Source: Acidobacteriaceae bacterium (GTDB lineage: Bacteria > Acidobacteriota > Terriglobia > Terriglobales > Acidobacteriaceae). Taken from it: a stretch of DNA of 34,434 bases. Location: the NCBI GenBank assembly GCA_003166855.1, contig PMUM01000002.1, positions 19,078 to 53,511 on the forward strand, given 5' to 3'. The stretch's first letter is position 1; every line of letters starts with the position of its first letter. Positions 1 to 34,434 of the stretch are shown here, piece after piece. The translations under genes were made by a program, and so were the position numbers. The notes under the pieces were generated by a model, which did not search any database, was not told the origin of the DNA, and saw nothing but the letters and a program-made list of their open reading frames with translations.

Positions 1-693
1 GATAAATTTGAAGGCATCATCACGCTGCGGCGGGCGCTGGCGCAGTCACGGAATATTCCGGCGCTGAAGCTGGCTGATCATGTGGGGATTAAGACGGTGA
101 TCGATTATGCGCACCGGTTTGGCGTGACGGCGAATATTCCGGCGTATTTGCCGGTAGCGCTGGGGTCGGCGGAGATTACTCCGCTGGAGCAGACTTCGGC
201 GTTCAGCGTGTTTCCGAATGACGGAGTGCGCGTGGCTCCGCGATATATCACGAAGGTGACGGATTACGAGGGGCGCATTCTGGAGGAGGATTTTTCGGAT
301 ATTAAAGATGCGGTGAGTTCGCGGACGGCTCGCGTGATGACCTCGATGCTGCGGGAGGTAGTGCTGCACGGGACGGCAGTGGCAGCCTCGAAGATGCCGT
401 ATCCGCTGGCGGGGAAGACGGGAACGACTAACGATTTTACGGATGCGTGGTTTGTCGGGTTTTCTCCGACGCTGACTTGCGGAGTGTGGATTGGGTACGA
501 CGAGAAGAAATCGCTCGGCGATAAAGAGACGGGAGCGCGGGCGGCGCTGCCGATATGGATGCAGTTTATGAATGTGGCGCTGGCGGGGAAAGATCCGGGG
601 GAATTTCGGCCGGCTCCGGCGATGGGGAATCCGGCGGTGGCGCGGAAGGTGGATACTCCGGATGTGGCGCCGGGGGATGGGGAGTTGCATTAG
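1..693 (+). CDS. Penicillin-binding protein 1A family, C-terminal transpeptidase part (partial)
   Basis: This is the 3' end of a class A penicillin-binding protein; the reading frame is open from base 1, so the start and the glycosyltransferase domain lie outside the window. The visible part is the second half of the transpeptidase domain that cross-links peptidoglycan in the periplasm. The SxN motif is seen as SRN at residues 16-18 of the visible fragment, and the KTG box as KTGTTNDFTDAWF near residue 137. The upstream SxxK motif with the catalytic serine is not in view. The tail after the domain is short and rich in Pro and Ala (from about residue 195). The family call is secure; which PBP paralogue it is cannot be decided from the fragment. 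Confidence 0.93.
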   Translation, partial: DKFEGIITLRRALAQSRNIPALKLADHVGIKTVIDYAHRFGVTANIPAYLPVALGSAEITPLEQTSAFSVFPNDGVRVAPRYITKVTDYEGRILEEDFSDIKDAVSSRTARVMTSMLREVVLHGTAVAASKMPYPLAGKTGTTNDFTDAWFVGFSPTLTCGVWIGYDEKKSLGDKETGARAALPIWMQFMNVALAGKDPGEFRPAPAMGNPAVARKVDTPDVAPGDGELH

Positions 694-1017
694 AGGCGGT
701 GGCGACGGTTTATGTTTCGCCTCCTGTGTAGCAGGGTCCGACGGCGGTGTTGCCGGGGATGGTGGTTGGCATCAAGGGTGTGAAGTTGAATGTTGGTGGT
801 GGGCCGGAGGGGAGTTCGGTGCTGTCGCTTGCCGGGCACCATGTTCGGCTGGAGGTGGGGGCGAAGTTTTTGCTGATGCCGAACTTGAATGCGACGGGCG
901 CGGCTGCGTAGTGCCGTGTGATGAGGATCGTGAGAATAAAGATGGCAACATAACATTCTCCGCGAGTGAGCCTGGACCAGCGAATTGGTTGTCTCAAGCG
1001 CGAATTCAATGCGGGCT
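694..1017. other. Intergenic stretch with a possible degraded short reading frame
   Basis: These 324 bases separate the PBP gene from the convergent mutarotase gene. The frame that opens right after the PBP stop (EAVATVYVSPPV) meets a TAG at 729-731 and then continues openly to a TAG at 909-911. I see no convincing terminator hairpin between the two convergent genes. Confidence 0.5.
732..911 (+). pseudogene. Possible gene remnant or short ORF of unknown function
   Basis: The frame reads from after the stop at 729-731 to TAG at 909-911 and gives protein-like sequence: it contains LPGMVVGIKGVKLNVGGG, then LSLAGHHVRLEVGAKFLLMP near its end. An ATG at 759 would give a 50-residue product. The codon choice (G/C-ending, many GTG/GCG) resembles the preceding PBP gene. 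No domain was recognised. It may be a 3' fragment of a decayed gene or chance open frame in GC-rich DNA. Confidence 0.25.
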
Positions 1018-2160
1018 CTAGCGGGCAGAGAAGCTGAAGATCGTCACCGTGTGGTAGCGCTGGCCGGACTTTAGCTCGGTGGATGGGAAATCTGGATGAT
1101 TTGGAGAATCGGGGAAATGTTGCGTCTCGAGACAGAGGGCTGCGTGCTGTTCATAGGGCTTGCCGCCTCTGCCTTTGACTGAGCCGTCGAGAAAATTTCC
1201 GCTGTAAAACTGGACGCCTGGTTGATCGGTTAAAACTTTTAATACTCGGCCGCTGCTGGGGTCGAAGAGTTCAGCGGCTTCGGTTAATTTTCCGGTCTTA
1301 TTGTCGAGCACCCAGTTGTGATCGTAACCGCGACCAAGATGAAGCTGGTCATCGTTGGCGCTGATGCGCGCGCCGACCGCGGTGGGCTTGCGAAAATCGA
1401 ACGGAGTGGATTCTACGGGCTTCAGTTCGCCGGTGGGAATCAATCCGGCGTCGACGGGCGTGAAGTGGGAAGCGTGGAGTGTGAGTTCGTGCTTCAGGAT
1501 GTCGCCTTGAGCGGCGAGATTGAAATAGGAGTGATTGGTTAGATTGACAACGGTGTCTTTGTCGGTCGTGGCTTCGTAGTCGATACGCAGATCGCCTTTG
1601 ACAAGTGTGTACTTCACGGTGGCGGTGAGGTTGCCTGGGAAACCGGCCTCGCCGTCTTTGCTCAGGTAAGTCAGTTCCACTCCGTTGGCGATTGGCTTCG
1701 CTTTCCAGACCATATTGTTGAAACCGTGGAGGCCGCTGTGGAGAGTATTGTCGCCATTGTTTTTAGGGAGCGAGTATTTTTGGCCGTCGAGAGTAAAGCT
1801 GGCGTGAGCGATGCGATTGGCATAGCGGCCGATGATCGCTCCAAAGAAGGCGTTGGACGGGCCGTTGAAGTTGGAGACGTAGCCGTCGAGATCGTCGAAG
1901 CCGAGCACTACGTTGGCGGACTTGCCGTTGCGGTCGGGCGTTTTCATCGAAACTAAAATTCCGCCGTAGGTGGTGATGCGAGCTTCGTAGGCAACATCGC
2001 TGAGGGTGTAAATTTCCACGGCAGTTCCATCCGGCATTTTTCCAAACGGCTCAATGGTTACTTTTGTTTTTGCCTCCGCGATCTTGGTTGTGGCGATCAG
2101 ACTGACCGCCGCTAACATGGTGCTGATCGCGATCGCCCGCCGAATTTGTTGAACGCTCAT
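1018..2160 (-). CDS. Exported aldose 1-epimerase (mutarotase)
   Basis: This 380-residue protein is an aldose 1-epimerase, interconverting alpha and beta anomers of sugars such as galactose, glucose or arabinose. An N-terminal signal peptide (residues 1-30, ending AEA-K) predicts periplasmic location. Family landmarks are present: GRYANR at 111-116, NTLHSG with His141, NHSYFNLA with the presumed catalytic acid His210, YDHNW at 279-283, and CLETQHFPDSPNHPDFP with the presumed catalytic base Glu345. The start is supported by AAGGAG a few bases upstream of ATG. It is the last gene of the arabinose operon, 17 bases after araB, so L-arabinose is a likely substrate. A related copy lies at 29892-31040. 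Confidence 0.93.
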   Translation of the reverse strand: MSVQQIRRAIAISTMLAAVSLIATTKIAEAKTKVTIEPFGKMPDGTAVEIYTLSDVAYEARITTYGGILVSMKTPDRNGKSANVVLGFDDLDGYVSNFNGPSNAFFGAIIGRYANRIAHASFTLDGQKYSLPKNNGDNTLHSGLHGFNNMVWKAKPIANGVELTYLSKDGEAGFPGNLTATVKYTLVKGDLRIDYEATTDKDTVVNLTNHSYFNLAAQGDILKHELTLHASHFTPVDAGLIPTGELKPVESTPFDFRKPTAVGARISANDDQLHLGRGYDHNWVLDNKTGKLTEAAELFDPSSGRVLKVLTDQPGVQFYSGNFLDGSVKGRGGKPYEQHAALCLETQHFPDSPNHPDFPSTELKSGQRYHTVTIFSFSAR

Positions 2161-2177
2161 TATGGCTCCTTACAGTT

Positions 2178-3761
2178 CTAATGCGTGGCCTGACCGGCCA
2201 CGGACGCTGCCACGGCAATTAATTTCGGAAGCACGACGCTTAGGGGATCGTCTCCGGGCCGCCCCAAAGCGAAATATAGCTTGCTATATAAAGAATACAA
2301 CTCGGCGTAGATACGTTGCGCGGATTCCTGCGGCATAAAAGTGCGGTGCGGAGGGCAAATTTTGTCTTGCGCCGCTTCGATGGTTGGGAAAGTCTTGGCT
2401 GCGAGAAAAGCGAAAATCGCAGAGCCAAGGCTGACTACGCTTTTGCTGGGAACCAGCACTGGGTGGCCTAATACGTTGGCGTAAACCTGATTCAGTACGT
2501 CGTTTTTTTGCGGGATGCCGCCGGCGTTGATCACACGTTTGACTTGTACGCCGTGGTCGGCCATGCGATCGAGGATTACGCGAGTGTGAAAGGCGGTGCC
2601 TTCGATGGCGGCGAAGAGTTCATCTTGCACGGTGCTTTGGAGATTCCATCCGAGCGTGATGCCTCGCAGGTTGGGATTGACGAGGACGGTGCGGTCGCCG
2701 TTATCCCAGGTCATGCGGAGAAGGCCGGTCTGGCCGGCGCGATAATTTTCCAAGCCGACGCTTAGAGCTTGGACAGTGGTGCCGGCGCGGGTTGCGATGG
2801 CGTTGAAGATGTCTCCAGCGGCAGAGAGACCGGCTTCGATTCCGGTGCGGTGCGGATGAACGCTGCCCTCGACCACGCCGCACACTCCCGGAACCAGACT
2901 CACTGAGGGAGTAATGCCGATGATGCAGGTCGAAGTGCCGATGACGTTGACCATATCATCGGTGCGGCAGCCCGCGCCGATGGCGTCCCAATGGGCGTCG
3001 AAGGCGCCGACGGGGATTGGAATGCCGGGCTTGAGGCCGAGCTTTTCTGCCCAAAATTCGGTGAGAGCGCCGGCGATTTGGTCGGAGGTTGTGTATTCGC
3101 CGTCGAGTTTTTCGCGGACGCCTTGCAACAGAGGATCGACCTTTACGAGAAAGCTTTCGGGGGGAAGGCCGCCCAGCGCGCGATTCCAGAGCCACTTGTG
3201 GCCCATGGCGCAGATGCTACGCTTAACTTTTTTCGGATCGGTAATTCCGCAGAGTGTGGCGGCGACCATGTCGCAGTGTTCGAAGGCGGATACAAAATCT
3301 TTGCGTTGATCAGGATTGTGGCGGAGCCAGTGAAGGAGTTTTGAAAATCCCCACTCGGAGGAGTAGACGCCGCCGCACCATTGAATGGCCTCGAGACCTT
3401 CGCAATGGGCAGCTTCGGTGATCTCGGCCGCTTCGCCTTTGGCGCGATGATCGCACCACAGGTAATACGCACCGAGCGGCTGCATGTTTTTGCCGACGGG
3501 AATTACGGAGGAACCGGTGGTATCGAGGGCGATAGCCCCGACTTGATCGCCGCTAATGGCGGTCTTTTTCAGCGCTTCGCGCGTGGCGGCGGCGAGGGCG
3601 CGCATGTGATCGTCGTGGGATTGAGTGGCGTATTCAGGATCCTCGCGCTTGCGATGGAGCGGATATTCCTGGATGGCGGACTGGAGCATGCCGCGTTCGC
3701 TATCGACCAGAGAGACGCGCACGCTCAGAGTTCCGAAATCTACTCCCGCTACGATGGCCAT
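2178..3761 (-). CDS. araB: Ribulokinase
   Basis: This 527-residue FGGY-family kinase phosphorylates L-ribulose with ATP to L-ribulose 5-phosphate in the cytoplasm. The N-terminal phosphate-binding segment is GVDFGTLSVRVSLVD (residues 6-20), the catalytic aspartate is expected at Asp255 in GAFDAHWDAIGAG, and GTSTCIIG follows at about 275-282. Length fits the family (about 530-560). Its start overlaps the stop of the upstream isomerase as TGATG, with GGAG seven bases upstream, so translation is probably coupled. The neighbours (isomerase, araD, symporter) support ribulokinase rather than another FGGY kinase. Confidence 0.92.
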   Translation of the reverse strand: MAIVAGVDFGTLSVRVSLVDSERGMLQSAIQEYPLHRKREDPEYATQSHDDHMRALAAATREALKKTAISGDQVGAIALDTTGSSVIPVGKNMQPLGAYYLWCDHRAKGEAAEITEAAHCEGLEAIQWCGGVYSSEWGFSKLLHWLRHNPDQRKDFVSAFEHCDMVAATLCGITDPKKVKRSICAMGHKWLWNRALGGLPPESFLVKVDPLLQGVREKLDGEYTTSDQIAGALTEFWAEKLGLKPGIPIPVGAFDAHWDAIGAGCRTDDMVNVIGTSTCIIGITPSVSLVPGVCGVVEGSVHPHRTGIEAGLSAAGDIFNAIATRAGTTVQALSVGLENYRAGQTGLLRMTWDNGDRTVLVNPNLRGITLGWNLQSTVQDELFAAIEGTAFHTRVILDRMADHGVQVKRVINAGGIPQKNDVLNQVYANVLGHPVLVPSKSVVSLGSAIFAFLAAKTFPTIEAAQDKICPPHRTFMPQESAQRIYAELYSLYSKLYFALGRPGDDPLSVVLPKLIAVAASVAGQATH

Positions 3762-5203
3762 CAGCAGGCTCCGTTATCGCGCCCGTGGAAGTAGATATCC
3801 CAGCCGAGATAGCGCGTGACGGCTTCGTGGACGGCGGAGGCGACGGTCGATGATTCCGCGGAAAGATTGGCGGCGACGTGGTGCTCGAAGCCGCGTTCGC
3901 AAATGTAGCGCAGCAGCTTTTGCATGCGCGCGATCTCGACAACGCCTGCGCCGCCGAAGGTGTTGAGCGGGTCGTCGGTAAATCGGCCTTGGCCAACGTA
4001 GCCGCGCATTCTTCCGGCAGTGTCGTCGGTGGAGAAGCGGGCGAAGCTCATTTTTTCGGGCTTGATGAGGCCGACGCAGGTGCCGAATGTGTTTTCTTTG
4101 CCGACAGTGCCGGCGATGATTTCCTGGAAATCCATTTTCACGGAGCGGAAGAAATGTTTGGGCAGATTGGAGCAGTGAAAGCAGACTGCCTTGTTTGGAT
4201 CCGATCCGTAATTGTTGTTCCAGTCGAGGAGGGCAGATGGGGCGCCAGACGCGAGTTGCAGGGCGTGCATTCCGAGGACGCCGCAAATATCGACCTCGCA
4301 GGCGCTGGAGAGGAGTTCATTGCTCATCATGCTCATGATGGTGCAGGGAACCACGCCGAAGTATTCTTCCATCGAAGTCCAGCACTGCACGGCACTGATC
4401 TTGACGTCAGTCTGCTTCATCCAGTCGTCGATGACGTAGCCGAGTTTGGCCATTTTGACCAACGCTGCGTCTGGGACGCCGCTGGTGGTGACGTACTTGC
4501 GAATGTCGGCCAGCTTGCCCTGCACTCCTGGATGATCATCTTTCAGCTTGGCGATGCGACCGAAGACTTCTGATAGATCGAGCGTCTCGGTCGAGATGCC
4601 GTGAGCCTCGAGCAGTTTCTCGCTGTAGCGCACAGTGTTGAATGCGGTGGGCCGCGCGCCAATGCTGCCTACGCGCAGGTTGCGCATGCCGTTGGCCACG
4701 CGGCACACCGCGGCAAACCATGCCAGGTCGTTCTGGAAATCCGCCGAGCCGGGACTCACGGTGTGCAGCTTGGTCAGCGAATAAGGGATGCCGTACTGCC
4801 TGAGGTTGTTGCACGCCGACATCTTTCCGCAGAAACTGTCGCGGCGGTGCAGGATCGTCATGTTGGCCGCGTCGTCCGGCGTGGCCTGGATCAATATTGG
4901 AACGTCGAGCCGGGCCAGGCGCATGGTGTCGGCAATCGCGCGCTCGTCGCCGAAGTTGGGCAGCGAGACGATCACGCCGTCGATCTTTTCCTGATTCTTC
5001 TGGAACAACGCCGCGCAGCGCTTGGCCTCTTCGTGAGTCTCGACCGCACCGTGTTTGCTATCTTCGGGGCCGAGCACCACACAATCCATGCCTGCTTTCG
5101 CCAGTGCCTGGATCATCTCCTCGCGCCCGGACTTCGCCAACTGGTCGGGAAAGAACCCGCGATTCCCGATTATGACGCCCATCGTCATTTTCTTTTCAGA
5201 CAT
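3761..5203 (-). CDS. L-fucose isomerase-type sugar isomerase (probable L-arabinose isomerase role)
   Basis: This 480-residue protein belongs to the L-fucose/L-arabinose isomerase fold, by its N-terminal Rossmann-like segment (GVIIGNRGFFP near 9-19) and C-terminal L-fucose isomerase domain. Plausible metal ligands are Glu303 (in SNELLSSACEVD), Asp328 (LLDWNNNYG) and His343 (CFHCSNLP), as in FucI-like enzymes; this assignment is by position, not alignment. It sits between the symporter/small protein and araB, and no classical AraA is encoded in the operon, so I infer that it converts L-arabinose to L-ribulose. Start has AAGGA upstream. An alternative is a fucose or other deoxy/aldopentose isomerase, but araB and araD argue for arabinose. 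Confidence 0.82.
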   Translation of the reverse strand: MSEKKMTMGVIIGNRGFFPDQLAKSGREEMIQALAKAGMDCVVLGPEDSKHGAVETHEEAKRCAALFQKNQEKIDGVIVSLPNFGDERAIADTMRLARLDVPILIQATPDDAANMTILHRRDSFCGKMSACNNLRQYGIPYSLTKLHTVSPGSADFQNDLAWFAAVCRVANGMRNLRVGSIGARPTAFNTVRYSEKLLEAHGISTETLDLSEVFGRIAKLKDDHPGVQGKLADIRKYVTTSGVPDAALVKMAKLGYVIDDWMKQTDVKISAVQCWTSMEEYFGVVPCTIMSMMSNELLSSACEVDICGVLGMHALQLASGAPSALLDWNNNYGSDPNKAVCFHCSNLPKHFFRSVKMDFQEIIAGTVGKENTFGTCVGLIKPEKMSFARFSTDDTAGRMRGYVGQGRFTDDPLNTFGGAGVVEIARMQKLLRYICERGFEHHVAANLSAESSTVASAVHEAVTRYLGWDIYFHGRDNGAC

Positions 5204-5232
5204 ATAAATCCTTCTTCTATGAACACAAGCAA

Positions 5233-5472
5233 TTAAGAATTGCCAGCCATCCGCGCCCGTTCTTTCGCGGGCGAAAATCGCAAGCTAAAAAACAGGCCTA
5301 GAATGAGCAACACTGCGCCCCACCAAACGTTGGCGTGCAGGTTGTAAAGCACCACCTGATGCTCCGGTGGAGATACCAATTCGTAAATGCCGGTGCCGCA
5401 GATGATGGCGCCGTTCACCGCCAAAGATACGCCGATGAAGAACCAAATCGACAACGTTCCGCCGGATTTCAT
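5233..5472 (-). CDS. Small two-helix membrane protein next to the sugar symporter
   Basis: This 79-residue protein has two hydrophobic segments, roughly residues 7-29 (LSIWFFIGVSLAVNGAIICG) and 46-66 (ANVWWGAVLLILGLFFSL), followed by a short basic tail. It lies 9 bases after the SSS symporter gene and 29 bases before the isomerase gene, clearly inside the operon, with a G-rich ribosome binding site upstream of ATG. I do not recognise a named family. Position suggests an accessory or stability subunit of the symporter; that is inference. Confidence 0.75.
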   Translation of the reverse strand: MKSGGTLSIWFFIGVSLAVNGAIICGTGIYELVSPPEHQVVLYNLHANVWWGAVLLILGLFFSLRFSPAKERARMAGNS

Positions 5473-5481
5473 CGTTTCCCC

Positions 5482-7242
5482 CTACCAGAAAATGATTTGC
5501 AGGATCACAAACACGATCGCGACCACGGTTCCCCAGAACACCGGGCTGTGGAACATTGAAACTTTCTCTTCATGTGGAATCGGTGTCAGGCCGTAGACCA
5601 AATCCGCCAACTCCGCATCGGTCTTGGGCTTGGTCAACAGGCTGACCACTACCGTGACGACAAGACAGATCAACCAGCACCACAGCGCACGGAACATGTT
5701 CTGCGCCTGGTCCTGCGCTTGGCTCGACAGCGCCACGTATCTCACTGCCCCGGGATCAATTTTTACCCAAACATACATGCCGACCGAAGACAGGGTTCCG
5801 GCCAGCAGTCCCCAGAATCCACCCGCCGCCGTGGCCCGCTTCCACAGCATGCCCAGGATCACCGTGCCAAACAGAGGAGCGATGAAGAAGCTGAAGAGGG
5901 CCTGCACGTAATCCATGATGCTCTGGGCGTTCATCACCAGGTACGCCGTCCCGATGCTGATGACGACTCCGATCACCGTGCACCAGCGGCCCATGCGCAC
6001 CTTCGAGTCGTCCGAAGCATTCTTGTTAATCAGGGCCCCGTAAATGTCATACGTCCAAACCGTGGTGAAGGCGCTGACGTTGCCCGCCATCCCGGACATG
6101 AAGCCGGCGATGAGCGCGGTAATGCCGAGACCGAGCAGGCCCGGCCCACAGTAGCGTGCCAACATCAGCGGTAAGACTTCGTCATAACCGTGCAGCCCCT
6201 GTGCCTGTCCAGCCGCTGACCACGCAAGATCCGCGGGCACAAGCCGCAGCAGGCTGCCGGTGTGCGGATCGCGAAGGAGGGCCAGGCCAAGCAGCCCGGG
6301 AAGAATGACGATGAAAGGAACCATCATCTTGAAGGCGGCGCCGATGATGGGAGCTAGTTTGGCCGAGCGCAGATCTTTCGCAGCCAGGACGCGCTGCACG
6401 ACCAGAAAATCCGTGGTCCAGTAGCCCATGGAAATGACTGCCCCGAGACCAAACACAATTCCGACCCAGTTGATCCCCATGGGATTGTCTGTAAAGGTCC
6501 CCAACGTCGACCATGCGTGCGTGTACGAGCCGGGATTGGCCACGTGCTGTTCCGTAAGATTCTGGAGAATCTTTGCCTTGAGCCCGCTCCAGCCGCCCGC
6601 TTCCACTAGCCCCAGAATTGGTATGAGGAGAGCTCCAGCCCAGATCAAGAAAAACTGGAGCACTTCATTGAAGATCGCCGAACGCAAACCGCCAAGAGCC
6701 ACATAAATCATGACCGTGACGGAAGAAATCAAAATGCTGACGTTGATATCCCATCCCAGCACGACCCTCATCACGACGGCCATAGCGTACATGTTGATGC
6801 CGCTCATGAGCACTGTCATGAAGGCAAATGAAATGGACGACAGGGCCTGGGCGCCAGGCCCATAACGCAGTTTGAGGTATCCGGGAACGGAGTGCGTCTT
6901 GCAGATGTGGTAGAACGGCATCATCACCAGCGCGAGGAACAGCATCGCGGGGATCGCGCCGATCCAATACCAGTGAGCCGCCAGGATACCGTACTTATAA
7001 GAGTTGCCCGCCCAGCCCATTAGTTCGAGCGATCCCAGGTTCGCGGAAAGGAACGCGAGTCCCGCCACCCACGCCGTCATTTCGCGGCCGGCCATGAAAA
7101 AATCTTCGCCGGTATTGGCCTGTTCTTTCAGGTACAGGCCGATCGCGAGCACGAGAGCAAAGTAGAAGACGATGATGACCAGGTCGACTGGCGAGAGATG
7201 CACCAGCGTGGAGGAACTCAGCACCAGCAGAGCAGGATTCAT
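5482..7242 (-). CDS. Sodium:solute symporter (SSS family), probable L-arabinose transporter
   Basis: This 586-residue polytopic membrane protein belongs to the SSS/SGLT-like family that couples sugar uptake to sodium. It begins with VDLVIIVFYFALVLAIGLYL, then the characteristic GEDFFMAGREMTAWVAGLAFLSANLG (residues about 45-70), WAGNSYKYG, and VPGYLKLRYG; many hydrophobic helices follow (about 13-15). Its ATG overlaps the araD stop as TAATG (at 7240-7244), implying coupled translation. Location between araD and the isomerase in one operon points to L-arabinose as the substrate; the family also carries glucose, galactose, inositol and others. Confidence 0.88.
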   Translation of the reverse strand: MNPALLVLSSSTLVHLSPVDLVIIVFYFALVLAIGLYLKEQANTGEDFFMAGREMTAWVAGLAFLSANLGSLELMGWAGNSYKYGILAAHWYWIGAIPAMLFLALVMMPFYHICKTHSVPGYLKLRYGPGAQALSSISFAFMTVLMSGINMYAMAVVMRVVLGWDINVSILISSVTVMIYVALGGLRSAIFNEVLQFFLIWAGALLIPILGLVEAGGWSGLKAKILQNLTEQHVANPGSYTHAWSTLGTFTDNPMGINWVGIVFGLGAVISMGYWTTDFLVVQRVLAAKDLRSAKLAPIIGAAFKMMVPFIVILPGLLGLALLRDPHTGSLLRLVPADLAWSAAGQAQGLHGYDEVLPLMLARYCGPGLLGLGITALIAGFMSGMAGNVSAFTTVWTYDIYGALINKNASDDSKVRMGRWCTVIGVVISIGTAYLVMNAQSIMDYVQALFSFFIAPLFGTVILGMLWKRATAAGGFWGLLAGTLSSVGMYVWVKIDPGAVRYVALSSQAQDQAQNMFRALWCWLICLVVTVVVSLLTKPKTDAELADLVYGLTPIPHEEKVSMFHSPVFWGTVVAIVFVILQIIFW

Positions 7243-7940
7243 TACGTTTTTACCTGTCCGTAGTAGGCGTTGCGGCCGTGCTTGCGCAGGAAATGCTTGT
7301 CGTGCAATTCGCGCGCCAGCGGCCGGGACTCAGCGTTGATCGACAGCGTATGGAGCGCCATGCGGGCGACAAATTCCAAAATCACCGAGTGGTGGGCGGC
7401 CTCGGCGGCGCTCGCGCCCCAACAAAAGGGAGCGTGCCCGGCCACCAGCACCGCGGGAACTGCGTTAGGGTCCAACTTGGCAAACGTCCGGCAGATCGTA
7501 GAGCCCGTTTCCCGTTCGTAGTCGCCCTCAATCTCAGATGCGCTCAGCCGCTCAGTGACGGGAATTGGGCCATGGAAGGAATCCGCGTGGGTGGTGCCGA
7601 AACATGGAATCGGAGTCTCCGCCTGGGCCCAAGCGGTGGCATACTCCGAGTGCGTGTGCGCCACGCCTCCGATGCTGGGGAAGTGCTTGTACAGCTCGAG
7701 ATGCGTTGGCAGGTCCGAAGAGGGGCGCAGGGTTCCGTCGACGATCTTCCCGGTGAGATCGGAGATCACAATCTGCTCCGGCGTGAGTTCGTCATAGGGA
7801 ACACCGCTGGGCTTGATGGCAACCAGTCCCTGACTGCGGTCGATGCCGCTGGCATTGCCGAAGGTGTAGAGCACGAGGCCGCGACGAACCAGTTCCAGGT
7901 TCGCTTCCAGCACCTCTTCGCGCAGTGTCTTCAGCAGCAT
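7242..7940 (-). CDS. araD: L-ribulose-5-phosphate 4-epimerase
   Basis: This 232-residue cytoplasmic class II aldolase-fold enzyme converts L-ribulose 5-phosphate to D-xylulose 5-phosphate, feeding the pentose phosphate pathway. Zinc ligands are visible as His95 and His97 in AHTHSEY and His169 in VAGHAPF. Asp120 in THADSFHG and a C-terminal Tyr in NAYYGQ (about 227) match the catalytic residues of the E. coli enzyme. It is the first gene of the operon. No clear Shine-Dalgarno sequence lies close to the ATG; the nearest GAGG is about 18 bases away, but homologous start sequence (MLLKTLREEVLEANLELV) supports this start. Confidence 0.94.
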   Translation of the reverse strand: MLLKTLREEVLEANLELVRRGLVLYTFGNASGIDRSQGLVAIKPSGVPYDELTPEQIVISDLTGKIVDGTLRPSSDLPTHLELYKHFPSIGGVAHTHSEYATAWAQAETPIPCFGTTHADSFHGPIPVTERLSASEIEGDYERETGSTICRTFAKLDPNAVPAVLVAGHAPFCWGASAAEAAHHSVILEFVARMALHTLSINAESRPLARELHDKHFLRKHGRNAYYGQVKT

Positions 7941-7994
7941 CTGGGGAAAACTAGGAATCCTCTACGCTCGAAATCCAGCGGGCAAAATCGATCT

Positions 7995-8008
7995 CGTAAA
8001 CGTTTACG
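7995..8008. promoter_or_regulatory. LacI-family type operator of the arabinose operon
   Basis: The sequence CGTAAACGTTTACG is a perfect 14-base palindrome with a central CG, the hallmark of operators bound by LacI/GalR-family repressors. It lies 55-68 bases upstream of araD and just downstream of the predicted -10 box, overlapping about +3 to +16 of the expected transcript, the classical place for a roadblock/exclusion repressor. No LacI-family gene is in this window, so the repressor must be encoded elsewhere. Confidence 0.72.
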
Positions 8009-8017
8009 CATCGGAAC

Positions 8018-8045
8018 ATTAAATGGATGGACCTGCCTTTGTCAA
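8018..8045 (-). promoter_or_regulatory. Sigma-70 type promoter of the arabinose operon
   Basis: On the minus strand a perfect -35 box TTGACA (8040-8045) is followed after 16 bases by TTTAAT (8018-8023), one mismatch from the -10 consensus. It points to araD, and the palindromic operator begins about ten bases downstream. Confidence 0.65.
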
Positions 8046-8285
8046 AGACTTCGGTAGCAATCATCCGATGCGACGCTGTTCAACGGTCATCCTTAGGCAT
8101 CATCGCGATATTGCTGTAGCCCGTCTTCCTTAAATGGAACGCGGCGGCCTGACTTGCGAAGCAGCCGCCGCTTCCTGATTTGGTTGAGAGCTTGAGAGTA
8201 GCAGTGCAACGATAATGGATATTGTCTACACTAAATTCGCGAAACATCGAACTGAGCGCCGGTATTTCTCCCTTGAGTCAATGGC
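8046..8285. other. Intergenic leader between divergent arabinose and flavoprotein operons
   Basis: The 345-base gap between araD and the next plus-strand gene holds the promoter/operator listed above; the remaining 240 bases contain no recognisable gene. GATAAT at 8211-8216 has TTGAGA boxes upstream, but at 13 or 21 bases, both poor spacings, so I do not call a plus-strand promoter. Confidence 0.5.
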
Positions 8286-9416
8286 ATGAGCAGCGCGAAC
8301 TTTGACGTAATCGTAGTTGGCGCCGGGATTGTGGGTGCGGCTTGTGCGGACGAGCTTGCGCGGCGCGGGATGCGGGTTGCGGTCGTGGACCGCGACCTGG
8401 CGGGCAGCGGCGCGACCGCTGCGGGGATGGGGCACATCGTCGTCATGGATGACTCCGAGGCGCAGTTTGCCTTGACTCGATACTCGCAGCAACTGTGGCA
8501 GGGGCTGCGGCCCGAATTGCCAGTCGATGTCGAGTACGACCAGTGTGGAACGATCTGGGTCGCGGCTGACGAAGAGGAAATGTCCGAGGTGCGGCGCAAG
8601 CATTCGTTTTATGCGGAGCGCGGAGTTCCGACAACGGTGCTCGACGCCCAGGCTTTGAGGCGGCTGGAACCCAACCTGCGAGATGGCATGGCAGGCGGCC
8701 TGCTGGTAGGGGAGGACGTTGTGCTGTATCCGCCATGCGCGGCCCGGTTCCTGATGGAGCGCGCACAGAAACACGGTGCGGAACTTCGGCTGGGCGCAGC
8801 GGTCACAGATATTGGACAAAGGCGGGTGCGGCTATCCGATGGTGTCGAGATCCCTGGCGCTGTGCTTGTGAATGCGGCAGGCGCCTCGGCACCGGAGCTG
8901 ATGGGCGCAATTGAGATAAAGAGGCGCAAGGGACATCTGGTGATTACCGATCGCTATCCCGGGTTTCTGAGGCACCAGTTGGTGGAGCTCGGATATTTGA
9001 AGAGTGCGCACTCGGTCAGCAGCGATTCGGTCGCCTTCAACGTGCAGCCCCGGCGGACGGGGCAGATTCTGATTGGATCGTCGCGGCAATACGGGGCGGA
9101 GCATAAGGATGTGGATCAGGAAATCCTGAGACGCATGTTGCAGCGCGCTCAGGAATACATGCCGGGGCTGGGGTCAATGTCTGCGGTGCGTACATGGACT
9201 GGATTTCGCGCGGCCACGCCTGACAAGTTGCCGCTGATTGGTCCGTGGCCGGCAGACAAGTCTTTGTTTCTGGCTACTGGGCATGAGGGGCTGGGGATCA
9301 CGACCTCACTGGCGACGGCGAGGATTCTGGTGGATCAGATCACCGGGGCGAGGCCCGAGATTCCGATTGAGCCGTACTTGCCATCGCGCGGAGGGAGGGA
9401 ATTCGTCCATGCCTGA
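8286..9416 (+). CDS. FAD-dependent amine/amino-acid oxidoreductase, DAO family (HcnC-like subunit)
   Basis: This 376-residue flavoprotein has the N-terminal dinucleotide-binding motif GAGIVG (residues 12-17), Asp35 at the end of beta-2 (VAVVDRD), and a C-terminal GHEGLGITTSLATARILVDQITG segment typical of the DAO family (glycine oxidase, HcnC, opine oxidase B, D-hydroxyproline dehydrogenase beta). It probably oxidises a C-N bond of a small amino acid-like substrate. Its stop overlaps the start of the [2Fe-2S] gene by 8 bases, and that gene overlaps the next one, indicating a three-subunit complex. Substrate cannot be decided from sequence alone. The Shine-Dalgarno upstream of ATG is weak. Confidence 0.85.
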   Translation: MSSANFDVIVVGAGIVGAACADELARRGMRVAVVDRDLAGSGATAAGMGHIVVMDDSEAQFALTRYSQQLWQGLRPELPVDVEYDQCGTIWVAADEEEMSEVRRKHSFYAERGVPTTVLDAQALRRLEPNLRDGMAGGLLVGEDVVLYPPCAARFLMERAQKHGAELRLGAAVTDIGQRRVRLSDGVEIPGAVLVNAAGASAPELMGAIEIKRRKGHLVITDRYPGFLRHQLVELGYLKSAHSVSSDSVAFNVQPRRTGQILIGSSRQYGAEHKDVDQEILRRMLQRAQEYMPGLGSMSAVRTWTGFRAATPDKLPLIGPWPADKSLFLATGHEGLGITTSLATARILVDQITGARPEIPIEPYLPSRGGREFVHA

Positions 9417-9666
9417 TTCCAAATCTGGGTCGGTGACGCTCAGCGTGAACGGTTCGCGCGTGAGTGTAGTTGCAGGCGCCACGGTTGCTGTGGCCGTGGC
9501 GATTGCCGGACAAGCGTGCCGGACCTCAGTAAGCGGCGAGCCTCGCGGGCCTTTGTGCGGGATGGGGATCTGCTATGAGTGCCGGGTGTCGATCAATGGA
9601 ATGCCACATTGTCGAAGCTGCCAGATCCTGTGTCAATCAGGCATGGACGTGAGGACGGATGGATAG
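9409..9666 (+). CDS. Small [2Fe-2S]-binding protein (HcnA-like subunit)
   Basis: This 85-residue protein starts at the ATG inside the 3' end of the upstream DAO gene (8-base overlap); a longer frame opens upstream but would only be a shadow of that gene. Cysteines at 50, 55, 58 and 68/71 (CGMGICYECRV, then CRSCQ) fit the plant-type [2Fe-2S] ferredoxin fold of HcnA and the gamma subunit of D-hydroxyproline dehydrogenase. It would relay electrons between the two flavin subunits. The Cys-rich tail (four Cys at 68-75) is slightly richer than usual. Confidence 0.85.
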   Translation: MPDSKSGSVTLSVNGSRVSVVAGATVAVAVAIAGQACRTSVSGEPRGPLCGMGICYECRVSINGMPHCRSCQILCQSGMDVRTDG

Positions 9667-10960
9667 GGATTCGCAACCGCGCTTCGATGTCCTCGTCATC
9701 GGCGGAGGCCCGGCTGGCATCGCGGCTGCGGTGCGGGCAGCGGAGTGCGGCGTCCGCGTCGGGCTCGTCGACGACAACCCCAGCTTCGGCGGGCAAATCT
9801 GGCGTGGAGAATTTGAAAGCGGACACGACAAGAATGCCGTGCGATGGAGTCATCTGCTGCGCGGTCCCGAGGTCACGAGGTTGTGCGGGACAAGAGTGTT
9901 TCACCAGCCGGAAGCAGGCGTCCTACTAGCCGAGGGAAGCGATAGCGTTCGCGAATTGCGCTATCAGAATCTGGTGCTGGCAACCGGAGCGCGGGAGCGG
10001 TTTCTCCCGTTTCCGGGCTGGACTTTGCCCAACGTGATGGGAGCCGGCGGCTTGCAGGCAGTGGTCAAGTCTGGATTACCGATTCGCGGCAAACGCGTAG
10101 TCGTCGCGGGAACGGGGCCGTTGCTGTTGGCGGTCGCGGCATACCTGCGCAAGCAGGGTGCCGAAGTTCCTATGATTTGCGAGCAGGCGGCGCTCGGCAG
10201 GCTGGCGTGGTTCGGCGCTGCATTGTTGGCCTATCCGGAAAAGATCGCTCAAGGATTGCGGTTGAAGAAACAACTGGCGGGCATTCCGTTCGCCGCGAAC
10301 AGTTGGCCTCTTGCCGCGCAAGGGGGGCGAGCGCTTGAAAGCGTCACCATTTTGCGGAGTGGTGAGACGGAAGTCATCCCGTGCGACTATCTGGCTTGCG
10401 GATTTCATCTGGTCCCTAATGTGGAACTGCAATCGCTACTGGGCTGCAAGATTAGCGGCGGCTACGTGCAGGTTGACGACCTGCAGCAGACCTCGGTCAA
10501 GGGAGTTTTCTGCGCGGGCGAGCCTACCGGTATTGGGGGCATGCAGTTGGCGCTGGTTGAGGGGCAGATTGCCGGCCTGGCTGCTGTTGGCGAGACGAAA
10601 GCAGCGCGAAAGCTATTTGGTGAGCGGCGGAAGGCCCGGCGCTTTGAGCGGATGTTGGACCGGACATTCCGCCTGCGCCCGGAACTGAGAGATTTGCCGG
10701 CAGCAGAGACGATCGTTTGTCGCTGCGAGGACGTTTCTTACTCCCGTCTGCGGGAGCATCGGTCGTGGCGAGCGGCAAAGTTGCAGACTCGTTGCGGCAT
10801 GGGTCCGTGCCAGGGCCGAGTATGCGGACCGGCCACGCAATTTCTTTTTCAGTGGAATCCAGATTCAGTGCGGCCGCCGGTATTCCCAGCCCGCGTGGAG
10901 AGTTTGGCCGGTGTACCCGCGCACGTGTGCCCAACTACGCCCAAGTCCGCAATCCGATGA
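9659..10960 (+). CDS. FAD/NAD-binding oxidoreductase with BFD-type [2Fe-2S] domain (HcnB / opine oxidase A-like subunit)
   Basis: This 433-residue protein begins by overlapping the [2Fe-2S] gene by 8 bases. The first Rossmann motif is GGGPAG (residues 15-20) with SFGGQIWR shortly after; a second nucleotide-binding segment GTGPLLLAVAAYLRKQGAEV lies at 151-170, and a CAGEPTGIGG segment at about 285-294. The C-terminal part carries Cys354, Cys356, Cys379, Cys384 and Cys389 (CRCEDV and CGMGPCQGRVCG), a BFD-like [2Fe-2S] site. This domain order is that of HcnB, OoxA and the alpha subunit of D-hydroxyproline dehydrogenase. Its last 26 bases overlap the 3' end of the convergent hydrolase gene. Confidence 0.87.
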   Translation: MDRDSQPRFDVLVIGGGPAGIAAAVRAAECGVRVGLVDDNPSFGGQIWRGEFESGHDKNAVRWSHLLRGPEVTRLCGTRVFHQPEAGVLLAEGSDSVRELRYQNLVLATGARERFLPFPGWTLPNVMGAGGLQAVVKSGLPIRGKRVVVAGTGPLLLAVAAYLRKQGAEVPMICEQAALGRLAWFGAALLAYPEKIAQGLRLKKQLAGIPFAANSWPLAAQGGRALESVTILRSGETEVIPCDYLACGFHLVPNVELQSLLGCKISGGYVQVDDLQQTSVKGVFCAGEPTGIGGMQLALVEGQIAGLAAVGETKAARKLFGERRKARRFERMLDRTFRLRPELRDLPAAETIVCRCEDVSYSRLREHRSWRAAKLQTRCGMGPCQGRVCGPATQFLFQWNPDSVRPPVFPARVESLAGVPAHVCPTTPKSAIR

Positions 10961-12842
10961 TGCCCCAGTAAGCGAGATAGGCCGCGGCGATCAGCAGGGC
11001 CAGCGTGACCATCCGCGAATACCTGCGCACGCCGCGCCTGACCACATCCACCGGCGCCCGCCACACGGAGATCGCACTGGCCACTGAGGCGGTGGCGAAG
11101 GCAACCGTCGAGACGCACACGGCGACGGACCAGCCGGTCAGATTTCCCAGGCGGTCGATCAAATCAGCACTGCACACAATGATGACGCCCACGAATGTGA
11201 TCAGGCTAAGGACGGCCAACAAAGGCCAGAGGCGCATGCCGCGTTCGGCCGGTCGACGGCGCTTTTTGCTGAGGCCGCCGAGAATCCAGAACGGAGCATA
11301 GAGCAGGATCGACACCATCGACAGAAGAACAAACGCGGTTACGACAATCTGCGTGATGGCGATCCAGGCCGGGATGCGTTTCATCGTAGCGCCCATCCCA
11401 ACCTGCAGAAATCGGCCGTCTTGGTTCGGTGTCAGCAACTCAAACGTTGCCACTGGGTCAGGCGCATCCTCTCTTTTCTTCGGAACGTGACGGAATTGGG
11501 TGCCGGACACCGGAGCATAGGTTTCGTTCCATGCGCCGAGCAGGTCGAGCAGCAGATTGCCGTCCTTGAAGCGAACATAGGTGACGCCCACCAGACGCTC
11601 GAGAAAGTGCGTCAGCTCGACGCGCGGCGAATCCGGCACGTACCATCCCGCGTAGTCGGCTGCGACCGCAGGCGGCGTCGCGACAGGAGGCAGAGACGGC
11701 TTTTCCAGTTTGCTGGTTATGTAAGCGCGAATCGCTTTGCCCACCTTGTCAAAGGCCTCTCCATTGCCGCTGTTGATGCTGTAGAAGTAGCCGACGTTGT
11801 AGTCCGCCATATAGGACATTTCGGTGAGGCCGCCTTCAACGCCGCCGTCGTGTCCGTGATACACAAATCCGTCTTCTACACTCCAGTAATTGCTCAGGCC
11901 ATATCCGGCCTTCATTCCATCTTTTGCGGCCCAAGTGCTGGCGGGACTCTCCGCGCGATCGATGTCGGCGGAGGCGACGATCTGTTTCCCGCTCACCGCG
12001 CCGCGATTCAGATAGAACTGCACGTATGCCGCCATGTCGTTGGCGGAAGCATTGATCGATCCGGCAGGGCGCAACAGAATGTGCCAGTACGGGTACGGAG
12101 TCTTGCCGTCATTGTGATAGAGAGTGGTCGCAGGGGACGACTGGAAATAGGCTGCCGTCTTCATCCCGATGGGGCGGAATAGGTTCTGCTCGACGAAATC
12201 TTCAAAGCGCTGCCCGGTGATTTTCTCGACGATGTAGGCGGCAACGGGAGGCCCGGAATTGCAATAAGCCATGCGGGTGCCGGGGCGCCATCGCGAGGTG
12301 CGCGAATGGTGGTCGTAGTCGAGGCCATCACGCAGGCTCATGGAGTCGGGCGCCTGTTTCGCATACTCACGCAGGTGCATGTCGTCCCAACCGGTGGTGT
12401 GCTCGAGCAGATTGACGACTCGTATTGAATCAGTGGCTTCCCACTGATTCTCGAACCAGACATCGGAAACGAGTTTGTGAACCGGATCATCGAGCGACAG
12501 CTTGCCTTGATCCGCCAGCATTAGGATCGATAGGGACGCGAACGCTTTCGACGTTGATCCGATACGAAACAGCGTGTCCGGCGTGTTCGGACGGGAACTG
12601 GCAACGTCCGCAGTGCCCAAGCCGGCAACCCACTCTGGTGCGTCGCGATGTACGATGGCCACGGATACTCCCGGCGTATGCGTGTCCTTGAGAATTTTTT
12701 CCAGTTGCTGGCGCAGTTCGTCGATCGATTGCGCCGGCTTCGGCTTCTCATCTTTCTTGTCGGCTTTATCCGCCGCTTGATCCGCCGCCACGCAGAGGGG
12801 AGTGAGCACCGCAAGCAGTACCACTGGAATCATCCATTTCAC
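10935..12842 (-). CDS. Serine hydrolase of the beta-lactamase class C / PBP4* family with C-terminal membrane helices
   Basis: This 635-residue protein has a signal peptide (about 1-19), a charged linker rich in Lys/Asp (21-38), then a class C beta-lactamase-like domain. Motifs are Ser96-x-x-Lys99 (GSTSK), Tyr193-x-Asn195 (YCN) and HGHDGG for the third box. The C-terminal region from about residue 490 contains four to five hydrophobic helices (for example ITQIVVTAFVLLSMVSILLYAPFWI), so the enzyme domain is anchored to the membrane and faces the periplasm. Such proteins act as peptidases, esterases or D-Ala-D-Ala hydrolases; substrate unknown. No antibiotic-resistance role can be claimed. Confidence 0.88.
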   Translation of the reverse strand: MKWMIPVVLLAVLTPLCVAADQAADKADKKDEKPKPAQSIDELRQQLEKILKDTHTPGVSVAIVHRDAPEWVAGLGTADVASSRPNTPDTLFRIGSTSKAFASLSILMLADQGKLSLDDPVHKLVSDVWFENQWEATDSIRVVNLLEHTTGWDDMHLREYAKQAPDSMSLRDGLDYDHHSRTSRWRPGTRMAYCNSGPPVAAYIVEKITGQRFEDFVEQNLFRPIGMKTAAYFQSSPATTLYHNDGKTPYPYWHILLRPAGSINASANDMAAYVQFYLNRGAVSGKQIVASADIDRAESPASTWAAKDGMKAGYGLSNYWSVEDGFVYHGHDGGVEGGLTEMSYMADYNVGYFYSINSGNGEAFDKVGKAIRAYITSKLEKPSLPPVATPPAVAADYAGWYVPDSPRVELTHFLERLVGVTYVRFKDGNLLLDLLGAWNETYAPVSGTQFRHVPKKREDAPDPVATFELLTPNQDGRFLQVGMGATMKRIPAWIAITQIVVTAFVLLSMVSILLYAPFWILGGLSKKRRRPAERGMRLWPLLAVLSLITFVGVIIVCSADLIDRLGNLTGWSVAVCVSTVAFATASVASAISVWRAPVDVVRRGVRRYSRMVTLALLIAAAYLAYWGIIGLRTWA

Positions 12843-12898
12843 GATTTGGATTCTCCTTGAGGCCTTGAGTCTCGGCGGCTACCTTGTGTCTGGCCGCG

Positions 12899-13609
12899 CT
12901 AAATCTGGTAGTCGATGTCTTCCATGATTCTTTGCATCGACTCCGACGGAGGTTCGCCCTTCGTTCCCGAACCTTCCAACTGCTGGACGCGTTCGCGGAG
13001 TTTGTTCACTTCTGTCGCGACCGCGGCCAGGGCTTCCGAGAGCGGATCGTTGATCTGCTTGGGATCGGTAATCACCACGCGTCTGCCTTCGCGGAAGATG
13101 ATGTGTCCGGGCACGCCCACGACGGTGGAGTTCTCTGGAACGTTGCGCAGCACGACGGATCCGGCGCCGATGCGGCAGTTCTTGCCGACAATAATGTTGC
13201 CGAGGATCTTCGCGCCACCTCCGACGACGACATTGTCTTCGATCGTGGGATGCCGTTTGCCGTGCTCTTTGCCTGTGCCACCCAAGGTCACGCCCTGGTA
13301 CAGAGTCACATCATCGCCGACGATCGCAGTTTCACCGATCACCACGCCGTGGCCGTGATCGATGAACAATCGTCGTCCAATCTTTGCAGCAGGATGGATT
13401 TCAATTCCGGTCAGGAAGCGGGCGGCCTGTGACAACATTCGCGCCAGCAAAAACAGGCCATGATTCCACAGCCAGTGATTCATGCGGTAAAACCAGACCG
13501 CGTGCAGCCCGGAGTAGCACAGGAACACTTCCAAGCTGGACTTGGCCGCGGGATCGTGCTCCACCACGTTGGCCACATCTTCGCGAATTAGCCAGAGCAG
13601 GTGCGGCAT
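12899..13609 (-). CDS. cysE: Serine O-acetyltransferase
   Basis: This 236-residue enzyme acetylates L-serine with acetyl-CoA to O-acetylserine, the first step of cysteine synthesis. The short EpsC-type N-terminal helical domain ([24 protein letters not shown] region, 19-42) is followed by a left-handed hexapeptide beta-helix: IHPAAKIG (71-78), [11 protein letters not shown] with the catalytic Asp84-His85 pair, [12 protein letters not shown] at 110-121, and repeats to VGVPGHII (164-171). A C-terminal tail has a coiled segment ([17 protein letters not shown]). It lies 42 bases downstream of cysK, so the two form an operon. Confidence 0.93.
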
Positions 13610-13651
13610 GGATGATCACACCGATGTTCGCAACAATGTACACAACATGGA

Positions 13652-14626
13652 TCAGGCCGGCGGCAGTGCGACCGTGGGAATCTGCAGCGCTCTCTCCCGC
13701 AGCTCCTGAAACAGAATGCTGCTCAAATAGCGTTCGCCAAAAGACGGCAGAATCACGACGACCAGCTTACCTTTGTTCTCCGCGCGCTGCGCCACCTTCA
13801 GCGCCGCAACCACCGCGGCTCCGGAAGAGATTCCGACGAACAGTCCTTCTTCGAGCGGAAGCCGGCGCGCCATGTTAATGGCCTCGTCATTGGTCACGGT
13901 GATTACTTCGTCAATGTAGTCGCGGCGCAGGATGCTCGGAACGAATCCGGCGCCGATGCCCTGAATTTTGTGCGGCGACGGCTTGCCACCGGAAAGAATC
14001 GCGCTGTCCGCTGGCTCGACGGCCACGGCTTTGAACGAAGGCTTCTTCGGCTTGATGTACTGGCAGATGCCGGTGATGGTCCCGCCGGTGCCCACGCCTG
14101 AGATCAGAATGTCGGCGCGCCCGTCGGTGTCTTCCCAGATTTCGGGGCCGGTGGTTTCAAAGTGAATCTTGGGATTGGCGGCGTTGTCGAACTGTTGCAG
14201 CATGTAACCGCCGGGAGTGTTGGCCAGAATTTCTTTCGCTTTCAGAATGGCGCCCGGCATGCCTCGCGGACCCGGAGTAAGCACGATCTCCGCGCCAAAG
14301 GCCAGCAGCAGCACGCGCCGCTCCAGGCTCATGGTGTCGGGCATCGTCAGAATCAACTTATAACCCTTCACCGCGGCGACGAAAGCGAGACCGATTCCGG
14401 TGTTGCCGCTGGTCGGCTCGATGAGCACAGTCTTTCCAGGATGAATCTTGCCCTCGCGCTCAGCCTCGGTGATCATGCTCACGCCGATGCGATCTTTCAC
14501 GCTAGCCAGCGGATTCTGGCTCTCGAGCTTCGCCACGACTTCGGCGACGCAGCCTTCCGTGACTTTGTTCAGCCGTACCAGCGGCGTGTGGCCAATCAAC
14601 TCCGTGACGTCTTTTGCGATTTTCAT
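13652..14626 (-). CDS. cysK: Cysteine synthase A (O-acetylserine sulfhydrylase)
   Basis: This 324-residue PLP enzyme makes L-cysteine from O-acetylserine and sulfide. I chose the ATG at 14626 ([20 protein letters not shown]), the canonical CysK N-terminus, with GGAGG 12 bases upstream; the frame continues open for 36 more codons that look non-coding. PLP-binding Lys44 lies in SVKDR; the substrate loop TSGNTG is at 72-77; the phosphate loop [10 protein letters not shown] is near 178. It is the first gene of the cysK-cysE pair. Confidence 0.95.
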
Positions 14627-14689
14627 CTGAAGTGCACGCCTCCAGTGTTTGTCTGCGGCAGTTTTCCCGCCGGTTTCGTTGAGTCCAGT

Positions 14690-14713
14690 AATACTACCAA
14701 CATGGTGGATATT
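14690..14713. promoter_or_regulatory. Imperfect inverted repeat upstream of cysK, possible operator
   Basis: AATACTACCAACATGGTGGATATT has complementary ends (AATA.../...ATATT) and a near-palindromic CCAACATGGTGG core, 64-87 bases upstream of the cysK start. Position suits a cysteine-metabolism regulator, but the symmetry is imperfect and the binding protein is unknown. Confidence 0.3.
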
Positions 14714-14992
14714 GCGAGGGTGCAGTCGCCGCAAAGGAAAGAATCAACAACGCGGAAACATTCCATTCCTGATTCGTGACGAGCGCGAGCGATGGTCAAC
14801 TGAACTGTCGCGCGCCCGACAGGAGACATAACAGACCGAACAGTTACCTCAGTTCCCGCTACGAATCAGCCTTCGCGATCGTGCATCTCACATAAAATCA
14901 GATATTTACATGGAGTTTGATCGAAATACTGGATCGATACAATTATTACTTGTTTTTGTGCAGTCAATGGTGTTAGTGTTCCCGACCTATTA

Positions 14993-15014
14993 GCAGGTTT
15001 TTCGGGGGACCTGC
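14993..15014 (+). other. Hairpin in the 5' region of the TonB receptor gene
   Basis: GCAGGT (14993-14998) pairs with ACCTGC (15009-15014) around a ten-base loop ending in GGGGG. It could be a leader structure or an upstream transcription stop without a proper U-tract. No known riboswitch class is recognised. Confidence 0.35.
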
Positions 15015-15074
15015 AAGGTTGTCTCTCGCAGCGTCGTCACCTGAGTCTGCATGGGCCTCGCAGTAGCAAGACAG

Positions 15075-15101
15075 GATTCTCCGCGCGATCTGCGCGGAAT
15101 C
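15075..15101 (+). other. Second hairpin close to the receptor ribosome binding site
   Basis: GATT-CT-CCGCGC (15075-15086) pairs with GCGCGGAATC (15092-15101) with a two-base bulge and a five-base loop. It ends 14 bases before the AGGAGG at 15115-15120, so it may influence translation or mRNA stability of the large receptor transcript. Confidence 0.35.
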
Positions 15102-15127
15102 ACTCTCATTTCCAGGAGGGCTTTGCT

Positions 15128-18100
15128 ATGCGCATCCGTCATCTGATCTTCTCCTCACTGTTCGCAGTTCTCATTCTCTGTTCTGCCCTTCTCTGGTTGA
15201 GCAGCGCTCCGCCCGCGTGGGCACAATCGACATCAACGGGCACAATCTCGGGAACCGTGGCGGACGCGAGCGGCGCGGTTGTGAACGGCGCCACGGTCAC
15301 ACTGACTGATACGACGACCAAGACCATTCGCACGATCAACACGAACGGTTCGGGACGATACATCTTCGTCGATGTTGCCCCCGGCCCATACGATCTCAGT
15401 ATCAGCAAGCAAGGGTTTTCCACCTCCAAGACCCAGACAACGGTGCTGGTCGGAGTCGTAACGACCGTGAATATGGCGTTGCAAGTCGGAGGCGGCAACA
15501 TCGTCGTAGAAGTAACGGCCGTGGGCAACGAGTTGCAGACCACGAATGCCACCGTCGGTAACACGGTCACCGGCCTCGCCCTCGACAATCTGCCCAGCAT
15601 CGGCCGCGACGTCAACACCTTCATCGAACTGCAACCGGGTGTAAGCGCCGGTGGAGACGTGGCGGGCGCGGTGAACGACCAAAGCTATTTCTCGCTGGAT
15701 GGCGGTAACAACACCAACGATATGGATGGCAGCGGCGGCGTGTATACCAATGCGCAGCAGAGTCTGGTGATCGGCGACCCAACGGGGGGCATGTCGACCC
15801 AGACGTTTACTTATGGGGCCCCTTCAGGGGTAATGCCCACTCCAGCGGACAGTGTTGAAGAATTCAAGGTGAACACGGCTGGCCAGACTGCCGATTTCAA
15901 CAGTTCCGCCGGCGCCGAAATCAAGGTTGTCACGAAGCGCGGCACGAGTCAATTCCACGGCACCGCGTACGAGTATTACAAAGACAATAACTGGTCCTCG
16001 AACTCTTGGCAGAATAACCAGAATAACTGGAAAGGCCCCGCAGGCCACATTGGGCTTCCGTCCTACCACTACAGCCGCTTCGGGGGCGCCATCGGAGGGC
16101 CACTCATTCCGAAAGAGGTTCTCGGAGGCAAGACTTTCTTCTTTTTCAACTATGAGGGCTTCAGGTATCCAAACTCTCAGACCATCACCAGAAACGTCCC
16201 CTCGCCGGCCCTGCGGTTGGGTCTGTTAACAGACGCCTCCACCGGCCAGATCGCTTACAACCTGAACAATGCTCCGGTCATCTTCAATGGCGTGCCATAC
16301 GCGGCGAATTACGGCTGTGCCGCCGCCCCGGGCGGACTCTGTGACCCGCTTGGCCTCGGTCTCAACCCTTTGGTCTCGCAGATATGGAACAAGTATGAAC
16401 CGCAGTCAAACGCCACTTGCAGCCAGAGCCTGTGCGATGGAGCGAATGTCCTGGGATTTGCGGGCAACGTGAATACTCCAATCACCAGCAACTTTATGGT
16501 AGGGCGCATCGACCATGATTTCTCTTCCAAGCAGCATTTCATGGCTAGCTATCGCTATTACAATATCAAGCTTGCCGGGACCGACGAGATCGACATTGGC
16601 GGCTTTTTCCCGGGCGATAAGCTGGGCGTTCCGGCCTCCGCAGCGAGCGATCCCGTTCAAGACTGGTATCTGGTTGCGGGCTTGACCACCAACATCACCA
16701 ACAACACGACCAACGACTTTCACTACAGCTTCCTCCGCAACTGGTGGGCCTGGGCGCGAAACGGAGCCCCGCCACAAATCGCTGGGCTCGGCGGCGCGCT
16801 GGAACTGGATGGCGGCCAGACGGCAACCCAGGATCTCGGCCCGTTCAACGTTGACAATCAGCAAATCCGCCGGCGTTTCTGGGACGGGCATGATCAGATG
16901 TTTCGCGACGACCTTTCCATGTTGAAAGGCAACCATCTGTTCCAGTTTGGCGGTTCTTATCAGCACAATTGGGACTACCATCAACGCAATGACAGTGGGG
17001 GCACCATCAATGCCTTTCCCGTGTATTCTCTGGGCAATGGATCTGCCGGGGCGGGGCTGAGTTCCTCCCTATATCCTTGCGCCACCACCAGTACTATTTC
17101 GGTGAGTGCGAACGCCTGCGATGACCTAGCCGCGTCGGTGCTGGGGGTCGTATCCATCGCGTCGCAAGTCTTTATGCGTGCGGGCTCGAGTCTGACTCTG
17201 CAGCCTCCTCTTTCCAATGCCTTCGACCAGAGCACCATTCCTTACTACAACGTTTACTTTAGCGATACCTGGAAGATGAAGCCGACTCTCACTCTCAGCT
17301 ACGGATTGGGCTGGGCCCTGGAGATGCCGCCGGTCGAGGCGCAGGGAAAGCAGGCGGTGCTGGTCGACGCGGCAAATCAGCCGGTCAGCACTGAGACCTA
17401 CCTGACCAATCTCAGGAAAGCCGCGCTAGCAGGCCAGGTATATAACCCCGAAATCGGGTTTGCCCTGGTGGGTAATACCGCTCAGGGATTGAAGTATCCC
17501 TATAATCCGTTCTACGGCGAATTCAGCCCGCGCGTGGCCCTGGCTTGGAACCCCAAATTCGACGGTGACTCCTTTGGCGGGAAGATCTTCGGACACGAAA
17601 ACACGGTTATTCGCGGCGGATATGGACGCAGCTATGGCCGGACCAACGGCGTGGTGCAGGTGCTGGTGCCGCTGCTTGGCCTCGGCCTCGAACAGCCCGT
17701 GGCATGCAGGTCGAACCTTGTCGTCGGCGGAAGCTGGGCCTGCGGAGGCTCGGGTACAGGCACATGGGGAGCCTCCTCGACCCAAGCCTTCCGCGTGGGT
17801 TCGGCCGCCTCAGCTGCCGGTGGCCCGACCGTACCCCTGGTCTCGAACGTGACTACGACACTGCCTCAGCCGGTCTATCCTGGATTCAACAGCACCTACT
17901 CCTCGGACCCCGAGGGGTTGGATCCGAATTTCCGGGCAAATGCGATTGACTCGTTCGATCTCACCATCCAGCGCCAGTTGAACCGTAGGCTCACCATGGA
18001 AGTCGGGTATATCGGGCGCAGAATCACCCACGAGTACCAGCCCGTCGAGCTTAACCCAGTCCCCTACATGATGACGCAGGGCGGGCAGACCTTCGCCAAT

Positions 18101-19291
18101 GCCTATAAGAACGTGGTGTTGCAATACTGCGGCGGTATCGCGGGCATGGCTGGCGGAGGCTGCGCTGCTAGCGCGGGCGCGGTAACAGCTCAGCCGTTTT
18201 TCGAGACCGCGCTCGCCGGTACCGGCTACTGCACGCCAGGGACCTGCACTGCCACAATGGTGGCTAATGAAGGAGGCAACCTCGCGAACGCCCAGGTATG
18301 GAGTCTGTGGAGCGATCTAGACAGCGGAGTGGGCTGCCCCTCAACGGGGTGTACTACGGTCAACGGTAATGTTGGTGCCTTCAACTTCCCGCGCAGCCTG
18401 CAGAGCACTCCGATTCCCTCCACCTGCAACGCCACAAACACGAACGGATGCGCCGGCGCGTTCACCTCCGGGGCCTATCAGAACGCCAGCATTGGCTTCG
18501 GCAACTACAACGCCGCTTTCGTTTCCGTCAAAATGGCAGATTGGCGCGGATTGACGATGCAGACCAACTTCACCTGGTCGAAGGCTCTGGGTGTAGGAGC
18601 GCAGGCGCAATCCTCTAGCGTGCTCACTGCCCTCGATCCCTTCAATCTTAAAGAACAGTATGGGAGACAGGCTTGGGACCGCAAATTCATCTATAACGTG
18701 TTCCTTGTCTACCAGCCTGCTTTCTTCAAGGGACAGTCTGGATTCCTGGGACGAGCATTGGGCGGCTGGACATTTGCGACAATATTCGCTGCCGGCTCCG
18801 GCGTTCCGACGCAGGTCGGCACGACCTATGGTGACTACCAAGCCTTCGGCGCATGCGACGGCGTCGGTTGCGGTGACTACGACATGGAGAATGCCGTGCC
18901 GATTGGCCCCGTTCACCATGTTCAAGCGAACAAATGCCACTTCACCTGTCCAGGTCAAACCAACGGATACCCCGTGAATTATTTTTCGGACGGGGCGAAC
19001 CAAGCCATGAACTGGCGTAATCCGATTCTGGGGCTAGATACCCGGGACGGCGGCGCTGGAATACTCGGTGGGTTGGCCTACTGGAATATGGATTTCAGCA
19101 TCAAGAAGAATATCCGTGTAACGGAAGGCGTCAGCTTGGAATTCCAGGGCGTCTTCGCTAACGTGGTCAACCATAATCAGTGGACCGATAATTACCTTGG
19201 TCTCTACAACGTCCAAGGCTTTGGTTCTCTCGGAGCTCTTGGCGAGGGAGAGCCGCGAAATATCGAACTGGGCCTGCGGGTTCGCTTTTAA
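15128..19291 (+). CDS. TonB-dependent receptor with N-terminal carboxypeptidase regulatory-like domain
   Basis: This 1387-residue outer-membrane protein has a signal peptide (about 1-32, PPAWA-Q), a CarboxypepD_reg-like beta-sandwich (about 35-115: GTISGTVADASGAVVNGATVTLTD), a plug region with VEEFKVNT (about 242-250) and GGAIGGPLIPK (about 318-328), and a long beta-barrel that ends in Phe (IELGLRVRF), the usual outer-membrane signature. This is the Oar/SusC-like architecture hugely expanded in Acidobacteriota. Substrate is unknown; no SusD-like partner is next to it. AGGAGG precedes the ATG by 7 bases, and a strong terminator follows, so it is a single-gene unit. Confidence 0.92.
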   Translation: MRIRHLIFSSLFAVLILCSALLWLSSAPPAWAQSTSTGTISGTVADASGAVVNGATVTLTDTTTKTIRTINTNGSGRYIFVDVAPGPYDLSISKQGFSTSKTQTTVLVGVVTTVNMALQVGGGNIVVEVTAVGNELQTTNATVGNTVTGLALDNLPSIGRDVNTFIELQPGVSAGGDVAGAVNDQSYFSLDGGNNTNDMDGSGGVYTNAQQSLVIGDPTGGMSTQTFTYGAPSGVMPTPADSVEEFKVNTAGQTADFNSSAGAEIKVVTKRGTSQFHGTAYEYYKDNNWSSNSWQNNQNNWKGPAGHIGLPSYHYSRFGGAIGGPLIPKEVLGGKTFFFFNYEGFRYPNSQTITRNVPSPALRLGLLTDASTGQIAYNLNNAPVIFNGVPYAANYGCAAAPGGLCDPLGLGLNPLVSQIWNKYEPQSNATCSQSLCDGANVLGFAGNVNTPITSNFMVGRIDHDFSSKQHFMASYRYYNIKLAGTDEIDIGGFFPGDKLGVPASAASDPVQDWYLVAGLTTNITNNTTNDFHYSFLRNWWAWARNGAPPQIAGLGGALELDGGQTATQDLGPFNVDNQQIRRRFWDGHDQMFRDDLSMLKGNHLFQFGGSYQHNWDYHQRNDSGGTINAFPVYSLGNGSAGAGLSSSLYPCATTSTISVSANACDDLAASVLGVVSIASQVFMRAGSSLTLQPPLSNAFDQSTIPYYNVYFSDTWKMKPTLTLSYGLGWALEMPPVEAQGKQAVLVDAANQPVSTETYLTNLRKAALAGQVYNPEIGFALVGNTAQGLKYPYNPFYGEFSPRVALAWNPKFDGDSFGGKIFGHENTVIRGGYGRSYGRTNGVVQVLVPLLGLGLEQPVACRSNLVVGGSWACGGSGTGTWGASSTQAFRVGSAASAAGGPTVPLVSNVTTTLPQPVYPGFNSTYSSDPEGLDPNFRANAIDSFDLTIQRQLNRRLTMEVGYIGRRITHEYQPVELNPVPYMMTQGGQTFANAYKNVVLQYCGGIAGMAGGGCAASAGAVTAQPFFETALAGTGYCTPGTCTATMVANEGGNLANAQVWSLWSDLDSGVGCPSTGCTTVNGNVGAFNFPRSLQSTPIPSTCNATNTNGCAGAFTSGAYQNASIGFGNYNAAFVSVKMADWRGLTMQTNFTWSKALGVGAQAQSSSVLTALDPFNLKEQYGRQAWDRKFIYNVFLVYQPAFFKGQSGFLGRALGGWTFATIFAAGSGVPTQVGTTYGDYQAFGACDGVGCGDYDMENAVPIGPVHHVQANKCHFTCPGQTNGYPVNYFSDGANQAMNWRNPILGLDTRDGGAGILGGLAYWNMDFSIKKNIRVTEGVSLEFQGVFANVVNHNQWTDNYLGLYNVQGFGSLGALGEGEPRNIELGLRVRF

Positions 19292-19333
19292 ACCATAGAC
19301 TGGAAGGAGTCCGAGGGGCCTTCCGTCAAAATC

Positions 19334-19372
19334 AAGGCCGCGCTCGACAGGGCGCGGCCTTATTTCTTGTTC
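19334..19372 (+). terminator. Rho-independent terminator of the TonB receptor gene
   Basis: A perfect ten-base-pair stem, AAGGCCGCGC (19334-19343) with GCGCGGCCTT (19352-19361) and an eight-base loop, is followed by ATTTCTTGTT. It begins 43 bases after the receptor stop. It may also serve the convergent gene ending at 19400. Confidence 0.85.
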
Positions 19373-19399
19373 GAATCCGAAGCGCAGCATCAGCCTTAC

Positions 19400-19888
19400 T
19401 TAGCGGTGGGTCAGTCCGAAACTCACGGCGCCTGCGGAGCCACCGATGTTGACCAGTGAGACCGCGCGCTCCAGCTTGTGATGGCCGGTCTTGTGGAAGA
19501 AGTAGCTGAGGCTGATGACGCCGGCGGTTTCGCCAATGAAGTTGACTGCCAGTCCGGCGGTCGAACGCCCGAACACGCGAACGATCGGATTCAGTTCCTG
19601 TCCGCCGCTTTGAAGGTTGGCGCGGGTCACGGCGAAGTCGGCGCCGTTGAAGGCTGCGGCGGCGATGAACAACACGCGATTCTGCTTGTCGAAGAACCTG
19701 TGCTCGGAGCTTGCGATCGACGGCGCAAGTACGACCGGCGCCACCGGCTCAACTGCAGGGGTGGGGGCCTCCGGAAGTGATGCCGAGGCTATCAGAGCCT
19801 GGGCATGAACCGTCGAACAAAGGCAGCTGCCCACAGCCAGAACACTGACGCAAAACCAGAAATACGTTGCGAATCTGCGGAAGATCAT
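19400..19888 (-). CDS. Small exported protein of unknown function
   Basis: Taken from the ATG at 19888 (MIFRRFATYF) this gives 162 residues; an ATG nine codons upstream (19915) is also possible. An N-terminal signal peptide ends near STVHAQA. A Pro/Ala/Val-rich linker follows (PEAPTPAVEPVAPVV), then a hydrophobic domain with FDKQNRVLFIAAAAFNGADFAVTRANL, the segment ELNPIVRVFGRSTAG, and a small Gly-rich helix near the C-terminus (GGSAGAVSFGLTH). The domain has two or three probable membrane-associated helices. Similar short proteins are common in acidobacterial genomes, but I recognise no function. Confidence 0.72.
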   Translation of the reverse strand: MIFRRFATYFWFCVSVLAVGSCLCSTVHAQALIASASLPEAPTPAVEPVAPVVLAPSIASSEHRFFDKQNRVLFIAAAAFNGADFAVTRANLQSGGQELNPIVRVFGRSTAGLAVNFIGETAGVISLSYFFHKTGHHKLERAVSLVNIGGSAGAVSFGLTHR

Positions 19889-20004
19889 AAGTGCCCGCCG
19901 AGGTCGGCGTAGCACTCTGGAAGGGGCAAACGGGGGGCCGCCGGTCCAACATTAGATTCGCGGCAAACCTCCCCGTAATCAACCACTTGATTGTCGCTTC
20001 TAAT

Positions 20005-20025
20005 GAGAATCGCGGGCAGCTGTGC
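20005..20025 (-). repeat. Short dispersed repeat copy (partial)
   Basis: On the minus strand GCACAGCTGCCCGCGATTCTC resembles the right part of the hairpin at 28993-29012 (sharing TGCCCGCG followed by purine-TTC). Both translate in one frame to an HSCPRF-like string. It probably belongs to a dispersed intergenic repeat family; this rests on two copies in the window. Confidence 0.35.
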
Positions 20026-20074
20026 ATTGTTTTGCAGTTGCGCCAGGGATTTACCTTTTGAAGATCGGGAGAGC

Positions 20075-21370
20075 TTATTTCTTGTAAACAACGCCGCCCT
20101 TCATCACAAACCTAACGTTCTGCAGCGCGCTGATGTCCTGTAGAGGATCGCCAGGCACGGCAACGACGTCCGCGAGGTACCCGGCCTGCAGCGCGCCGAT
20201 CTGACCGTCCCAGCCAAGCAGCTTTGCGCCGTTCAGCAGATCCGCTTGCAGCACGGCGAGTGGCGACATGCCGTACTTCACCATCAGGACAAACTCGCGG
20301 GCCTGCGTGCCGTGGGGAAACGGGCCGACGTCGGATCCCAAGGCCATCGGCACTCCCGCCCCGACCTGCTTTTTGAATTCCTGCGCCTTCACGTCGAGCA
20401 TCTGGCGCTGGTGCGCGCCCTGCTCGGGCGTGGCGGCGTGGTCGGCGAAATATTCGAAGATCGTGAACGTGGGCACCGCGAAGATCTGTTTCTCCTTCAT
20501 CAGGCGCATGGTCTCGTCGCTCAACTGGTCGGCATGGTCGATCGAAACCACTCCCGCCTGCGCGGCGAAAAGCGTTCCCGGCTCTCCGGTGGCGTGGACG
20601 GCTACGCGGCGGTCCAGACGCGCTGCCTCTTTAACTGCAGCTTCCAGTTGCGGCTCGGTGTATTGATATGGGGTTGAGAGGTGTCCATATCGAAGCGAAT
20701 CGGCCCCGGTCTCGTAGATCTTGATGAAGTCGGCGCCTTCCTTGAACTGCTGGCGGATCACCGCAACGAGTTCGTCGGCGCTGTTGGCATAATTCGCGTT
20801 GGGCAGGACGTGCTGCTCCGGGTTGTAGCCTAGGGCGTCCTCGTGTCCTCCGAGGATGTTGATGGCGTTGCCGCTGATGCGGAGGCGCGGGCCAGGGATG
20901 CGGCCTTCGTTAATCGCGTTGCGCACTGCGGTGTCGGCCGATCCCGCACCTTCGGTCCCCATGTCGCGCTCCGCAGTAAATCCGGCCATCAGGTCATCGC
21001 GCGCCGCCAGCGTGGCCGTGATGGTGCGCTCCGGCACTGATTCCTGCACAGTTTGCAGATCTTCCGCGCCAGGATGGAGGAAAAGATGGATGTGCGCGTC
21101 GATCAGTCCGGGAAGAAGGGTGCGGTCACCCAAGTCGATCACCTCGACGTCAGCCGGACGCTTGACTGAAGTCCCCACTTCGACGATGCGTTCACCTTGG
21201 ACGAGGATTTCACCTGGCTTGAGCGTGCGCCCGGTTTTGATGTCCAGCAGGCGCGCGGCGTGCAGGACGATCGGATGGGGGGGCACCGGCTGAGACTGGC
21301 CGGCGACATTCATGGCAAGAATCAAACAGAGCAGAGAGACTGAGGTGAGAGCGAGGGTTCGGGTGGTCAT
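20075..21370 (-). CDS. Exported amidohydrolase family protein (imidazolonepropionase/prolidase-like)
   Basis: I start this gene at the ATG at 21370 (431 residues) because it is followed at once by a signal peptide (MTTRTLALTSVSLLCLILAMNVAG); the longer frame upstream runs through a repeat hairpin. Metal-binding and catalytic residues of the amidohydrolase superfamily are visible: His93 and His95 (DAHIHL), Lys217 (FIKIYE, possibly carbamylated), His259 (VAVHATGE), His279 (SIDHADQ) and Asp347 (ALGSDVG). The C-terminal strand domain contains LADVVAVPGDPL. It probably hydrolyses a small amide or Xaa-Pro dipeptide in the periplasm; substrate unknown. Confidence 0.88.
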   Translation of the reverse strand: MTTRTLALTSVSLLCLILAMNVAGQSQPVPPHPIVLHAARLLDIKTGRTLKPGEILVQGERIVEVGTSVKRPADVEVIDLGDRTLLPGLIDAHIHLFLHPGAEDLQTVQESVPERTITATLAARDDLMAGFTAERDMGTEGAGSADTAVRNAINEGRIPGPRLRISGNAINILGGHEDALGYNPEQHVLPNANYANSADELVAVIRQQFKEGADFIKIYETGADSLRYGHLSTPYQYTEPQLEAAVKEAARLDRRVAVHATGEPGTLFAAQAGVVSIDHADQLSDETMRLMKEKQIFAVPTFTIFEYFADHAATPEQGAHQRQMLDVKAQEFKKQVGAGVPMALGSDVGPFPHGTQAREFVLMVKYGMSPLAVLQADLLNGAKLLGWDGQIGALQAGYLADVVAVPGDPLQDISALQNVRFVMKGGVVYKK

Positions 21371-21419
21371 ATCGCCCGCGATGGTACCACCCCGAATCGA
21401 ACCGATACCAGAGGTGTAG

Positions 21420-21503
21420 AGTAGCGCCGCCATCCCGGCTGTCCGGGGGGCATCTCGCCCGCCTGTCGAGGGTGAGGATAGCCGGCAAGATGCCAGCGCT
21501 ACT
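21420..21503. repeat. Large imperfect inverted repeat (REP/MITE-like hairpin)
   Basis: The left arm (21420-21444, AGTAGCGCCGCCATCCCGGC then TGTCC) matches the reverse complement of the right arm (AGTAGCGCTGGCATCTTGCC then GGCTATCC, 21476-21503) with a few mismatches and a two-base gap. The middle is GC-rich. It sits between two divergent genes and has no coding potential, consistent with a dispersed non-autonomous repeat. Confidence 0.65.
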
Positions 21504-21514
21504 CTTGTGTTTCC

Positions 21515-21530
21515 TGTGACGCAAATCACA
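21515..21530. promoter_or_regulatory. CRP/FNR-superfamily binding site (perfect TGTGA-N6-TCACA)
   Basis: TGTGACGCAAATCACA is a perfect match to the CRP half-site pair TGTGA-N6-TCACA. Its centre (21522.5) lies about 42-44 bases before the start expected from a GATAAT -10 box at 21554-21559, the spacing of a class II activator site. It would control the membrane protein gene at 21594. Confidence 0.65.
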
Positions 21531-21553
21531 GGCTGCAGTAAGACAGATCACAC

Positions 21554-21559
21554 GATAAT
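21554..21559 (+). promoter_or_regulatory. Putative -10 box for the 21594 gene
   Basis: GATAAT differs from the -10 consensus at one position and has no good -35 box; the CRP-type palindrome occupies the -35 side, as expected at an activator-dependent promoter. Confidence 0.45.
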
Positions 21560-21593
21560 TCGCGTCGGACAGGCGAAACTGAATCAGCCACGT

Positions 21594-22001
21594 ATGAACG
21601 ACTTTGGGGTCCTCAACAATCGCAAGCGCGCCTTGATCGCCCTCATTCATTCCTTGGTCTTCTTGGGGATTGCGATCCATGGCTTCGCTTCGCCCAAGGC
21701 CGGAGTCTTGCTGCGCGGGGCAGGCGGAACGGGTGACTTCATTCTGATCGGGATCTACTTGACGGTGGCGTCGATTCTGGCCTGGCTGGTGAGTTTGGCG
21801 CGCTGCACAAAGGAGCGCATGTATTTCATTCTTTGTACCGGCAGCGCAACCTTTGGCCTGCTACGCACGATTTTCGGAGACGCGTCTTTGCCCGCCGCCC
21901 AGTACCTGCGCGTGATTCTGCTGACTTCCGCCGTGGTCGTCGGCACGTGGATTTTTCGTTCCTACTCGGCTCCCGTCACTGAAAACGTGTTGTCGGACTA
22001 G
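21594..22001 (+). CDS. Small membrane protein of unknown function, four predicted helices
   Basis: Starting at the ATG at 21594 the product has 135 residues. The longer frame from 21507 would run through the CRP-type site and promoter and is unlikely. Four hydrophobic segments are visible: ALIALIHSLVFLGIAIHGFA (about 13-32), FILIGIYLTVASILAWLVSLA (about 49-69), YFILCTGSATFGLLRTIFG (about 78-96) and LRVILLTSAVVVGTWIF (about 105-121). No catalytic motif is seen and no family is recognised. It is followed by a strong hairpin. Confidence 0.7.
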   Translation: MNDFGVLNNRKRALIALIHSLVFLGIAIHGFASPKAGVLLRGAGGTGDFILIGIYLTVASILAWLVSLARCTKERMYFILCTGSATFGLLRTIFGDASLPAAQYLRVILLTSAVVVGTWIFRSYSAPVTENVLSD

Positions 22002-22009
22002 ATCTTCCC

Positions 22010-22052
22010 CCCAGAACAAAAGAAAGCCGCCCGGGATCAGCTCCGGGCGGCT
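22010..22052 (-). terminator. Intrinsic terminator, best oriented for the GcvH-like gene
   Basis: A perfect ten-base-pair stem, AGCCGCCCGG (22025-22034) with CCGGGCGGCT (22043-22052) and an eight-base loop, lies between two convergent genes. Read on the minus strand it is followed by TTCTTTTGTTC, a clear U-tract; on the plus strand the following bases are not T-rich. Confidence 0.85.
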
Positions 22053-22088
22053 GTACAGGAGGTCGGGCGAGGCTGGCTTCGGCCGTCT

Positions 22089-22760
22089 TTATGAAAGGAA
22101 GAATTCCTTGGTCAGAGCGGCCCAATCTTCGTTGGGCATGTGCGCTGTGAGGTCGTCGACCGCCACGCCGCCATCCTGCGCCAGCGCGCCCATCGCCATC
22201 GGCATTCTGCTATTCAGCTTGAGTGCGGATGATTCGGTCCACAGCCGCGCCAGCGTGCCGCCCATCAAGTTGCGGAAGTTGATCTTCGAATCCGGGGCCT
22301 GCACGGTCACGAGCCAGCCTTCTCCATAAGGATCTTTCCGCGCCAGTTCCGGATCGTTCATGACGGCTTCGTTGATGGCGGTCACCGTGCCCTCGATCGG
22401 CGAAACCATGTCCACCGACTTGCCATCGCGGAAGATGGTCCAAATCTTCTGTCCCTGGCGAACCCAGCGTCCGCGCTGCGGCAGTGCGATGCTGTCAATC
22501 TTTCCGACCAGCTTCGATGCGAAATCGTCGATGCCCACCCGCACCAGTTCGTGGCTCTCGCTCAGCGCCCAAGTGTGGCCGCCGTGATAGCGGAGGTTTT
22601 CTGGGACCTGAAAGCCAGCAACCACTGCCGGAACCATCCGCGCCGCCGCTTCACGATTCGCAGTCTGCAGAACGGGCTGCTTCGCCAGTTGCTTTTGTCC
22701 ACGCACGTAATCAATGAGTAAGAAGATTGCGAATGTCAGAAGTACCATGATGACTGTCAT
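22089..22760 (-). CDS. Membrane-anchored glycine cleavage H-like (lipoyl-fold) protein
   Basis: This 223-residue protein starts with a single membrane helix (MTVIMVLLTFAIFLLIDYVRG, 1-21) and then a GcvH-like biotinyl/lipoyl-fold domain (about 50-155): RYHGGHTWALSESHELVRVGIDDFASKLVG, then SVDMVSPIEGTVTAIN, and DPYGEGWLVTVQ. In GcvH the lipoylated Lys is eight residues before the Pro of the SPVSG turn; here that position is Gly113, with Lys114 beside it, so normal lipoylation is doubtful. No gcvT or gcvP lies nearby. It is divergent from an HybA/HybB operon, and GcvH-like proteins of this kind often accompany membrane redox complexes, so an electron-transfer or assembly role is more likely than glycine cleavage. 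GAGGTGG precedes the ATG. Confidence 0.8.
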   Translation of the reverse strand: MTVIMVLLTFAIFLLIDYVRGQKQLAKQPVLQTANREAAARMVPAVVAGFQVPENLRYHGGHTWALSESHELVRVGIDDFASKLVGKIDSIALPQRGRWVRQGQKIWTIFRDGKSVDMVSPIEGTVTAINEAVMNDPELARKDPYGEGWLVTVQAPDSKINFRNLMGGTLARLWTESSALKLNSRMPMAMGALAQDGGVAVDDLTAHMPNEDWAALTKEFFLS

Positions 22761-22815
22761 AACCCACCTCGCCCGGAGTTCCCTTTTGCTTCTGGGTCAC
22801 TCACGTTTTTACTAA

Positions 22816-22832
22816 GGCAATCGCCAGGCCAA
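22816..22832 (-). promoter_or_regulatory. Putative sigma-54 promoter for the GcvH-like gene
   Basis: On the minus strand TTGGCCTGGCGATTGCC matches the sigma-54 pattern YTGGCACGNNNNTTGCW at most positions, including the essential GG (22829-22830) and GC (22817-22818) ten bases apart. The predicted start near 22806 leaves a 45-base leader. A sigma-54 activator gene lies in the divergent operon. Confidence 0.55.
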
Positions 22833-22948
22833 ACGGAATGAAGAGACGGGACAAGCGCGCATAGCGACTGCATCTTCAGCGCTCTGAACGAGATAGCAAG
22901 ATACCGACTAGTTCCGCGCAGAAGTCTGCAAGAAAACGCAGCAACGAT

Positions 22949-22966
22949 TTGCGATGAAGATCGCAA
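22949..22966. promoter_or_regulatory. Perfect inverted repeat, candidate activator site 1
   Basis: TTGCGAT-GAAG-ATCGCAA has perfect seven-base arms. It is about 150 bases upstream of the predicted sigma-54 start, a typical enhancer distance for NtrC-family activators. FNR-type proteins (TTGAT-N4-ATCAA) are another possible reader because the geometry is the same. Confidence 0.5.
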
Positions 22967-23053
22967 CAGGAAAAAGGCATCAGTCTATGCGAGTGGGACC
23001 AGCGGCGACCTCGAACCAGTGTGCAATGAGCGACTTGGGCAGATTCAAGCTGC

Positions 23054-23070
23054 TGATGCGATCCGCATCA
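23054..23070. promoter_or_regulatory. Perfect inverted repeat, candidate activator site 2
   Basis: TGATGCG-ATC-CGCATCA has perfect seven-base arms and lies about 105 bases from site 1, ten helical turns away. The two sites share the letters GCGAT but are not identical in symmetry, so they may be read by different proteins. Confidence 0.45.
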
Positions 23071-23149
23071 CCGTGCTGCTGCAAATAACAACGGAAAACG
23101 GGCCGCTGTAGCCCTCCCAAACGCTATTGACCAGCGTCACGTGCAGAGG

Positions 23150-23163
23150 TGATGCAGGTCACG
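23150..23163. promoter_or_regulatory. CRP/FNR-like half-site pair
   Basis: GTGATGCAGGTCAC carries GTGA and TCAC separated by six bases, the spacing of CRP-family sites; the outer T/A of the full consensus is missing. It lies 221 bases before the HybA-like gene. Weak evidence. Confidence 0.3.
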
Positions 23164-23384
23164 GCTGAGAAATCCTTAATTGTTGAGAATCTTAGCTGTC
23201 TGAAGCTGCTGAATTTCGCGACAGCCTCCGATCTGATGAGGTAAGCAGCTCATAAGCGGTCCGATTCCCGTCCACGGTTGCGCCGGTAATCGCTCCTTTT
23301 TCCCTCATTCAGCTCAGGCGTCGGTCGAGAGGATTTCCGGGCGGCTCTGGTCAGCTCGAACAGCCACGCCCGGAGAAATACTTC

Positions 23385-24179
23385 ATGAGCAAAGCACTCT
23401 TATATGATTCCACGGTTTGCATCGGCTGCAAACAATGCGAACAGGCCTGCGCCGGCCAGAACAAACTTCCTTATAACGACGCCATCGCGGCCGAAGAAAT
23501 TCAGTCGGACCATAAGATGACCGTCGTGCTCACGCGCGGCGACAAGTTCATGCGCCGCCTGTGCATGAATTGCAACGACCCTTCCTGCGCATCCGTCTGC
23601 CCGGTGGGCGCGCTGCAGAAGACTGCCCTCGGTCCGGTCACCTACGACGCCTCGAAATGCATGGGCTGCCGTTACTGCATGGTCGCGTGCCCCTTCAGTG
23701 TTCCTAAGTATGAATGGGGCAAGCTCGTTCCCAAGGTGCAGAAGTGCACCATGTGTCCCGATCGCGTGGCCCAGGGAAAGCCGACCGCATGCGCGGAGAT
23801 CTGTCCGACGGGCGCCACCAAATTTGGCGAGCGCGACGAACTGATCGCCGAAGCGCAGAAACGGATCCGCGACAATCCAACCAACTACGTGGATCACATC
23901 TACGGGCTTGAGGAAGTTGGGGGCACATCGGTGCTGCTGCTCTCCGCCGTGCCCTTCGAGACTTTTGGCTATCGCAGCAACCTCTCGAAAGATCCGATGC
24001 CAATGCTCACCTACCGGGTCCTGTCGCACATTCCGGACTTCGTTCCTCTGGGTGGGATGGTGCTGGGCGGCATCTGGTGGATCACGCATCGCCGCGAGGA
24101 AGTGGCCCTCGCCGAGGGGCGCGACTCAGTTCAAGCGACCGATACGAAGACTGCCAACAAGAATGGGAGGAAGCGATAA
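23385..24179 (+). CDS. HybA-like 4x[4Fe-4S] ferredoxin subunit with C-terminal membrane anchor
   Basis: This 264-residue protein has sixteen cysteines in four clusters: CIGCKQCEQAC (about 12-22), CMNCNDPSCASVCP (about 60-73), CMGCRYCMVACP (about 92-103) and CTMCPDR with CAEICP (about 121-145). It is of the DmsB/NrfC/HybA type that carries electrons between a catalytic subunit and a membrane quinone protein. A C-terminal hydrophobic segment (DFVPLGGMVLGGIWWI, about 218-233) matches HybA. Unlike E. coli HybA there is no N-terminal Tat signal; the upstream in-frame codons do not encode a hydrophobic leader. Its stop overlaps the next ATG as TAATG. Confidence 0.88.
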   Translation: MSKALLYDSTVCIGCKQCEQACAGQNKLPYNDAIAAEEIQSDHKMTVVLTRGDKFMRRLCMNCNDPSCASVCPVGALQKTALGPVTYDASKCMGCRYCMVACPFSVPKYEWGKLVPKVQKCTMCPDRVAQGKPTACAEICPTGATKFGERDELIAEAQKRIRDNPTNYVDHIYGLEEVGGTSVLLLSAVPFETFGYRSNLSKDPMPMLTYRVLSHIPDFVPLGGMVLGGIWWITHRREEVALAEGRDSVQATDTKTANKNGRKR

Positions 24180-25372
24180 TGGCCCGCACCACGACGTTCA
24201 AGCTCACCTTCTGGAAAGTGGTTTTTCTGTTCTTGATGGCCGCCGGCCTCTACGCCACCTTCGTCCGCTTCACCCAAGGTCTCGGCGCCTCGACAAATTT
24301 GAGCGATCAATTTCCCTGGGGCATCTGGATCAGCTTTGACGTGCTCTGCGGCGTCATGCTGGCCGCAGGCGGCTTCACTCTGACCGCCGCCGTCCACATT
24401 CTGAACATCAAGCGCCTGCACTCCATCATCCGGCCGACGATTCTCACCGCATTCCTCGGCTACATCCTGGTGTGTGCGGCCCTGATGTTCGACCTGGGCA
24501 AGCCCTACAACATATGGCATCCGCTGATCATGCGGAATCCGCACTCGGTGATGTTCGAAGTGGCGTATTGCGTGATGCTCTACACCACAGTACTCGCGCT
24601 CGAGTTTTCTCCCATCGTGCTGGAGCGCTTTAACATGCAGAAGCCGTTGAAGGTTGTGCGCGCCATCCTGATTCCGCTGGTGATCTGCGGCGTGATTCTC
24701 TCGACCCTGCATCAATCGTCGCTGGGCACGCTGTATCTCATCGTCCCTGAGAAACTCTATCCGTTGTGGTATACGCCGCTGCTCCCGGTTTTCTTCTTCC
24801 TCTCCGCGATTGCGGTCGGGCTGGCGATGACGATTTTCGAATCGTCGTTGAGTTCGAAGCATTTCGGATTGCAGCTGGAACTGCCCGTATTGCAGGAACT
24901 CGGCCGGGTTCTGGTGGTGGTGCTCGGAGTCTACGCGATCCTGCGCTTCGAAGACTTGGCGAATCGCGGTGCGCTGAAGTTGGCGCTGCATCCGGGATAC
25001 GAGATGTATCTTTTCTGGCTTGAGATTTCACTGGCCATCATCCTTCCCCTGGCATTGCTCGTACAGCCCAGAGTGCGATCCAGCGCCAATGGGCTTTACC
25101 TTGCCGCGGTGCTCGTCGTTCTCGGCTTCATCACCAATCGCATGAATGTGAGCATCACGGGATTCGAAGGATCTACGGGCGTCCGCTACTTCCCCAAGTG
25201 GACTGAATTGGCCGTCACTGGTTCGATCATCGCCGCCGGGTTCGCCCTGTTTGGCATGGCAGTGAAGTACTTGCCAATCTTTCCAAAAGAAGAACTCAGT
25301 CTCGAGCCTGTCACGGAGAGGGAATCCGCGCTGCCCGACGTTTCTGCGGTCATGGAGCATGCAGGAGACTGA
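24179..25372 (+). CDS. HybB/NrfD-family integral membrane quinone-interacting protein
   Basis: I start at the ATG at 24179 (397 residues), which overlaps the HybA-like stop and has GGGAGG upstream; the longer frame is a shadow of the preceding gene. It has about ten membrane helices, beginning TFWKVVFLFLMAAGLYATFVRF, with conserved segments FPWGIWISFDVLCGVMLAAGG (about 44-64), FDLGKPYNIWHPLIMRNPHSVMFEV (about 103-127) and NRMNVSITGFEG (about 322-333). The family (PsrC/NrfD/HybB) passes electrons between the [4Fe-4S] subunit and quinone. The best match in features is HybB. Confidence 0.88.
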   Translation: MARTTTFKLTFWKVVFLFLMAAGLYATFVRFTQGLGASTNLSDQFPWGIWISFDVLCGVMLAAGGFTLTAAVHILNIKRLHSIIRPTILTAFLGYILVCAALMFDLGKPYNIWHPLIMRNPHSVMFEVAYCVMLYTTVLALEFSPIVLERFNMQKPLKVVRAILIPLVICGVILSTLHQSSLGTLYLIVPEKLYPLWYTPLLPVFFFLSAIAVGLAMTIFESSLSSKHFGLQLELPVLQELGRVLVVVLGVYAILRFEDLANRGALKLALHPGYEMYLFWLEISLAIILPLALLVQPRVRSSANGLYLAAVLVVLGFITNRMNVSITGFEGSTGVRYFPKWTELAVTGSIIAAGFALFGMAVKYLPIFPKEELSLEPVTERESALPDVSAVMEHAGD

Positions 25373-27038
25373 ACCCACTCGCGGTCGCTGGTTGCGCCTG
25401 AGTCTCACTCTCAGCGCCAAGCTGAACATACTGTTGCTTGGCGCGATGGTTGTGATCTTCGCGTTGCTGGGCTATCTCAATGTCCGTCTGCACCGCCAGC
25501 ATCTGGAGCAGAACACCCTGCTCAGCGCGGAGCGTGTGGGCGACGTCATCAAGCACAGCACGACCGATTACATGCTGCGCAACGATCGGGACGGTCTGCA
25601 CCACTCGATCAAGACCATGGCGGCCGAGCCCGGTATGGAGAAGATCCGCATCTTCGACCAGGAAGGCAGAATCACCTACACCACCGATTCGGCCGAACAG
25701 AATCACGTCGTCGATAAGACCGCCGAAGCCTGTTATGCGTGCCACGCCCAGTCTCAACCCCTGGCACGACTGAATCGTCCCGACCGCTTCCGCATTTACC
25801 AGAACGCTTCGGGAACCCGGGTCTTGGGCATCATCACTCCGATCGAAAATCAGCCTGCATGCTCCAACGCCGCATGCCATGCGCATCCGGCAGAGCAGAA
25901 GATCCTGGGAGTGCTCGACACCAATCTCTCGCTAGCGAAGGCCGACGTGCAGGTCGCGGAAAGCAGCCGCCGAATGATTGCCTACACCGGCTGCGCCCTG
26001 TTGTTGATCGCGCTTCTGAGCTGGTTCTTTGTGTGGCAGGTCGTTGGCCGCCCGGTAAAGGCGCTCGAACGCGGCACCGAACGCCTGGCTGCGGGCGATC
26101 TGGGGTACCAGATTGCTGAGCAGTCCAACGACGAACTCGGCGAACTCGCCAGCTCGTTCAATGGCATGAGCCGCCAGCTGCAAGCAGAGCACAACGAGAA
26201 CATCGCGTGGACCCATTCCCTCGAAGAGCGCGTGGAGCAAAAGACGCGGGAACTCAAACGCGCCCACGAGCACGCGCTGCATACCGAAAAGATGGCTTCC
26301 ATCGGGAAGATGGCGGCGGTGCTGGCGCATGAGATCAACAATCCACTGTCGGGTATCCTCACGTACGCCAAGCTGCTGCGAAAATGGATTGACCGCGAGG
26401 ATGGCGGTCGAGCGCACCGCCAGGAGATCTGCGACTCTCTCGACCTCATCGCCTCCGAGAGCCGGCGCTGCGGCGACCTGGTGAAGAATCTGCTGACGTT
26501 CTCGCGCACCACGCCCATGAACCTGCAGCCTGCCAATCTCAACCAGGTTGTCGATCGTTCTCTGCGACTCGTGCAACACCAGCTCGATCTCGCCGGAATT
26601 CAGGTGCAGCCACAACTCGATCCCGATCTGCCGCCGGTGTTGTGCGACGCCGCACAGATCGAGCAGGTGATTCTCGCGCTGGTCATGAATGCTCTGGATG
26701 CCCTGCCACAGGGCGGCAATCTATGGATTGTAACGAGTTTCAGCCATGAACCCAACCACGTACAAATCGTGGTGCGGGATGACGGATCCGGCATTCCCTC
26801 TGAAATCCTGCCGCGCATCTTCGAGCCCTTTCTCACGACCAAAGAGACGGGACGCGGAGTCGGACTGGGCCTGGCCATCAGCCGCAGCATTCTTGAGCGT
26901 CACAACGGAAATATCGAAGTGCAATCGGAAGCCGGCCGCGGCACAACTTTTACCGTAACTCTGCCGTGGGATGTGGACCGCGAAAAGGTCGCGCCATCCC
27001 CGGCCAACGAAATTGCCGCTACCGCTAGCGGGAGGTGA
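25359..27038 (+). CDS. Sensor histidine kinase with two c-type heme motifs in the extracytoplasmic domain
   Basis: This 559-residue kinase has a first membrane helix (about 22-42), an extracytoplasmic domain to about 205, a second helix (about 207-229), a HAMP domain (about 229-282) and a coiled coil. The HisKA H-box has His324 in LAHEINNPL, followed by HATPase_c boxes (NALDALPQGG, DDGSGIP, GVGLGLA). The sensor domain carries a standard heme c motif Cys125-x-x-Cys128-His129 (CYACH) and a wider Cys168-x4-Cys173-His174 motif (CSNAACH), a spacing known in some tetraheme cytochromes. Such kinases probably sense redox state or a small ligand through periplasmic heme. Its start overlaps hybB by 14 bases and its stop overlaps the regulator start. 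Confidence 0.9.
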   Translation: MQETEPTRGRWLRLSLTLSAKLNILLLGAMVVIFALLGYLNVRLHRQHLEQNTLLSAERVGDVIKHSTTDYMLRNDRDGLHHSIKTMAAEPGMEKIRIFDQEGRITYTTDSAEQNHVVDKTAEACYACHAQSQPLARLNRPDRFRIYQNASGTRVLGIITPIENQPACSNAACHAHPAEQKILGVLDTNLSLAKADVQVAESSRRMIAYTGCALLLIALLSWFFVWQVVGRPVKALERGTERLAAGDLGYQIAEQSNDELGELASSFNGMSRQLQAEHNENIAWTHSLEERVEQKTRELKRAHEHALHTEKMASIGKMAAVLAHEINNPLSGILTYAKLLRKWIDREDGGRAHRQEICDSLDLIASESRRCGDLVKNLLTFSRTTPMNLQPANLNQVVDRSLRLVQHQLDLAGIQVQPQLDPDLPPVLCDAAQIEQVILALVMNALDALPQGGNLWIVTSFSHEPNHVQIVVRDDGSGIPSEILPRIFEPFLTTKETGRGVGLGLAISRSILERHNGNIEVQSEAGRGTTFTVTLPWDVDREKVAPSPANEIAATASGR

Positions 27039-28405
27039 ACCAGGTGGAGTCACAAGGGAAGCTACTGATCGTCGACGACGAATTGAGCGTTCGCGATTCG
27101 CTGGGAAAATGGTTCCGCGAGGAAGGCTATGAGATCGGCACCGCCGAAAGCGCCAGCGACGCGCTCACCCGCATGGCCGAGAATAAATGGGAGCTTGCTC
27201 TGCTCGACATCAAGATGCGTGGCACCGACGGCATCGAACTGCAGCGCCGCCTCCACGAGATGGATCCCGACCTCATCGTCATCATGATGACTGGATACGC
27301 GTCTGTGGAAACCGCAGTCACAGCCTTGAAGAACGGCGCCTATGACTATGTCAGCAAGCCGCTCGATCCCGACGAGATTGCGCATCTGGTAAAAAAAGCT
27401 CTGGCCCACCGTCGCGCCGAAAAAGAAAACGTCCGCTTGCGCGAGACAGTTGCGGAAATCACACGCCCCGGCGATCTCGTGGGGCAGAGTCCGGCGATGC
27501 GTAGAGTATTTGATGCCATCGAGACTGTCGGCCCAACCGATGCGAATGTCTTAATTACGGGCGAAAGTGGAACGGGAAAAGAGCTGGTTGTGCGCGCCAT
27601 TCATGCGGCCAGCATGCGCCGCTTCCATCCGTTAGTCGTGATTCACTGTGGCGCGCTGACCGAGACCCTGCTCGAAAGCGAACTCTTCGGCCATGAAAAA
27701 GGCGCGTTCACTGGTGCGCAGTACCGTAAGAAAGGGAAATTTGAAATCGCCGAAGGTGGCACCGTATTTCTCGACGAAATCGGCGACATCAGCCTGAAGA
27801 CGCAGACCGACTTGCTGCGCGTGCTGCAGGAGCGCGAGATCACTCGCGTAGGCGGCAATCAGGTCATTAAGGTTGACTTCCGTTGCGTGGCCGCCACCAA
27901 CAAGAACCTCGAAACCATGATTGAAGAGGGCACTTTCCGTCCGGACCTGTTTTACAGGCTCAACGTATTCCGCATCGAACTGCCCCCGCTGCGCGAGCGT
28001 CGGGAAGACATTCCTCCGCTCGTCGAACATTTCGTGCGCAAGTTCGCTCTCGCCATGAACAAGCACGTCACTCGAATCGCTCCCGCGGCTATGGACCAGT
28101 TGCAACAGCAACCCTGGATGGGCAACGTCCGCGAACTGGAGAATGCAGTCGAGCGTGCCATGGTTGTGGCGCAGGAGCCTGAGTTGCGCGAGCAGGATTT
28201 TATTTTCAAGACACAGGCCGCCGCGCCCGCTACAGCCGGCAAGAGCCTCGACGAGATCGAGCGTGCCCACATTCTCCGCGTGCTTGAAGATTGCGGCGGC
28301 AACCAGAGCCGCGCCGCGGAGATCCTCGACATCGACCGGGTTACGCTTCATCACAAGCTCAAGCGCTATGGCTGGACGCGCTCTCCGGTGGAAACTCGCA
28401 ACTGA
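27035..28405 (+). CDS. NtrC-family sigma-54 dependent response regulator
   Basis: This 456-residue regulator starts at a GTG overlapping the kinase stop (GTGA). A receiver domain (about 8-125) has the phosphoacceptor Asp58 (LLDIK), acidic pair in IVDDE and Lys108 in VSKPL. The AAA+ domain has Walker A GESGTGK (176-182), the sigma-54 contact loop GAFTGA (223-228) and Walker [11 protein letters not shown] (241-250). A C-terminal Fis-type helix-turn-helix follows ([27 protein letters not shown] region). It will activate sigma-54 promoters in response to the heme kinase; the predicted promoter at 22816-22832 is the nearest candidate target. Confidence 0.95.
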
Positions 28406-28426
28406 CACTCGATGAAGCTGGCCTGA

Positions 28427-28978
28427 ATGAACCTGGTGCATCTGCTTCCGGTCGGTAAAGTGGATCTCTCACTGCTGCACGATTTGCGCGCCGCAATTCC
28501 CCGGAGTCTGCAGGTGGCCTGCGAGATTCTCCCCTACGAGCTCGATCCCACTCCCTCGTATCACCCCGAGCGACAGCAATATCATTCTTCCGAAATCCTG
28601 CAGCGCATGCAGACGCTCGTCCGCCCGCAGGACTGGCGGTTTCTGGCGGTTGCCGACCTCGATCTTTACATCCCCATCCTGAAGTACGTTTTTGGAGAAG
28701 CCCAGATGGGCGGCCCTTGCGCCGTGGTTTCCGTGCACCGGCTGCGGCAGGAGTTCTATGGTCTTGCCCCTGATCTTCCGCTGCTGAGCCAGCGTCTCCT
28801 TACGGAATCCGTCCATGAGTTGGGTCATACTCTCGATCTGCGCCACTGCCAGGACTACAGCTGCGTCATGGCCTCGTCGCACTCGGTAGAGTGGATCGAC
28901 CTGCGGGAAACCAGGTTATGCGATTCCTGCCGTTACCAGCTGGAATCGCACCCGTCAATAGCTGAGAAGCGCGCCTAG
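28427..28978 (+). CDS. amzA: Archaemetzincin family zinc metallopeptidase
   Basis: This 183-residue protein has the archaemetzincin zinc motif His130-Glu131-x-x-His134 with His140-Cys141 (HELGHTLDLRHC), then Cys146 and the zinc-finger pair Cys165-x-x-Cys168 (CDSC), as in the pattern HExxHxxGxxHCx4C...CxxC. The usual Gly after the second His is Asp137 here. A Met (Met148) follows Cys146, in place of the Met-turn. No signal peptide is seen, so it is probably cytoplasmic. It follows the response regulator by 21 bases and is likely cotranscribed with the redox/sensor operon; substrate unknown. Confidence 0.88.
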   Translation: MNLVHLLPVGKVDLSLLHDLRAAIPRSLQVACEILPYELDPTPSYHPERQQYHSSEILQRMQTLVRPQDWRFLAVADLDLYIPILKYVFGEAQMGGPCAVVSVHRLRQEFYGLAPDLPLLSQRLLTESVHELGHTLDLRHCQDYSCVMASSHSVEWIDLRETRLCDSCRYQLESHPSIAEKRA

Positions 28979-28992
28979 CACCGGCCGTGTGG

Positions 28993-29012
28993 CGCGGGCA
29001 CTCTTGCCCGCG
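28993..29012. repeat. Short perfect hairpin, dispersed repeat copy
   Basis: CGCGGGCA-CTCT-TGCCCGCG is an eight-base-pair perfect stem with a four-base loop, 15 bases after the archaemetzincin stop. It lacks a T-tract, so it is a poor classical terminator. Its right arm resembles the copy at 20005-20025. Confidence 0.55.
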
Positions 29013-29058
29013 GTTCCGCTATGATCTCTTCGCCGTAATCTTTTTGATTGAGGTGACT

Positions 29059-29835
29059 ATGCAGGGCCAGACAGCTCTGGTAACCGGAGCCAGCCGGGGA
29101 ATCGGAAAAGAAATTGCCCTTGAGCTGGCGCGGAATGGATACCGCGTCGCGGTCAATTACTACAACGATCCGGCGCCTCTGGTCGAGACGACCATCGCTG
29201 AGATTCGCGCCCTTCAAGCTCCAGTGCAAGACGGTGTGCTGCCCATTCAGGCCGACATCCGGTCGAGCACGCAGGTAACGGCGATGTTCGAGCGCGTCAT
29301 CAGCACGTTCGGGCGGCTGGATCTGCTGGTGAACAACGCCGGAGTGCAGACCTGGAAGCCACTCCTTGATGTAACTGAAGAAGAATGGGACAAGGTCGTC
29401 GACACCAACTTGAAAGGTTGCTTCCTGTGCACGCAGCAAGCCGCCCGATACATGAAAGACCACGGCGGCGGCTCGATCGTGAATCTAGGCTCTGGATGCA
29501 ACAAGCTGGCGTTCCCCTCTTTGGTGGCTTACACCGCGAGCAAGGGCGGAATTGAGATGTTCACCAAAGAAGCCGCCGTCGAACTGGGCCAGTACAACAT
29601 ACGCGTGAACTGCCTGGCACCAGGATCGATTGAGTCCGAGCGCACCCGAGCGGAAGACCCGGACTACGCCGGAACGTGGTCCAAGCTGACGCCTTTGGGA
29701 CGGGTGGGAACGGCCGCCGACATCGCTCCAACTGTGGTTTTTCTTGCCAGCAAGGGTGCGTCGTTCATCAGCGGACAGACCATCTGGATCGACGGAGCGC
29801 TGTTCACGAAGGCGCAATGGCCATACAAGAAGTGA
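29059..29835 (+). CDS. Short-chain dehydrogenase/reductase (FabG/glucose dehydrogenase-like)
   Basis: From the ATG at 29059 the product has 258 residues. I reject the upstream ATG at 28987 because its 24 codons cross the hairpin repeat. The NAD(P) motif is TGASRGIG (9-16), NNAG is at 92-95, and the catalytic residues are Ser145, Tyr158 and Lys162 (YTASK). A C-terminal SGQTIWIDGA segment matches classical SDRs. Tyr and Asn after beta-2 (VNYYND) leave the cofactor choice open. It is followed closely by an aldose 1-epimerase, so oxidation or reduction of a sugar is likely. Confidence 0.9.
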   Translation: MQGQTALVTGASRGIGKEIALELARNGYRVAVNYYNDPAPLVETTIAEIRALQAPVQDGVLPIQADIRSSTQVTAMFERVISTFGRLDLLVNNAGVQTWKPLLDVTEEEWDKVVDTNLKGCFLCTQQAARYMKDHGGGSIVNLGSGCNKLAFPSLVAYTASKGGIEMFTKEAAVELGQYNIRVNCLAPGSIESERTRAEDPDYAGTWSKLTPLGRVGTAADIAPTVVFLASKGASFISGQTIWIDGALFTKAQWPYKK

Positions 29836-29891
29836 TGGGCATCGCGACGCGGTCACGGCACGAACCCGGTCCTCGTAGTACACTTTCCGGC

Positions 29892-31040
29892 ATGATGCCA
29901 AAACATTTCACGACCGTATTCGTTACCGTCCTTTTAAGCCTGACGATCGGCGGCCTCGCCCTCGCGCAGGCCAGCAAGCGGCATGAGCAGGCAGTACAGC
30001 AAAAACCTTTTGGCACGCAGGATGGGAGGCCCGTCACCTTGTACACGCTCACCAATGCAAACGGTGTCGAAGTCGACACCATGAATTATGGCGGCATCAT
30101 CCTTTCTATCCGTGTACCCGACCGCAAAGGCCAGTTCGCCGATGTCGTTCTCGGCCACGAGACTCTCGAGGGCTATGTTCCGAATCCGCCATACATTGGC
30201 GCCATTGTCGGACGCTATGCCAATCGCATCGCCAACGGCACGTTCACGCTCGATGGCAAGACCTACACTCTGCCCAAGAACGACGGCCCCAATACTCTGC
30301 ACGGCGGCACCGACAAGACATTCAACAAAGTTGTTTGGGATGGCGAAGCCCTGAAGGGCAAGGCTGGCGTCACCTACACCTATCTCAGCAAAGACGGTGA
30401 CGACGGCTTCCCTGGCAATCTGAAGCTTCGAGTGACCTACACGCTGACCAACAGCAACGAACTGGTCATCGACTACGAAGCCACGACGGACAAGGCCACG
30501 CCCATCAATCTGAGCCAGCACAGTTATTTCAACCTGGCTGGAGAAGGTACCAGCGACATTCTGAATCACGAACTCATGCTCAACGCCGACCGCTTTACGC
30601 CGGTCGATAAGAATCTGATCCCGACAGGCGAACTGCGCCCTGTCAAAGGAACGCCGATGGATTTCACCGCGTCTACGAAGGTGGGCGCCCGCATCGACGA
30701 CAACTATGACCAGCTCGTCCTTGGCCACGGCTACGACCACAACTGGGTCATCAACCGCAAAGGCGACGGCCTGACTCTGGCTGCGCGCATGTACGAACCG
30801 ACCAGCGGACGCGTGCTTGAAGTTTCGACGACGCAGCCTGGGGTCCAGTTCTACACGGGAAATTTTCTTGATGGCACCGTTACCGGAAAGCAAGGCCACG
30901 TCTACAAACGCCGATACGGCTTCTGCCTGGAGACGCAGCACTTCCCGGACTCGCCCAATCATCCCGACTTCCCGAGCACAGTCCTGAAGCCGGGCGAGAC
31001 CTTCAAATCGAAGACGGTGTTTAAATTTTCGACGAAATAG
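29892..31040 (+). CDS. Exported aldose 1-epimerase, second copy
   Basis: The product is 382 residues from the ATG at 29892 (an ATG three bases later is equally possible). A signal peptide spans about 1-26 (ending LALAQA). Family features are GRYANR (107-112), NTLHGG with His136, QHSYFNLA with His210, YDHNW (281-285) and CLETQHFPDSPNHPDFP with Glu347. It is clearly a paralogue of the copy at 1018-2160, sharing long identical segments and the same length, but it sits with an SDR dehydrogenase rather than with arabinose genes. It starts 56 bases after the SDR stop. Confidence 0.92.
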   Translation: MMPKHFTTVFVTVLLSLTIGGLALAQASKRHEQAVQQKPFGTQDGRPVTLYTLTNANGVEVDTMNYGGIILSIRVPDRKGQFADVVLGHETLEGYVPNPPYIGAIVGRYANRIANGTFTLDGKTYTLPKNDGPNTLHGGTDKTFNKVVWDGEALKGKAGVTYTYLSKDGDDGFPGNLKLRVTYTLTNSNELVIDYEATTDKATPINLSQHSYFNLAGEGTSDILNHELMLNADRFTPVDKNLIPTGELRPVKGTPMDFTASTKVGARIDDNYDQLVLGHGYDHNWVINRKGDGLTLAARMYEPTSGRVLEVSTTQPGVQFYTGNFLDGTVTGKQGHVYKRRYGFCLETQHFPDSPNHPDFPSTVLKPGETFKSKTVFKFSTK

Positions 31041-31052
31041 TGTCGGAGTTGC

Positions 31053-32864
31053 TTATTTCGCTGGCGTTGCCTGCGCTACCACGGCCGCCAGCGGAATCTC
31101 CAGCGTCCCAGCCTTGCTCGATGCCTGATCGTAGACGCCAGAACGCAGGTAGACAGCCGCCGAGGGTACGTCGATCTCCAGGCTGAAGGAAACGCCTCTC
31201 GCCTGCGCCACGGCGTAGCGATCTGGCGGCAGCGTCAGTTCGAGCATCCGCACCATCCAGTTCAGCGGCTTGCCGTCGGGGTCGTAACCGAGCAGCGTCA
31301 CTTCGAGATTGCCGTGGCGCACTCCATCGGGAGCGGGATCGAGCGTGAGGTGATCGGCCGCGACGTTGAAGCTCACGCTGTAACGCGTCGCCGGCCCTTT
31401 CATGTTCTCATTGTCGCCCGCGCGCTGTGCCCCCGCCGCTGGCTGCGGGCTCGCGGGCATCACGCGCATCGTATAGACAACCGCGGTCGAGTCCGGCGTG
31501 CCATGGTCCATCAAAGGCCGCAACGGATCGCCCGTAGGCTTCGACTGAGCCGACTGCACAAATGTCTCGTTCGTAGCGTAGTAGCCCCGGCGATAAGAGA
31601 GCTGGTAGCTGCCTCCACTCACCTTCACTTCGATGTGGCGCAACCGACCATCCATGTTTTTGTTCGTCGGTGAATAAGTGATCGTATAGTAGTGCGTTCC
31701 GTGGTTGAGTACATGGGCCAAGGCGTCGTTCAGTCCGTTCGTGTTGTAGAGCGCTTCACCGCCGGTATCCTTTGCCAACTCATCCATCGCAGCGAAGCCG
31801 GCATTGCGTTCCGTGCTTCCCGCTTGCAGATCGTTTACCTGGTACTGCGTCATCTGCTGCTCGGCTTTCACGCCAGCAATCTTGGGCGGCTGCGGGCCGC
31901 TGAAATCGTATTGGCGGTCTACGGCAATGCCTTGCGCACCGATAGGATAGATTGCGACTTGCGCTGCAGTCAGCAGATTCGCCGTCCTCTCCACATCTGC
32001 CTGGTATTGCCGCATCACTTCCGCTCCTCCTAGACTGAAGTCGCCGAAGATACTGAGTGGGAAAGATCCCGAGAACCAGATCACATTCTTGCGTCCTGGG
32101 ATTCCCTGCAGATAGCGGGCAAGCTGCTGCATCGCTTCCAGGGTAATCTGGACGCGCGCGTCCGTCTGAGACGAGGCGGTCTCTTGCTGAAACTGTTTGA
32201 GAGCATCGGCCGACGCCTGAATCTGCGCCGATCCCGTCGATGCCGCCATTTCTTGCATTTGAGCGACCATTCGCGCGTTGGCATCCACTTCTGTGCTCGT
32301 CTGCAGCAGCGGCGACAATTGCGGATTGCCCGCCGACTTCTGTCCGTTCACCGCCGCCATCAGCACCGCGGGATCGCCCGTGAATCCTTGAACGAAGCGC
32401 AGTCGCGCCCCCAGGGTGAAGATCGCGAGCCGGGTACCAGGATGGATTCCCTTGATGTACTTGATCATTTGCGCGTGCACGTAGCTTTGATCCGACATCT
32501 GGGTGTTGAGCGCGTCTAGCAGCAGAATGTTCGCCGCGTCACCGGCTTTGGTCAGTGGAAGGTTGGAGAATGTATTCGGCGGCAGTTTGGCTTGGAGCGC
32601 CGACATGTCGGGCAGCCCCGCATGTTCATCGAAAGACGTTAAGGTCTGAGGTTTGCCATCCTCGAAAATCAGAAACTGTTCCTGAGGCAGCCCGCTGACG
32701 GGCTCGTCCTTACTGTTGGTAACAACTACGTCCACCAGAACCCTACGCACATTGGCACGGAAGGTCGGCTGTTCACTAGAGGAATCAGGATTGGAAGTTT
32801 GAGAATGGGCAGGAAAAACCGAGAGTAGAACGACACCGAGCAGGCAACCGCGGATCGCGAACAT
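31053..32864 (-). CDS. VWFA-related acidobacterial domain protein, exported
   Basis: Starting at the ATG at 32864 gives 603 residues; AGGAGG lies eight bases upstream, and 36 more in-frame codons upstream look non-coding. A signal peptide (1-21, VFPAHS) is followed by a segment typical of the acidobacterial VWFA-related family (VRRVLVDVVVTNSKDEPVSGLPQEQFLIFEDG region, 39-70). The von Willebrand A core begins ILLLDALNT at about 113-121; the usual metal site DxSxS reads D-A-L-N-T here. A Gln/Ala/Ser-rich helical insertion lies at about 200-250. The C-terminal part is beta-rich. Function unknown; the family is expanded in Acidobacteriota. Confidence 0.88.
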   Translation of the reverse strand: MFAIRGCLLGVVLLSVFPAHSQTSNPDSSSEQPTFRANVRRVLVDVVVTNSKDEPVSGLPQEQFLIFEDGKPQTLTSFDEHAGLPDMSALQAKLPPNTFSNLPLTKAGDAANILLLDALNTQMSDQSYVHAQMIKYIKGIHPGTRLAIFTLGARLRFVQGFTGDPAVLMAAVNGQKSAGNPQLSPLLQTSTEVDANARMVAQMQEMAASTGSAQIQASADALKQFQQETASSQTDARVQITLEAMQQLARYLQGIPGRKNVIWFSGSFPLSIFGDFSLGGAEVMRQYQADVERTANLLTAAQVAIYPIGAQGIAVDRQYDFSGPQPPKIAGVKAEQQMTQYQVNDLQAGSTERNAGFAAMDELAKDTGGEALYNTNGLNDALAHVLNHGTHYYTITYSPTNKNMDGRLRHIEVKVSGGSYQLSYRRGYYATNETFVQSAQSKPTGDPLRPLMDHGTPDSTAVVYTMRVMPASPQPAAGAQRAGDNENMKGPATRYSVSFNVAADHLTLDPAPDGVRHGNLEVTLLGYDPDGKPLNWMVRMLELTLPPDRYAVAQARGVSFSLEIDVPSAAVYLRSGVYDQASSKAGTLEIPLAAVVAQATPAK

Positions 32865-32925
32865 TGCGAGCCTCCTCTTAACAGGGAAGGGTACCACGAA
32901 TGCGGGACCTGCTATGTCGAGATGC

Positions 32926-32953
32926 TGTATAGACTTGTATAGAAGTGTGCAAA
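32926..32953 (-). promoter_or_regulatory. Possible promoter of the VWFA gene with a 10-bp direct repeat
   Basis: On the minus strand TTTGCA (32948-32953) and TATACA (32926-32931) are 16 bases apart. The same stretch contains TGTATAGA twice on the plus strand (32926-32933 and 32936-32943), exactly ten bases apart, which may be a regulator site overlapping the promoter. Confidence 0.35.
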
Positions 32954-32985
32954 CGTGCCGTAACAGGACCAATCGTGAGCGTGCA

Positions 32986-34434
32986 TCACTCCCCGCGCAA
33001 CTCCTCGACCAGCGCCTTCTCCACTCGCTTGCAATGTTCCGCCTTGAGCTTTTTCCCGCCCGACGTCAGATAAAAAGTATCAATCGCCATCTGCCCCTCG
33101 GTATCGATCAACGCGATCTCAATATTGCACTCCTGATCTGACAGGCATGACGCGATACGGTGCAACAACCGCGGGCGGTCTTGCGTAATCACCTGCGCCA
33201 GGGTGCTCGTCGACGACGACGAATCGTCAAAATCAATCTTGGTTTCAATTTTTACCTTCGCGATTGCGCCCTTTTCCGCGCGCTGGCGGTCGCGGAGCAT
33301 CTTCTCCAGATCAGCCTCGCCCAGAAGCACATTGGTGACGCTGCGCTTGAACCGTTCCCACTCCGAAAGATTCAACTCTAGAGTTCGAAACCGGTCCGTA
33401 AAATAGAGCGTGTCCACTACCGTCCCCGCCTCATTCGAGAAGGCGTTCGCCTTCACAATGTTCATTCCCCACGCCGCCAGCACGCCAGCCAGCTTGGCGA
33501 ACAGAAACGGGCGATCTCGCGTCACCAGCGTCAACTCATACCAGTGCCGTCCGCGTTTCAAATCAACCTGCACCGGATCTTCACCGAGCTCGTCGGCCAT
33601 TCCCATGTGCCGCATCACTTCTTCGGCGGTATGCACCAGCAAATACCGCTGCGGGAAGCCCTCGAGAAACTCTTTGAACTTGCTGCTGGTCACTGGCGCC
33701 AGCGACCGTAACCGCGCCAACTTTTCATCGTTCACATCGGCGTGCACTCGCTGGTCGGCGCTGCGGTTCAGATAGTTCTCGGCGCCCATGTAGAGCTGCC
33801 AGACGTTCTCCGCTTTCCACGGCGTGAGCGCCTCCGGATTCACGGCCTTGATGTCGGCGTATGTCATCAATGCGAGCATCTTCAGCCGTTCGGGTGTTCC
33901 CATCTTCTCGGCGAACGCCGCCACTGTCTCCGGATTGAAAATGTCACGCCGCAGGGCTGCTGACAATTCCAAGTGGCTGGCGATCAAAAACAGCACTTCC
34001 TCGCGTTCTTTGGGATCCATGTCCAGCCGGTCCATCGCGCGGTTCGCAATATCCAGGCTGGCCTCCACATGATTTCCGCCGGGCACGCCCTTACCCGTGT
34101 CGTGCAGCAATAGCGCCAGGTACAGCAACTCCGGATCTTCCAGTTCGCCGAGCAGTTCCGCGTAGCGCTTGTCCCACTCCGACTGCGACTGCTTCAGGCG
34201 GTGCAGGCTTTCGATCGCCAGAAACGAATGCTCGTCCACCGTAAACCGATGATAGAAATCGCGCACCACGAGCGAGTCGATCAACTTGAGTTCCGGCAGC
34301 AGCAGCGTCAACAGGCGTAACGAATGCATAGCGCGCAGCGCATCCGCGGCATGCGGCTGCAGCAGAGTCTCCTGCAGGTACAGCCACAGTTCCGCTCCCC
34401 GGGGCGGCATCGAGGCCAGCGCCGGAAGTGCCTG
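32986..34434 (-). CDS. glnD: [Protein-PII] uridylyltransferase / uridylyl-removing enzyme, C-terminal part (partial)
   Basis: The frame is open to the window edge, so the N-terminal nucleotidyltransferase domain is missing; 482 residues are visible. Present are the HD hydrolase domain (LLLHDTGKGVPGGNHVEASL, which removes UMP from PII) and two C-terminal ACT domains that sense glutamine: the first near LTLVTRDRPFLFAKLAGVLA, the second near VITQDRPRLLHRIASCL. GlnD controls nitrogen assimilation by uridylylating PII when glutamine is low. An ATG at 34410 lies inside the gene and is not the start. An acidobacterial GlnD of the usual length (about 850-900 residues) would extend roughly another 400 codons. 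Confidence 0.93.
   Translation of the reverse strand, partial: QALPALASMPPRGAELWLYLQETLLQPHAADALRAMHSLRLLTLLLPELKLIDSLVVRDFYHRFTVDEHSFLAIESLHRLKQSQSEWDKRYAELLGELEDPELLYLALLLHDTGKGVPGGNHVEASLDIANRAMDRLDMDPKEREEVLFLIASHLELSAALRRDIFNPETVAAFAEKMGTPERLKMLALMTYADIKAVNPEALTPWKAENVWQLYMGAENYLNRSADQRVHADVNDEKLARLRSLAPVTSSKFKEFLEGFPQRYLLVHTAEEVMRHMGMADELGEDPVQVDLKRGRHWYELTLVTRDRPFLFAKLAGVLAAWGMNIVKANAFSNEAGTVVDTLYFTDRFRTLELNLSEWERFKRSVTNVLLGEADLEKMLRDRQRAEKGAIAKVKIETKIDFDDSSSSTSTLAQVITQDRPRLLHRIASCLSDQECNIEIALIDTEGQMAIDTFYLTSGGKKLKAEHCKRVEKALVEELRGE

What the first reader, a model, noticed from the sequence alone, without database searches (positions are those of the whole stretch)
22089..28978. Heme-sensing sigma-54 circuit fused to an orphan HybA/HybB redox module with a GcvH-like partner and an archaemetzincin
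Seen: a plus-strand run of HybA-like, HybB-like, diheme-motif kinase, NtrC-type activator (starts overlapping previous stops) and archaemetzincin, divergent from a membrane-anchored GcvH-like gene with a sigma-54-like promoter. Known: HybA/HybB link a hydrogenase to quinone. No hydrogenase, molybdoenzyme or cytochrome gene is present here. Inferred: the set is a complete sensing and electron-transfer unit whose catalytic partner is missing, encoded elsewhere, or replaced by the GcvH-like protein.
Basis: partly seen in the sequence, partly recalled or inferred. Interest (0 to 1): 0.72.

Follow-up and report, generated by a model that had tools for sequence, protein, structure and literature searches.

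The report
Heme-switched electron-transfer module of Acidobacteriota
A conserved set of six genes in soil Acidobacteriota appears to form a membrane electron-transfer device, probably not for hydrogen, with its own heme-type sensor that seems to switch on one partner protein related to glycine-cleavage H-protein but lacking its chemical arm.

Summary
The window comes from a Candidatus Sulfotelmatobacter-type genome. HybA-, HybB-, kinase, sigma-54 regulator and archaemetzincin genes form one run, divergent from a membrane-anchored GcvH-like gene (GcvHm). The set is real: all six lie together in 34 of 80 related and 18 of 32 phylum-wide loci, and HybA accompanies GcvHm in the genome even when unlinked (31 of 33). 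It is probably not a hydrogenase remnant: this genome's Hyb operon has its own Tat-type HybA and a HybB; only 2 of 80 loci have a hydrogenase nearby. GcvHm has the H-protein fold but no conserved lipoyl lysine. Its upstream region carries a conserved sigma-54 site and, in most relatives, two clusters of enhancer-like half-sites (one clear site in the window). In 24 of 80 loci 2-oxoacid:ferredoxin oxidoreductases lie near the set; this genome encodes both kinds elsewhere. Best reading: an NrfD-type membrane module passing electrons from 2-oxoacid oxidation to menaquinone or cytochrome c. HybA seems to have lost its Tat signal once in this clade, but charge patterns still suggest a periplasmic Fe-S domain, so the donor side is unresolved. 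New variant of a known kind.

The parts
22089..22760 (-). GcvHm: membrane-anchored H-protein-like, 223 aa, no conserved lipoyl lysine
   Evidence: Pfam GCV_H; alignments of 18 and 117 sequences; model pLDDT 84.6, H-protein fold by Foldseek
22816..22831 (-). sigma-54 promoter candidate (-24/-12) of GcvHm, TGGCCTGGCGATTGCC
   Evidence: rpoN present in this genome
22938..22970 (-). proximal enhancer candidate, TGTTGCGATCTTCATCGCAAATCGTTGC
   Evidence: lies in the half-site cluster seen at -220 to -180 in relatives; only exact copy of TGTTGCGATNNTCATCG in this genome; one strict half-site place in the window
23054..23093 (.). distal enhancer candidate, with palindrome TGATGCGATCCGCATCA; no strict half-site in the window here
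   Evidence: position of the second half-site cluster, -340 to -300, in relatives; letters read
23170..23245 (.). near-invariant block between GcvHm and HybA in divergent-type loci, role unknown (possible HybA promoter or control)
   Evidence: alignment of 11 intergenic regions; core pattern matched in 26 of 222 fetched loci (some overlapping), the ones I checked being divergent-type
23385..24179 (+). HybA-like protein, 16 Cys for four [4Fe-4S], C-terminal helix, no signal peptide
24179..25372 (+). HybB-like NrfD-family membrane protein, 397 aa
25359..27038 (+). sensor histidine kinase with diheme-motif sensor domain
25731..25745 (+). heme motif 1, CYACH (residues 125-129)
   Evidence: Cys 53 of 58, His 55 of 58 sequences
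25860..25880 (+). heme motif 2, CSNAACH (residues 168-174)
   Evidence: 57-58 of 58 sequences
27035..28405 (+). NtrC/AtoC-type sigma-54 response regulator, Asp58, GAFTGA
28427..28978 (+). archaemetzincin with complete zinc site

Best explanation
The set is a dedicated membrane redox module with its own switch. HybA (Fe-S) and HybB (NrfD type) carry electrons between a partner and menaquinone and/or a c-type cytochrome. In the window's clade the partner is most likely ferredoxin, reduced by 2-oxoacid:ferredoxin oxidoreductases (branched-chain/Vor type and 2-oxoglutarate/Kor type) made from other loci of this genome. A diheme-motif kinase reads a redox state outside the cytoplasm; its regulator, with sigma-54, switches on GcvHm (a wider regulon is not excluded). 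GcvHm is a membrane-anchored H-protein fold, probably cytoplasmic and without lipoate, that probably docks or gates the module rather than carrying electrons. The archaemetzincin probably turns over a component. Shown by computation: conservation, co-inheritance, the promoter site before GcvHm, missing lipoyl lysine, neighbourhood of OFOR genes. Inferred: that this regulator acts there, electron donor, direction, acceptor, roles of GcvHm and archaemetzincin.
For: Six genes together in 34 of 80 loci (many contigs cut short) and 18 of 32 phylum loci, in several gene orders. In 101 relatives HybA (E<=1e-75) and GcvHm (E<=1e-40) are both present in 31, GcvHm alone in 2, HybA alone in 3, each of these with a weaker GcvH-like gene beside it (my cut-offs). 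Of 33 genomes whose GcvHm stands apart from the block, 31 hold HybA at E<=1e-60. OFOR alpha subunit in 24 of 80 loci (16 Vor, 9 Kor, 1 both) against about 1.2% per 20-kb stretch expected from 4 in this genome's 6.94 Mb, in several layouts, including one strand CoA-transferase-VorD-VorA-VorBC-IlvE-GcvHm-HybA-HybB-kinase-regulator-archaemetzincin (L141) and KorABC-GcvHm on one side and Vor on the other side of the block (L061, same genus). This genome has Vor (VorA 76%) and Kor (KorA 88%) on other contigs. Regulation. Kinase sensor.
Against: None of the 15 closest loci (L069-L083, several on short contigs) has OFOR beside it, and of 32 phylum loci only 3 have (two in the same family). In the 11 distant loci with Tat-type HybA no OFOR reached my cut-off, but a triheme cytochrome was there in 5. 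HybA's C-terminal helix is followed by a positively charged tail in both clades and HybB loop charges keep the same pattern, which predicts a periplasmic Fe-S domain and not a cytoplasmic ferredoxin contact. A hydrogenase lies near the set in 2 of 80 loci. OFOR genes as a group lack the sigma-54 and enhancer signals. In the closest loci the enhancer signal is weaker (7 of 14 with three or more half-sites; one place in the window). No expression or biochemical data.
Confidence: 0.4

Rival explanations
1. A periplasm-facing quinone:cytochrome c oxidoreductase like Hmc, Qrc or other NrfD-cytochrome modules: HybA sits outside (carried by an unknown Tat partner), electrons go between menaquinol and a c-type cytochrome; the OFOR link is shared physiology only.
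For: Relatives carry a triheme cytochrome c7 beside the set (5 of 32 phylum loci) or fused to HybB (L194, L195, L198, L199, L147), and a small cytochrome c, usually just before HybA, lies in 14 of 80 loci; Tat signals on HybA in 11 of 67 homologues; charge pattern of HybA tail and HybB; best NCBIfam hits HmcB and HmcC; the paralogous locus in this genome has QrcA/QrcB-like genes.
Against: 56 of 67 HybA homologues have no accepted signal, nor has the window's, and Tat-like neighbours by a loose pattern occur in 12 of 80 loci without a recurrent family (at most 2 of one family); no cytochrome in the window ORFs scanned; no QrcB-like gene in the 80 and 32 loci.
Confidence: 0.35
2. Orphan or accessory subunits for a [NiFe] hydrogenase whose catalytic subunits lie elsewhere.
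For: Family resemblance to HybA/HybB; several hydrogenase large-subunit matches in the genome; a Hyb-type large subunit in the same stretch in L122 (about 1.4 kb beyond HybA) and a 50% relative in L080.
Against: The Hyb-type hydrogenase on contig 102 has its own HybA and HybB, and L122 also shows a second HybB beside its hydrogenase; window proteins score below the HybA (196.4 of 263 bits) and HybB (309.1 of 450 bits) cut-offs; 78 of 80 and 32 of 32 loci show no large subunit at E<=1e-8 with three query types.
Confidence: 0.07
3. The module is mainly a redox sensor: HybA/HybB feed the quinone or ferredoxin state to the kinase, and electron flow is incidental.
For: Fixed linkage of HybB, kinase and regulator with overlapping reading frames.
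Against: The kinase has its own heme-motif domain; core GcvHm-HybA-HybB trios occur with a different kinase whose ORF shows no such motif (L043, L045).
Confidence: 0.1
4. GcvHm is a lipoylated redox carrier that replaces the catalytic subunit.
For: H-protein fold; the window has Lys114 near the site.
Against: Lys114 in only 0.19 of 117 sequences; the profile alignment puts the true lipoyl lysine at Gly113, which is Gly in 0.84.
Confidence: 0.03

Closest known systems
HybA/HybB of [NiFe] hydrogenase 2
   Same: Fe-S ferredoxin with C-terminal helix plus NrfD-type HybB
   Different: no hydrogenase subunits in the window, no Tat signal on HybA, scores under the family cut-offs
HmcB/HmcC of the Hmc complex
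   Same: best NCBIfam matches, 262.8 and 326.3 bits
   Different: below cut-offs (420, 550); no multiheme cytochrome found in the window ORFs scanned
Qrc menaquinone reductase (and the QrcAB-bearing paralogous locus of this genome, contig 222)
   Same: Fe-S plus NrfD subunits; the paralogous locus also has two GcvH-like proteins, kinase, regulator and archaemetzincin
   Different: no multiheme or molybdopterin-like subunit in the window
Glycine cleavage H-protein
   Same: fold; TM-score by target 0.86-0.92 for the five best hits
   Different: membrane anchor, extra C-terminal helices, no conserved lipoyl lysine
Geobacter c-heme chemoreceptor sensor domains GSU0935/GSU0582 (3B42, 3B47)
   Same: first by sequence profile (E 1e-5 for 3B42) and first by Foldseek E-value; the second heme motif aligns
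   Different: additional CxxCH motif, CX4CH in place of CxxCH; the fold match is partial (TM 0.40/0.49), and by TM-score WalK/KinD sensor domains, which carry no heme to my knowledge, fit better (up to 0.70)
Archaemetzincin
   Same: HExxHxxxxxHC plus C, M, CxxC site
   Different: bacterial, fixed beside a two-component system

Membership tests
HybA/HybB of hydrogenase 2 | NCBIfam equivalog cut-offs | tested here: not met
   HybA 196.4 of 263 bits; HybB 309.1 of 450 bits
HybA/HybB of hydrogenase 2 | hydrogenase large and small subunits in the operon | tested here: not met
   none in the window ORFs scanned; the Hyb operon is on contig 102; 2 of 80 related loci have a large subunit in the stretch
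HybA/HybB of hydrogenase 2 | Tat signal on HybA | tested here: not met
   none in the window nor accepted in 56 of 67 homologues
Hmc complex | HmcB/HmcC cut-offs | tested here: not met
   262.8 of 420 and 326.3 of 550 bits
Qrc complex | QrcC/QrcD cut-offs | tested here: not met
   63.3 of 400 and 164.8 of 570 bits
NrfD superfamily | Pfam PF03916 gathering score | tested here: met
   89.3 bits, cut-off 25.8
GcvH (lipoyl H-protein) | H-protein fold | tested here: met
GcvH (lipoyl H-protein) | lipoyl lysine | tested here: not met
   NCBIfam gcvH 78.7 of 115.85 bits
Archaemetzincin | family cut-off and zinc motif | tested here: met
   152.2 bits, cut-off 145; ligands in 58-59 of 59; the usual Gly of the motif is Asp in the window and variable in the set
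Archaemetzincin | proteolytic activity | not testable with these tools
   none
c-type heme sensor kinase | heme motifs conserved | tested here: met
c-type heme sensor kinase | sensor fold of the c-heme chemoreceptors | tested here: inconclusive
   Pfam Mcp40H-20_sensor 26.1 bits, just under its cut-off of 27; 3B42 first by E-value but low TM-score
c-type heme sensor kinase | bound heme | not testable with these tools
   none
Ferredoxin:menaquinone oxidoreductase | reaction with ferredoxin and menaquinone | not testable with these tools
   only gene-neighbourhood support
Ferredoxin:menaquinone oxidoreductase | Fe-S subunit on the cytoplasmic side | tested here: inconclusive
   no signal peptide against charge patterns

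The most novel reading that the evidence does not exclude
An unrecognised kind of energy-coupling complex: a ferredoxin-fed, NrfD-based menaquinone (or cytochrome c) reductase with a non-lipoylated H-protein as docking or gating subunit, made when a diheme kinase and a sigma-54 regulator switch on that subunit; it arose when the Fe-S subunit of a periplasmic NrfD module lost its Tat signal and moved to the cytoplasmic side.
Probability: 0.25. Interest if true: 0.82.

Novelty: new variant of a known kind. Interest (0 to 1): 0.6.

Why it matters
How facultatively anaerobic soil Acidobacteriota dispose of low-potential electrons from amino and 2-oxoacids is, as far as I know, not settled. If this module does it, it would add a ferredoxin-to-quinone route beside Rnf and complex-I types, give a working context for bacterial archaemetzincins, and show a non-lipoylated H-protein used as a redox-complex subunit. 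The regulatory prediction (one promoter, enhancer-like sites, one regulator) can be tested directly.

Tried and rejected
Hydrogenase link: the large-subunit family search gave 8 matches on 6 contigs of this genome. I read the gene calls of the Hyb operon (contig 102), the Hox-type cluster next to Vor (contig 48) and the contig 450 cluster; contigs 49 and 281 were fetched but not read, contig 232 only as a short locus. A late check with three large subunits, one small subunit and one QrcB-like query against the 80 and 32 loci found a large subunit in L122 and L080 only and no QrcB-like gene; this raised the hydrogenase rival from 0.05 to 0.07. Solved-structure search for HybB by sequence gave nothing at E<=0.1. 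Rfam found no RNA in the window at gathering score, nor at E<=0.5 in 22700-23450. A strict sigma-54 pattern over the genome gave 30 sites against 7 for the reversed pattern, and the enhancer pattern with up to 2 mismatches gave 37 against 6; both exceed their control, I did not follow them, so a wider regulon is open. The conserved block before HybA stays unexplained. A k-mer look for the regulator's sites first tried a TGTC-type motif that was not enriched. Literature: no paper in the held library has archaemetzincin with Acidobacteria or GcvH-like with NrfD; the listings showed no title or abstract start that describes the set. Of PMC6018796 I read passages only; of PMC3427221 and PMC4681839 only abstract starts in a listing. 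The archaemetzincin motif was compared with that abstract. Statements on which side NrfD partners usually lie, on the positive-inside rule, on Tat hitch-hiking and on what Qrc and Hmc do are recalled.

Rows dropped or limits: L137 HybA is a distant relative with branch 8.96; it was left in the tree but not counted for the single-loss statement, and the signal-less group has support 93/77, below the tool's mark. Conservation counts use one best ORF per locus at >=0.8 coverage (0.7 for GcvHm; for the regulator only >55% identity). Tat calls: 13 pattern hits of 67, 11 accepted by eye, L102 and L113 rejected; 23 of the 67 have fewer than 20 in-frame codons upstream. OFOR counts need at least 55% identity to VorA of L141 or KorA of L096. 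Shuffles keep base composition only. My gene caller is a simple script and missed or misjoined some genes. G127 and G517 give identical hit places and look like one genome. The 80 loci are the best 80 of 163 relatives; they are related and not independent.
Full report
What is there. The window belongs to a genome of Candidatus Sulfotelmatobacter type (closest public locus PLBY01000077, 97% for GcvHm; own genome 6.94 Mb in 479 contigs, window on contig 82). HybA, HybB, kinase and regulator genes overlap at their ends and the archaemetzincin follows after 21 bases. GcvHm is divergent, 624 bases away. The other window ORFs scanned give sugar metabolism (aldose epimerases, FGGY kinase, fucose isomerase, aldolase), a symporter, an outer membrane receptor-like protein and others; no hydrogenase, molybdoenzyme or cytochrome.

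It is a conserved unit. Mapping the window proteins on 80 loci (best 80 of 163 relatives) shows all six genes in 34, with many contigs cut short, while 36 have at most one gene of the block beside GcvHm. Phylum-wide, 34 of 396 genomes have GcvHm at E<=1e-40; of the 32 stretches then fetched 18 hold all six, in several gene orders and with one to three GcvH-like genes. Among 101 relatives HybA and GcvHm co-occur in 31, with 2 GcvHm-only and 3 HybA-only genomes, the last three having a weaker GcvH-like gene beside HybA (my cut-offs E<=1e-40 and E<=1e-75). Of 33 genomes where GcvHm stands apart, 31 have HybA at E<=1e-60; the two misses are the smallest, 2.9 and 1.6 Mb. Archaemetzincin hits over the curated cut-off occur in 33 of 101 relatives; comparing lists, 32 of these have GcvHm or HybA at the cut-offs above and the last, G006, has a GcvH-like gene of the paralogous kind on the same contig.

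It is probably not a hydrogenase remnant. This genome carries a Hyb operon on contig 102 with a Tat-signal HybA (334 aa) and HybB (447 aa), 38% and 32% identical to the window's. The window proteins miss the HybA/HybB, HmcB/HmcC and Qrc cut-offs. Against this, a hydrogenase large subunit lies in the same fetched stretch in 2 of 80 loci (L122, with a second HybB beside it, and L080) and in 0 of 32. A paralogous locus of the same genome (contig 222) holds two GcvH-like proteins, a five-CxxCH cytochrome, a Tat-type molybdopterin-family protein, Fe-S and NrfD proteins and a divergent kinase-archaemetzincin-regulator set: the same regulators and GcvH-like partners there accompany a Qrc-like complex. 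No QrcB-like gene was found in the 80 and 32 loci.

GcvHm. It has an H-protein fold (model pLDDT 84.6; Foldseek, five best hits TM by target 0.86-0.92) behind an N-terminal helix followed by positive residues (cytoplasmic domain by the positive-inside rule, recalled). The window has Lys114, but only 0.19 of 117 sequences do, and the profile alignment puts the true lipoyl lysine at Gly113, which is Gly in 0.84. So it is unlikely to be a lipoyl carrier.

The switch. The kinase sensor domain has CxxCH (53-55 of 58), CX4CH (57-58 of 58) and the phospho-His (58 of 58). By sequence profile (E 1e-5, built of two weak pieces) and by Foldseek E-value the first match is the c-heme chemoreceptor domain 3B42, but its TM-score is only 0.40/0.49 and WalK sensor domains superpose better (up to 0.70). 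Upstream of GcvHm a sigma-54-like site lies mostly 65-95 bases before the start (66 of 78 at score >=17, 8.9% of shuffles). For HybA the same test gives 8 of 39 against 11.2%, with good sites about 50 bases before HybA in L130, L134, L138, L139 and L141. At a stricter score over gene calls it is 44 of 71 for GcvHm against 4 with reversed sequence; HybA 2 of 34, kinase 2 of 39, OFOR alpha 0 of 23, CoA-transferase 4 of 14 (control 1), and one small gene family of the closest loci (f22, like ORF 19400) 5 of 6 (control 1). Two clusters of GTTGC/GCAAC half-sites, sometimes as GTTGC-N5-GCAAC (13 regions), lie at -340 to -300 and -220 to -180: at least three half-sites in 57 of 77 GcvHm regions against 3.9% of shuffles; HybA 6 of 34, radical SAM 4 of 9, all uncategorised genes 56 of 587, others lower. 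The signal is weaker in the closest loci: 7 of 14 have three or more, 50 of 63 of the rest do, and the window has one place (two overlapping hits at -208). In this genome the exact pattern TGTTGCGATNNTCATCG occurs once, at GcvHm. rpoN is present. So the kinase-regulator pair most likely controls GcvHm, and with it OFOR genes where they follow GcvHm on the same strand; a wider regulon is open.

Partners. In 24 of 80 loci an OFOR alpha gene of Vor (16) or Kor (9) type lies in the same stretch, where about 1.2% per 20-kb stretch would be expected from 4 POR_N genes in this genome's 6.94 Mb. The loci are related and not independent, but there are several layouts: GcvHm then CoA-transferase-Vor; Vor-IlvE-GcvHm-HybA-HybB-kinase-regulator-archaemetzincin on one strand (L141; L130 similar); KorABC-GcvHm with the block convergent; and Kor and Vor on the two sides (L061, same genus). 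Of the 32 phylum stretches 3 have Vor, two of them in the window's family (L203, L204) and one in another (L207); L048, another family of the class, also has it. The window's own genome has Vor and Kor relatives on contigs 48 and 66 (VorA 76%, KorA 88%). None of the 15 closest loci (L069-L083, several short) has OFOR beside it. In other lineages a triheme cytochrome c7 is separate (L202, L211, L214, L217, L222) or fused to HybB behind an extra helix (L194, L195, L198, L199, L147; L195 by position and motif count only), and a small cytochrome c, usually just before HybA, lies in 14 of 80 loci.

Which side. HybA has an accepted Tat signal in 11 of 67 homologues, all in distant families, and none in the window's. 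In the tree the signal-less ones form one group with moderate support (93/77) apart from the stray L137, so the signal was probably lost once. Tat-like neighbours by a loose pattern occur in 12 of 80 loci without a recurrent family, so no steady carrier for export is seen. Yet the C-terminal helix keeps its positive tail in both groups and HybB keeps its loop charges, which favours the periplasmic side. I could not resolve this. It decides between the ferredoxin reading (my best, 0.4) and the quinone-cytochrome reading (0.35).

Verdict. A real, conserved and regulated redox module; the hydrogenase frame is weak and the idea of a GcvH-like enzyme replacement falls, the idea of a partner encoded elsewhere stands. 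New variant of a known kind, with an uncommon and well supported set of partners.

Noticed in passing
L039 (own genome contig 222:15000-32000): Paralogous locus: two GcvH-like proteins, one with a Cys-rich N-terminal part, with QrcA/QrcB-like, Fe-S and NrfD genes and a divergent kinase-archaemetzincin-regulator set.
   Followed up: partly
window 23170-23245: Near-invariant block in 11 divergent-type loci; role unknown.
   Followed up: partly
window 23149-23162: CRP/FNR-like palindrome GTGA-N6-TCAC between GcvHm and HybA, largely conserved in the alignment.
   Followed up: no
L202:6921-7175, L211, L217: Small Cys-rich protein (CPLLK...YC...C) before HybA in Tat-type loci; no Pfam match for the L202 copy; a similar stretch is fused to a GcvH-like protein in L039.
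   Followed up: partly
L194, L195, L198, L199, L147: HybB with a C-terminal extra helix and triheme cytochrome c7 domain.
   Followed up: partly
L122:14671-16366 and L080:18572-20269: [NiFe] hydrogenase large-subunit genes in the same stretch as the set; the only 2 of 80.
   Followed up: partly
L155 (own genome contig 48): Hox-type [NiFe] hydrogenase cluster next to CoA-transferase and Vor genes.
   Followed up: no
L043, L045: Second GcvHm-HybA-HybB type with a different kinase/regulator pair without heme motif and without archaemetzincin nearby.
   Followed up: partly
L141:3867-4385: Unknown 172-aa protein (no Pfam match; no NCBIfam match at E<=1e-8) at the head of CoA-transferase-Vor operons.
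   Followed up: no
L096:2425-3717 and relatives: Radical SAM/SPASM gene whose upstream regions also carry enhancer half-sites in 4 of 9 cases: possible second regulon member.
   Followed up: no
window 19400-19915 and family f22: Relatives of this unknown small gene have sigma-54-like sites upstream in 5 of 6 closely related loci.
   Followed up: no
L138: Contig labelled Bacillota carries an Acidobacteriota-type unit next to L139 in the tree; probably mislabelled.
   Followed up: no
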